From: Planctomyces sp.
GTDB lineage: Bacteria; Planctomycetota; Planctomycetia; Planctomycetales; Planctomycetaceae
Length of the DNA: 48,683 nt
Assembly: GCA_013822855.1 (NCBI GenBank)
Contig: PNLE01000007.1
Coordinates: 1 to 48,683, forward strand
Direction: 5' to 3'
Below the pieces are notes generated by a model that searched no databases, was not told the DNA's origin, and saw only the letters and a program-made list of their open reading frames with translations. Shown here in pieces: positions 1-48,683 of this stretch. The stretch's first letter is position 1. Every line of letters begins with the position of its first letter. Both the position numbers and the translations under genes were made by a program.

Positions 1-108
1 GCCACAGGCCTCCCCGGCCGGCACCATCTTTCGACAGCGCTGGCAAATCACGGCCCTGATCCAGCCGCGAACCGAGGGAACTTCTTCCGGATCGCAGGTA
101 GGCACCAA
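1..108 (-). CDS. Possible N-terminal fragment of a small zinc-ribbon-like protein
   Basis: On the minus strand the left edge of the window can be read as an open frame that runs off the end. It contains the motif CQRCRK followed by AGEACG, the spacing of a Cys-pair knuckle. There is no ATG in this frame before the motif; candidate starts are TTG at 108 or GTG at 105. The frame is short and overlaps an alternative ATG frame at about 126, so it may be chance. The function is unknown. Confidence 0.2.
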   Translation of the reverse strand, partial: MVPTCDPEEVPSVRGWIRAVICQRCRKMVPAGEACG

Positions 109-182
109 GTGCCGACCTACGAGGCATGCCCAGCGAAGCCCCTCTACCCTATCAGACCTGGGTGCGCGCTTTCCCCCTCTTC

Positions 183-226
183 CTCCCACGCCCATTCCGA
201 TGGGAGAGGGCCGGGGTGAGGGCGAG
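183..226 (-). repeat. Dispersed repeat, left copy (ALTPALSHRN type)
   Basis: Read on the minus strand, this stretch matches 48374-48417 on the plus strand with only about two differences over about 44 bp. It contains a small internal hairpin, CCCAT-TCCG-ATGGG. Its chance translation includes ALTPALSHRNGRG, a peptide I recall as a common artefact of intergenic repeats in many genomes. The two copies face each other across the window. Confidence 0.7.
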
Positions 227-328
227 TTCGAACATCTCGACCACAATGGAACGGGTCACTGCTGACGGCTGATGAGACATCAATGACGGGTAAGGGGATG
301 GCTCCGGTTGATCAGGCCCATTGGTGTG

Positions 329-352
329 CCACTCCTGGCTCGCCAGCAGTGC
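329..352 (-). repeat. REP-like palindrome, copy 1
   Basis: The core at 331-350 (plus strand ACTCCTGGCT CGCCAGCAGT) is an imperfect palindrome with one mismatch in a 9-bp stem. On the minus strand its core matches the perfect copy at 48467-48486 with one difference, and the match continues into the flanking GAG and GGCACA. A shorter relative lies at 47029-47050. The arrangement resembles bacterial REP elements; the role is unknown. Confidence 0.65.
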
Positions 353-413
353 TCCTCCCAAGAGCCAACCAGCCCCGCAAAGGCCAAAGACGCCATCCTC
401 TTGGAGACCTTCT

Positions 414-475
414 CGCCTTCGCGTGAGAAAAGTCTTCTCGCAAACCGGAATTCCAACAGCACTCACGCGAAGGCG
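414..475. repeat. 14-bp inverted repeat with 34-nt spacer
   Basis: CGCCTTCGCGTGAG at 414-427 is the exact reverse complement of CTCACGCGAAGGCG at 462-475. The right arm continues into further GCGAAG units up to about 490. This could be a terminator-like stem or part of a dispersed intergenic repeat. There is no T-run beside it, so I favour a repeat. Confidence 0.55.
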
Positions 476-673
476 CGAAGATCGCGAAGGAAAACCAAGA
501 TCATTTCCCCCTTATTTCATCGTTGGCATTGAACCAGTAGTAAAAACCGCAATGATCATCTGTGTGTCATGATTCGGGCTTCGGACAGCACGCCACCCCA
601 TCTCTCAACACCCAGTTGAGTTTTGGATAGCGCATTGGGATTCGTACCAGACCAACCTTGGGAGAGCCGAATC

Positions 674-1442
674 ATGGGCTTGGATACCGTGGAATTCGTC
701 ATGGATGTCGAAGACACCTTCGACATCAAAATCGACGATGAAGCGTATGCCACGATTCTCTCGCCGAGAGACTTGGCCCATTACATCTGCCGTCAACTCG
801 CAAAGCAGGACCGCCTGCTCGATGACCAACAGGATCGGCCGCGATCACCGGGGACAAGCTGGACGAAAACACCGGAATTTCTCGCGTGGTCTCTCCTCAA
901 AGAGACATTTCCAACCCCCGGCCGTTCGTCTCAGACCCAGCACGCCTCTCGACACCCTCCTTCCCCCGCAGCGTCGAAGACACCTCTGGGAGAAATGGCA
1001 GATTCGTGCTGGTGTCAAATTCCCGGTATTGATCTCCCGAAGCGGTGCGGCTGTGCTCCTGCTTCTGATCATCGCACTCATGCTTGTCTGGCCGGCCTAT
1101 GTCATTGGAAGCTGGCTGGGCCTGATTGTTTTTGGCCTGATCATCGCCAACTTCGCATATGTCGTCCATTGCCTTGAAACTGCCGTGGCCTCGACCAGCC
1201 TGCAGTTTCCCGCCTGCTGCACCACCGTGGGCGAACTGGCACGCTACACCATCCCCCATCACGAAGAGCCTCGCATCACCCGCAAAACGCTCACGCATTG
1301 GGCCGAACGAGGCGGCCACCGCCCGACCTCATGGCCCCAGGCTACGGTCGAACCGCGAGTCATGGCTCTCCTCTGCGAGAACATGAGCATCCATCCGGGC
1401 AATGTTCAGCCCACGGACTTGTTCAAGGACATCTTCTACTGA
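674..1442 (+). pseudogene. Acyl-carrier-like protein, split by a frameshift
   Basis: The first part, from the ATG at 674, begins MGLDTVEFVMDVEDTF, the opening of a planctomycete acyl-carrier-like family that usually starts exactly here. A GGGAG ribosome binding site lies about ten bases upstream. The usual phosphopantetheine serine of carrier proteins (DSL/DSV) is Thr here, so the arm may not be attached. The later part is in the next frame: RPSTPLDTLLPP, a hydrophobic hairpin (AVLLLLIIALMLVWPAY and a second stretch), then a second carrier-like helix pair ending LFKDIFY at 1442. Dropping one C from the C5 run at 915-919 joins the halves smoothly as ...KETFPTPAVRLRPST.... So it is either a recent pseudogene, a slippage-dependent gene, or a sequencing error. 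It converges on the lipoprotein gene that ends at 1498. Confidence 0.7.
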
Positions 1443-1497
1443 CGAGCCACTGGAGTTGAGCCATGGAATCGACACTGCCAGCTCAAGACCAAAGCGG

Positions 1498-2064
1498 CTA
1501 CCGGCTGAAGGCATTCTGGATCGATTGCAGCATCGATCGTTCGAGGGCCGCATCCCGGCCACGCGGAATCCAACCGCTGGGCGAGGACTGCCCCACCACC
1601 AGATCGAGATCTCGCTGGAGCGGGGTGTGATCCTGGAAGGTCGCCCCCCCCGCGAAGTTCGCGGCTCCCGCGACATCCTCGATCTCTTTGAAGGCCTCCA
1701 CACTGACGAAGTATCCCCCTTGTGCGGGCGTCACGCTGATGTAAGCCTTCCTGCGGATCGATTGGAGGGTGCTTTCCCAGCGGGAATAACCATCCGCCGA
1801 GTCGCGATGCCACGGTTCCAGAATCCCGGCACCGGTTTTGAACTTGGTCTCGATCACGCCGTCGATGCGACTTTCACGTTCGATCTCGAACAGATAATCG
1901 TGGACGACATCGACCGTCGTCTCCCAGGCGTCTTCCTCGTTCTGGGCGCGCACAAAGAGCGGGTTGCCTGTCTGCTGCGACGCTTGTTGCGGGCCACCCG
2001 CACAACCCGTCGCGACAGTCATCAAGCCCATGATCAAGCAGCATGTCTTCAGTGCAGCATCCAT
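1498..2064 (-). CDS. Putative lipoprotein, planctomycete family
   Basis: A 188-residue protein. It starts MDAALKTCC and has a short hydrophobic segment ending in the lipobox VATGC (Cys about residue 21), so it should be exported and lipid-anchored. The mature part contains WETTVDVVHDYLFEIERE, GVIETKFKTG, LEPWHRDS and STLQSIRRKAYISV, and near the end GWIPRGRDAALE. I recognise this pattern from uncharacterised conserved planctomycete lipoproteins but can give no biochemical role. I chose the ATG at 2064 rather than the longer frame from 2148 because the signal peptide begins there; the Shine-Dalgarno signal is weak. It is transcribed leftward, downstream of the Cys-rich membrane protein gene but separated from it by a hairpin. 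Confidence 0.75.
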   Translation of the reverse strand: MDAALKTCCLIMGLMTVATGCAGGPQQASQQTGNPLFVRAQNEEDAWETTVDVVHDYLFEIERESRIDGVIETKFKTGAGILEPWHRDSADGYSRWESTLQSIRRKAYISVTPAQGGYFVSVEAFKEIEDVAGAANFAGGATFQDHTPLQRDLDLVVGQSSPSGWIPRGRDAALERSMLQSIQNAFSR

Positions 2065-2219
2065 GCGCACGGATTCCAGCGTCCATTCTCGGAAAGTTGA
2101 CCGACAAGATTTCACCGGGAATTTCGCAGAGTCCGGCAAAACGGGCAAGGTGAGTTGCCGTATCCCGCCGAAGCGGAATCTGCTGGCGACACAAAATCAC
2201 GTCTGCCAAGACGGTTTAA

Positions 2220-2259
2220 CGCCAAGAGCCAGCCTCCCTGGGAAGACTGGCTCTTGGCG
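2220..2259 (-). terminator. Hairpin terminator after the Cys-rich membrane protein gene
   Basis: A perfect 13-bp stem: CGCCAAGAGCCAG at 2220-2232 pairs with CTGGCTCTTGGCG at 2247-2259 around a 14-nt loop. On the minus strand it is followed by TTAAACC, a weak T-tract. It lies 69 bp past the stop of the gene at 2328-2720. Confidence 0.7.
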
Positions 2260-2327
2260 AATGGACAATTTGATGGGCCGTGAACAAAACGGCTTGGGGC
2301 CTGGTCACGGGTCACCCACAGCGAAGA

Positions 2328-2720
2328 CTAGAGAGTCGTGACGGCATCCACCACATCTGTAGCGTTGGCGGGCACGAGTGCCGAGACAGGAGCTTCCGTT
2401 TCCGTGGCGGCGACAGCCGTGGCACGCCCCTTCATGCTGCAGCAGCTGCCTTCTTCCGGCTGGCTGGCCAGAACAACCGCAGTGCTTTCGGACAAGTGGC
2501 AGCAGCCACCCTTGGACATCGAACAGGTGCCGGTTTCCGGCTGACCGCTGATGGCGGCGACAATGTTGGCCTGCTCGCTCCAAGCCAGCGTACCGGCGAC
2601 ACCCAACCCCAGAACTGCGAGAGCCAATAGCAGTGGCTGAGATTTCCGAGGTGCCGGGGTGGCCGGAGATTCGACATACGAGAGAGAGTCGTCGGCGGGG
2701 GGAGTCGTCTGTTCCGTCAT
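2328..2720 (-). CDS. Small single-pass membrane protein with Cys-rich motifs
   Basis: 130 residues from the ATG at 2720, which has GGAG six bases upstream. A TTG four codons earlier would overlap that site, so ATG is preferred. Order: polar Pro/Thr/Ser-rich N-terminus; one membrane helix (PLLLALAVLGLGVAGTLAW, about residues 28-46); then two Cys clusters, CSMSKGGCCHL and GSCCSMKG; then an Ala/Val/Thr-rich tail. The five cysteines and neighbouring Met and His suggest metal binding or disulphides on the outer side, but this is inference. The sequence matches no family I can name. It may be transcribed alone, since a strong hairpin follows it. Confidence 0.65.
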   Translation of the reverse strand: MTEQTTPPADDSLSYVESPATPAPRKSQPLLLALAVLGLGVAGTLAWSEQANIVAAISGQPETGTCSMSKGGCCHLSESTAVVLASQPEEGSCCSMKGRATAVAATETEAPVSALVPANATDVVDAVTTL

Positions 2721-3076
2721 TCTGTTCTCCAAACAAAAGGGATTTCGATCGAACTGTGATTGAATGAGGCGAGATTAGAACCAGCGGTGGACAAAATAGA
2801 AATGAGAGCGGTGGCAGTGCCCCAACTTACTAACCGTTGGTCACCATCAACACCAGTTTTCAAACCGACTTCTCAAGCAGCTCACATCAACTCTTCGAAT
2901 TCTATCCAGATCGGGCCATCTTTCCAAAAATCTGTTCCAGGAAAGTTTCCGCTCTCCACCATCAAATCGGAGCAACGTCTCGTAACCAATTTTGCCAAAT
3001 AGGGTTACGACAATCGGAAGAACATTCAATCCGCCAGACTTGGCGCTGCTCCACCTCCTTAGATATCCTTCACGAC
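2721..3076. other. Intergenic region before tRNA-Ser
   Basis: About 355 bp. It must hold the leftward promoter of the Cys-rich protein gene and the rightward promoter of the tRNA. Open frames on both strands lack coding character. I see no convincing -35/-10 pair or structured RNA. Confidence 0.5.
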
Positions 3077-3164
<88 letters not shown>

Positions 3165-3210
3165 TCGCTGCTGACAATTTTAAGCAGCAGACTTTGTGGC
3201 AATTGCAATG

Positions 3211-3247
3211 AGCAGGGCGGAGCGTCATCGGCACACTCCGCCCTGCT
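3211..3247 (+). terminator. Intrinsic terminator after tRNA-Ser
   Basis: The 12-bp perfect stem AGCAGGGCGGAG / CTCCGCCCTGCT has a 13-nt loop and is followed by TTCGTTTTC on the plus strand. It terminates the tRNA transcript and may also act on the facing gene that ends at 3294. Confidence 0.85.
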
Positions 3248-3293
3248 TTCGTTTTCACTTAGCCCGATTTCGAATTCGGCGCACGCCGGCGAG

Positions 3294-3839
3294 TTACTTC
3301 ATCTCTTCCTTGCCGTGATCGTGGTCATGCTCGTCGTCGAGATGCACGTCCAGGAATGGCGTGTAAGACTTCTCGCCCACGGCGATCTTCGCGGTGCCGT
3401 GAATGAAGCCGGCTTCGATCAGTTCATGAACCTGCTTTTCGTCGACCAGTTCGTAGCGTGATGACTGCCCGGCGGCTTCTCCCTCGAGCGGGGCGGCCTT
3501 CAGCACCAGTTTTTCGCCCCCTTCTCCCGCGATTTCTACTTCGGTGGCAGTGGACGGAACCGGTGACTTGCCATCGGCGGCGAGGAGGAAGATGACCAAT
3601 GCGTGTCGCTTGCCGTCCACGACGAGCTCACCCTGGACATCCTTCACATCCTTGGCGAGTACGAACAGGCTGCCCCCATGCGGGCCGACCGGGCCATGGT
3701 CGTGGCCATGATCATCATGCCCCTGCTCCTGCTTGATCTGCGAAGCGGTTTTGAAGTCGCCCGAACCACCACAGCCCACTGCGGAAGCCACGATCAAACA
3801 AACCATCGAATTCACCAGCTGCCATCTCGAAAAACGCAT
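3294..3839 (-). CDS. His-rich periplasmic lipoprotein, putative metal-binding
   Basis: 181 residues with a lipoprotein signal peptide: MRFSRWQLVNSMVCLIVASA, then VGCGG with the lipidated Cys at about residue 23. Just after the signal is a histidine cluster (HDDHGHDHGPVGPHGG, about residues 41-56), and the C-terminus carries another (DVHLDDEHDHDHGKEE). Between them is a beta-rich domain with VDGKRHALVIFLLAADGK and TEVEIAGEGGEKLVLKA. The His/Asp clusters suggest binding of zinc, nickel or copper in the periplasm; this is inferred from composition only. The start has GGGA about nine bases upstream. It is a lone leftward gene separated from the GGDEF gene by about 210 bp. Confidence 0.75.
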   Translation of the reverse strand: MRFSRWQLVNSMVCLIVASAVGCGGSGDFKTASQIKQEQGHDDHGHDHGPVGPHGGSLFVLAKDVKDVQGELVVDGKRHALVIFLLAADGKSPVPSTATEVEIAGEGGEKLVLKAAPLEGEAAGQSSRYELVDEKQVHELIEAGFIHGTAKIAVGEKSYTPFLDVHLDDEHDHDHGKEEMK

Positions 3840-4048
3840 GTCTCGTTCCCAATTCCGTAGTAAAGAAAGTGCCGTGTCGCTGTGAAGCTATCTTGTCGAT
3901 CATCAGTGAAGCGAGGTCGCGCCCTTGGTGCCATCGACTCATCGTGCCATTGAACGATGAGTTCCATCGAACAATGGTATGCTAACGCGCCGAACCATCC
4001 CGCCCGAAGCCATTCCCCTGAATCTATCCGGCTCGCAAGTTTTTGCAA

Positions 4049-5062
4049 TCACAGTGCAATATCTGCCCGCTCCATGCTCTCGGTCGCTACGGACGGATTG
4101 TCCGCATACCGCACCAGATGGATGCCATCACGACCATGCCGCTTGACGTGGTACATGGCTTGATCGGCCATTGTCAGGCAAGTCGCGGCATCCGGCGGAC
4201 TCTTCGGAAATGTCACCACACCCACACTGAAGGTGGTTGGCGAATTCATCCCCAGCACGGTCGCACGCAGGTTGGCCAACAATCTTTCAACAACACTGAG
4301 TGCGGTGGCTTCGTCCACTTCCGAGATCAGCACGGCGAACTCGTCTCCACCCACACGGGCGGCGGCATCGAACGAGCGGATGTTCTTCTCGAGCACATTC
4401 CCCACCACTTTGAGCAAGGCATCACCCACCTGATGTCCCTGAACATCGTTGACTTCCTTGAAGCGGTCGCAATCCAGATACACCAGGGCGAATTCGCGGA
4501 AGTGACGGGTCGAGCGGGCGATCTCGGCCTGCAATTGCTCCTCGAAGCCTCGGGCATTGAGCAGACCCGTGATCGGATCCCGACGGGAACGCACTTGCTC
4601 GTCGATGAGTTGTCGCCGGAGATGCTGACCCCACCCCGCGCTCAAGAGGCAGACGGTCAGAAGTGAAATCGTGCTGGAAGCCGAGATCCCGGGCCGCAGG
4701 ATCGACTGCATGGCCATGTACGACGTCCCGAGGATCGCGAAGATCCACGGCCACGTCGCCGTCGCGTAGTAGGCGATCGCCGCGAATCCCACGGGAAAGA
4801 TCCAGCGGAACTCGCCCGGTGCGGCGAACAGGCACCTTCCGAGGATCGCCGCCACAATGCCCCAGACCACCAGCTGGTGCACCCAGGGATGATTGGTGCG
4901 CAACCTCAAGCGGGGGACGATTCGCCCCTTCGAATTGCCGGGACTCGCTGTGCCTGGGATCTTCCCCGGCGACTGTCCAGCGGTCGGCGCTGTCGGTGGC
5001 GAAACCGTCCCGATCGGTGCGTTGGAATGCATGATTGCCCGTAGGCCACCTTTGTGATCCAT
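4049..5062 (-). CDS. Membrane-anchored GGDEF diguanylate cyclase
   Basis: About 337 residues. A disordered, Pro/Gly/Ser-rich N-terminus of some 50 residues is followed by a set of hydrophobic helices (VHQLVVWGIVAAILG to ISLLTVCLLSAGWG, about residues 58-145), so the protein sits in the inner membrane. The cytoplasmic C-terminal GGDEF domain opens at RRDPITGLLNARGF and has the intact active site RVGGDEFAVL (GGDEF about 237-241). Five residues before GGDEF is RSFD, the RxxD product-inhibition site. It should therefore make c-di-GMP with feedback control. No recognisable PAS or HAMP domain is present. The start is ambiguous: TTG 5068, ATG 5062 or ATG 5032, none with a strong ribosome binding site. 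Confidence 0.9.
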   Translation of the reverse strand: MDHKGGLRAIMHSNAPIGTVSPPTAPTAGQSPGKIPGTASPGNSKGRIVPRLRLRTNHPWVHQLVVWGIVAAILGRCLFAAPGEFRWIFPVGFAAIAYYATATWPWIFAILGTSYMAMQSILRPGISASSTISLLTVCLLSAGWGQHLRRQLIDEQVRSRRDPITGLLNARGFEEQLQAEIARSTRHFREFALVYLDCDRFKEVNDVQGHQVGDALLKVVGNVLEKNIRSFDAAARVGGDEFAVLISEVDEATALSVVERLLANLRATVLGMNSPTTFSVGVVTFPKSPPDAATCLTMADQAMYHVKRHGRDGIHLVRYADNPSVATESMERADIAL

Positions 5063-5225
5063 CCCCAATAAATACGCCCGGCCCGGTCATAGGATCATAT
5101 CGCCGACTCCACATCACGGCGACAGAGTGGGAGATCAAGCTCTCAGTACGAAACCGGTATTCGGAATATTCTCCAAAGACCCGGATCCCACTTACGGCTC
5201 GATCAGTTCGACTTCTTCACGGTGC

Positions 5226-6296
5226 TCATTTCACGGTGCTGTTGGATTCGCCACCGGTGCCGTTCTTCTTTTGTGTCGACTTCGGATCCGAGGCTTTCTT
5301 CGTGGCCGCTTTCTCCGTGGCAGCCTTTGGCGTGCCGGACTGTTCGGCGGCGGGCTTCGAATCGGGATTCACCACATCGGCCCAGAGCCAGCGGCTGGCA
5401 TCCGGGAAGATCACGCCGCCAAAGTTGCCGTTGTGAGGCCCTTTTCCTTCGACGATTTTGTAGTCATACCCTTTGAACTTGAAAGAGCTCGCCATCTGCT
5501 TGTTGGCCAGAAACCAGTTGCCGAACTGGTTGTCGACATCGAACTCGTTCGCCTGGAGGAAGACCTTGATCGGCTTCTTCTCCTGCTTGCGGATGATCGT
5601 GGGATAGACGTAGCCGCCACGGATATCGGTGAAGCTTCCCACCTGTGTCATCACCTTGCGGAAGCTGTCGGGACGCTCCCAAGCGACGGTGAAGGCGCAG
5701 ATCCCTCCGGATGAAATACCGCAAATCGCCCGCTGGTTGGGGTCGTCCGTGATGTTGTACTTGGCCTTTACCCGCGGCAGCACGTCCTCGTGCAGAAACT
5801 TCGAGTAGGTGTCGCCCAGGGTGTCGTACTCCACGCTGCGGTTGTCGGTCTTCCAAGGAGTCTCGGGGAGCTTCCCCTTGTTGCCGGGATTGATGAACAC
5901 GCCGATGATCGGCGGCAATTCCTTGGCATGGATCAGGTTGTCAAAGACCACCGGCACGCGGAAGTCGCCCTTCTCACCCAGATAAGTGTGCCCATCCTGG
6001 AAGACCATCAGTGCCGTCGGCTCGCCTTTGTACTGGGCGGGAATATAAATGGCGCATTCGCGGAATGTCCCCGGATAGATCTTGCTGTCGTTCAGCTCGA
6101 ATTTCTCGATCTTCCCTTGGGGCACCCCTTCCTTCCGCTGCGAATCCGGGCCGTGCTCGTACTTCTGAGGCTCTTCGGCGAACGCACCCGGCGTGGAGGA
6201 GAACGAAGTCCACGCCAGCATCAGACCGGCAATGAATTTCGTGGCCATCACTGAAATCGTTTCCAGGCGAGATGGAGTGGGGAACGCATGTGTCAT
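5226..6296 (-). CDS. Secreted alpha/beta-hydrolase, esterase D / enterochelin esterase type
   Basis: 356 residues from ATG 6296, with AGAGG about eight bases upstream. A hydrophobic segment (MATKFIAGLMLAWTSF, about residues 17-32) and the cleavage-like GAFAEEP mark export. The hydrolase core has YPGTFRECAIYIP, LMVFQDGH, the nucleophile elbow GISSGG (Ser about 194), a candidate Asp in ANEFDVDN (about 250) and a His in GKGPHNGN (about 287), which makes a complete triad. This layout is typical of the planctomycete esterases annotated as enterochelin esterase-like; the substrate is unknown. The C-terminal 45 residues are a Lys/Ala/Ser/Thr-rich tail. It is a single gene, divergent from the M32 peptidase gene. 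Confidence 0.85.
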   Translation of the reverse strand: MTHAFPTPSRLETISVMATKFIAGLMLAWTSFSSTPGAFAEEPQKYEHGPDSQRKEGVPQGKIEKFELNDSKIYPGTFRECAIYIPAQYKGEPTALMVFQDGHTYLGEKGDFRVPVVFDNLIHAKELPPIIGVFINPGNKGKLPETPWKTDNRSVEYDTLGDTYSKFLHEDVLPRVKAKYNITDDPNQRAICGISSGGICAFTVAWERPDSFRKVMTQVGSFTDIRGGYVYPTIIRKQEKKPIKVFLQANEFDVDNQFGNWFLANKQMASSFKFKGYDYKIVEGKGPHNGNFGGVIFPDASRWLWADVVNPDSKPAAEQSGTPKAATEKAATKKASDPKSTQKKNGTGGESNSTVK

Positions 6297-6603
6297 CGAG
6301 TCAACCTCTGGTGTTCTAACGGTCAAAAGCTGTTGATCAAGGAGGATCACCGATCACCTGGGGACATCATGCCGAGGTCTGCCAGCAACCTTGGCATCCA
6401 GAGTGACCGATGTATTGATGCAGCATGGAGAACTTCCTGGCAACTTTCCAGAGGGAGTCCATCGGCCAGCGGTTCCACCCTGCGTCAACGGCACCGCCTC
6501 GGCAACCTTTCCCGTGCGCTTGACGATTGGCCGAGACCTTCAAACCATACGAGTATTGCGAACGGGCACCACTGCGGCTTTCGCACTACTCCAAGGATGA
6601 TTC
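6297..6603. other. Divergent promoter region, esterase / carboxypeptidase
   Basis: About 307 bp between two outward-reading genes. An AGGAGG at about 6340 is followed by an ATG at 6369, but the frame behind it runs into the carboxypeptidase gene out of register and shows no coding character. I see no clear operator or terminator. Confidence 0.45.
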
Positions 6604-8121
6604 ATGTCGAGCACTCCCGCCCTGTACGACGAACTTTGTCAGCGTCTTCACGAAACCGCCGTCCTGGGCTCCTGCAGCGCGCTACTGAGTTGGGACGAGC
6701 AGACCGGCATGCCCGCCGGGGGATCCGCGCACCGAGCCGAGCAGGTGGGGTTGATCGCCGGCCTGATCCACGAACGGGCCACCCATCCGCGCATCGGCGA
6801 GATTCTCGATCAACTCGCGGGGGCCGCCGATCTGGGTGAGGTCGAGTCGATCCCGTTCGCCAATGTTCGCGAATCCCGACGAACCTATGATCGGGCTAAA
6901 AAACTCCCCCGTCGGCTTGTCGAAGAACTTTCCCGCACCACCAGCCTGGCGCAGCAAGCTTGGATCAAGGCCCGCCGCGATAACGATTTTCCGGGCTTCC
7001 TGCCCTGGCTTGAGAAGATGATCGCCCTCAAGCGGGAGGAGGCGGAAGCCGTCGGCTATGGCGATGGCCACCCCTACGACGCCCTGCTCGACGAATACGA
7101 ACCGGAAGCCACAGCCGTCTCGATCCAGGCGGTCTTCGGTGCCCTGCGTCCCCGGTTGGTCGATCTCATCGCCCGCATCCAGAATTCGTCCACCAAGCTC
7201 AGCACCGAGATTGTAGATCGCCATTATCCGAAGGCGGCCCAGCGCGTCTTCGCCGATGCCGCCGCCCGATCCATCGGCTTCAGCTACGACCGGGGCCGCC
7301 TCGATGAATCGGCGCATCCGTTCTGTTCGGGGATCGGCCCGGGGGATGTCCGCCTGACGACCCGATTCATGGACCATCACTTCAACTCGGCCTTCTTCGG
7401 CGTGCTGCACGAGGCCGGACACGGCATTTACGAACAAGGCCTCCCCGACGACCAGTTCGGCCTGGGCTGCGGAACCGCCTGCTCGCTGGGGATCCACGAA
7501 TCGCAATCCCGCCTGTGGGAGAATTTCGTGGGCCGCAGTCCCGCCTTCTGGAATTACTTCTATCCCAATGCCAAGCAAGCATTCCCGTCATCGCTCAAGG
7601 ATGTCCCGCAAGCCGATTTCTACAAAGCGATCAATGTCGTCGAGCCGTCGTTCATCCGTGTTGAAGCGGACGAAGCCACGTACAACCTGCACATCATGCT
7701 GCGGTTCGAGTTGGAGTTGAAGCTCATCACGGGCGAACTCCCACCCCGCGATCTGCACGCCGTCTGGAACAGCACCTTCCAGCGAGATTTCGCCCTCACC
7801 CCACCCAACGATGCCCAAGGCTGCCTGCAGGATATCCACTGGAGTGCCGGCCTCTTCGGTTACTTCCCCACCTACGCTTTGGGGAACATCTACGCGGGCA
7901 TGTTGTTCGAAGCCGCCGGAAAGGATCTGGGAGATCTGGCACCGTCCTTCTCGAAGGGCGAGTTTCTGCCGCTCAAGAACTGGCTGGGCGAGAAGATTCA
8001 TCAGCACGGACGACGATTCTCCGCCGCGGAACTGATGAAGAAGGCCACGGGCTTGGAGCTCACCCACGAGCCACTCATGCGGCATCTCGAAGGCAAGTAC
8101 TCGGCGTTGTATGGCCTGTAA
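6604..8121 (+). CDS. M32 family carboxypeptidase (carboxypeptidase Taq type)
   Basis: 505 residues, the normal length for family M32. These cytoplasmic metallopeptidases remove C-terminal residues broadly, though not Pro. The zinc site HEAGH is at residues 269-273 in the context GVLHEAGHGIYEQGLP, followed by the family hallmark SLGIHESQSRLWENFVGRSPAFW with the third zinc ligand. Other conserved pieces are the N-terminal SWDEQTGMP and the C-terminal WSAGLFGYFPTYALGNIYAG. The start at 6604 is shortly after AAGGATGATTC. The next gene, a thioredoxin-like protein, starts 86 bp downstream and may be co-transcribed. Confidence 0.95.
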   Translation: MSSTPALYDELCQRLHETAVLGSCSALLSWDEQTGMPAGGSAHRAEQVGLIAGLIHERATHPRIGEILDQLAGAADLGEVESIPFANVRESRRTYDRAKKLPRRLVEELSRTTSLAQQAWIKARRDNDFPGFLPWLEKMIALKREEAEAVGYGDGHPYDALLDEYEPEATAVSIQAVFGALRPRLVDLIARIQNSSTKLSTEIVDRHYPKAAQRVFADAAARSIGFSYDRGRLDESAHPFCSGIGPGDVRLTTRFMDHHFNSAFFGVLHEAGHGIYEQGLPDDQFGLGCGTACSLGIHESQSRLWENFVGRSPAFWNYFYPNAKQAFPSSLKDVPQADFYKAINVVEPSFIRVEADEATYNLHIMLRFELELKLITGELPPRDLHAVWNSTFQRDFALTPPNDAQGCLQDIHWSAGLFGYFPTYALGNIYAGMLFEAAGKDLGDLAPSFSKGEFLPLKNWLGEKIHQHGRRFSAAELMKKATGLELTHEPLMRHLEGKYSALYGL

Positions 8122-8207
8122 TACGTCGTGAATGAATGGCCCGATGAGATTCCACATGTAAATCAGTCGACCGCAAATGTGGTCGGCATCACCGGAGAAT
8201 CAGTCCC

Positions 8208-8735
8208 ATGAACACCAAGCGTGGTTTTCTTTACGCGCTGTTCGGCGTGGTGCTCGTCGTCGTGGTCTTCACCCGCCTTTACTTTCCAAACGATGAAACC
8301 GGCGGGAGTTTCGGACCCCAAGGCCCGCTTCCCGCTTTCGGGCAGGAAGGCTGGATCAATGGCCCCGGCCCCACCCCGGCCGAGCTCGAGGGGCATGTCG
8401 TTGTCATCGACCTCTGGGCTTTCTGGTGCGGCCCCTGCAAAAAAGCAGTCCCCGACCTGATCAAGCTGCAAAAGAGCTTTGAGTCGCAGGGAGTCGTTTT
8501 TCTGGGAGCCACCAACGAAGGGGGCGAAAACCTCGACAAGAGCCAGGCCTTCGTCAAGGAAACATCCATTCCCTGGCCCAACGCCTATGGAACCGAAAAA
8601 TTGTTCGATGAACTCTCGATCGAAGGGATTCCCACGATCCTGGTTGTCGCACGGGACGGACAGATCGTCTGGCGCGGCCACAACGCCCGGCGTGCGGAAG
8701 AAGCCATCGTCAAGGCGCTGGCACTGAAGAACTGA
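8208..8735 (+). CDS. TlpA/ResA-like membrane-anchored thioredoxin
   Basis: 175 residues. A short N-terminus, MNTKRG, is followed by one hydrophobic helix (FLYALFGVVLVVVVFTRLYF), either an uncleaved anchor or a signal peptide, so the domain faces the periplasm. The thioredoxin fold follows, with VVVIDLWAFWCGPCKKAVPDL; the redox motif WCGPC is at residues 73-77. The cis-Pro loop is IEGIPTILVV. The protein should be a thiol-disulphide oxidoreductase. The partner is not evident from the neighbours. It converges with epmA, whose stop is 28 bp away. Confidence 0.9.
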   Translation: MNTKRGFLYALFGVVLVVVVFTRLYFPNDETGGSFGPQGPLPAFGQEGWINGPGPTPAELEGHVVVIDLWAFWCGPCKKAVPDLIKLQKSFESQGVVFLGATNEGGENLDKSQAFVKETSIPWPNAYGTEKLFDELSIEGIPTILVVARDGQIVWRGHNARRAEEAIVKALALKN

Positions 8736-8763
8736 TCCTCAATCCGGGCCATGCTCAGTCACA

Positions 8764-9828
8764 TCAGGCGCGATCCCATTCGAAACTGATCACCTCGGAA
8801 ATCTGGTTCGCACCCAGGGCCAGCATCACCAACCGGTCGAAACCAAGAGCGACTCCCGTGCAGGGGGGGAAATCGCGCGACATGGCGGCCATCAGCCGCT
8901 GCGGTGGTTTCAAAGCCGGCAAGCCAGCCGCTTCCCGCAAACGAGTCTGAATCGCGGCCCGATGGGCTAGCTCCACGGGATCGGTCAATTCGTGGTAGCC
9001 GTTGCAGAGTTCCACACCGTCAATGTAGAGCTCGAATCGGTTGGCCACTTCCGGTCCGGCGGGATAAAGCGCCCGCGTCGTGGCGAGAGCCGCTTGAGAG
9101 GCGGGATAGTCCATCAGGAACACCGGCCGCTCCAACCCCAGCATCGGCTCGATCGCCGCCCCGAGAAGGAAGTTGAGCCAGCCGTCGCGATCATCCGGAT
9201 CAAGCACGGGCGGCGCGATGTCCAAGGTTCCGGCCTTCCTCACCAGTTCGCTGGTGGGAGCTTCAAGTGCGGAAAGCCCCAAATACCGCTCGAAGGCGGC
9301 GTTGTATGTCAGCCGCTCGAACGGTGCCGAGGGGAGGAGTTTTCCATGCGTGGGACGAGAAAGGGGCTCGCCACTCCGGTTCGTCGCCAGGATGCGCAGC
9401 CGGGCCGCTTCGGCGAAAAACGACCTCACAAAGTTTTCGACCAACTGGATCTGGTCAGGCAGTTCATCCAGCGGCTTGTACCACTCCAGCATCATGAATT
9501 CGGGATTGTGGCGTGGCCCGATCTCTCCCTTGCGGAAGACCTGGCTGAACTGAAAAATCGGCCCCGAACCTGCGGCCAGGAGCCGCTTCATGTGGGCCTC
9601 GGGCGAGGTTTGCAGGAAGTACCTCGTCTCGGCACTCCCCTGTTCGGTTCCATCGAGCACGACAAACGGATCGATCCAGCTATCGAGAACCATTTCCTGC
9701 GAGAGGATCGGCGTCTCGACTTCCCAATACCCCGCCGACTCGAAGTAGACCCGCGTGGCGGAGACGAGCTTCGCCCGCTGCTTCAGATTCGCGATCGAGG
9801 CGGAAGGAAGTTGGTCGTCAGCTGGCAC
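8764..9828 (-). CDS. epmA: Elongation factor P--(R)-beta-lysine ligase
   Basis: 354 residues, a class II lysyl-tRNA synthetase paralogue lacking the anticodon-binding domain. It attaches (R)-beta-lysine to elongation factor P, which helps ribosomes through polyproline. Visible features: motif 1 region GYWEVETPILS; motif 2 QVFRKGEIGPRHNPEFMMLEWY; the ELYIDGVELCNGYHEL pocket; and motif 3 GVALGFDRLVMLALGA. The start is GTG at 9828 with GAGG about ten bases upstream. Neither efp nor the aminomutase epmB lies in the window. It is 64 bp downstream of the PQQ-repeat gene on the same strand and may share its transcript. Confidence 0.9.
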   Translation of the reverse strand: MPADDQLPSASIANLKQRAKLVSATRVYFESAGYWEVETPILSQEMVLDSWIDPFVVLDGTEQGSAETRYFLQTSPEAHMKRLLAAGSGPIFQFSQVFRKGEIGPRHNPEFMMLEWYKPLDELPDQIQLVENFVRSFFAEAARLRILATNRSGEPLSRPTHGKLLPSAPFERLTYNAAFERYLGLSALEAPTSELVRKAGTLDIAPPVLDPDDRDGWLNFLLGAAIEPMLGLERPVFLMDYPASQAALATTRALYPAGPEVANRFELYIDGVELCNGYHELTDPVELAHRAAIQTRLREAAGLPALKPPQRLMAAMSRDFPPCTGVALGFDRLVMLALGANQISEVISFEWDRA

Positions 9829-9892
9829 GTCGGTGGGTTCCTCATGGATTCGTATTCACGCTGCTGCGATCGATCCTGAAATTCTCCCGCCC

Positions 9893-11215
9893 TTAGTTCT
9901 TCGCAGCCAAATCGTAGACCATCAGGACATCCTGATCCCGCAGAAAGAGCTTCTGATCCACCACCACCGGGTGTGACCAACAAGGATCGTTGGCGACTTT
10001 CGGCGTGAAAGCCCCCTTGAGGTTGTAGCCCTTGGGGGACGCCTCCACGAGCGCGACCTCGCCCGACTGATAGCGGTAGATCACGTTGCCATCGGCGGCC
10101 ACGACGGCGGCGGAACCGCTCCCGGCACCTCGCTGCCTGCCACCCCATACGATTTGGCCGGTCATCCACTCTACGCAAACCGGAAAACCGTTGTTGTGGC
10201 CATGCCCCATGTAGACATGGTCGCCGATCATCACCATGCCGCCGTGATGGTTCTGCAATTCGCTCGCGGGCTTGTAGTAGACCTCGTCCGCCGAGAATGT
10301 CGCCCCCTTCCGGTTGATCTTCACCAAAGCCGAACCACCTTCGCTGTAGCCGGACGAGGCGAAGACATAGTCACCGCTGGGAATCGGTGTGGGGATGTTC
10401 GCGGTGGGATTGGCCACGCGGTTGTAGCCCCAGAGTGGCTTGCCGTTGGTGGCTTGCACCCCAATGAGGCCCCGGCCCACCAACTGGACATACTGCCGGA
10501 TTCCCCCTGCCTCGCTGACAACGATCGACGAATAGCCCGCCCCCGGCTTGCCCGCTTCACCGAAGTCCGGAACATTCGACTTCCACATCAGCTTGCCGCT
10601 GTTCTTCTGGAGTGCCACCATCATCGCGTTGTTGCCACCCGGTGTGCAGAGGACACGTTCGCCATCTACCAGAGGGGATTCAGAGAAGCCCCAGCTCGAC
10701 ATCATCTTGCCGCCGAACTCCTGAGCAAAATCCTTCCGCCAGATCGGCTTTCCGTCCGAGGCGTTGAGGCAGACGATCGCGCCGCTGGAGGCCACCGCAT
10801 AGACTTTTCCATCGACCACGGCGGGTGTCGTTCGCGAACCTTCATAGCCATGCTTGGGGACGTCCCTCGTGATGGGGGTCGACCACTTGATCTTTTTGGT
10901 CTTGAGATCGACCGCCGTCACCGATTGCGTGGATCCCTTGTTTCCCGAGGTGTAAAGGACATCGTCCACGATTGACACGCTGGCGTAGCCCGCACCGAGG
11001 CCTGCCACTTCATAGAGCAGCTCGGGAGTTTTTTCCGACCAGTCGCCGAGCAGGTTCTTATCCGTGCTGATGCCGTCCCGATTGGCACCACGCCATTGGG
11101 GCCAGTCCCCCGAAGCCTCGACACGATCGGCGGCCATAAGTGATTTACACGAAAAGCCGCACGAGACGGCCAGGAGGCAGATGGTCAGACCGAGTCGATT
11201 CCACTGTTGAGGCAT
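9893..11215 (-). CDS. Secreted PQQ-repeat (BamB-like) beta-propeller protein
   Basis: 440 residues. The signal peptide MPQQWNRLGLTICLLAVSCGFSC ends near LMAADR. The mature protein begins with the planctomycete signature GDWPQWRGANRDGIS and continues with propeller blades carrying PQQ-like repeats, for example KVYAVASSGAIVCLNASDGKPIWRKDF, LQKNSGKLMWK and GVQATNGKPLWGYNR. It is probably a periplasmic scaffold or sugar/quinoprotein-like propeller; enzymatic use of PQQ is not shown by the sequence. The start has GGGGAG seven bases upstream. It follows the alcohol dehydrogenase gene by about 197 bp and precedes epmA. Confidence 0.85.
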   Translation of the reverse strand: MPQQWNRLGLTICLLAVSCGFSCKSLMAADRVEASGDWPQWRGANRDGISTDKNLLGDWSEKTPELLYEVAGLGAGYASVSIVDDVLYTSGNKGSTQSVTAVDLKTKKIKWSTPITRDVPKHGYEGSRTTPAVVDGKVYAVASSGAIVCLNASDGKPIWRKDFAQEFGGKMMSSWGFSESPLVDGERVLCTPGGNNAMMVALQKNSGKLMWKSNVPDFGEAGKPGAGYSSIVVSEAGGIRQYVQLVGRGLIGVQATNGKPLWGYNRVANPTANIPTPIPSGDYVFASSGYSEGGSALVKINRKGATFSADEVYYKPASELQNHHGGMVMIGDHVYMGHGHNNGFPVCVEWMTGQIVWGGRQRGAGSGSAAVVAADGNVIYRYQSGEVALVEASPKGYNLKGAFTPKVANDPCWSHPVVVDQKLFLRDQDVLMVYDLAAKN

Positions 11216-11412
11216 GCGTCTCTCCCCATCCGATTTTTATCTGTTTCGCCAATTGGTACCGCCGAGAACATCTCACGGAGAGCCTGCGCGTGGTCGCCAC
11301 CGAACTCTCATCGCTTTCGCACTATAGGACGTGCCCCTCATGCGAGCAATTGCCTCTTGCGGCGAATCAATTGGCCAGCATGGCTTCAAAAGCGGATCAG
11401 AATCGAATCTCG

Positions 11413-12600
11413 CTACAGCAGGCCTTCCAGCCAATCGTGCAGCTGGACCGGGGAAACGGGCCGGGGATTCCCCGTGAGGCTGTTTCCCTGCGAGAGTCGC
11501 ACCAACGAGGGAATCCGTTCACGAGTCACGCCGAGTGCCCCCAACCGGCTGGGAATGTCACATCGGGCCACGAGCTCCACGACTCTCGCTCTCAAGGCCT
11601 CGACCGCTGTGTCATTCGCTGTTCTGGCAACACCGGCGGCCACCGCCAAGTGGGCCAACGCCTCCCCGCTGACTTCACGATTGAAGTCGAGTGCATGGGG
11701 TAACATCACCGCGCACGCCCGGCCATGGGCAATCGGCAACTCCGCCCCCAACGCCGCCGCCACGGCATGGGCGATCCCCAAGCCCGAGTTGGCCAGCGCG
11801 ACGCCTGACAGATAGGCCGCCGAAAGCATCTGACCTCGCGCGTCGATGTCGTGGGGATCCTTCAACAATTGCTCAAAAGCTGGCAGTCCCCAGGCCAGAC
11901 CCTGCCCGGCAAGCATGGTCGTATACGGGGTGCGTTTGCCGCTGATGCCACTTTCGATCAATTGTGTGATCGCATCCAACCCGGAGTGAATGGTCGTCTC
12001 TCGAGGCAACCCCACCGTCCATTCGGGATCGAGAAACACCGCCGCCGCATAGAGTTCATCGGACCGAAAGCTCTTCTTGAAGGGAGGTTCGTCTTCGATA
12101 CAACTAGCGTCGGAGGAAATGACCGCATTGCGCGTCGCTTCGGCTCCCGTTCCCGCCGTCGTGGGAAGTGCGATCCAGCGCAGTGGAGTTTCCACCAGCT
12201 TGGCCCCCGTTCCCACGCCCTCCAGATACTCGCGGCACGAGCGTACTTCCCGCTGGGTCGCCATTCCGCAGGCGGCTTTCACCAAGTCGATGGCTGAGCC
12301 TCCACCAACGACGACCACCAAGTCGTCGGGGCCTGCGGAAATCCCGCGAAGCGACCGTGCCAGTTCGTCGACGTCGCTGACGCGCGGCTCGCGGGATGGG
12401 AGCGTCAGATCGCTCACGACTGGCAAAGCCTGCCCCAATCCTTCCAGCCAGTCCGTCCACAGGGATTGCCGGGCGAGCGTGCGGCTGCCGAGGAGGACAA
12501 TCAATCGCTTGGCCAACGGGCGGGCATAGGCTCCCACCTCATGCCGCACACCGGCACCGAACCTCACTGACCTGGGGCCATTCACCTGCCAAGGATTCAT
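11413..12600 (-). CDS. Iron-containing (group III) alcohol dehydrogenase family protein
   Basis: 395 residues. The N-terminal Rossmann-like domain has the NAD(P) motif VVVVGGGSAIDLVKA (about residues 95-109). The metal-binding region contains GLDAITQLIES and later GIAHAVAAALGAELPIAHG. In FucO-type enzymes iron is held by one Asp and three His. Here Asp and two His are present, but the His expected in DALTH is Gln (DAITQ), so metal identity or affinity may differ. The substrate cannot be read from the sequence. The start has GGAAGG upstream. It lies 78 bp downstream of the SpoIID-domain gene on the same strand. Confidence 0.85.
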   Translation of the reverse strand: MNPWQVNGPRSVRFGAGVRHEVGAYARPLAKRLIVLLGSRTLARQSLWTDWLEGLGQALPVVSDLTLPSREPRVSDVDELARSLRGISAGPDDLVVVVGGGSAIDLVKAACGMATQREVRSCREYLEGVGTGAKLVETPLRWIALPTTAGTGAEATRNAVISSDASCIEDEPPFKKSFRSDELYAAAVFLDPEWTVGLPRETTIHSGLDAITQLIESGISGKRTPYTTMLAGQGLAWGLPAFEQLLKDPHDIDARGQMLSAAYLSGVALANSGLGIAHAVAAALGAELPIAHGRACAVMLPHALDFNREVSGEALAHLAVAAGVARTANDTAVEALRARVVELVARCDIPSRLGALGVTRERIPSLVRLSQGNSLTGNPRPVSPVQLHDWLEGLL

Positions 12601-12678
12601 TTCCAGCCTTCCACTCTTGGATTCGCACTTCAGACGTGCAGTCTACCAAGCGGAAAGTCCGGAACATGGCCTCGGGGT

Positions 12679-14058
12679 TTATCTTGAAGCCACATTCGGG
12701 GCTTCCGCGGCATGCAGGGGTTGCGATTGATATCGCGAGACCTCGGCCCCCGGATAATAGTGCTGCACAATGCCGCGCGCATTCATTCCGGATTCGGCCA
12801 GCCCCTTGGCGCCGTATTGGCAGAAGCCGACGCAGTGGCCGCTCCCCTGGCCCTCGATCTCGATTTGATGATTCGCCAATCTCAGGGAGAACTGCGGACT
12901 GGGGAGCTCTTTCGTCCCGAGCACACGCCGCAGATCCGTCGATGAGATCTGCTGGAAGTGCCTTCCATCGGTCAATGTGAACTGTGGCAGCCTTCCGGCG
13001 TCCTCCTGACGCATGCGGATCGTCATGAGGGAGGCGAGATTCGAGGTGCTTGCCGGCGAGACCTCGGAGAGCCGGGCCAGCATTTGCTCCGCGGGCAATT
13101 GAACTTGCCAGCGATAGAGCGGCGCGTTGCGGCAACCATCGCAGGTGACGCTTTTCAAACAGGGTGCCGTCCGCTGCGACATCGTGGATCCGTCGAGAGT
13201 CCGGCCACCGCAGACCGCCGAGTAGTAGCTGGTGAAGATCTGCCCCTGGCAGGTAAGGACCAACTGTTCCGTCCGCTGTGCGGCCGCCACGCCGGCTGGG
13301 GTTTCCCCTTTCAGGCGTCGCCCTTTGGCGTCGATGTATTCCGCTCCGAGATACTTCTGGCTGCGGGTCGAGCCATAGACATCGAACAACGCCGAGGGAG
13401 CAACCATCTTGTGACGGGCAATGGCATAGGTGCGGGCGACGATCGCCTGCGCGTCTCGGGCTTCCAGCGGAAAGGTTGCCGGCATCTCGCTGTCGACCAC
13501 CGACGCCACGTAGCTTTCGAGCGGCACATGGTTCACCAGGGAGAACGAGGGCCGTAGCTTGAGGCCATCTTCCGAGCGGGTGCGGTGGATGGTGAACGAC
13601 CCTCGATAAAAGTTGCCGCCAAAGCCGATCAATCCGCTCCCTTGCGGAACAATCCTGATGGCCGTGAAGTCCAACAAATGGGGGCCGACCCGCAGTCCGG
13701 TGGGGATCGCCTCCACCTCGGCGGATCGCAAGTTTGCCCCTTGGGCGATGGGCCGCGAAGTCGTCGCTTCCTGGATCACATAGGGGGTCGCGCACTCGAT
13801 GGTGGCGGTGGAGAGCAGCCCCTCATGCAGCACCACCCGGATCGTTTGCGGCGAGTATCGCGAGCCGGATGGGGCGAGGGAAGATGTTCCCGAAATAGTC
13901 CGGATGCGTGGCGCATCGACTTCGGCCAGTTGCCTCAGTTCGGGGGAGCGACTGCGAAGTTGTTGCAGCCCCACAAAAAGTGCCAGCAGAAAGAGGCCGG
14001 GAATGATCAGCAGCACGACCCCTGAGGAGTCCCTGCGTCCTTGCATATGGGCCGGCAT
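12679..14058 (-). CDS. SpoIID/LytB domain protein
   Basis: 459 residues with an N-terminal membrane anchor (GVVLLIIPGLFLLALFVGL, about residues 13-31). The SpoIID domain includes VPLESYVASVVDSEMPATFPLEARDAQAIVARTYA, with the Glu of the SEM segment matching the catalytic region of SpoIID lytic transglycosylases, then SYYSAVCGGRT and near the end GSGHCVGFCQYGAKGLAESG. Such enzymes cleave glycan strands or denuded peptidoglycan. Planctomycetes often keep this gene without sporulating. Several cysteines (VCGG, CDGC, CVGFC) may form disulphides or bind metal. ATG 14058 has AAGGA seven bases upstream; ATG 14046 is possible. Confidence 0.85.
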   Translation of the reverse strand: MPAHMQGRRDSSGVVLLIIPGLFLLALFVGLQQLRSRSPELRQLAEVDAPRIRTISGTSSLAPSGSRYSPQTIRVVLHEGLLSTATIECATPYVIQEATTSRPIAQGANLRSAEVEAIPTGLRVGPHLLDFTAIRIVPQGSGLIGFGGNFYRGSFTIHRTRSEDGLKLRPSFSLVNHVPLESYVASVVDSEMPATFPLEARDAQAIVARTYAIARHKMVAPSALFDVYGSTRSQKYLGAEYIDAKGRRLKGETPAGVAAAQRTEQLVLTCQGQIFTSYYSAVCGGRTLDGSTMSQRTAPCLKSVTCDGCRNAPLYRWQVQLPAEQMLARLSEVSPASTSNLASLMTIRMRQEDAGRLPQFTLTDGRHFQQISSTDLRRVLGTKELPSPQFSLRLANHQIEIEGQGSGHCVGFCQYGAKGLAESGMNARGIVQHYYPGAEVSRYQSQPLHAAEAPNVASR

Positions 14059-14229
14059 GGCGCGTCCTTGCGCGGGCAGTGGAGTTCACAAGGGGCCAGC
14101 AACAATCATTGAAATCTCTGAGTTCGCTCGACCCCGGCTTAGGATATGTCGAGTCACACTGGGGAGCCAGAGGAGTTTGCAATCCCCGCTCCCGTCGCAG
14201 ACTTGGCGTCGACCCCATTTCCCAAATGA

Positions 14230-14268
14230 CAGCAGCCCTTCATTCCCAGAGGGCATGACGGGCTGCTG
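14230..14268 (-). terminator. Hairpin after the TPR/alpha-CTD gene
   Basis: CAGCAGCCC at 14230-14238 pairs with GGGCTGCTG at 14260-14268, a 9-bp stem with a 21-nt loop. It begins 39 bp past the stop at 14308. There is no strong T-run, so it is a weak terminator or an mRNA 3'-end stem. Confidence 0.5.
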
Positions 14269-14307
14269 GAACATCGACTTTCGCTCAGACGAGCGATTGT
14301 AAAGAAA

Positions 14308-15666
14308 CTAATCGTTGCGGAGCTTGAGGTTGTGCTCGGTCAACTGGGCGCGAATTTCGTTGAGCGAGGTGACCCCGAAGTTCTTGGTGGCCAACAGCTC
14401 GTCGGCACTCCGCTGAACCAGTTCCGCCAACGTGCCAATCTGCAGACGGGCCATGCACTTGCGGGCACGCACCGAAAGATTGAGATCGGAAACCGGACGG
14501 CTGAGAAGTGCCTGTTCCTGCGGCGAAAGATCATTGCCGATCGGAGCGAAGGCGGCGGCGGGAGCACCACCCCAGGCGGCGGCATCACGCGGCTTGGCCG
14601 GCTGGAGGTTCTGACCCACCTTGAGTCCATGCTGCTGCATCAGATCGCGAATCTCGACCAACGAGGTCTCGCCGAAATTCTTGCCTTGGAGCAAATCGCC
14701 TTCGCTCACGCGGGTGAGATCGCCCAGCGTGTGGATGTCCATACTAGCCAGGCAATTGCGGCTGCGAACCGAAAGCTCGAAATCGGTGACAGGGCGGCTC
14801 AGAAGCTGCGAAAGCCGCGCTTCGTTCCGGGCCATGTCATCGTCGTAGTACATTTCTTGGGTGGCTTCGATGTCCTTCATGTACATGCGGGCACGCACAT
14901 GATTCGGATCGAAGGCCAGCACGCGGCGGAAGCAGAAAGCGGCCGAGGCATAGTTGCCGCGATCTTCGTACAGCAGCCCCAGATTCAGCATCGCACCCAA
15001 ATGGTAAGGTGGGCGCGACAAAGCTTGTTCATAGAGACGGATGGCTTCGGTGTCGTTGCCGTACAGGGCGTTCTGCTCGGCGAGACGGAAGAGAGCCTGG
15101 CTGTGATGTGGATCCATGTCGACGGCGCGTTCGAAGTACTCGATCGCACCGTAAGTGTCACCACGATCGGAGAGGATCGAACCCATCTGGAACGAGTACT
15201 CAGCGCGACGGGCACCTTCCGTCCCCGACTGGCGAACGGCCTTCTCGGCTTCGTCCAACTGGCCGGCCAGGCGCAACGCTCCGGCACGCTTGAGAGTGCA
15301 ATCCACCGGGTCGTATCCGGCCTTGCCAGCAGCGGCGAACTTCTCGGCGGCAGCTTCGAATTGCTCGAGAGCCGACAGCACGTGGCCATGGGCATACAGC
15401 GCCACGGGTTCGGTTGTCAGCTTTGAGAGAATGCTGTCAGCGACGGCGTGCTGCCCCAGCAGCCAGGCACCGATCCCGGCACGGGAAGCCGGACCCACAT
15501 CGCTCTTCCCCGCTTCGACATCACGAATGATCGCTTCAATCTCGACACGGGCGGCAGCCACCTGATCGCCCGAGATCGCCCGGCGCAATTGCGCCAGATC
15601 ATCGGCTGTCAGTGAGTTTTTGCCTTGCAGAATCGCACGAACGTCAACCGGTTCCAAAGACTTCAA
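14308..15666 (-). CDS. TPR protein with two C-terminal RNA polymerase alpha-CTD domains
   Basis: 452 residues. About residues 75-270 are tetratricopeptide repeats, for example RAEYSFQMGSILSDRGDTYGAIEYFERAV and AMLNLGLLYEDRGNYASAAFCF. They are followed by two copies of a domain that closely matches the alpha subunit C-terminal domain, at about 291-350 (RPVTDFELSVRSRNCL ... NFGETSLVEIRDLM) and 390-449 (RPVSDLNLSVRARKCM ... NFGVTSLNEIRAQL). Alpha-CTDs bind UP-element DNA and activators, so the protein may touch DNA or transcription complexes, or use the helix-hairpin-helix fold otherwise. The start is TTG at 15666 with GAGG upstream. The general family is known in planctomycetes; its function is not established as far as I know. 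Confidence 0.9.
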   Translation of the reverse strand: MKSLEPVDVRAILQGKNSLTADDLAQLRRAISGDQVAAARVEIEAIIRDVEAGKSDVGPASRAGIGAWLLGQHAVADSILSKLTTEPVALYAHGHVLSALEQFEAAAEKFAAAGKAGYDPVDCTLKRAGALRLAGQLDEAEKAVRQSGTEGARRAEYSFQMGSILSDRGDTYGAIEYFERAVDMDPHHSQALFRLAEQNALYGNDTEAIRLYEQALSRPPYHLGAMLNLGLLYEDRGNYASAAFCFRRVLAFDPNHVRARMYMKDIEATQEMYYDDDMARNEARLSQLLSRPVTDFELSVRSRNCLASMDIHTLGDLTRVSEGDLLQGKNFGETSLVEIRDLMQQHGLKVGQNLQPAKPRDAAAWGGAPAAAFAPIGNDLSPQEQALLSRPVSDLNLSVRARKCMARLQIGTLAELVQRSADELLATKNFGVTSLNEIRAQLTEHNLKLRND

Positions 15667-15961
15667 GGTCGCCTCGCACTATTTCGCGTTGATTCCTGAA
15701 ATTGGCAGAACTTCTGCCAATCCCTAAGGATAAGCAATTCCGGCCGCTTGCTGCAACCGAGGCGAGCAAACCCCTTCAGATTGGTAGTTCCACCGGTCGA
15801 TAGTTGAAAGACCCGTCGAAAGAAATTCTTCTGGAATTGCTTGTCTTGCCTAAGTGCAAGCTTCTCTGGTACTTCCATTATCAGTTAATGGGCCGTCATC
15901 TCGCGACATCGCCAAGGCAATCATTTCCACCCCAGAATCTGGGACCTTCCAGGAACAGTTC

Positions 15962-16156
15962 ATGCGCTGCCCTCGTTGCAAAACACCGGATGTTTATCGC
16001 AGCCGGTCGGGACAGACTGGCATCTTGTCGATCATGACGACGATGGTTCGCTGCCATCGATGTTGCCATCTCTTCCGCGTGGGGCCGTGGGCGCACGTTC
16101 CAGAGTCGCCACCGGCCCAGGAATACCAACCCCGGCAGACAAAACGAGCAGCGTGA
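15962..16156 (+). CDS. Small zinc-ribbon protein
   Basis: 64 residues from ATG 15962, with AGGA at about ten bases upstream. The sequence starts MRCPRCKTPDVYRSRSG and has a second knuckle VRCHRCCHLFRVG: Cys 3, 6, 31 and 34 form a CxxC-x24-CxxC zinc ribbon. The tail is Pro/Gln/Lys-rich and polar. It has no membrane segment. Such stand-alone ribbons bind nucleic acid or other proteins; no specific role can be assigned. A longer frame begins at 15854 but its extra residues lack coding character. It is divergent from the alpha-CTD gene and converges on clpC. Confidence 0.65.
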   Translation: MRCPRCKTPDVYRSRSGQTGILSIMTTMVRCHRCCHLFRVGPWAHVPESPPAQEYQPRQTKRAA

Positions 16157-16334
16157 CGGAAATCACATCCAATTCAAATTGAAACAGCACTCTGAGTGCC
16201 ATGTTTGCAGCTTTGGGCAAGCATGTTTTTAAGATTCTCAACTCGCTATTTCATGTGGCGATTCGTACCAACCCCCTAGTGTGTCGCTCCCATGGGAAAG
16301 CTTCGAGAAGCACTTCAGTGACCAATCAATGAAA

Positions 16335-16366
16335 CAGGGCCCGCCGGATACTTCCGGCGGGCCCTG
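16335..16366 (-). terminator. Intrinsic terminator of clpC
   Basis: A perfect 14-bp stem, CAGGGCCCGCCGGA / TCCGGCGGGCCCTG, with a 4-nt loop, lies 28 bp past the clpC stop at 16394. On the minus strand it is followed by TTTCATTG. It faces the zinc-ribbon gene and may serve both sides. Confidence 0.9.
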
Positions 16367-16393
16367 TCCTTAGTCTGCGGAGCAATCGTCGAA

Positions 16394-18949
16394 CTAGACG
16401 GCAGCTTCCCCGGAAACCTCGCCAGCGACTGCGAGCTGCGGCTCGGGTTCGCTATTCGAAGCCTCGAATTCGAGGTGCTTGATCTCACCCACTTCCTTGA
16501 TGACCACCGTCACGCGGTTGTTCCCCTCGAATGACCCCTTGAGCAGTTCTTCGGCAAGAGGATCTTCGATGTAGTTCTCCACCGCACGGCGAAGTGGACG
16601 GGCACCGTATTCGGTGGCGTTCCCCTTCTCGACGATGAACTCGCGGGCCTCGTCGGTCATGACGAGCTGCATGTTCTTCTCACCCAGTCGCTGACGAACC
16701 TTGGCCAGTTCGATGTCGACGATCGACTTCAAATGGTCGCGGGTCAGCGGGCGGAAAACAACGAGCTCGTCGAGTCGGCCCAGGAATTCCGGCTTGAACT
16801 CGTTCTCGATCTCGTGCATCAGCCGCTGCTTCATCCGCTCGTAGCTAGAGTCCTCGTCCTGCTTGCCGAAGCCGAACGTGTTCCCCTGACTGACGACCTT
16901 GGCACCGGCGTTGGTCGTCATGATGAAGATCGTGTTCTTGAAGTCGACCTTGCGACCGAAACTGTCGGTCAGATGGCCTTCTTCCATGATCTGCAGCAGC
17001 ATGTTGAAGACGTCGGGGTGGGCCTTTTCAATTTCGTCGAGCAGCACCACCGCGTACGGCCGGCGGCGAATCTTCTCGGTGAGTTGGCCACCTTCCTCAT
17101 ATCCAACATAGCCGGGAGGAGCACCGATCAGCCGGCTGACGTTGTGCTTCTCCATGTACTCGGACATGTCGATCTGCACCAGCGCGTCCTGCTCGCCGAA
17201 CATGAATTCGGCCAGCGTCTTCGCGGTCAGCGTCTTCCCCACCCCGGTCGGCCCGGCGAAGAGAAACACACCGATCGGACGCTTGGGATCCTTGAGCCCC
17301 GAACGGCTGCGACGGACGGCCTTGGCGACCTGCTTGATCGCTTCTTCCTGGCTGACGACCCGCTTGTGGAGTTCGTCTTCCATGTGCAGCAGACGCACAG
17401 CATCTTCGCTGGAGAGCCGGGTCAGTGGAATGCCCGTCATCTTCGAGACGACTTCCGCCACGACTTCGGCATCGACGACGCCGTCCGTTTCCTTCGACTT
17501 CTCGCGCCATTCGCGGGTCAGATTTTCCTTCTTCTTCTTGAGCTTGTCGGCTTGGTCGCGCAGCGCCGCCGCCTTCTCGAAGTCTTGGTTGGCGACCGCT
17601 TCTTCTTTGGCCTGGTTCAGACGTTCGACTTCATCTTCCAGTTCCTTGAGATCCGGCGGACGCACCATCGATTTGAGCCGCACGCGGGCACCGGCTTCAT
17701 CGATGACATCGATGGCCTTATCCGGCAGGCAGCGCGAGGTGATGTAACGGTTGGAGAGTTCCACAGCCGAGGCGAGGGCGTCGTCGGTGATCTGCACCCG
17801 GTGGTGCTGCTCGTATCGGTCCCGCAGCCCCTTGAGGATCTCGACCGTCTGTGTGGCGCTGGGCGGCTCGACATCTACCCGCTGGAAGCGGCGTTCGAGA
17901 GCCCCGTCTTTCTCGATGTACTTGCGGTACTCGTCGAGGGTCGTGGCACCGATGCACTGGAGTTCGCCGCGGCTAAGTGCGGGCTTCAAGACGTTCGAGG
18001 CATCGATCGCCCCTTCCGCACCACCGGCACCCACCAGCGTGTGGAGTTCGTCGATGAAGAGAATCGTGTTCTTCGCACGCTTCACTTCATTCATCACGGC
18101 CTTGATGCGTTCCTCGAACTGACCACGATACTTCGTTCCCGCGACCATCATCGCCAGATCGAGCACAACGATCCGCTTGTCACGCAGCAGTTCGGGAACC
18201 GAACCATCGACGACCATCTGCGCGAAACCTTCGACGATGGCTGTCTTGCCAACGCCCGCCTCGCCCAGCAGAACGGGATTATTCTTCTGGCGACGGCAGA
18301 GAATCTGGATGACGCGTTCGATCTCGTTTTCACGGCCGATGACCGGATCGAGCTTCGACTGGCGAGCCAGTTCCGTCAGATCGCGGCCAAAGCTGTCGAG
18401 GGCCGGTGTCTTGCTCTTGGAGCTCTTTCCGGAGGCCGAACCACCTGTGGCAGCACCGGCACCGGCTGTCGCCGGGTTGCCGCGCTCGCTGGTTCCTTCG
18501 CCCCCTTCGATCCCGTGACCGAGCAGGTTCAAGACTTCTTCACGAACGTCTTCCAGCTTGAGGCCGAGATTCATCAGCACTTGGGCGGCGACGCCTTCCT
18601 GCTCACGGATCAGACCCAGCAGCAGGTGTTCGGTGCCGACGTAATTGTGGTTGAGGTTGCGGGCCTCTTCCATCGCGTACTCGATCACCTTCTTGGCGCG
18701 GGGCGTCTGGGGCAGTTTCCCCATGGTGACGAGTTCCGGCCCGCTCTGGACGATTTTCTCGACTTCCAGCCGGATCTTGCGCAGGTCGACATCGAGGTTC
18801 TTGAGAACGTTCGCCGCGACGCCCGAGCCTTCCTTAACCAGACCCAGCAGAATGTGCTCGGTCCCGATGTATTCGTGATTGAACCGCTGGGCCTCCTGAT
18901 TGGCCAGTTGCATCACTTTTCGAGCGCGATCAGTAAAACGTTCGTACAC
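16394..18949 (-). CDS. clpC: ATP-dependent Clp protease ATP-binding subunit ClpC
   Basis: 851 residues. This is a Hsp100 unfoldase that feeds substrates to ClpP. Order: two Clp N-terminal repeats ([24 protein letters not shown], residues 1-145); a Gly/Ala/Ser linker; AAA+ module 1 with Walker A GEAGVGKT (about 230) and [11 protein letters not shown]; a UVR-type middle segment [23 protein letters not shown]+ module 2 with GPTGVGKT (about 563); and a C-terminal D2-small domain. The GTG at 18949 ([11 protein letters not shown]) is the start: it has GGAG seven bases upstream and matches the family N-terminus, whereas the ATG at 19063 would add 38 unrelated residues. It is divergent from the thiE fusion. 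ClpP and McsB are not in the window. Confidence 0.97.
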
Positions 18950-19322
18950 AGCGATTCTCCGATGGTGGAGGGTCAGACTCCGATGCGATGATTCAGAACA
19001 ATACCGTTGTTGCCACCGCGTGTCTTGATCGATCGTTCCGCTGACAAGCAGCTTGCATACCAAATGGCGGACGATTTGGCTTCTTCACCACATCCTCAGG
19101 ATTCTAGTAGTGGCCAGCAGACGAGACAAGCTAGACCCGGACCCCTGCATTGCGACGGAAGTTCAATCATTGTTTGATCTAAGGTGAAAATCTCGGGTTT
19201 CCCGCCCCATCTCCGGTGATTTGCAAGATGAGACCTTAGGATTCCACGCCGACCATCGGATCCCGACCAACCGCCGACTTTCCGCCAGACCAATTGTCCT
19301 GCTCGAAGGGTCTCTGCCTGCC
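18950..19322. other. Divergent promoter region of clpC and the thiE fusion
   Basis: About 370 bp. I looked for a CtsR-type operator (paired GGTCAAA), a CIRCE element, and the TPP riboswitch core (CTGAGA and the TGACCTGATC-like arm) and found none. A weak repeat, TCAATCATTGTTTGA, lies at about 19161-19175. Nothing else stands out. Confidence 0.5.
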
Positions 19323-20933
19323 ATGGAACACATTCTGACAGCCGCCGCCCTCCGCGTGATCGAGGCCGCCCGTCGCGTTCTGTCGCAGTCATCGCTTGCA
19401 GGAACCGATTCTTCGGCGCAGGGATCAGAGATCTCGGCATCGGATTGGATTGCCGAAGAAGCGGTCTTCGCCGCAATCATTGAGGAAGAGTCCGTCGCCC
19501 ATCAGCGACTGGTCGAACAGGGTCTGGACATTGATGATTTAAAGGAGCGGATGGGGCGAACCGGCAGCACCCCGCCGGGCGCGGACAATCATTCCTGGGC
19601 AAAAAACGATTCAGAACATGGAGCATGGGGCGTTTCCCTCGAGCGGATTATCCGGCAGGCCAGGCACGAAGCTCACAAATCTTCCCAGCCTGAAGTTGGG
19701 ACGGAGCATCTGTTGCGGGCTCTTTTCGAGATCGACGGTTGGCTGAACGACTGGCTGGCCCGCGAAAAGCTGACGCCCAACCTCACAAAACATGGAATGG
19801 GTTCCGCGAACATGAGCACTCTTGCCGACACGCCATTGGAGCATGATGCCATTACGCTGCCCGAAGTGGCCGCGCCCCAAAACCTGACGGCCGTCTACCG
19901 CCTGCTGGACGCCTCGGCGAACAGAGCCCGCGAAGGTCTCAGAGTCATCGAAGATTCCGTCCGCATGATCGGCAACGATGGCTGGCTCTCGCGACAGCTC
20001 AAGGAAATGCGGCATGCCCTCTCCTCGGCTCTGAGAATCCTCCCGGATGACGCCTTGCTGGCGAGTCGTGACACGCCGGGTGATGTCGGGACACGAATCT
20101 CGACCACCGCCGAAGGAACCCGCACCTCCCCGGCGGATGTCGTCGCCGCCGGCTTCAAGAGGTTGCAGGAATCGCTCCGCTCCCTCGAAGAGTACGGCAA
20201 GATCATCGATGGCTATTTCGCTTCCCGCATCGAACCCATCCGGTACCAGTCCTACACCATAGAAAAGGCCGTCCGCCTGAATGAACTGGCCCACAAGACC
20301 CTCGATGACCGCCCCCTGTATCTGCTGCTCACTGAAAAAATGTGCCGCCAACCCGTGGGTCAAACCCTGAAAGCGGCTTTGCAGGCGGGTGTGCGGATTG
20401 TGCAGGTTCGTGAAAAGGCGATGTCCGATCGAATACTGCTGGATCATGTGCGGCGGGTAGGCGATCTGGCCCACGAGTACAACGCCCTCGTCGTGATGAA
20501 CGACCGGCCTGATCTCGCCGCCATCGCCGAGACCGACGGGGTACACGTCGGCCAGGACGAACTGACCATCGCCCAGGTTCGGCGCATCGTGGGGCCGCGA
20601 ATGATGGTGGGCATGTCGACCCATGTACTGGATCAAGCCGAGGCCGCCGTTCGCGATGGAGCCACCTACATCGGCGTCGGGCCGACATTCCCCACGACCA
20701 CCAAATCCTTCATGGAATTCGCCGGGCTGGATTATGTCAGAGAAGTCGCGCGGGAGATTGTACTCCCCGCCTACGCCATCGGCGGCATCACCCTCGAGAA
20801 CGCCGCCTCCGTCGTCTCCGCTGGCGCGACCCGCCTCGCCGTTTCCAGTGCCATCTGCAGTGCGGAAGCCCCCTACGACGCCACGATGAGACTGATGGAA
20901 ATTCTCGTGGCGGCGTCACACCACAAAGACTGA
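19323..20933 (+). CDS. thiE: Thiamine phosphate synthase with ThiD2 and Clp_N-like domains
   Basis: 536 residues from ATG 19323; the upstream GAAGGG is distant and weak, and ATG 19221 would add 34 residues. About residues 1-165 look like two Clp N-terminal repeats: MEHILTAAALRVIEAARRV, then LERIIRQARHEAHKSS ending in VGTEHLLRALF. Residues about 186-325 match the ThiD2-type extension of long TMP synthases: YRLLDASANRAREGLRVIED, with RFKRLQESLRSLEE-like helices. The TIM-barrel ThiE follows from about 329: RPLYLLLTEK, RIVQVREKAMSDR, VVMNDRPDLA, GVHVGQDELT, YIGVGPTFPTTTK, AIGGITLENA. It joins the thiazole and pyrimidine phosphates. The Clp_N-like head and its position divergent from clpC are unusual. 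Confidence 0.9.
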   Translation: MEHILTAAALRVIEAARRVLSQSSLAGTDSSAQGSEISASDWIAEEAVFAAIIEEESVAHQRLVEQGLDIDDLKERMGRTGSTPPGADNHSWAKNDSEHGAWGVSLERIIRQARHEAHKSSQPEVGTEHLLRALFEIDGWLNDWLAREKLTPNLTKHGMGSANMSTLADTPLEHDAITLPEVAAPQNLTAVYRLLDASANRAREGLRVIEDSVRMIGNDGWLSRQLKEMRHALSSALRILPDDALLASRDTPGDVGTRISTTAEGTRTSPADVVAAGFKRLQESLRSLEEYGKIIDGYFASRIEPIRYQSYTIEKAVRLNELAHKTLDDRPLYLLLTEKMCRQPVGQTLKAALQAGVRIVQVREKAMSDRILLDHVRRVGDLAHEYNALVVMNDRPDLAAIAETDGVHVGQDELTIAQVRRIVGPRMMVGMSTHVLDQAEAAVRDGATYIGVGPTFPTTTKSFMEFAGLDYVREVAREIVLPAYAIGGITLENAASVVSAGATRLAVSSAICSAEAPYDATMRLMEILVAASHHKD

Positions 20934-20957
20934 GGCGATCATCCGCATTGCCGCATT

Positions 20958-23021
20958 CTACTTGCCGGGCTTGAGCTGCCAGTCTTCGCCGAAGAAGCCT
21001 GCTTTCACGATCTTGCCTGGGAAGCGGGCGTCGGGTGGGGTGCGGACATCGATGATGGCCCAGTCCGGGAGCTTCGGCACCTGCCGGGCGTTGTTGAGGT
21101 AATCATATTCCCGATACGTCAGCCCGCTGTTGAGGACGACATACTTCGACGGCGCGAGCGGGTTGGGATGGATGAGTGTGACGGCGTGATGATCGGTCGA
21201 GAACCGGTCGCCACCGACCTGCCACGAGGTGCCGCTCTTCTTGATCGGCAACTGGTCGGCCAGCTTCGCGATCACGCGGTTGCTGTTCTCGTCACCCCAG
21301 AGGATGAGGTGATACTTCTGCATCTCCTCGGGGGTCAACTTGTCGTCGGCGATGAGGCGGACATCCCCGCGCATCTGCCGGAGCCATTCTTTCTGGGCGC
21401 GGGTCGCTTCTGACTTGACCCACGCGTCGAACGCGGGCGTCTCCCCGGCTTTCGACGGAAGCACGAAGGCGAACGAATCCATGAGTGCATCGTCAATCGG
21501 GCCCTGCAGCCCGTGAATTTTCTTGAGGCCGATGACGGGAGCGAGGCCACTCTTCCAGCGGCCCTTTTCCAGATGAAACCGCGCTGTCCACGAACGATCC
21601 GACATCCCGCCGGGAACTTCGATCATCTGGGGTGAAGAGCCGACGAACTCGACGGCGATCGTCTGGTTGGAAAGTGGAAAAGTGCCCGAGGGGAAGCTGA
21701 GTTCGATCTCGGTGACAGCGCTCGCCTTCACGCGAATCCCACCCGGCTCGACAATCGAAGCTTGGACCGTCCCGAACTTCCAATGCTCTTCGAGACCCAC
21801 GACACGCACCCAGAAGCTGCGATCGTACTTGAGCGTGCAGGTGGTGAAATGGACTTCGCGAGGGGCCAGTGGCCGCCCGACATCCGCCAGCGACGCCATC
21901 CGCCGTTCGATCTCGATCTTCGAATCAGGATGCAGCTTGTGGGCCGTCTGCGGCCCGATGATGTGCACCAACCGGTCGCCGATCTTGGCCATGGCCGCCT
22001 CCATGACATCGGCCGCCTGCTTCTGCTTGTCAATCTCACCACTGTAGGCGATGGTCGGGAGGTTCCGCAGATTGAGCGCCCAATAGGGGGCGTCGTAGAG
22101 CTTCCAAAGGGTCTGCTCGAAGTCCGAGGGGGCGAGCTTTTCCTGCTGGAAGACATTCAAAAAGAGGGGGGTTTCCGAGAAGCCCGCCCCCGGATTGGCG
22201 GCGAACCAGCGGTCGGGATAGTGGACCGCCAGATGCCAGACGGCGGCTCCACCCATCGAGAAACCTCGGATAGAAATTCGGTGGGGGTCGATCGCGTACT
22301 GGCTTTGGACGTGTTCGAGGGCTTCGAGCGAATCGACTTCACCCGCCAGTTTGTTAGCGTTGCAGAAGCGGGCGAAGGGGTGCACCACGATTGTGCGGGC
22401 CGGGGCGAATTCCCCCACTTGCCGCGACCTCTGATGGATGAACTGCATCTCGGGTGTCCGCTCGGCCCGGCCCCGGAACCAGAGATCGCAGCGATGGAGT
22501 ACCGCGGGTGAATATGTGGAGGGTACGACGACGCCATAGGGCTGCACGCTCCCATCGAGCTTCGAGCGGAAGCCGCGGACCACGAGGCCGGTCTTCGTTG
22601 TCCACGGCGTTTTGCCTGCTGCGAGATCCTCGGCTCGGACAAGTCCTTCCGCGAGCACATCCTTGGCCTGCTGGAACTCTTTGGCATCATAGAAGGTGTT
22701 TTCCGCCAGCGCGAGCCTCACGCCCCGCGAGTAGATCTCGACATCAGGCAGATACCTGGCGGTGGTGGCGTCCTTGGCGGCTTTCTCCGAGAGGGACTTC
22801 ACCTTCCCTTCAAGCTGAGAAAGCGTCCCTTCCAGTTCTTTCCGCACGGAATCATCGATGGCGATCCCCGGCGGCGGAACGGGTCGCACGTTGGTCGTCT
22901 GATTGTCTGCGGGGCCGTCGGCCAAAGCCGATCCACCCACAAGTGCGATCCCACCCAGAAGTGCGACCAACGTGCAGAGAACGAGGCGCCGGGAGAGTTG
23001 CAAGAGTGTGCGGCATGACAT
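20958..23021 (-). CDS. Secreted prolyl-oligopeptidase-like alpha/beta hydrolase
   Basis: 687 residues. The signal peptide MSCRTLLQLSRRLVLCTLVALLGGIAL ends around SALADGP. A helical, coiled-coil-prone stretch (ELEGTLSQLEGKVKSLSEKAA) is followed by the hydrolase domain: VVVPSTYSP, DPHRISIRGFSMGGAAVWHLAVHYP (nucleophile Ser in GFSMGG at about 254-256), candidate Asp in YSGEIDKQKQ, and candidate His in PQTAHKLHPDS. A C-terminal region of about 300 residues looks beta-rich and ends with a PNPLAPSKYVVLNSG ... DYLNNARQVPKLPDWAII segment seen in planctomycete peptidases of this group. The substrate is unknown. AGGT lies eleven bases before the start. It ends 24 bp from the convergent thiE stop. Confidence 0.85.
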   Translation of the reverse strand: MSCRTLLQLSRRLVLCTLVALLGGIALVGGSALADGPADNQTTNVRPVPPPGIAIDDSVRKELEGTLSQLEGKVKSLSEKAAKDATTARYLPDVEIYSRGVRLALAENTFYDAKEFQQAKDVLAEGLVRAEDLAAGKTPWTTKTGLVVRGFRSKLDGSVQPYGVVVPSTYSPAVLHRCDLWFRGRAERTPEMQFIHQRSRQVGEFAPARTIVVHPFARFCNANKLAGEVDSLEALEHVQSQYAIDPHRISIRGFSMGGAAVWHLAVHYPDRWFAANPGAGFSETPLFLNVFQQEKLAPSDFEQTLWKLYDAPYWALNLRNLPTIAYSGEIDKQKQAADVMEAAMAKIGDRLVHIIGPQTAHKLHPDSKIEIERRMASLADVGRPLAPREVHFTTCTLKYDRSFWVRVVGLEEHWKFGTVQASIVEPGGIRVKASAVTEIELSFPSGTFPLSNQTIAVEFVGSSPQMIEVPGGMSDRSWTARFHLEKGRWKSGLAPVIGLKKIHGLQGPIDDALMDSFAFVLPSKAGETPAFDAWVKSEATRAQKEWLRQMRGDVRLIADDKLTPEEMQKYHLILWGDENSNRVIAKLADQLPIKKSGTSWQVGGDRFSTDHHAVTLIHPNPLAPSKYVVLNSGLTYREYDYLNNARQVPKLPDWAIIDVRTPPDARFPGKIVKAGFFGEDWQLKPGK

Positions 23022-23246
23022 GGACGAGCTACCTGAGTGGCGGGGCGGGTGATTCGAGTGGGAACGGCTTCACGGCGGCACCGGCAATGACGCATGAGCA
23101 AACGCCGATCTATGGAAGGTTACGCGTTGAGTGGCACACTGGCAATCGAGGGAGGGGGCGCGTCGTGCCAGGCAAAAGGGATGTTCAATCCGTGTTTCCC
23201 AAAAATCACTGGGATTTCGGTTCACGGGCCAAACAGGGGAAAACAC

Positions 23247-24146
23247 TCAGCGGGAAGCGTTGTTCAGCACCTGCCGGATCACAATGAAGACGTAACGCCC
23301 TTCCTTGAGTGTGACTTCAAAGTAGGTTCGGCGGATCTCCTCCACACGGCGATGCTGGAACTCCTGCTCCAGTTTGAGCAGCGTTTGTTCCAATGCCGGC
23401 GGATAGAAGTGAACGAGGAGGGTCTCATCATTCACGGGAATTCCGGCCCGTGTCAGCAATTCCTTGTCGAGTTGGCGTCGGCTCCCTCCCTGCCACGACA
23501 TGAACAGCCGATTCTCAGTGGCGGAAGTCCCTTTTCTCACCATTCGAGAAGAGGCGGGTTGGCCGAGATAGGTCACCGTGCCAGTCGGTTCGATGGCACC
23601 CAGTTCGATGCCGAACGCCTCCAATTGCCTCGCGTATTCGTCGGCTGTCACCCGGTCGCTGAAGCTGACGTACCACCGCTGCTCCCGCGAAATGCCGCTT
23701 TTACCCGGCCCTTTCCCCAACCCGCGGGCACCGGTTCCCTTGGCACTGCCCACTTTACCGGAGTTCTCGATCCCCAGATCGAATTGCTGTTCCGCCATCT
23801 CCGTGGATTGTTCGGAGAGATCGAGCATCTTGTCGATCGTTTCCGCCACCTCGGAGATCTCGGAAGGGATTTCCGCTGGTGAGGCATCGTTGGTCTCGGG
23901 AAAATCGTTCTCCACGCGAAGTGACTCGTCGGGCGAGCCATCCTCGGCCCCCCCGGAGAGTTCCACCATTTCAACCGGTACCACACTGATCACCGAAACC
24001 GGCTTGATTGATCCGTAGTACAGGACAAGCGACACCATGGTCGCCGCCAAGGCTCCGATCAGTACGACGAGCAGGCTCGTGGCGAAGTTGTAGGGCGTCA
24101 CCCCCAGATGGACCGGGAGTGGTTCGGGGTGGGATTGCTCGCTCAT
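23247..24146 (-). CDS. Single-pass membrane protein of unknown function
   Basis: 299 residues. An N-terminal cytoplasmic stretch of about 20 residues precedes one membrane helix (FATSLLVVLIGALAATMVSLVLYY, about 21-44), then an acidic, low-complexity linker (about 60-125), a Gly-rich segment GTGARGLGKGPGKSG, and a globular C-terminal domain with RWYVSFSDRVTADEYARQLEAFGIELG and the tail FEVTLKEGRYVFIVIRQVLNNASR. The layout resembles TonB-like or periplasmic linker proteins of planctomycetes, but no TonB C-terminal motif is visible. It begins 53 bp after the decarboxylase stop on the same strand. The ribosome binding site is weak. Confidence 0.7.
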   Translation of the reverse strand: MSEQSHPEPLPVHLGVTPYNFATSLLVVLIGALAATMVSLVLYYGSIKPVSVISVVPVEMVELSGGAEDGSPDESLRVENDFPETNDASPAEIPSEISEVAETIDKMLDLSEQSTEMAEQQFDLGIENSGKVGSAKGTGARGLGKGPGKSGISREQRWYVSFSDRVTADEYARQLEAFGIELGAIEPTGTVTYLGQPASSRMVRKGTSATENRLFMSWQGGSRRQLDKELLTRAGIPVNDETLLVHFYPPALEQTLLKLEQEFQHRRVEEIRRTYFEVTLKEGRYVFIVIRQVLNNASR

Positions 24147-24199
24147 GGATAAAGTCTAACCATATCGCATGGCCCAACGGCAGGACTTCTCAAAACAGG

Positions 24200-25996
24200 T
24201 CACATATGCTGGGCCAGTCGCTCGCCCAATCTCTTCAGTGCCGGGCTGACATCGAACGGATCGAGGTGGACGTTCAGCAGGCAGAACGTCTCCTTATTGT
24301 TGACGGCCGCATGGAGTGCCTGATCCAGTTCCCCCTCCGTGCGGATTTCAAAACCCCACCCGCCGCCGAGCAGATCGGGCAGGCGATGGTAGTTCCAGTT
24401 CAAAATGTCGTTGAACGGGCCATCCTGGATGAATCGCTCGGTGGTGTAGCCCTTGTTGTTGAGGACGATCACGATTGGGTTGAAGTTGTGTCGCAAAATG
24501 GTGGAGAGTTCCAGACATGTCATCTGGAAGGCACCATCCCCCACCAGCACGATCGGGCGGAGATCCTTGCGCGCGACCTGCACCCCCAGGGCGGCGGGAA
24601 TCGCGAATCCCATCGAGGTGTAATAAGCCGGGCTGAGAAACTCGGTGTCGCGATAGATCGTCAGGTCGGCGGCCCCGAAGAGGCAATCACCGACATCGGC
24701 CACTACGACCATCTTTTCGTCGAGCAATTCATTGATCCGTGCAAACAACCGGGCACTGGTCACCGCCGTCTCCGGAACCGCCACGAACTTGGGAACCGGC
24801 TTGGGTTTCTTGGGCAACTCCCGTTGTTTGATCTTCACATCGAGCTTCGACAATCCTTTCACGAAGTCCGAAACAAGGATGTCGTGGAAGTGGTGGTGCG
24901 AAATCTTGAGCGTCTCACTGGTCACATAGATTGTCTTGGATGTGTCCAGTTCGGCGGTGAAAATCCCCATGTCGATATCTGTCATGTAAGTACCCAGCAT
25001 GACGATGCAATCGCTCTGCTCGACATACTTCCGCACCGACTCCCGGCACATCGCCCCTTCGTAAATGCCGATGAACAGCGGATGCTTCTCGCTGATGACC
25101 GACTTCCCCAGCAGCGTGGCCGATATAGGAATTTCAAACTTTTCTGCAAAATGGATCAGCTCGTCGGCCAATCCGAAGCGGTGCATCTCGACGCCGGCCA
25201 AAATAATCGGCCGCTCGGCTTTGGCCAGCATCTCGCCCGCCTCGACGAGGGCCTCCTTGAGGGCCGACTTGTCGCTCTTCACCACTTGTGTGTGCGGCAC
25301 ATGCTCATAGGGACAACGCACCTTGATCATGTCGCGCGGCAACTCGATGTAGACCGGGCGTTTGAATCGGACGCACGCTTCGAGGCAACGGTCGATTTCG
25401 CGGCAAGCGGTGAGCGCATCGTCCAGCACCGTCGAGGCAATGGTGATCTTCTCGAAGACTTCACGCTGCGTGCTGAATTCCCTCACACGGTGGTGCAACA
25501 GTGGATTGGAACGACGCTCCTCCACGCCGGGCGAACCCGTGATCACCACCACGGGCGACTTCTCCGCGAATGCGCCGGCGACCGAATTGCAGACGCTCAA
25601 TCCCCCGACACAGTAGGTCACGCAAACTCCGCCAATGCCATGAATGCGGGCATATCCATCGGCGGCATAGCCCGCATTGTCCTCCCGTGTGCAGCCAATC
25701 ACACGGATGGGGCTGGCTTCCAGATCTCCGTAGAATTGCAGCACGAAGTCCCCGGGAATCCCGAAGATGTCCTTCATTCCATAATCAAGGAGGCGGCGAA
25801 TGAGATAGTCGCCGATGGTGAGGGCCAGTTTGGGTTCAGCAGCAGGACTGCTTGTTCCCTGAGCAGCGGCTGCTGCGGGATTGACCTTTGTTTTGAGAGC
25901 GGCGGCCACCTTGGGTTTGGCCAAGCCATTCTTGGATGAGGCCGGAGCCTTCTTGGATGCCGAGGGACTTGGCGCGGGTGTCTTGTCACGGGGCAT
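24200..25996 (-). CDS. ThDP-dependent 2-keto acid decarboxylase (pyruvate/indolepyruvate type)
   Basis: 598 residues, about 50 more than usual because of an N-terminal Ala/Pro/Ser/Lys-rich, probably disordered segment (residues 1-55). The enzyme then starts [24 protein letters not shown]. The ThDP-activating Glu is in [17 protein letters not shown]. The His-His pair of pyruvate and indolepyruvate decarboxylases is in [10 protein letters not shown]. The cofactor motif is [16 protein letters not shown] ... [12 protein letters not shown] (GDG about 485). It should decarboxylate pyruvate, indolepyruvate or a similar acid to the aldehyde; which one cannot be decided. AGGAG lies eight bases before the ATG. 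It may share a transcript with the membrane protein gene downstream. Confidence 0.9.
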
Positions 25997-26509
25997 GTGC
26001 CGACTCCTGGGAGCGTGTTTCGCGCGATAGGCCGAGGGAAGAGGGTCGCAAGACGTGTCGAGCGCCGGGAATTCTCAGGTGCCTGGCGCGCAGGGTCAAT
26101 TCAAGATTCCGAAGGAATCGAGCTTGCCGTCAGGAAACCCGCAATATTGCGACAAACAGACTGGGATCAACATCAATTGATTCACAAGCGGCGTTCAGAT
26201 GGGCACACTTCCGCGCAAGGGGAAGATCGCTCTTGAAGACCTCGATTTCCATCGATCTCCTTGTGCGAACACATCACCCGAATGGCATATGACAAGAATC
26301 ATCTCACGGACGAAGATCTCCGTGTAACGTGGACTTGAAATCCATCAATTTCTGGTAGCGGGCCAATCGCTGGAGTTGTGGGAGTTCGGATGCACCAAAG
26401 CTGATGCGATAGCAGATTCGAGAGGACCTTGAACTGCTGGCATATGACTTGCTCCTTTTACCCACAACCCGCTCCCCGCTCAATTTGGAGGCAGTAGACA
26501 GATCTCTCT
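25997..26509. other. Divergent promoter region, decarboxylase / opgG
   Basis: About 510 bp between outward-reading genes. The short frames have no coding character and no ribosome binding sites. The right half is less GC-rich than surrounding DNA. I find no operator, riboswitch or tRNA here. Confidence 0.5.
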
Positions 26510-28213
26510 ATGTTGATCCCCACGCTTCCCGCTCGCGTGCTGGATACTCTGGTACCTTTCTTCCCGCATTCATCTTTGGGAAGACTGGCCGCTGTTTTCT
26601 CCATGACGCTCTTAATCTGTTCAGCAAATTCCGTTAGCATGGCGAACGACAAAGTTTCGTCTGTGGCGGAGAGCATGCTGCACGTTCAATCATTCGCCGA
26701 ATTGGATGCGCTTGCTCTGAAACTGTCGCAGGGTGCCACTCTTCCGACCGATCCTCTCCCCAAGTCGTTGGCGGAGATGACCTACGACCAACACCGGATG
26801 ATCCGTTTTCGTCCAGAGTTCAGCATTTGGCGGAACGCTCAGCGACCATATTGGTTGCAAACGTTTCACCGTGGTTTTGTCCACAAGGATCAGGTTCAGC
26901 TGTACCTCCTGGAGTCGCCTGGCCTTTTGGAACAAACCGGCCGCGATGCCAAAGACACAGGTGCCGTCAAGGTCAAGCAGGTCGAGTTCGACAAGGCCCA
27001 CTTCAAGTACGAAGGCGATGTGAAGGCGGGCGACCTGCCGGCGGATCTGGGCTACGCGGGGGTTCGCTTCATCGGTTACTTCCCCGGCAATCCACAGTAT
27101 TCGGAAATCGCTTCCTTCGTGGGAGCCAGTTACTTCCGGGCCCACAGCGAAAAGACCGTCTGGGGATCATCCGCCCGCGGGCTGGCAGTCAATTGCGGCC
27201 TCCCCAAGGCCGAAGAGTTTCCCGTCTTCCGTGCCTTCTATGTGAAGGAACCCCAAGCGGGTGACCTCTCACTCACGTTCCTAGCTTTGATGGACAGCGA
27301 CAGTGTGGCGGGGGCTTATCAGTTCGTGATGACTCCCGGTAAAGTCTCCACCACGTTCGATATCATCGCCCGCCTCCATTTCCGCAAAGTTCCTGAGAAG
27401 CTGGGCATCGCCCCACTGACCAGCATGTGGATGTGGGGGGATGCTCTTCCCGGCCCCAAAGGCGATCATCGCCCCGAGGTTCATGACTCCGACGGTTTGC
27501 TGATCAAGGGGGCCGATGGCCAATGGTCATGGCGCGGCTTCTACCGCCAGAACTATCCTTCCTTGGTGCGTTATCCGATGGACAAGCTCGCCGGTTTCGG
27601 TGTGATCCAGCGGGATCGCGATCCCGCTCACTACTTGGACGATGAAGCGAACTACGCCCTCCGTCCCAGCCTGTGGATCGAACCCGCCGTCCCGTGGGAA
27701 CGGGGCGCGATCGAGTTGCTCGAACTCCCGGCGGAACACGAAGGGATCGACAATGTGGCAGCCTGGTGGGTGCCGGATCAAAAACCTGAAGTCGGTGTGC
27801 CGATCGAACTGAAATACAAAGTCAGTTTCTTCTCCGGCGATCCGGCGGAACATCTTGCCGCCAAAGTGACTGCGCTCGATCTCCAGAGGGTCGATCCCAA
27901 GAAGTTCGTGTTCAAACTCGACTTCACCGGCGCGGCCCTTGCTAAGACGGATATTGCCAAGACCGATGTTGAGCTTGTGTCCATTCGCTGTGCGATCACC
28001 TCGCGTAGCCTTGAACGAGTTGGTGATGAACAGTGGGTGTTGAAGCTGGAAGTTGAGCCGACGGGAGAAGGACCGTTGGAATTGATGGCCCGTTTGGTCG
28101 AGAGTGGCCAACCGATTTCCGAACGCTGGAGTTACCTTTGTCCGCTCCAGGCACCACCCGTAGTCCTTCCGCCGTGGCGAGTTCAGCAGACTCAGGAGGA
28201 GACACCTCGATGA
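26510..28213 (+). CDS. opgG: Periplasmic glucan biosynthesis protein OpgG (MdoG)
   Basis: 567 residues, a periplasmic protein needed with OpgH to build osmoregulated periplasmic glucans (beta-1,2/1,6-glucose chains). The N-terminal signal region (LGRLAAVFSMTLLICSANSVSMAND, about residues 23-47) directs export. Family motifs are FAELDALALKLSQG, MTYDQHRMIRFRPEFSIW, FHRGFVHKDQVQLYLLE, FIGYFPGNPQYSEIASFVGASYFRA, YGASARGLA-like GSSARGLAVNCG, and DSDGLLIKGADGQWSWR. Start choice: ATG 26510 has only a weak ribosome site, and ATG 26603 is possible but would cut the signal region. It overlaps the next gene by the four bases ATGA, so the two are probably translationally coupled. Confidence 0.92.
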   Translation: MLIPTLPARVLDTLVPFFPHSSLGRLAAVFSMTLLICSANSVSMANDKVSSVAESMLHVQSFAELDALALKLSQGATLPTDPLPKSLAEMTYDQHRMIRFRPEFSIWRNAQRPYWLQTFHRGFVHKDQVQLYLLESPGLLEQTGRDAKDTGAVKVKQVEFDKAHFKYEGDVKAGDLPADLGYAGVRFIGYFPGNPQYSEIASFVGASYFRAHSEKTVWGSSARGLAVNCGLPKAEEFPVFRAFYVKEPQAGDLSLTFLALMDSDSVAGAYQFVMTPGKVSTTFDIIARLHFRKVPEKLGIAPLTSMWMWGDALPGPKGDHRPEVHDSDGLLIKGADGQWSWRGFYRQNYPSLVRYPMDKLAGFGVIQRDRDPAHYLDDEANYALRPSLWIEPAVPWERGAIELLELPAEHEGIDNVAAWWVPDQKPEVGVPIELKYKVSFFSGDPAEHLAAKVTALDLQRVDPKKFVFKLDFTGAALAKTDIAKTDVELVSIRCAITSRSLERVGDEQWVLKLEVEPTGEGPLELMARLVESGQPISERWSYLCPLQAPPVVLPPWRVQQTQEETPR

Positions 28214-28908
28214 TCATGGTTGCTTTCGCGATTGAAGACACACCGGTTGATTTGGGCACTTCCGCCCAGATCGTCGCTCGCTGCCATGTGGCCGACTACC
28301 TGCGCGATGCGGGAATTCGCCACCCGGATCTTCTTTCGTCACTCTCCCGACGTTTCGTCGAGGAGGCCGGGCATCTGTTGGAAGATACCCAGCCCACAGG
28401 TGGTGATGTCGAGCCGGAGGCGTTCACCGCCGCCGAACTCTGCGAGGCCGCGCTGCGTCTCGCGATGCGTGAGCTGGAATCCGCCGCTGAAGCTTCATTG
28501 GGCCTGCCTAAATCAGCGTCCATGGGGAAGAACGGAATTCGTACCAGCATCGCCGTCGATCAAGTCGCAACAGCTCAAAATGGGGAGCCTCTCTCCCATT
28601 CAAGCGAGTCGGCGATCAACGGAGCAACGGATGGCTTATCGGCCGGAATCGGACTCGAAGTGGTACCGGGCACCCCCTCCCGCATGGCTGAACATCGCTT
28701 GAAGGCCGCCGGGCAGCGGTTGGAAATGATGTCGATGTCGCGCATCCATCCGGATGATGTGGCGCCTCCCAGCCAGCGGACGGCGATGCACGCCCAGTTG
28801 CGTCCGCGGCTGATTCGGTTCTTCCGCAAGGGCTACTGGCGCACGCTGTGGCGATCGACCTGCAAGACGGTCGCGACCTGGCGTGTCACTTTGGAACCTG
28901 TTCGCTGA
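28210..28908 (+). CDS. Unknown protein encoded between opgG and opgH
   Basis: 232 residues from ATG 28210, which overlaps the opgG stop (ATGA) and has AGGAGG about ten bases upstream; ATG 28216 also fits. The N-terminus MIMVAFAIEDTPVDLGTSAQIVARCHVADYLRDAG is helical with no signal peptide. The middle (about 90-170) is acidic, Ser/Ala/Gly-rich and probably disordered. The C-terminal stretch, RPRLIRFFRKGYWRTLWRSTCKTVATW, is strongly basic and aromatic, fitting membrane or nucleic acid contact. It matches no family I know. Its place in the operon suggests a role with OpgG/OpgH, for example regulating the glucosyltransferase; this is inference. Confidence 0.8.
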   Translation: MIMVAFAIEDTPVDLGTSAQIVARCHVADYLRDAGIRHPDLLSSLSRRFVEEAGHLLEDTQPTGGDVEPEAFTAAELCEAALRLAMRELESAAEASLGLPKSASMGKNGIRTSIAVDQVATAQNGEPLSHSSESAINGATDGLSAGIGLEVVPGTPSRMAEHRLKAAGQRLEMMSMSRIHPDDVAPPSQRTAMHAQLRPRLIRFFRKGYWRTLWRSTCKTVATWRVTLEPVR

Positions 28909-28914
28909 TCACAC

Positions 28915-28944
28915 CTCTCCCGCATCGAGAGTGTTGCGGGAGAG
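28915..28944 (+). terminator. Hairpin between the unknown gene and opgH
   Basis: A perfect 10-bp stem: CTCTCCCGCA at 28915-28924 pairs with TGCGGGAGAG at 28935-28944 around a 10-nt loop, followed by CTTCTTGTTTG. It sits inside the opg gene cluster, 7 bp after the unknown gene's stop, so it could partly terminate transcription or protect the upstream mRNA and set the OpgG:OpgH ratio. Confidence 0.65.
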
Positions 28945-29062
28945 CTTCTTGTTTGTCGTCGATCGAGCTTGTTGATTCGACTGTCCATTCCGCCCGACGA
29001 CTGGCTCGGCGGAATGCGGCCATCTCCATCGAACGGATTGTTCGAATCCAGGATCACCCATC

Positions 29063-31114
29063 GTGAGTGCCATGAGCATCACACCCTTGAAGGCGCCCCA
29101 AGTCTTGCATCCGGGCTGTCGTCGCTATCGAACGTCGCTCGCAGTGCTCACACTGCTGACAACAGCATTCGCACTGTGGCTGTTCGTTCGATCGTTGGGT
29201 CATGTCGCCTGGAATCCCGCCGCCTGGCTGCTGATCCCGCTATTCACGATTCTCGTATCCATCATCTCGTTCTCCTTCTGGACGAGCACGTTGGGGCTTT
29301 GGTTGACGATCCGGCAAGGGCGGCGGCAGCACGCGCTGCCCCGCCCGAATGATGGCCCCCTCCCGCGAACCGCGATCCTCATGCCGGTCTATAACGAGAC
29401 GCCGGCCAGCGTCTTCGCCAACGTCCAGGCGATGCTGGAATCGCTCGCTACGACTCAGCATGCCGCCGAGTTCGATCTCTTCGTGCTCAGCGACACCACC
29501 GATCCCGATATCTGGCTGGAAGAAGAACGGATGTGGGGTCGCCTGCGGCAGCGAACCACCGGCCCGACGAACCTCTTCTATCGCCGACGACCGAAGAACA
29601 CCTCCCGCAAGGCGGGCAACATCGCCGATTTCTGCGAGCGGTGGGGGACGCAGTACGACCTCATGATCGTGCTCGACGCCGACAGCGTGATGGACGGCCA
29701 CACGATGGTCGAAATGTCCCGCCGGATGCAGGACGACCCCTCCCTGGGCATCCTGCAAGTTCCCCCCGTGCCGGTCAACCGGCTCTCGTTCTTCGCCCGT
29801 TTGCAGCAATTTTCCGCCCGGCTGTTCAGTCCCGTCCACATGGAGGGATTCAGCTCTTGGGCCAGCTTCGACAGCAACTACTGGGGCCACAACGCGATCA
29901 TCCGCGTCGCCCCCTTCATCGAACATTGCGGCCTCCCCAAGCTTCCCGGCGTCGCACCCTTGGGTGGCGAGATCCTCAGCCACGACTTCGTCGAAGCGGC
30001 CCTCATGGCCCGCGGAGGCTGGAAGGTTTCTCTCGCGCATGACCTCGCCGGCAGTTACGAGGAATGCCCCACAACCCTCCTCGATTACGCGAAACGTGAT
30101 CAGAGGTGGTGTCAGGGCAACCTGCAGCATATGCGGCTGATCATCAGCGAAGGCCTGCGACCCATCAGTCGGCTCCACCTGGCGATGGGCGTCATGGCTT
30201 ACCTCTCGTCGCCCCTCTGGCTGGTCTTCACCCTGCTGGGCCTGTTGGCCATGGCGATTGATGGCCTTTGGATCGGGAGTTCGCAGGAGAGGGTCAGCGG
30301 CCTCGTTGTCTTCGGATTCACCATGTTCCTGCTGATGGCACCCAAGGTCTGGAGCCTTGTGGCCCTCGCCTTCGACAAGCCACGTCGCGAGCAGTTCGGC
30401 GGCTGGTCGAAGATCATTCCCAGCGTATTCATCGAGACAATCGCCTCGATTCTCGTCGCCCCCATCATGATGTTCTTCCACACCCGGTTCGTGATCTCCA
30501 CACTTCTCGGCGAGAAGGTTCAGTGGAACGCCCAGAACCGGGGGGATGGCGACATCGACTTGCTCACTGCCTGCCGCGTCTTTGGCCCCCATACCATCGC
30601 GGGACTGGTGGGGAGTGCTTTGGTGCTGTTTTTCAGCCCGGGACTCTTTCTGTGGCTCTCGCCGATCCTCGTCGGCCTGACGTTGACGATCCCCTTCTCA
30701 CGCATTCTGGGAAGTGTGGAACTGGGTCAATGGCTCGCCCATCGCCGGCTGCTGCTGATTCCCGAAGAGGCCGAGCTCACGCCGATCCTGAAGTTGCAGC
30801 GGAAGGCGAACGAGCAACACGAGCAGTATGCCGATGCCCACGATCGCGACCAGCTCTTCACCGAGCTTCTTTCCGACCCCGGCTTCCAAGCGCTTCATGC
30901 CTCAATCCTCCAACAAACATCCTCGGGAACTCCCGCGCCCGAGGCCAAGGTTCGCGAGTGGACGCAGGCCATTCTCAACCATGGCCCTGAGAGCCTGAGC
31001 GTCGAGGATCGTCGTCAGCTGCTGCTCGATCGGGAAGCACTCCGTGAACTACATATCCAGTATCGCGTGCGGCAACTGCATCCCGATGAGGGCGTTGTCG
31101 CCAAGGCGGTCTAG
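29063..31114 (+). CDS. opgH: Periplasmic glucan glucosyltransferase OpgH (MdoH)
   Basis: 683 residues, an inner-membrane glycosyltransferase (GT2) that polymerises glucose from UDP-glucose. Order: two N-terminal membrane helices (SLAVLTLLTTAFALWLF and AWLLIPLFTILVSIISFSFW); the cytoplasmic catalytic domain with AILMPVYNETPASVFAN, the DAD motif (VLDADSVMDG, D205/D207), GEILSHDFVEAAL, and DQRWCQGNLQH (the QxxRW motif, about 346-350); then at least five more helices from MGVMAYLSSPLWLVF on. The start is GTG 29063 (AGGAT eleven bases upstream); ATG 29072 lies just inside. It follows the unknown gene by 154 bp, which includes the hairpin, and converges with the porin gene 20 bp away. Confidence 0.93.
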   Translation: MSAMSITPLKAPQVLHPGCRRYRTSLAVLTLLTTAFALWLFVRSLGHVAWNPAAWLLIPLFTILVSIISFSFWTSTLGLWLTIRQGRRQHALPRPNDGPLPRTAILMPVYNETPASVFANVQAMLESLATTQHAAEFDLFVLSDTTDPDIWLEEERMWGRLRQRTTGPTNLFYRRRPKNTSRKAGNIADFCERWGTQYDLMIVLDADSVMDGHTMVEMSRRMQDDPSLGILQVPPVPVNRLSFFARLQQFSARLFSPVHMEGFSSWASFDSNYWGHNAIIRVAPFIEHCGLPKLPGVAPLGGEILSHDFVEAALMARGGWKVSLAHDLAGSYEECPTTLLDYAKRDQRWCQGNLQHMRLIISEGLRPISRLHLAMGVMAYLSSPLWLVFTLLGLLAMAIDGLWIGSSQERVSGLVVFGFTMFLLMAPKVWSLVALAFDKPRREQFGGWSKIIPSVFIETIASILVAPIMMFFHTRFVISTLLGEKVQWNAQNRGDGDIDLLTACRVFGPHTIAGLVGSALVLFFSPGLFLWLSPILVGLTLTIPFSRILGSVELGQWLAHRRLLLIPEEAELTPILKLQRKANEQHEQYADAHDRDQLFTELLSDPGFQALHASILQQTSSGTPAPEAKVREWTQAILNHGPESLSVEDRRQLLLDREALRELHIQYRVRQLHPDEGVVAKAV

Positions 31115-31134
31115 CTGTCAGCCGGTTGGCCAGG

Positions 31135-32697
31135 TCAGTAGTTGATCTGAAACTGGCTGCGAAACAGGTGACCATCGAATTGACGGTACGACTGGCCGTT
31201 CGAGAAAGCCGTCGTGTTGGTGCGGTCGGTGATCGTGTACTGCGTGACGAGTTCCATCTGCGGGTTGAACTGCCACTCCAGCCCGAACTCCCATTCGTTG
31301 ATATGGCTGAACGGGGCGTTGCGTTCGGCCTTGTAGCCGCCGCGATAGTGGTTGTAGCGGGCGAACGGAAACATGGTTCCGCATGACGCTGTGTCATATT
31401 TGTAATTGACCATCGCGTAGCCGCCACTCAATGACCGCTTGACGACTTCCGTCTGGGCATCGTTGAGCCCCGGCCCGTTGCCGACGTTCCATTCCGCCTG
31501 GAATCCCCAAGGCTGCGGATACCAGACGAACGTCCCCGCGACGCGCTGATCGGTGATCCCTTCGGTCGCACCCGTTTCCAAGGTTCCCGCAGGGCGTGTG
31601 GCAGTTCCACTTCCCAAGGGCCGGATCGCCGACGACAGGACGGTGTACTTGCCGGTGTAGGCCTGGACTCCCAATTCGACAATCTGTTTGTTCTCCAGCT
31701 TGAAGGGGATGGCGAGCCGGGTCACCAGATGGAGATTGTCGTTCTGTTCGACGAACGATCCTCCTTGACCGTTGTAGGCACCGAAGGCGAAGACGCCGTA
31801 GTTGCCCGAACCTTTGAGTCCTTCGTCGAGCACTTCCTTGAACAGATCCTGCGCCTCTTCGGGTGTCCAATAGTAGAACAGCCCGAGATCGCGCTCATTG
31901 CGGACGGCACTGTTGAGCCCGTCGCTGCGGTCGAGTGGGATCCGGTTTGAACTGGATTGCAGGTTTTCCCAGCCATAGGGCACCTTGGACTGCCCGATCC
32001 GGACGCGGTGAACCTTTTCCTTGTCGATGTAGAGATCCCCGTACCAGTCGCGAATCTGGACATATTGATTGGCGTCGGGGCTCCCCGGCACCGAGGAGGC
32101 GAAGTCGGGCTGGAGGTAGACATACATATGGTCGGATACATCGCCCGAGAGGATGAGTCGGGCCCGCCGGATGAGGAACCCCTGATTCTCTCCGATGGAA
32201 CGGTCGCCCACATGCTGGGCGGGAGCGCCATCCGGATCTTCATCGACGGTGAAGTTGTAGCGGAACTGCGCGTATCCGCGGATGCTCAGCCGGTCGTACC
32301 ACTTTTTGGGGCCCTTCTTCGTCGCGTCGTGGGTCTGTTGATCGACGGTGGTGATGGCGGGATCCTGCACCTGGCTGAAGCGTTCCTGCATGGCGGCGAG
32401 GATGTTCCCGCCATCCTCCTCGGGGGAGTTGAGCTGGGCATTGAGCCGGGCGATCTCCTGCTCGGTTTGTTGGAGCCGGCGGAGAAGTTCCTCGTTGGAA
32501 ACCAACGGAGCGATGTCGGGCGGCAAAGGCTGCGGAACTTCCGCCGTGCCGATCGCTTCATCCAGCAGGTCACCGTCCAAAGAGCCGATCAGCGACGACG
32601 GCGGGACAGCCTCCTGTGCGCAAGACGCGCAGGGAAAGGACGCAGTTAGAAACGTCAGGGCGATCCCCGACCAGAGAGCAGACCGGGATCGCGACAC
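31135..32697 (-). CDS. Phosphate-selective-type porin (OprO/OprP family)
   Basis: 520 residues. The signal peptide MSRSRSALWSGIALTFLTASFPCASCAQE ends at a Cys-Ala-Gln context. A short coiled-coil segment (NEELLRRLQQTEQEIARLNAQLN, about 68-90), common in planctomycete porins, is followed by the barrel: LSIRGYAQFRYNFTVDEDPDG, FLIRRARLILSGDVSDHMYVYLQPDFA, YVQIRDWYGDLYIDKEKVHRVRIGQSKVPYGWE, then alternating strands to the end FRSQFQINY with an aromatic near-terminal residue, as in outer-membrane barrels. The substrate (phosphate, polyphosphate or general anions) is not settled by sequence. The start is GTG 32697 with AAGGAAG upstream. It is a single gene, convergent with opgH. Confidence 0.9.
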   Translation of the reverse strand: MSRSRSALWSGIALTFLTASFPCASCAQEAVPPSSLIGSLDGDLLDEAIGTAEVPQPLPPDIAPLVSNEELLRRLQQTEQEIARLNAQLNSPEEDGGNILAAMQERFSQVQDPAITTVDQQTHDATKKGPKKWYDRLSIRGYAQFRYNFTVDEDPDGAPAQHVGDRSIGENQGFLIRRARLILSGDVSDHMYVYLQPDFASSVPGSPDANQYVQIRDWYGDLYIDKEKVHRVRIGQSKVPYGWENLQSSSNRIPLDRSDGLNSAVRNERDLGLFYYWTPEEAQDLFKEVLDEGLKGSGNYGVFAFGAYNGQGGSFVEQNDNLHLVTRLAIPFKLENKQIVELGVQAYTGKYTVLSSAIRPLGSGTATRPAGTLETGATEGITDQRVAGTFVWYPQPWGFQAEWNVGNGPGLNDAQTEVVKRSLSGGYAMVNYKYDTASCGTMFPFARYNHYRGGYKAERNAPFSHINEWEFGLEWQFNPQMELVTQYTITDRTNTTAFSNGQSYRQFDGHLFRSQFQINY

Positions 32698-32877
32698 GCG
32701 ACTTCCTTCGAGCGAGATGGAGTTGTCGTCTCGTCGGAAAGATCGTCACAACCGTCAGGGTCGCTCCAGCTTTTTTGTGAAGAACCCTCGAATTCGCTCA
32801 AGTTCGGCAGCTATGGCGAAATTGCTCTGACAAGCACCAGACATCCAAGGCCACCGTCGGTGCGCGATGAATGCGAA

Positions 32878-32911
32878 GAGGCCCGGTTTCTCTTTCAAGA
32901 AGCCGGGCCTC
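32878..32911 (-). terminator. Hairpin terminator of rpoD
   Basis: GAGGCCCGG at 32878-32886 pairs with CCGGGCCTC at 32903-32911, a 9-bp GC-rich stem; flanking bases (TTTCT/AGAAG) extend it imperfectly. It lies 32 bp past the rpoD stop at 32944. There is no strong T-run. Confidence 0.7.
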
Positions 32912-32943
32912 GATCTGATTCTTCGAGCCATCACCAAAAGCCA

Positions 32944-34677
32944 TCAGTTGGCGGCGGCGAGCGTCATCGAGTCCTTCCGGCGGCGTGATGCCGTCGAAAC
33001 CTTGGGCTCCTCTGACAACATGGTATCGGAATTCAGCAACGTGCCGGGCTTGGCGGGGTTCGGCAGGAGATCCTCCACGAAACCTTCCAGATGATGCGCA
33101 CGGGTATGGTGCTGCAGCTTCTTGAGGGCCTTCGATTCGATCTGCCGGATTCGTTCGCGGGTCACCTTGAAGATGCGGCCGGTCTCTTCGAGCGTATAGC
33201 TGTAGCCGTCGCCCAGACCGTATCGCAGACGGATGATTTCGCGTTCCCGGTAAGTCAGGCTGCGGAGGACGATGTCGATCTTGTCCCGCAGCATTTCGCG
33301 AAGGGCGTTGTCGGCCGGGGTCGATTCGTGGCTGTCTTCGAGGAAATCACCGAAGCTCGAGTCTTCGCTTTCGCCGATCGGCGTGTCGAGACTCATCGGA
33401 TGACGCCAAGTCTTCATGATCCGTTCGGTGTCTTCCACCGACATGTCGACGGCGAGGGCCAGCTCTTCGATGGTCGGCTCGCGGCCGGTTTCCTGGCGGA
33501 TCTGCTCGCTCTTGTTCTTCAGCGTCGAGATGCTTTGGAACATGTGTACCGGAATGCGGATCGTCCGGGCATGGTCTGCGACCGCACGGGTGATCGCCTG
33601 GCGAATCCACCATGTCGCATAGGTCGAGAACTTGTAGCCACGACGGAACTCGTACTTTTCGACGCCGCGCATCAGGCCAGCGTTCCCTTCCTGGATCAGG
33701 TCGAGGAAGCTGAGGCCGCGGTTGCGATACTTCTTGGCGATGGAGACTACCAGCCGCAGGTTGCCTCCCGAAAGCTGCTGCTTGGAACGTGTCCAACCAG
33801 CGAACTTGTCGAGGACGCGCTTGATCCGCTTCTGGAAATCGCCGGGAAGTTCCTGGACTTCCTGCGTCAGGCCTTCCAGCTCTTCCTGGGCGGCGGCGAT
33901 GTCGGCGGCCGTCATGGGCATCCGGCGGATCTGACGGGCAGTAATCTGCTTTTGCAGTTCCTGCATCCGCAACGAGACCTGCTCCATGCGTCGCATCACC
34001 GGCTGCATGCGCTGGGTTCTGACGCTGAGCTCTTCGCACAGTGTCGCCATCTTGCTGCGGCGAATCGCCATCCGCTCGCGGACGACCGTCTCTTCCGGCG
34101 TGCCGATTACGGTACGTAGCAGTGCGAAGTCCTCCTTATTCTCATCGAGCATCCGTTCGATGGTCGGGAGGTTGTGCGGCATCCGGGCCATGATCTGGTC
34201 CTTCTGCACGCTCTCCGTATCCGATGTCCGCAGTGTGCGTTCAAAGGGAAGTTCGCCGATCCGCACCTTGTGCACGGTTTCGACCACGACGCGGATCGCG
34301 TAGTCGGATTCCAGCATCCGGCGGCGGAACCAGCGGCGGGTCATCTCGATCTGCTTGGCGAGATAGATTTCGCGTTCGCGGGTCAAGAGGGGAATGTGCC
34401 CCATCTGGCTGAGATACATGCGAATCGGGTCGCGAGAACTCGACGACGGCTCCGGCTCGAGCATCTCGAGCGGTGGCAACGATTGCAGCGGATCGATTCC
34501 CCCCTCGGGTTCGACCGCATCCAGACCGGCGGCCTCAAGCGCCATGATCAGCTCGTCCACCAGCGCGGGGTCGCCCCCTTCGTCGGGAATGTATCGATCG
34601 ATCTCCGCGTACGTCAAAAAGCCGTGCGGCGATCCCTTCTTGAGAAGTTCACGAAGTGCGATTTGTGATTGATCCAT
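32944..34677 (-). CDS. rpoD: Primary RNA polymerase sigma factor (sigma-70, RpoD/SigA)
   Basis: 577 residues. Region 1.1 is present near the N-terminus ([23 protein letters not shown]). Region 1.2 is [27 protein letters not shown] long non-conserved helical insert of about 200 residues follows. Region 2 has [57 protein letters not shown] with the -10 binding aromatic residues. Region 3 follows, and region 4 has [16 protein letters not shown] and [28 protein letters not shown]. The ATG at 34677 has AGGAGG ten bases upstream and matches the family; a longer in-frame start at 34818 is unsupported. It is divergent from gltA across a 665-bp region. Confidence 0.95.
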
Positions 34678-35342
34678 GAGTGTCAAACCTCCTTGTCGAG
34701 ACAGCTTCCGATCGTTTGTCACAGGGCAATGGCGGTACGGAACCGCAACTGCACTGGCATGGAAACCACCCGACGAGCATGCAAAAAAACTGCTCGTACC
34801 CCCGGGTCGGCGATCCATGTCGCATTCGAACCACCGGGAAAGAACGAATCTGGCTGATCGTCGATCAGGCGATATTGGGCATCATGCCGTTATGCCTGAT
34901 CCGTCGAAGCCAGCCTGGCTTAGCAGGGTCGACCATGCGGCTCAGGCAAAACAAAGCCTGCAAACCGTGGCACCGACCGTCGCGTTGACAGCATCCATTC
35001 TCTCTCTGCGGACGATTGCTCACGGAATGCTAACGCGGCGCGAAAAAAACTTCTGCGAAATCTGCCGCCATCGCACAATTTTTTCCAAAAATTTTCTTGC
35101 ACAATCGGATTCCCGCCCAATCGAACTCAACTTCCCGTCGCCACTCACACCTGTAGGCACCGCCTTGCTCACCCACGGCAAAGTGCCCCGTGAATTCTTT
35201 GGCAGATGTCAGTTTTCGGAAGATCACATCGCCCGGGTTTGGCTGTATCCTACGTTGATTCAACAATTTCGAGACTGCTATACTCAAACATTCCAGTTAT
35301 TCACCCGCTCCACCCCGCCCGATCACCAGAAAGCCCTTCCCA
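34678..35342. promoter_or_regulatory. Long divergent leader region of rpoD and gltA
   Basis: 665 bp with no gene I can support. On the rpoD side there is a hairpin ACGAGCA/TGCTCGT at 34773-34797 whose loop holds a run of seven T on the minus strand, about 100 bases before the ATG. A small palindrome CTGATC-GTC-GATCAG lies at 34854-34868. Around 35080-35105 is a T-rich stretch that could hold a gltA-side promoter. All of these are unproven. Confidence 0.4.
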
Positions 35343-36488
35343 ATGACCGACGCAGCGCTCGACAAGGAAAAAATCGCCGCCAAGGGTCTCAAGGGCATTG
35401 TCGCGGCCGATTCACAAGTCTGCGATGTCGACGGCGATCTGGGGAAACTGATCTACCGCGGCTACAACATCCACGAACTGGCCGAGTCCAGCACCTTTGA
35501 GGAAACGTCTTATCTGCTGCTGCACGGTGAACTTCCCACCGCCGCCCAATTGCAAGAGTTCACCGATCTGCTGGTCCACCACCGCGAGATCGAGGCGCCG
35601 GTTCTCGATTGCTTGAAGTCGCTCCCGCGCGACACCCCGCCCATGGCCGCCCTGCGTACGGCCGTCTCCGTCTCCGGCTGCTACGACCCTCTGGCTGAAG
35701 ACAATTCGCACAAGGCCAATGTCGAGAAGTCCGTCCGCCTGACTGCCGAAATGGCGACGATCACCGCCGCCATCCGCCGCCTGGGGGATGGCCTCGAGCC
35801 GATCGCCCCGCGGAAGGATCTCAGCCACGCCGGCAACTTCATGTACATGCTCAACGGCACCGACCCCTCGGCCGATGCCACCCGCGCCATGGATCTGATT
35901 CTGATCCTCCACGCCGAGCACGGCCTCAACGCCAGCACCTTCGCTGCCCGCGTCATCGCCGCCACCTTGGCCGACATGTATTCGGCCGTCACCGGGGCCA
36001 TCGGTGCCCTCAAAGGGCCGCTCCACGGCGGTGCCAACACCGAGGTGCTCAAGGTTCTCATGGAAATTGGCAGCGTCGAGAACGTCGCCAAATACGTGGA
36101 AACCACCCGCGCCAACAAAGGGAAGTTCATGGGCTTCGGCCATGCGGTCTACAAGGTGGAAGACCCCCGCGCCAAGCACCTCAAGACCCTCTCCGAGCGT
36201 CTGGGCAAAGAGACCGGCGAGCCCAAGTGGTACGACATGTCGATCACCATGGAGGAAAAAGTCCGCGAGTCGATCAACCGCTACTGCAATGTCGATTTCT
36301 ACTCCGCCAGCCTCCAGCATTACATGGGCATCCCGGGCGAGCTCTTCACCTGCGTCTTCGCCACCAGCCGGATCGTGGGCTGGTGTGCCCACATCCTCGA
36401 ACAACTGGCGGACAACAAGATCATCCGCCCCTCCTCCAATTACATTGGCGCTCCCGAACGTCACTACGAATCGATTGATAAGCGGTAA
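35343..36488 (+). CDS. gltA: Citrate synthase
   Basis: 381 residues, the length of the short bacterial type II-like/archaeal-type citrate synthases. It condenses oxaloacetate and acetyl-CoA as the first TCA step. The three catalytic residues are visible: His in GPLHGGANTEV, His in MGFGHAVYKVEDPRA, and Asp in NVDFYSASLQHY. Other family pieces are GIVAADSQVCDVDG, LIYRGYNIHELAESSTFEE and the C-terminal RPSSNYIGAPERHY. A close relative, 2-methylcitrate synthase, shares these motifs, but no prp genes are nearby. It is followed 71 bp later by a kinase-like gene with its own ribosome binding site. Confidence 0.93.
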   Translation: MTDAALDKEKIAAKGLKGIVAADSQVCDVDGDLGKLIYRGYNIHELAESSTFEETSYLLLHGELPTAAQLQEFTDLLVHHREIEAPVLDCLKSLPRDTPPMAALRTAVSVSGCYDPLAEDNSHKANVEKSVRLTAEMATITAAIRRLGDGLEPIAPRKDLSHAGNFMYMLNGTDPSADATRAMDLILILHAEHGLNASTFAARVIAATLADMYSAVTGAIGALKGPLHGGANTEVLKVLMEIGSVENVAKYVETTRANKGKFMGFGHAVYKVEDPRAKHLKTLSERLGKETGEPKWYDMSITMEEKVRESINRYCNVDFYSASLQHYMGIPGELFTCVFATSRIVGWCAHILEQLADNKIIRPSSNYIGAPERHYESIDKR

Positions 36489-36559
36489 TCAGCCTCGGCA
36501 ATGGGTTGTTTCCAAGCCTGAAGGCCCGCAATCCGGGATGTATGTAAAGGGGTTGCGCC

Positions 36560-37666
36560 GTGCTGCTTGACCCCGGGCCTCTCGGAAACAATCCGTCCTC
36601 GCTGAACACCGGGTTCATTCCTGATCCAATCAAAGCGGCTTGCTCCCACCAGTATCCCTGGCTGGGAGCCCCCTCCGATTTGACGATCACACCCGTCCAC
36701 GCCCAGGCCTTCAGCGGTGCCGCAGTCTTTTGTGTCGAAGCCGCCAACGCGACCCGTTTCTCCCTGCGGCGTTGGCCCAGCCGGGCATTGCCCTTTGCCC
36801 GGCTGACGGGCCTGCATGCCCTGCTGAGGCACACTGCGGGGGCGGGGCTGCCCGTGGCTGCCCCATTGCCGACACAATCCGGTGCGACCACATTCCTCTG
36901 GGAAGGTTCGCTCTGGCAGCTGGAGCCCTGGCTGCCCGGCGCTCCCCTCCCAATCTCAACCACCACGACCGCACAGCTCGATGCCGCCGTGACCATGCTG
37001 GCCCGATGGCATGAGGTCGCCCGCACCTTCCGTCCTCCCCCCGCCTCCAGCGAGTGGTTCGCTTCATCCACCCCAGGGATCTCACCGACAGTTCTCACAC
37101 GGACCGCGACCCTCGCACGCTTTCAGTCACGGAATGCCTGTCCCCAGTTCCCCGGCTCCCACGAACTCCAACATCGGCTGACGAACCTTGAACGACAGAT
37201 CCGTCTTCTCTCCCCCAATGTGCTTCGTTACCTCGAAGCCTGGCAAAGCCGAACGCTTCCGCTGATTCCCTGCTGGGGTGATCTTTGGTGCGGCCATGTC
37301 CTGATGGAAGGCTCCCATGTCACCGGCCTGATCGACGCCACCGCCGCGCGATGCGACACCATCGCCATCGATCTCGCCCGGCTGTTGGGCAGTCTCCTCC
37401 TTCCTTCCGGGGCATGGGATCAGGCATTTCAGGCCTACCGGCGAGTCCGGCCCATCACCGAGGAAACCGTCTCATTGGCGCGGCTGCTCGATCACGCCGG
37501 CATCCTCACGGCGGGTCTCCATTGGCTCGACTCGAAAAACTGGGGGACTTCGGGTGTTCCCCTTTCCAGTGCTCAACCGTCAGCGGCAATCTTGAACCGT
37601 CTCGACTGGATCGCGGCGCGGCTCGCCGAAATGCACTCTGCGGCGAACCCTGCGGAATGGCTGTAA
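36560..37666 (+). CDS. Aminoglycoside-phosphotransferase-fold protein with altered active site
   Basis: 368 residues from GTG 36560 (AAAGGGG eight bases upstream). The C-terminal half has the APH/choline kinase fold pattern: PLIPCWGDLWCGHVLMEG corresponds to the usual CHGDLxxxNvl catalytic loop, and LIDATAARCDTIAIDLARLLG to the DxD metal-binding segment. The catalytic Asp is kept, but the His before GD is Trp and the metal-ligand Asn is His, so it may be a weak or specialised kinase, or inactive. The N-lobe has SLRRWPSRALPFARLTGLHALL. I recognise no specific substrate. It is upstream of hldE, 174 bp from its start, in a kinase- and LPS-rich region. Confidence 0.7.
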   Translation: MLLDPGPLGNNPSSLNTGFIPDPIKAACSHQYPWLGAPSDLTITPVHAQAFSGAAVFCVEAANATRFSLRRWPSRALPFARLTGLHALLRHTAGAGLPVAAPLPTQSGATTFLWEGSLWQLEPWLPGAPLPISTTTTAQLDAAVTMLARWHEVARTFRPPPASSEWFASSTPGISPTVLTRTATLARFQSRNACPQFPGSHELQHRLTNLERQIRLLSPNVLRYLEAWQSRTLPLIPCWGDLWCGHVLMEGSHVTGLIDATAARCDTIAIDLARLLGSLLLPSGAWDQAFQAYRRVRPITEETVSLARLLDHAGILTAGLHWLDSKNWGTSGVPLSSAQPSAAILNRLDWIAARLAEMHSAANPAEWL

Positions 37667-37839
37667 CCGCAGAGACGCCAACATGATCGGGGCGATCCAG
37701 CCTGTTCCCGACCCTTTCGCAACCGGGATTGACGGAGTCCGGCATTGTCGGGAAGATTCGCGCCGGTCGGGAGGACTCACCCCGCGCGATGTTTCAAGGA
37801 ACAGCCGCCGGGCTTCACATACGGCAGGGATTGCCTCGG

Positions 37840-39414
37840 ATGTCTTATCATCTCATCGACGCTGTCGAACGGCTGGGCCGTCCACGTCTCCTCGTTGTCG
37901 GCGATCTCATCGTCGATCGCTATGTCTGGGGCGATGCCGAACGCATTTCCCAGGAAGCCCCCGTCATTCTCCTCCACGAACAGCGGCAGGAGATCCGTCT
38001 GGGAGGGGCTGCGAACGTCGCCCAGATGGTCAAAGGCCTCGACGCCGAAGTCACCCTCCTCAGCGTGATCGGTGCCGATGAAGAAGGCCGCACGGCCTGC
38101 CGCGAACTTCAGCGCCTCGATATCGATTGCGGCTCCGTCTGCATCGACGACACCCGCCCGACCACCCTCAAAACACGTTACATGGGAAGCGCGCAATATC
38201 GCCATCCCCACCAGATGCTTCGTGTCGACCGCGAAGTCCGCACGGCTATCACCACCGGCCTCGCCACCCGACTGTTGAATCAGATCCTCCCCCATCTCCA
38301 CGAATTCCAGGCGATCCTGGTCTCCGATTACGGCAAGGGCCTCTGCACGGGCGAACTCCTGCGACCGCTGATCAAGGCGGCCCGAGCGGCGGGGATTCCC
38401 GTCATCGTCGATCCCGCCAGTCATGGCAAATGCGAAGCCTATCAGGGAGCCACCTCGGTCACTCCCAATCGCCTGGAGACCACCCGCGCCACGGGGATTG
38501 AAGTCCGCACCGTTCCCGATGCCTTCCTCGCCGGCAAGGCGCTCTGCGACCAAATGGGCCTCGACTACGCCTTCGTCACCATGGACCGCGATGGCATTGC
38601 CCTCGTTCACAAAGACGGCCGAGGCGAGCATCTTCCCACCCGGCCCCGCGAGGTCTGCGACATCACCGGTGCCGGCGACATGGTCATGGCGATGATCGGT
38701 GTCGGATTGGGTGCTGGTTTGGAGCCCGCCGATCTGGGCCGCCTGGCCAACATCGCCGGTGGCCTCGAAGTCGAACAGATCGGTGTCATCGCCATTTCCC
38801 GCGAGGAAATCCTCGCCGACCTCATGAAATCGCATCGCAGCCACGAGGGGAAGGTACTCTCCCTCGCCGCACTCCAGCGTCATGTCGTGGCCCGGCAGAA
38901 GACCGGTCAGAAGGTGGTCTTCACCAACGGTTGCTTCGATTTGCTACATGCGGGCCATGTCAGCTATCTGGCCGAAGCCTCTCGCGAAGGCCAATGCCTC
39001 ATCGTCGCCATCAACAGCGATGACAGCGTCCGCCGCCTGGGAAAAGCCCCCGATCGCCCCATCTTCGACCAGGAGTATCGCGGTCGCATGCTCGCCGCCC
39101 TCGAAGTGGTCGACTACGTGATTGTCTTCGATGAAGACACGCCCCATGCCTTGCTGCACGCCTTGAAGCCGGATGTCCTCGTCAAGGGAGGCACCTACTC
39201 CGCCGAAGAGATCGTGGGCCGCGAAGTGGTGCTGGCCTACGGCGGAACCGTCAAGCCAATGGGCGCCCTCGAAGGTCTCTCCACCACCGAGATCGTCCGT
39301 CGGCTGCGGGAACAGGATGCGACTGTCCTTTCGATGACGGCCCACGTTTCCCACTCCAGCCCGACATCCGACACACCGGCCGGCACTCTCGGTTTGGAAC
39401 GGAAAGCGGCATGA
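37840..39414 (+). CDS. hldE: Bifunctional heptose 7-phosphate kinase / heptose 1-phosphate adenylyltransferase
   Basis: 524 residues. The N-terminal ribokinase-fold kinase (1-~330) has LLVVGDLIVDRYVWGDAERISQEAPV, GGAANVAQMVKGLDAEVTLLSVIG, DYGKGL, DPASHGKCEAYQGA and the catalytic DITGAGDMVMA. The C-terminal nucleotidyltransferase domain has VVFTNGCFDLLHAGHVSYLAEA (HxGH at about 367-370) and ALEGLSTTEIVRRL. Together these make ADP-D-glycero-beta-D-manno-heptose, the LPS core heptose donor, from sedoheptulose 7-phosphate with GmhA/GmhB (not in the window). I chose ATG 37840 with AGGGA about ten bases upstream; ATG 37729 is possible. The stop overlaps the waaF start (ATGA), so coupling is likely. 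Confidence 0.95.
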   Translation: MSYHLIDAVERLGRPRLLVVGDLIVDRYVWGDAERISQEAPVILLHEQRQEIRLGGAANVAQMVKGLDAEVTLLSVIGADEEGRTACRELQRLDIDCGSVCIDDTRPTTLKTRYMGSAQYRHPHQMLRVDREVRTAITTGLATRLLNQILPHLHEFQAILVSDYGKGLCTGELLRPLIKAARAAGIPVIVDPASHGKCEAYQGATSVTPNRLETTRATGIEVRTVPDAFLAGKALCDQMGLDYAFVTMDRDGIALVHKDGRGEHLPTRPREVCDITGAGDMVMAMIGVGLGAGLEPADLGRLANIAGGLEVEQIGVIAISREEILADLMKSHRSHEGKVLSLAALQRHVVARQKTGQKVVFTNGCFDLLHAGHVSYLAEASREGQCLIVAINSDDSVRRLGKAPDRPIFDQEYRGRMLAALEVVDYVIVFDEDTPHALLHALKPDVLVKGGTYSAEEIVGREVVLAYGGTVKPMGALEGLSTTEIVRRLREQDATVLSMTAHVSHSSPTSDTPAGTLGLERKAA

Positions 39415-40478
39415 AGCGGGCGATCTTCATGCCCAACTGGGTGGGCGACGCCCTCATGGCGACCCCCGCCCTGCGTGCCCTCCGCTCGTCGTTTCCCAAT
39501 GACGAAGCGGTCGCCATCCTGCAACCTTACGTGGCCGAAGTCCTCGAAGGGACTGGTTTAGTGGATCGCCTGATCCACCGTGTGCCGGGGAAGGTCGCGA
39601 GAAAGAATCCATCCGGCACGGCCCTCTCCGGCTGGTCGCTGATCAAGGCGTTGCGTCAGGAACGATTCGACGAAGCCATTCTCTTCCCCAACTCGCTCCA
39701 CTCCGCTTGGCTGGCGTTCGCGGGCGGGGCCAAGCGACGAATCGGGTTTCATCGCGACGGACGCTGTTGGCTGCTGACCGATCGCCTGCCCGCACCACGA
39801 AAAAAAATTCCCCACCCGGCTCTCGAAGACTATCTGGAACTGGCGCGGGCCGCCGGTGCCGATGTTCCACCTCCTCGCCACGCCCGCATGGAACTGGCCT
39901 GCACCGAACCTGGGCTTTCCGTCTGGCGCCACTTTCTGACAACTCATCCGACGGTCGCCAGCGCCCCTTCATTCGTGGTGCTGAACACGGGTGGTGCGTT
40001 TGGTGCCGCGAAGGATTGGCCCGTCGAATCCTTCGCCGAACTCGCCCGCCGCATTGTCGATCAAACGGCGCATGCCGTCGTCATCCTCTGCGGCCCCGGC
40101 GAACGGGAAACCAGCCTCCAAATCGAATCATTGGTGAACCACCCGCGAGTGAAATCACTGGGCCGCGAATCCCTTTCGCTCTCACTCACAAAAGCTGCGA
40201 TCGCCGCCGCCTCGTTCATGGTGACAACTGATTCCGGCCCCAGGCATTTCGCCGCCGCGTTGGGAGTGCCGCATCTCGTCCTCTTCGGGCCGACCCATCA
40301 GGCCTGGAGCGAAACCTACTCCCCCGTCTCGACATCGATCCAACTCGCCCTCGCCTGCGGCCCTTGCCAACAGCGCGTCTGCCCGCTGGGACACCACGCC
40401 TGCATGCGGATGCTCGGCGTCGATCTCGTCTGGCGGGAACTCAAGCCCCAACTCGTTCAACTCGCGGCAGCCGCCTGA
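39411..40478 (+). CDS. waaF: ADP-heptose:LPS heptosyltransferase II
   Basis: 355 residues. This is a GT9 glycosyltransferase of the inner core of LPS, transferring heptose from ADP-heptose. N-terminal signature: MKRAIFMPNWVGDALMATPALRALR (MPNWIGD-type motif). C-terminal donor site: FVVLNTGGAFGAAKDWPVESFAELARRI, ILCGPGERETS, TTDSGPRHFAAALGVPHLVLFGPTHQAW. Then GPCQQRVCPLGHHACMRML, a Cys cluster common in this family. ATG 39411 overlaps the hldE stop by four bases. The next gene starts 12 bp after its stop, so hldE-waaF-GT4-WaaP look like one operon. Confidence 0.93.
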   Translation: MKRAIFMPNWVGDALMATPALRALRSSFPNDEAVAILQPYVAEVLEGTGLVDRLIHRVPGKVARKNPSGTALSGWSLIKALRQERFDEAILFPNSLHSAWLAFAGGAKRRIGFHRDGRCWLLTDRLPAPRKKIPHPALEDYLELARAAGADVPPPRHARMELACTEPGLSVWRHFLTTHPTVASAPSFVVLNTGGAFGAAKDWPVESFAELARRIVDQTAHAVVILCGPGERETSLQIESLVNHPRVKSLGRESLSLSLTKAAIAAASFMVTTDSGPRHFAAALGVPHLVLFGPTHQAWSETYSPVSTSIQLALACGPCQQRVCPLGHHACMRMLGVDLVWRELKPQLVQLAAAA

Positions 40479-40490
40479 AGGGAAGACACG

Positions 40491-41639
40491 ATGCGCATCG
40501 CCCTCGTCCGTCGCGTCTGCTCGCTGAAAAAGGCCGGAGCCGAACGCTATTGCATCAACCTGATGCGGCAACTCAAATCCAAAGGCCACGATGTCACCAT
40601 CGTCGGCGAATCGATGGATGAATCGCTCAAGAGCGAAGCCGCCCATTTGCGTGTCCCCGTCGTCCGCTGGACTTCCTGGACGAAGAACTCGAGCCTGGCC
40701 CGCAATGCCCGCAAGGTCTTCGAGAACCAAGGCTTCGACATCGTGCATGGCCTTTCGCGTGTCTACGGCCTCGACACCTACCGCCTCACCGATCCTCTGC
40801 AAACCCACTGGCTCAATGTCTTTTACCGCGGCCCGTGGACCCAGGCACTGCAACGGCTCAACCCCCGGCATCGCACAATTCTAGGGATCGAGAAGCAACT
40901 CTTCGGCCCCCAAGGGCCCCGCCGGATCATCGTTCAATCCAAGCTCGACGAGCGGCTTCTCCAGGAATACTTCGGCATCGATCCGGCCCGGATCCGCCGC
41001 GTCTCGAACGGTGTCGATACGAAAGTCTTTCACCCCGATCTCCAGCATGAGCGGGAGTTCGTCCGGGACGAATGGAAGATTCCCCACGATGCACCACTCC
41101 TCACCTTCGCTTCCATGGATTTCCGCCGCAAAGGTCTGGCCTCGCTGCTGACAGCCATCTCCCGCGCGAAGACTTCCGGCCTCTGGCTGATGGTTATCGG
41201 TGATGGCGACATCGCCCGGTTCAAGACCATGGCCCAACAACTCGGGCTGGGCGATCGGCTTGTTTTTACTGGTCGCCAACAGCAGATCGCCAGGCTCTAC
41301 GCCGCCAGCGATCTCTTCGTCCTGCCGACGATCTACGAGCCTTTCCCGAATGTGAATCTCGAAGCGATGGCCTGCGGCGTTCCCGTCCTCACGACCTCCA
41401 CCGCCGGCGGTGCGGATGTCATCGAACCCGCCATCAACGGCTATGTCGTCTCTTCGCCGGATGAAATCGACTGCCTCGCGGATCGGATCGATTTTCATTT
41501 CGGGCGCGGTACCACCCAGCTCAAGCTGATGTCGGCCGCAGCCCGCTCCACCGCGCAGCGCCACACGCCCGAAGTCAACGCTGAGCGAACCCTCGCCGTC
41601 TTTCAAGAGGTGCTCGGTGAAAAAAAAGCGGCCGCTTGA
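40491..41639 (+). CDS. GT4 glycosyltransferase, WaaG-like, LPS core
   Basis: 382 residues from ATG 40491 (GAAGGGAAG upstream). A GT-B fold enzyme: acceptor domain MRIALVRRVCSLKKAGAERYCINLMRQLKSKGHDV, linking strand RRIIVQSKLDERLLQEYFGIDPARIRRVSNGVDTKVFHP, and donor domain LTFASMDFRRKGLASLLTAI, RLVFTGRQQQIARLYAASDLFVLPTIYEPFPNVNLEAMACGVPVLTTSTAGGADVI, which holds the GT4 E-x7-E motif. Gene order after waaF and before a WaaP-type kinase suggests the WaaG role, adding a hexose to the core heptose, but the sugar specificity is not readable. It overlaps the next gene by 23 bp. Confidence 0.9.
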   Translation: MRIALVRRVCSLKKAGAERYCINLMRQLKSKGHDVTIVGESMDESLKSEAAHLRVPVVRWTSWTKNSSLARNARKVFENQGFDIVHGLSRVYGLDTYRLTDPLQTHWLNVFYRGPWTQALQRLNPRHRTILGIEKQLFGPQGPRRIIVQSKLDERLLQEYFGIDPARIRRVSNGVDTKVFHPDLQHEREFVRDEWKIPHDAPLLTFASMDFRRKGLASLLTAISRAKTSGLWLMVIGDGDIARFKTMAQQLGLGDRLVFTGRQQQIARLYAASDLFVLPTIYEPFPNVNLEAMACGVPVLTTSTAGGADVIEPAINGYVVSSPDEIDCLADRIDFHFGRGTTQLKLMSAAARSTAQRHTPEVNAERTLAVFQEVLGEKKAAA

Positions 41640-42426
41640 AACCCTCGACGCCGGGTGTCTGGAGATCTTTCAAGACGACCTGCCGCTCTTCCGCGAACAT
41701 GGCCTGACGTCGGCGGCAGCCCTCTGGCACCACGCCAGCGAGACGGCCAAGAATCTGCGGGCCGAACGTGTCACCAGCCGCTTCGATCTGCGGCGGGCCG
41801 ATGGCACCTCGCAAACTTTCTACATCAAGCGTCACTCGCCCAGTTCCCTCAAAGAGTGGATCAAACCCCTCCTCCGCGGCATGTGGCCGCAACTGGGTGC
41901 GATGCATGAATGGGAAGCCCTCTGGCAGTTCCACGAGGCGGGTCTCCCCACCATGCAACCCGTGGCGATCTTCCATCACGGGCGGAATAGCGGCCTCGTC
42001 ACCCGCAGTCTCGACGGGTGCGTCAAACTTTCTGAGCTGGCCCGCAACCGCACGCTGTCCATCTCGGACGAGAGGCGACTGTTGGAACTTGTCGCTGCAC
42101 TCACCGCCCGCATGCACGGTGCAGGTTTTCATCACCAGGACTATTACCTCGGCCATCTCATGGTGCCTGAAGTGAACCGGGTGGCGACGCCGTACATCAT
42201 CGATCTGGGGCGGGTCAGGCATTGTCGTCCTCTGGCCCAGCGGTGGATCGTCAAGGATCTCGCACAGTTGAACTACAGCGCCCCCCATGTCACATTCCTC
42301 GCCAGACTCCGGTTCCTCCGCGAATACCTCGGGCGTCCTCTTGGCCCAGGCGACAAACAATTGATACGGGCCGTCACGACAAAGACTGCCCGCATTGCGA
42401 GGCATTCGAGGAGGCATGAGTTGTGA
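41617..42426 (+). CDS. LPS core kinase, WaaP/KdkA (InaA) family
   Basis: 269 residues from GTG 41617; AGAGG lies six bases upstream, within the preceding gene. Kinase fold: N-lobe FYIKRHSPSSLKEWIKPLLRG (Lys for ATP), then MHEWEALWQFHEAGLPTMQPVA, LDGCVKLSELA, catalytic loop MHGAGFHHQDYYLGHLMV (HQD) and the metal DLGRVR (IIDLGRV). WaaP-type enzymes phosphorylate LPS core heptose; KdkA phosphorylates Kdo. Which one applies is unresolved. It overlaps the GT4 gene by 23 bp and is the last clear gene of the hldE operon. Confidence 0.88.
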   Translation: MKKKRPLETLDAGCLEIFQDDLPLFREHGLTSAAALWHHASETAKNLRAERVTSRFDLRRADGTSQTFYIKRHSPSSLKEWIKPLLRGMWPQLGAMHEWEALWQFHEAGLPTMQPVAIFHHGRNSGLVTRSLDGCVKLSELARNRTLSISDERRLLELVAALTARMHGAGFHHQDYYLGHLMVPEVNRVATPYIIDLGRVRHCRPLAQRWIVKDLAQLNYSAPHVTFLARLRFLREYLGRPLGPGDKQLIRAVTTKTARIARHSRRHEL

Positions 42427-42665
42427 GGAAGTGGAGGTTTGTCCGTTGTCAGTTGTCAGTTGTGGGTGGATCTGAGGGAGCATGATTTCAGCCATCCCTC
42501 CCCTGGCCCAGTCCGCTGTGAGATATACCGGTTGAGGACGCATCTGGCCTTTTTCCCTCTGGCTTCCCTCCTTCTCCCCTTCTTTCCTTCTCCCCTCCTT
42601 CTTCCCCTTAGCTTTTTCGCTTCTCGGCTTCCCCCCTTTTCCGCTCTCTCTCACCGGATTCCCCC
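42427..42665. other. Polypyrimidine-rich spacer before plsY
   Basis: The left part has three near-tandem TTGTCAG/TTGTC units at about 42440-42463 (CCGTTGTCAGTTGTCAGTTGTG). From about 42539 to 42664 the plus strand is unusually rich in C and T (for example CTCCCTTCTTTCC-type runs), so the minus strand is purine-rich. It holds the plsY translation start but no strong ribosome binding site. Confidence 0.6.
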
Positions 42666-43328
42666 ATGCCTTGGGCCGCACTGATTCTTCTCAGCTATCT
42701 TGCCGGTTCGATTCCCTTTGGATTGATCCTCGCGCGGCTCGTCCGGGGAATCGACATCCGCACCGAGGGGAGCGGCAACATCGGGGCGACGAACGTCAGC
42801 CGGTCGCTGGGGAAGAAGTGGGGGCTGGTGGTCCTCGTCCTGGACGCCCTCAAGGGCTATCTCCCGCCCATCTTTCTGCCAGGGCTATTGGGCCTGGGTG
42901 GTGACTCCGCAGGCGGAAATGAGTGGGCACTCCCGATGTCGGCGATGACGACCGTCATCGGTCACATGTTCCCCCTGTGGCTCGGCTTCCGCGGCGGCAA
43001 AGGGATCGCCACGTCGCTGGGCGCTCTGGGAGCCGCCTCCCCCTGGGGCCTCCTGGTGGCCACCGTCTTCTTCTTCGGCAGCTTCGTCATCAACAAGATC
43101 GTCTCGCTCAGTTCGCTGATCGCGGTGGCGGCCTATCTCGCCTTCGAGCTGGTCTGCTGGCAAGTCCCCTTCGCCTTCCGCAACGCCGAACGCCTGCAAG
43201 GCGCGACCACGGCCCAGACGATCATGGCCCTCGTCCTCTCCGCCTTGATCCTCTACCGCCACCAAGCCAACCTCAGCCGCCTACGAGCAGGCACAGAGCC
43301 GAGGTTCTTCCAAAAGAAGGCCAAGTAG
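42666..43328 (+). CDS. plsY: Glycerol-3-phosphate acyltransferase PlsY
   Basis: 220 residues, an integral membrane acyltransferase that uses acyl-phosphate to acylate glycerol-3-phosphate, the first step of phospholipid synthesis. Conserved motifs: GSIPFG with RGIDIRTEGSGNIGATNVSRSLGKKWG (motif 1); GHMFPLWLGFRGGKGIATSLGAL (motif 2, GGKG); and the later helix with NKIVSLSSLIAVAAYLAFEL (motif 3 region). Five hydrophobic segments fit the known topology. A slightly larger internal loop (LLGLGGDSAGGNEWALPMS) is present. PlsX is not in the window. It converges with the CxxCH protein gene, 56 bp away. Confidence 0.95.
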   Translation: MPWAALILLSYLAGSIPFGLILARLVRGIDIRTEGSGNIGATNVSRSLGKKWGLVVLVLDALKGYLPPIFLPGLLGLGGDSAGGNEWALPMSAMTTVIGHMFPLWLGFRGGKGIATSLGALGAASPWGLLVATVFFFGSFVINKIVSLSSLIAVAAYLAFELVCWQVPFAFRNAERLQGATTAQTIMALVLSALILYRHQANLSRLRAGTEPRFFQKKAK

Positions 43329-43384
43329 CCTCGGCTGATGCCTCTTACAATGAAGTGACAACCTGTTGGCTGGGTCGCTTTTCC

Positions 43385-46300
43385 CTACGGCTTGACCTGC
43401 CATTTGGCTTGGGCGGATCCTTCGGGGACGAGTTCCAGCTTCACGTCGCCAGTTCGCTTTTGCAGGTCGATGGCGAGGTGGATGGTGTGAGAGCCGGTGG
43501 GCCAGTTGACCTTTGTGGTCTGGCTGGCGGGGATCGATTCGCCGTCGATCCAGAGGTCGATGCCGGTGGCGTCGTTGAGGATCAGCCGGGCAGGGCCGGG
43601 GGTGGTGACGACGGCGGTGGTCTTGAGGAACATCACCTGCCGGGCTTTTTCTGCCAGGCGGTCGCGGGTGCGGAAGGCGGGCAGATCGGCCAGTGGAAGC
43701 GTGCCGTTCACCTGGCTGAAGGCGGGTTTCCAGCCGAGGTTGCCTCCTTGCCGGAGGAGTTCGGTGTCGGACGTGCGGTAGAGCCTGGTCCAAGCTTCGT
43801 CACTCGGGACGAGGACTTCCCAGCGCATCGCATAGGCTCCCGAAGGTGGCGCGTAAGGGCCGACCTTGCCGAGCTGCGAGAGGAAGGCGATGAGGTCGGC
43901 CAGTTCGGTCTGGGTCAGGCCGTCGGCCAGACCCGCCGGCATCAGCGAAGTTCCTGCGCTTTGCTCTTCGATCTCGCTGACAGGGACCGCGACTTCGACA
44001 TCGTTGGCATCCCGCAGGACGATCTCTGTGGCCGACTTCCGCGTGACGATCCCCGTCTGCACGCGGCCATCCGCCAAGGCGAGAATGACCGTGTTGTAAT
44101 TCTCCTTGACCTGCTTGTTGGGGTTGGTCATCGAGTCGAGGAGATAGTCGAGCTGAGCGCTGGCGCCGATGCTCACCAGATCCGGCCCGACAGCTCCCCC
44201 TGCGCCACCAATGGCATGGCACTTCACACAGGACAACTCGGCCCGGCGGAAGACTTGTTCACCCCGGGCGGGATTCCCCTCTTTGGAAACCGTGTCGAGG
44301 ATGGCGGCGAGTTCGGCGGGAGCCCAGACCTTGGGGCCGCTGCCGAGTTGCCCCGCATCCCGTAGAGCAGCTTGCAATTGCGGCTCTTCGCGTCCCGAGC
44401 CGGTGACCGAACGAAGAGCGAGTTTGGCCGTGTCTTCGCTCAGTTTCGCACCTGAGAGTGAAGCCGCGAGCAGCGACGAGCCGCCCTTCTCATTCAGGAA
44501 AATCTGCATGACTTCGCCCACCACATCCGGCGTGGGAGATTCCGCGAGCAGACCCACCGCCGCTTTGGCAGCGGCCTCTTTCGCGAGTGGTGTCAGACCG
44601 CGAATAGCCGTCACCCGGATGGCAGGATCTTCCGCCGGGACGTTGGCATCGGCGGAGTTCTTTCCCTGGTTGGCCAACTTCAACAGGAGGGCTACGTTGT
44701 CATCACCACCCAAGCGGGCGAGGGATTGGATGGCGGTGGTGCGCACATTCCCGGCGATGCCCCGATCTTGAGCCAATGCTCGCAGTTCTCCCGCGAGCGA
44801 GTTGAGCTTCCAGAGGCCGGCCAGTTCGACTGCGACGAGTTTTTCACTGGCGTCGCTGGATTTGAGCAACGGGGCGATCTCTTCCATCTGGCCGGCGGGC
44901 TGGATGTCGCGGGCGCGTTTGGCCGAGGCGAGGGCTTCCAATAACAGTGCACGTTGGCTGCCGGGAGTGGTCGCATCGAGGGCGGCCTTGAGCACCAGGC
45001 TCAGTTGAGCCGGCCCTCCCAGGCTGCCGATGACCTCCATCGTGGCTCCCACTTCGGACGCGGGGATCTTTCCTTGCTGCAGCCATGCCACCAGCGGCGG
45101 CATCAGCTGGACGGCTTTTGTCGCTTTAATGCCATAGAGCAGTGGCAGAATGGATCCGCTCGACAAGGAAACTCCGGGCGACCATTCGCCTTGCAGGACA
45201 GCCGCATGCCACTGGGGGGCGAGATCGTTCACCGACTTCCAGACGGCGTATTCGAGAAACTCATCCATCGGCTGGGCGGCCACCTTCAAGACGGCCTGGG
45301 CGGACTGCGCCGTGGGGATCTTGGCCAGCGTCCGCACGACTTCCATCCGCACTTGTGGATGGGGATCGTCCGCCAGAGCCATGAGGAGCGGGAGGGTAGA
45401 TGGCGACTGAGCCGCGGCCCGATCCACCCAATGGCCCAACACGCGGACCGCCGCGGCGCGGATACGTGAATCGGGGTCTTTCAGAAGACGTTCGAGCGTG
45501 GCGAAGTCGGTCTGATCATGGGCGACATGCACCCACAGCGACTCCAGCAGCCATTCGCTGGCGTTGGCCTCACCGGATTTGATTTTGGCCGAATGGTTGG
45601 CGAGAGCCTGCAGGACTTCGGCCGTCGGGCGTTCCCGCAGCACGAGCTTGGCCTGCTGGCGGGTGAACTGCTCGGGAGCGGTGAGCAGTGCGACAAGCTC
45701 CGCATTGGTGGCTGTTTCCAGAGGAGGCGTCTTGACGAGGGGGCGGCCCTTGGCCGTCACCCGCCAGATGCGGCCATGCGTATGGTCGCGGCGGGGATCG
45801 CGGAAATCGACTTCACCGTGCTGGATGATGGGGTTGTACCAGTCGGCGATATAGATCGCGCCGTCCGGCCCCTGCTTGATGTCAATGGGCCGGAAGGCGA
45901 CGTGGTTGGTGCGTACAACATCGGGCATCGGCTTCGAGACATAGCCGGTTCCCTCGGGAGTCAGCTTGAACCGGCAAACGCGGTGGCCGCGGAAATCATT
46001 GGTGATGAGATCGCCACGCCAGTCTTCGGGGAGGTGGCTACCATCGACGACTTCCAACCCGCAATGCTTGGGACTGCCGGGGTTGAGGCCATGCAGGATG
46101 CGGGGACTGTCGGCGGCGGTGGGATAGGATGCGCCAGGCACGACGAAGTTGATCCCCTCGCCACCTGCTCCGTCGGTCGCGAACGACTGGCCATAGCGGT
46201 CGAAGTGGTGGCCCCAGGTGTTGACCCAGCCGCGGGCCAGGATTTCTAGCTGACCGGTCGCGGGGCGGTATTGCCAGATGCCGCCAGCGTTGAGCCGCTT

Positions 46301-46930
46301 CACACCGAAAGGGGTTTCGATATGGCTATGGATATAGATCGACTGGTTCATATAGAGCAGACCATCGAACCCCCAGCGGAAGGTGTGGAGGATATGGTGC
46401 GTATCCTCGGTTCCGAAGCCGGAGAGGATGATGCGTGATTCGTCGGCCTTGTCGTCGCCGTTGGTGTCTTTGAAGTGCACCAGTTCGGTGCTGTTGGCGA
46501 CGTAGGCGCCGCCATCGCCCGGGATGACGGCAGTGGGGATGAGGAGGCCGTCGGCGAAGACGGTCGTCTTGTCGGCCTGGCCATCGCCGTTGGTGTCTTC
46601 GAGGATGAGGATCTTGTCGTTGGCGACTTTGCCCGGCTCGATCTGGGGATAGATCTCGGACGCGGCCACCCACAGCCTGCCGCGGGCGTCGAAGTTCATC
46701 TGGATCGGCTTGTGGATCAGCGGGTCAGCGGCGAAGAGGTTGATCTCGAAGCCTTCAGCCACTTCCAGCGTCTTCTGTTCCTCCGCCGGATCGGGCGAGG
46801 GGATATCCTTGAGTTCCCGCTGTGCGAGGGCCGCCGGGCTGGTGGCGACCACCAGGAGGAGGGCAATCGCGGTCGTCGACAGGGCCATCGAAATGGGGCG
46901 GAAGAGAGAGATGAACATCAGGAGCGGCAT
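43385..46930 (-). CDS. PVC-type heme-binding CxxCH / membrane-bound dehydrogenase-domain protein
   Basis: 1181 residues, a family typical of Planctomycetes. The signal peptide (ALSTTAIALLLVVATSPAALAQRE, about residues 15-38) directs export. The N-terminal region to about 400 is a beta-propeller/dehydrogenase-like domain: EGFEINLFAADPLIHKPIQMNFDARGRLWVAAS, DTNGDGQADKTTVFADGL, THHILHTFRWGFDGLLYMNQS, GHRVCRFKLTPEGTGYV, DIKQGPDGAIYIADWYNPIIQH. About 400-870 is HEAT/ARM-like repeats. The single heme site SCVKCH (about 901-905) follows, with a later LADLIAFLSQLGK. The redox partner and substrate are unknown; it may oxidise sugars or derivatives in the periplasm. It lies 159 bp downstream of the SGNH hydrolase gene on the same strand. 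Confidence 0.92.
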   Translation of the reverse strand: MPLLMFISLFRPISMALSTTAIALLLVVATSPAALAQRELKDIPSPDPAEEQKTLEVAEGFEINLFAADPLIHKPIQMNFDARGRLWVAASEIYPQIEPGKVANDKILILEDTNGDGQADKTTVFADGLLIPTAVIPGDGGAYVANSTELVHFKDTNGDDKADESRIILSGFGTEDTHHILHTFRWGFDGLLYMNQSIYIHSHIETPFGVKRLNAGGIWQYRPATGQLEILARGWVNTWGHHFDRYGQSFATDGAGGEGINFVVPGASYPTAADSPRILHGLNPGSPKHCGLEVVDGSHLPEDWRGDLITNDFRGHRVCRFKLTPEGTGYVSKPMPDVVRTNHVAFRPIDIKQGPDGAIYIADWYNPIIQHGEVDFRDPRRDHTHGRIWRVTAKGRPLVKTPPLETATNAELVALLTAPEQFTRQQAKLVLRERPTAEVLQALANHSAKIKSGEANASEWLLESLWVHVAHDQTDFATLERLLKDPDSRIRAAAVRVLGHWVDRAAAQSPSTLPLLMALADDPHPQVRMEVVRTLAKIPTAQSAQAVLKVAAQPMDEFLEYAVWKSVNDLAPQWHAAVLQGEWSPGVSLSSGSILPLLYGIKATKAVQLMPPLVAWLQQGKIPASEVGATMEVIGSLGGPAQLSLVLKAALDATTPGSQRALLLEALASAKRARDIQPAGQMEEIAPLLKSSDASEKLVAVELAGLWKLNSLAGELRALAQDRGIAGNVRTTAIQSLARLGGDDNVALLLKLANQGKNSADANVPAEDPAIRVTAIRGLTPLAKEAAAKAAVGLLAESPTPDVVGEVMQIFLNEKGGSSLLAASLSGAKLSEDTAKLALRSVTGSGREEPQLQAALRDAGQLGSGPKVWAPAELAAILDTVSKEGNPARGEQVFRRAELSCVKCHAIGGAGGAVGPDLVSIGASAQLDYLLDSMTNPNKQVKENYNTVILALADGRVQTGIVTRKSATEIVLRDANDVEVAVPVSEIEEQSAGTSLMPAGLADGLTQTELADLIAFLSQLGKVGPYAPPSGAYAMRWEVLVPSDEAWTRLYRTSDTELLRQGGNLGWKPAFSQVNGTLPLADLPAFRTRDRLAEKARQVMFLKTTAVVTTPGPARLILNDATGIDLWIDGESIPASQTTKVNWPTGSHTIHLAIDLQKRTGDVKLELVPEGSAQAKWQVKP

Positions 46931-47028
46931 CCCGGGGAATGGGCGTATATCGTTCGCAGATTCAGAATAGATACGTGTGTTCTTCTGGCGGCATTGGCTT
47001 TGATGGAGCGTCTTGCACCGGAATCCGG

Positions 47029-47050
47029 AGCACTGGCGGAGCCAGTGGCA
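47029..47050 (-). repeat. REP-like palindrome, copy 2 (short form)
   Basis: CACTGGC-GGA-GCCAGTG (47031-47047) is a perfect 7-bp stem with flanking GGAG and GCA. The centre, GGCGGAGCCAGTGGCA, is a shorter version of the palindromes at 329-352 and 48465-48488. It lies between two minus-strand genes. Confidence 0.55.
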
Positions 47051-47075
47051 CCCTTGAACGATCGTTGCTCAAGGG
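47051..47075 (-). terminator. Hairpin after the SGNH hydrolase gene
   Basis: CCCTTGA at 47051-47057 pairs with TCAAGGG at 47069-47075 around an 11-nt loop. It begins 15 bp past the stop of the SGNH gene, in leftward order just before the REP-like stem, and could weaken read-through into the CxxCH gene. The T-run is poor. Confidence 0.4.
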
Positions 47076-47089
47076 TTTGGTGTCGATTT

Positions 47090-48118
47090 TCAGGGCTTCC
47101 CTGGGGTGGGCTTAACTTCGGAGCGGGCGGAGAGCCACTGTTGGATCGATTTTTCGGCGGCGTCGACGAGGGGATCGAACTGGGCGATTTCGACGGCGTT
47201 GTTCCCCTGCTCATGCTTTCGGAAGCCTGTCAGGTAGGTGATGTTCTGCGGTCGCCAGCGGTGGAAGAAGAGGGTGTTCTTGGCGACGACCGCTTGTCGC
47301 AATTCTTCGCGGTCTGGCTCGGGGACAGTGACACTCACGGCGGCACTACCGTCCTCGGCTGCATAGCGGAACTGGTTGGCGAGCCGACGGGCGATGATCT
47401 GTTCGCCGATGGCGTCGGGATGCAGGCCATTTTCAGCCTTCAAGGATTCCCCGGCAGCCAGTGGTGTGAAGAGGTCGATCACAGGTGCGTTGAGTTCCGC
47501 TGCGAGCTGCTTGATGGCGGCGACATACTGGCCGAGCATCACGTTCTGACCGGAGGGGTCGCGTACGGGGGAGACGGTCTTCTCGAAAGGGTAGGGGGTG
47601 ATGAAGACCAACCGGGCGCCGGTGGCCTTGGTGATGTCGTTCGCCAGCTGGCGGTACTGAGCGGTGAACTTCGGCAAGCCCGCAGCACCGGCCCACGATT
47701 CGTTGACACCATACGAGAGCCAGACCGTGGTGGGCTTGAGTTCCTTCGCCAGTTCGATGAGGCGGGAGTAACCCACGGCGGGGGCGTCAAAGATTCCCCG
47801 GCTTTCAGCCCAGACGGTGTCTCCGCTCCAGCCGAGGTTCCGCAGCGTGAACGGCTGGGAACCCATGCGGGTGAGGAGTTCGGTTTCAACTTGGCCGTAG
47901 TTCACATCGCGCTCGACCCATGTCGGCCCGATCCAGACCACCCGGTCATTGGCTCGCAATATGGGCTGGGCAGAGGCTGATGAAGCGTAGGTCGTCGCTG
48001 GCTTTGCGACGGGTGGTGGCTCGGTGGCCAGAACCTGCGGGGAACCAGTCATGGCCAGGCCTGCCAGGATCACTGCAACCAGTAAGGTCTTGGGGAAGGC
48101 GAACTGCGGGAGGGGCAT
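47090..48118 (-). CDS. Secreted SGNH/GDSL-type hydrolase with unusual block I
   Basis: 342 residues from ATG 48118 (GAGAAAG upstream); ATG 48145 is also possible. The signal peptide MPLPQFAFPKTLLVAVILAGLAMTGS ends near VLATEPP. SGNH-fold blocks: block I region VVWIGPTWVERD lacks the GDS serine of the family (related planctomycete proteins read GDT); block II Gly in LGWSGDTVW; block III Asn in YGVNESWAG; block V NGLHPDAIGEQ with the Asp-x-x-His-like pair. So the nucleophile is in question, and it may be inactive or use another residue. The C-terminal region RHTLFFHRWRPQNITYLTGFR-like (NTLFFHRWRPQN) is a planctomycete extension. SGNH domains are often encoded next to or fused with CxxCH proteins in this phylum. 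Confidence 0.8.
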   Translation of the reverse strand: MPLPQFAFPKTLLVAVILAGLAMTGSPQVLATEPPPVAKPATTYASSASAQPILRANDRVVWIGPTWVERDVNYGQVETELLTRMGSQPFTLRNLGWSGDTVWAESRGIFDAPAVGYSRLIELAKELKPTTVWLSYGVNESWAGAAGLPKFTAQYRQLANDITKATGARLVFITPYPFEKTVSPVRDPSGQNVMLGQYVAAIKQLAAELNAPVIDLFTPLAAGESLKAENGLHPDAIGEQIIARRLANQFRYAAEDGSAAVSVTVPEPDREELRQAVVAKNTLFFHRWRPQNITYLTGFRKHEQGNNAVEIAQFDPLVDAAEKSIQQWLSARSEVKPTPGKP

Positions 48119-48373
48119 AGCCAACTTTCTCGGTGACGGATTCATTCCGGCGACACTCAGGGCAGACTCTGTTTGCCACTGCTGTGCCGTTGAAGATATC
48201 CATGCCCGTTGATGGATTCCACCCTCTGTCGACCGTGGAGAGTTGGGTCCGCACGAAGTCGAACTATCGATCAGCGGCATTGTGTGGTTGGGGCGAGGCG
48301 ATCGGCAAACAGAGGGGGCGGAATGGCGAGAAGACCGAGCTCAAGAAGGAATGGAGGATGCTTGATACGGACG

Positions 48374-48417
48374 GACTCGCCCTCACCCCGGCCCTCTCCC
48401 ATAGGAATGGGCGAGGG
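48374..48417 (+). repeat. Dispersed repeat, right copy (ALTPALSHRN type)
   Basis: Matches 183-226 of the minus strand with about two differences over about 44 bp. It contains CCCTCTCCCAT-AGGAATGGG, with a weak internal hairpin. Its two frames read ALTPALSHRNGRG and SPRPSPIGMGEG, peptides I recall as common in mis-annotated intergenic repeats. Confidence 0.7.
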
Positions 48418-48464
48418 GGAGGAGCCGGTGGGGAACTTAAAAGCCGATGCTGTTGGCGGGAAGA

Positions 48465-48488
48465 GCACTGCTGGCGAGCCAGCAGTGG
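48465..48488 (+). repeat. REP-like palindrome, copy 3 (perfect)
   Basis: ACTGCTGGC-GA-GCCAGCAGT at 48467-48486 is a perfect 9-bp stem, with flanks AGC and GGCACA. It matches 329-352 (minus strand) with one difference in the stem and is the best copy of the family in the window. Confidence 0.7.
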
Positions 48489-48562
48489 CACACGGCGAAT
48501 GAGTGGGCTTATTGGATCGAATTTCGTGGACTGCGTGGCAGGCCCACATTCAAGAAAAGAGG

Positions 48563-48598
48563 CACGCCAAAGGGACCTCCGAAAGTCCCTTTGGCGTG
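48563..48598 (-). terminator. Intrinsic terminator of the right-edge tRNA
   Basis: A perfect 14-bp stem, CACGCCAAAGGGAC / GTCCCTTTGGCGTG, with an 8-nt loop. On the minus strand it is followed by CCTCTTTTCTTG, and it lies about 50 bp past the 3' end of the tRNA. Confidence 0.85.
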
Positions 48599-48648
48599 AA
48601 AGTTTGCTTTCATCCTGGGTGCGCTGTTGAGCAAAACCCTTGGAAAAA

Positions 48649-48683
48649 TGGCTAGGGCCGGGATCGAACCGGCGACACCAGGA
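48649..48683 (-). tRNA. Partial tRNA, probably tRNA-Phe (3' part only)
   Basis: On the minus strand the window ends inside a tRNA gene. The T arm GCCGG-TTCGATC-CCGGC (plus 48657-48673), the acceptor 3' strand CCTAGCC (48650-48656) and the discriminator A (48649) are clear; CCA is not encoded. The 3' side of the anticodon stem and variable loop, TCCTGGTGTC, resembles bacterial tRNA-Phe (AAATCC-TTGTGTC type), so Phe is likely, but the anticodon lies outside the window. Confidence 0.75.

Follow-up and report, generated by a model that had tools for sequence, protein, structure and literature searches.

The window, by which we mean the whole 48,683-nucleotide stretch of planctomycete DNA analysed here, carries a thiE gene whose product has an unusual N-terminal domain and whose neighbour is a divergently transcribed clpC. 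The features of the locus are the following.

16394..18949, minus strand: clpC, the divergent neighbour; GTG start at 18949, 851 aa, two full Clp_N repeats and two AAA modules (Pfam)
18950..19322, no strand: divergent intergenic region between clpC and thiE; 373 bp, without an Rfam element and without a remaining inverted repeat
19323..20933, plus strand: thiE, a Clp_N-ThiD2-ThiE fusion; 536 aa, ATG start, TGA stop
19323..19800, plus strand: degenerate double Clp_N domain, called ThiN below; residues 1 to ~160, with repeat 1 at ~5-79 and repeat 2 at ~97-155, assigned from Pfam, hhalign, a PDB profile search and an AF2 model with VIA-align
19801..19883, plus strand: linker of low model confidence, likely flexible; residues ~160-187, pLDDT <50 at 160-182
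19899..20267, plus strand: ThiD2 domain; residues 193-315, PF17792, E 2.7e-38
20316..20855, plus strand: ThiE (thiamine monophosphate synthase) domain; residues 332-511, PF02581 (TMP-TENI), E 5.6e-55, Foldseek best match 2tps

The divergent arrangement described in an earlier, sequence-only reading of this DNA is correct: the two start codons lie 373 bp apart, and position 18950, from which that reading counted, is intergenic and directly past the clpC start. Among the genus-mates, clpC is 96% identical and the start methionine of thiE is kept. Neither a TPP riboswitch nor another RNA element was found near thiE with Rfam. A recent local duplication in the window was rejected, as there is no inverted repeat between clpC and thiE. 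On the far side of clpC, at 14308-15666 on the minus strand, lies the gene of a protein in which TPR repeats precede two domains resembling the RNA polymerase alpha-CTD (Pfam RNA_pol_A_CTD, 1.3e-40, in two stretches).

Behind the N-terminal part, ThiD2 and TMP-TENI domains follow each other in the order typical of bifunctional ThiD2-ThiE enzymes, in agreement with the sequence-only reading. Residues 185-530 match the corresponding NCBIfam equivalog, NF002727, with 359 bits against a cut-off of 335. The enzyme is probably active, since an alignment of 42 relatives shows no variation in the ThiE-type motifs. No AAA module was matched in the fusion protein by Pfam, which sets it apart from the ClpC unfoldase.

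The N-terminal ~165 residues had been read as two Clp N-terminal repeats, and Pfam, profile-profile alignment, PDB profile search and the predicted fold all agree on this. The window protein matches Clp_N (PF02861) above the Pfam cut-off, with 24.1-26.3 bits against 20.7, the 24.1-bit match covering residues 113-138. Taken on its own, the window sequence is recognised mainly through repeat 2 (VGTEHLLRALF), and both repeats emerge once relatives are included; 37 of 38 relatives' N-termini match Clp_N individually (Pfam). An alignment of the ThiN profile with the planctomycete ClpC N-domain, a comparison that the sequence-only reading had called for, spans 137 columns and both repeats, with a probability of 97.8 and an E-value of 7e-13 (hhalign). 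Against PDB sequences a profile finds ClpC at 5.7e-28, ClpB at 7.5e-18 and ClpA at 4e-12; by sequence, ClpC is the closest Hsp100 type.

The top Foldseek rows for the full-length model show the ThiE barrel only; the N-domain was therefore folded and searched separately. Folded alone with AF2 it reaches a mean pLDDT of 80, and the model contains two helical repeats with the predicted fold of an Hsp100 N-domain. Its VIA-align matches to ClpC N-domains, the phosphoarginine-bound 5hbn among them, have Z-scores of 13-14, and the structure-match rows shown are all Hsp100-type N-domains or their relatives; as helical models may reach such Z-scores by chance, the Clp_N assignment is founded on the sequence evidence. 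From that evidence the homology is confirmed as real and a chance match is excluded. Another Clp_N match in the same genome (C103) was discarded as a chance hit that overlaps groEL.

The fusion is spread across the class Planctomycetia and is not a local oddity. A ThiE match was found in 110 of 120 genomes of the family and in 196 of 198 genomes of the class. The extended, ThiN-bearing form is the rule in families f1, f2, f3, f4, f8, f9, f13, f14 and others, and a short ThiE without ThiN occurs in f5, f10, f11, f12, f15, f17 and f95 as well as in the f1 genera g34 and g8. Outside the class, ThiN was absent from every locus examined, including 14 further loci of which most have long frames. Separate reading frames near a short thiE gave no clear match to ThiN besides ClpC itself. 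ThiN was likely lost several times, because the enzyme-body tree requires about ten state changes over its 106 rows.

Clp_N also seems to be mobile in the class. In f17, whose ThiE is without ThiN, Clp_N domains are fused to apparently membrane-spanning regions (L155:6412-7608, L156:6158-7462 and L160:6923-8083, the last with a weak HAAS match). Further Clp_N proteins without AAA modules were seen at L157, L158, L159 and L161, with a UVR motif in L159.

With a flank of ~9 kb in most regions, clpC was found divergent beside thiE in 13 of 20 f1 regions and in 9 of 11 regions of f5, f7, f9-f11, f13, f14 and f16-f18 (at 3.2 kb in f17). The same arrangement exists in several lineages without ThiN (f5, f10, f11, f12, f15 and f95). 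For the sequence-only reading, a domain that is standard in long ThiE proteins without clpC linkage would have counted as a refutation. This is what we observe in f2, f3, f4 and f8, where none of the 21 regions has clpC beside thiE, and linkage is therefore dispensable for keeping the fusion; many other carriers do have the divergent clpC. The linkage is old and common, and offers an opportunity for capture.

We propose that early in the class Planctomycetia a thiE divergently linked to clpC took up a duplicate of the 5' part of the clpC coding sequence. This duplicate would have diverged fast, stayed even where clpC moved away and been lost in several lineages, and in genus g126 a fresh ClpC N-domain would have entered the same place. 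A capture of the clpC 5' end by thiE, suggested by the sequence-only reading, appears well supported for the class, mainly from outside the window, where g126 has a near-intact ClpC N-domain beside a divergent clpC; for the window's own lineage, homology and linkage point to an ancient event. Anatomy and origin taken jointly, it is likely that the gene product is a bifunctional ThiD2-ThiE with an N-terminal domain homologous to that of ClpC, acquired by a capture that concerns the whole class.

The donor of the main ThiN could be another Clp_N protein, as the tree gives the main ThiN group no place within ClpC and cannot root it there. ClpB, whose fold match is equally good (Z 13.2), is one candidate; another is a stand-alone Clp_N protein, since stand-alone and membrane-fused ones are present in the class. 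Such a donor is improbable in our estimate: the sequence profile prefers ClpC over ClpB by ten orders of magnitude, and clpC is the neighbouring gene in many lineages.

A second capture, later than the one proposed for the main ThiN, may be visible in g126, represented by two genomes, G261 (L100) and G515 (L146). There, the N-terminal slot of thiE holds a near-intact ClpC N-domain, at 50-59% identity, and both genes adjoin a divergent clpC. Pfam Clp_N scores 92.7 bits on the L100 domain and 93.3 bits on that of L146, and the first ~140 residues of the L100 protein reach 173 bits with the ClpC N-domain model. In the N-domain tree, the g126 domains lie among the ClpC N-domains (support 99), and a branch with SH-aLRT 87 (99/97 in a smaller, careful tree) sets the other 87 ThiN apart. 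The g126 ThiE bodies nest in a clade (support 99) in which the remaining members have either ordinary ThiN or no ThiN.

AU tests were run on a reduced set rather than on the full 131-row tree. Forcing the g126 domains together with the ThiN of their relatives, a group chosen from the enzyme-body tree, is rejected (p 0.0147), while forcing all ThiN, g126 included, into one clade is not (p 0.122). The first outcome favours a second capture and the second leaves it short of proof; from these sequences we regard it as probable.

The two g126 N-domains are only 43% identical to each other, compared with ~80% for their ThiE bodies and 98.7% for their ClpC N-domains, and the clpC nearest to each is not its own. 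The capture was therefore not recent and the domain is fast-changing. Recent gene conversion was rejected, since other clpCs come at least as close to the domains as their own do. In L100, a 79-nt inverted repeat, 85% complementary, is still present between clpC and thiE, which speaks for capture.

It is possible, if unlikely, that there was a single capture only, g126 having kept an ancestral, slow-changing ClpC-like domain while all other lineages diverged. The unrejected single clade of all ThiN is compatible with this, as is the lack of any particular closeness between the g126 domains and their own clpC. Against it, the rejected grouping is the one to be expected from the enzyme bodies, the main ThiN group reaches 99/97 without g126, and the g126 domains are themselves fast, unlike what slow retention implies. 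One ancient capture followed by a later recapture is the most economical reading.

What ThiN does can be approached from its conservation. In three genus-mates, dN/dS (NG86) is 0.16-0.20 for the N-domain versus 0.01-0.08 for the catalytic domains, values that rest on few substitutions, comparisons with the window being saturated. By this measure the N-domain is under moderate purifying selection: maintained, but loosely. That it was lost repeatedly and diverges rapidly suggests that the enzyme can do without it or that it is under loose constraint. As a separate observation, synonymous divergence between the thiE genes of L059 (9426-11015) and L003 is ~0.3 over the catalytic part and ~0.06 over the N-domain, a pattern that a recent recombination of the 5' part could leave.

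In the ClpC N-domain, E32 and E106 are the basis of two pockets for phosphoarginine (PMC12583610). The position aligned with E106, the glutamate of the repeat-2 GTEH motif, is E or D in 81 of 87 ThiN; its conservation gives no more than a hint of the substrate or adaptor interface for ClpC that the sequence-only reading had considered, because the motif may also be structural. At the E32-aligned position (ClpC site 2), E is found in 10 of 87. The window protein has Glu at both positions, with a loose alignment of repeat 1. Since most ThiN have lost E32, and K85 of ClpC has not been preserved, ClpC-like ligand binding may be gone. One glutamate of ThiN, E56, is invariant.

As for possible partners, the arginine-kinase family of McsB was found in all 79 class genomes searched, that of the window included. 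ClpS was found in none of the 20 f1 genomes and in 55 of the 59 other class genomes searched; its absence rules it out as a ThiN partner in f1.

At less than even odds, we tentatively propose that ThiN has no part in catalysis and serves, on its flexible linker, as a module for protein interaction. It would keep part of the ligand-binding surface of the ClpC N-domain around the repeat-2 GTEH glutamate (E106 in ClpC). The amount, partner choice or location of ThiE would thereby be coupled to the proteostasis network of ClpC and McsB; ThiN might, for example, be a docking handle through which ThiE becomes a regulated client, or it might compete for the ligands of ClpC. Judged from the sequences, an interaction or turnover role tied to ClpC/McsB is plausible, and we give a role as passenger or in packing much the same likelihood. 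A stronger form, in which ThiN works as a sensor or docking module, places thiamine synthesis under control by ClpC/McsB arginine phosphorylation and was recruited to ThiE more than once because such control is useful, seems to us quite doubtful.

The passenger role, to which we give somewhat less than an even chance, holds that a captured ClpC N-domain is tolerated and serves only the folding, solubility or oligomer packing of ThiE, with no link to Clp. It accommodates the absence or loss of ThiN in g34, g8, f5, f10, f11, f12, f15, f17 and f95, its fast divergence, the lost pArg2 glutamate and its retention without clpC linkage in f2 and f3. It sits less easily with a domain kept in most families of the class at a dN/dS of 0.16-0.20, with a conserved fold and the invariant E56; moreover, a useless part would have been inserted a second time in g126 only by coincidence.

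A decoy or sponge function is also conceivable, by analogy with mycobacterial ClpC2, a partial ClpC1 homologue that protects mycobacteria from cyclomarin (PMC10030653): a free-standing ClpC-type N-domain would soak up toxins or ligands directed at ClpC. The ThiN fold resembles the ClpC2 domain (8ad9, Z 11.7). We find this very improbable for a domain attached to a housekeeping enzyme, with ligand-site residues that are only partly conserved and no evidence of induction.

The fusion is a clear example, spread over a whole class, of a housekeeping enzyme bearing the domain by which the product of an adjacent protease gene recognises its substrates, and a probable second capture can be placed on the tree. 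If ThiN binds ligands or partners of ClpC, a vitamin pathway would be tied to protein quality control, and the fusion would provide a natural model for the transfer of Clp recognition domains between proteins. In the literature we found no published description of a Clp_N fusion to ThiD2-ThiE; domain databases may list the architecture.

Its components are already known, both as Clp_N domains without an unfoldase (ClpC2 and ClpT-type subunits) and as ThiD2-ThiE. Residues 185-530 of the window protein are an ordinary member of the ThiD2-ThiE family NF002727, present in cyanobacteria and other planctomycetes, whose model has 349 positions and is without the Clp_N part. With the ClpC N-domain (PF02861; PDB 3pxg, 5hbn), ThiN shares two Clp_N repeats, the fold (Z 13-14) and the repeat-2 GTEH motif; it differs in being placed on ThiD2-ThiE instead of AAA modules, in having mostly lost the repeat-1 Glu, and in its ~20% identity. 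Mycobacterial ClpC2 is likewise a ClpC-type N-domain without an unfoldase, but no enzyme is attached to it, and it acts as a repressor of its own promoter and as a binder of cyclomarin (PMC10030653), two activities that ThiN is not known to have. Algal ClpT-like subunits (PDB 7eko chain O, Z 12.5) also have the Clp_N fold outside an ATPase; they belong to a protease complex, whereas ThiN is part of a metabolic enzyme.
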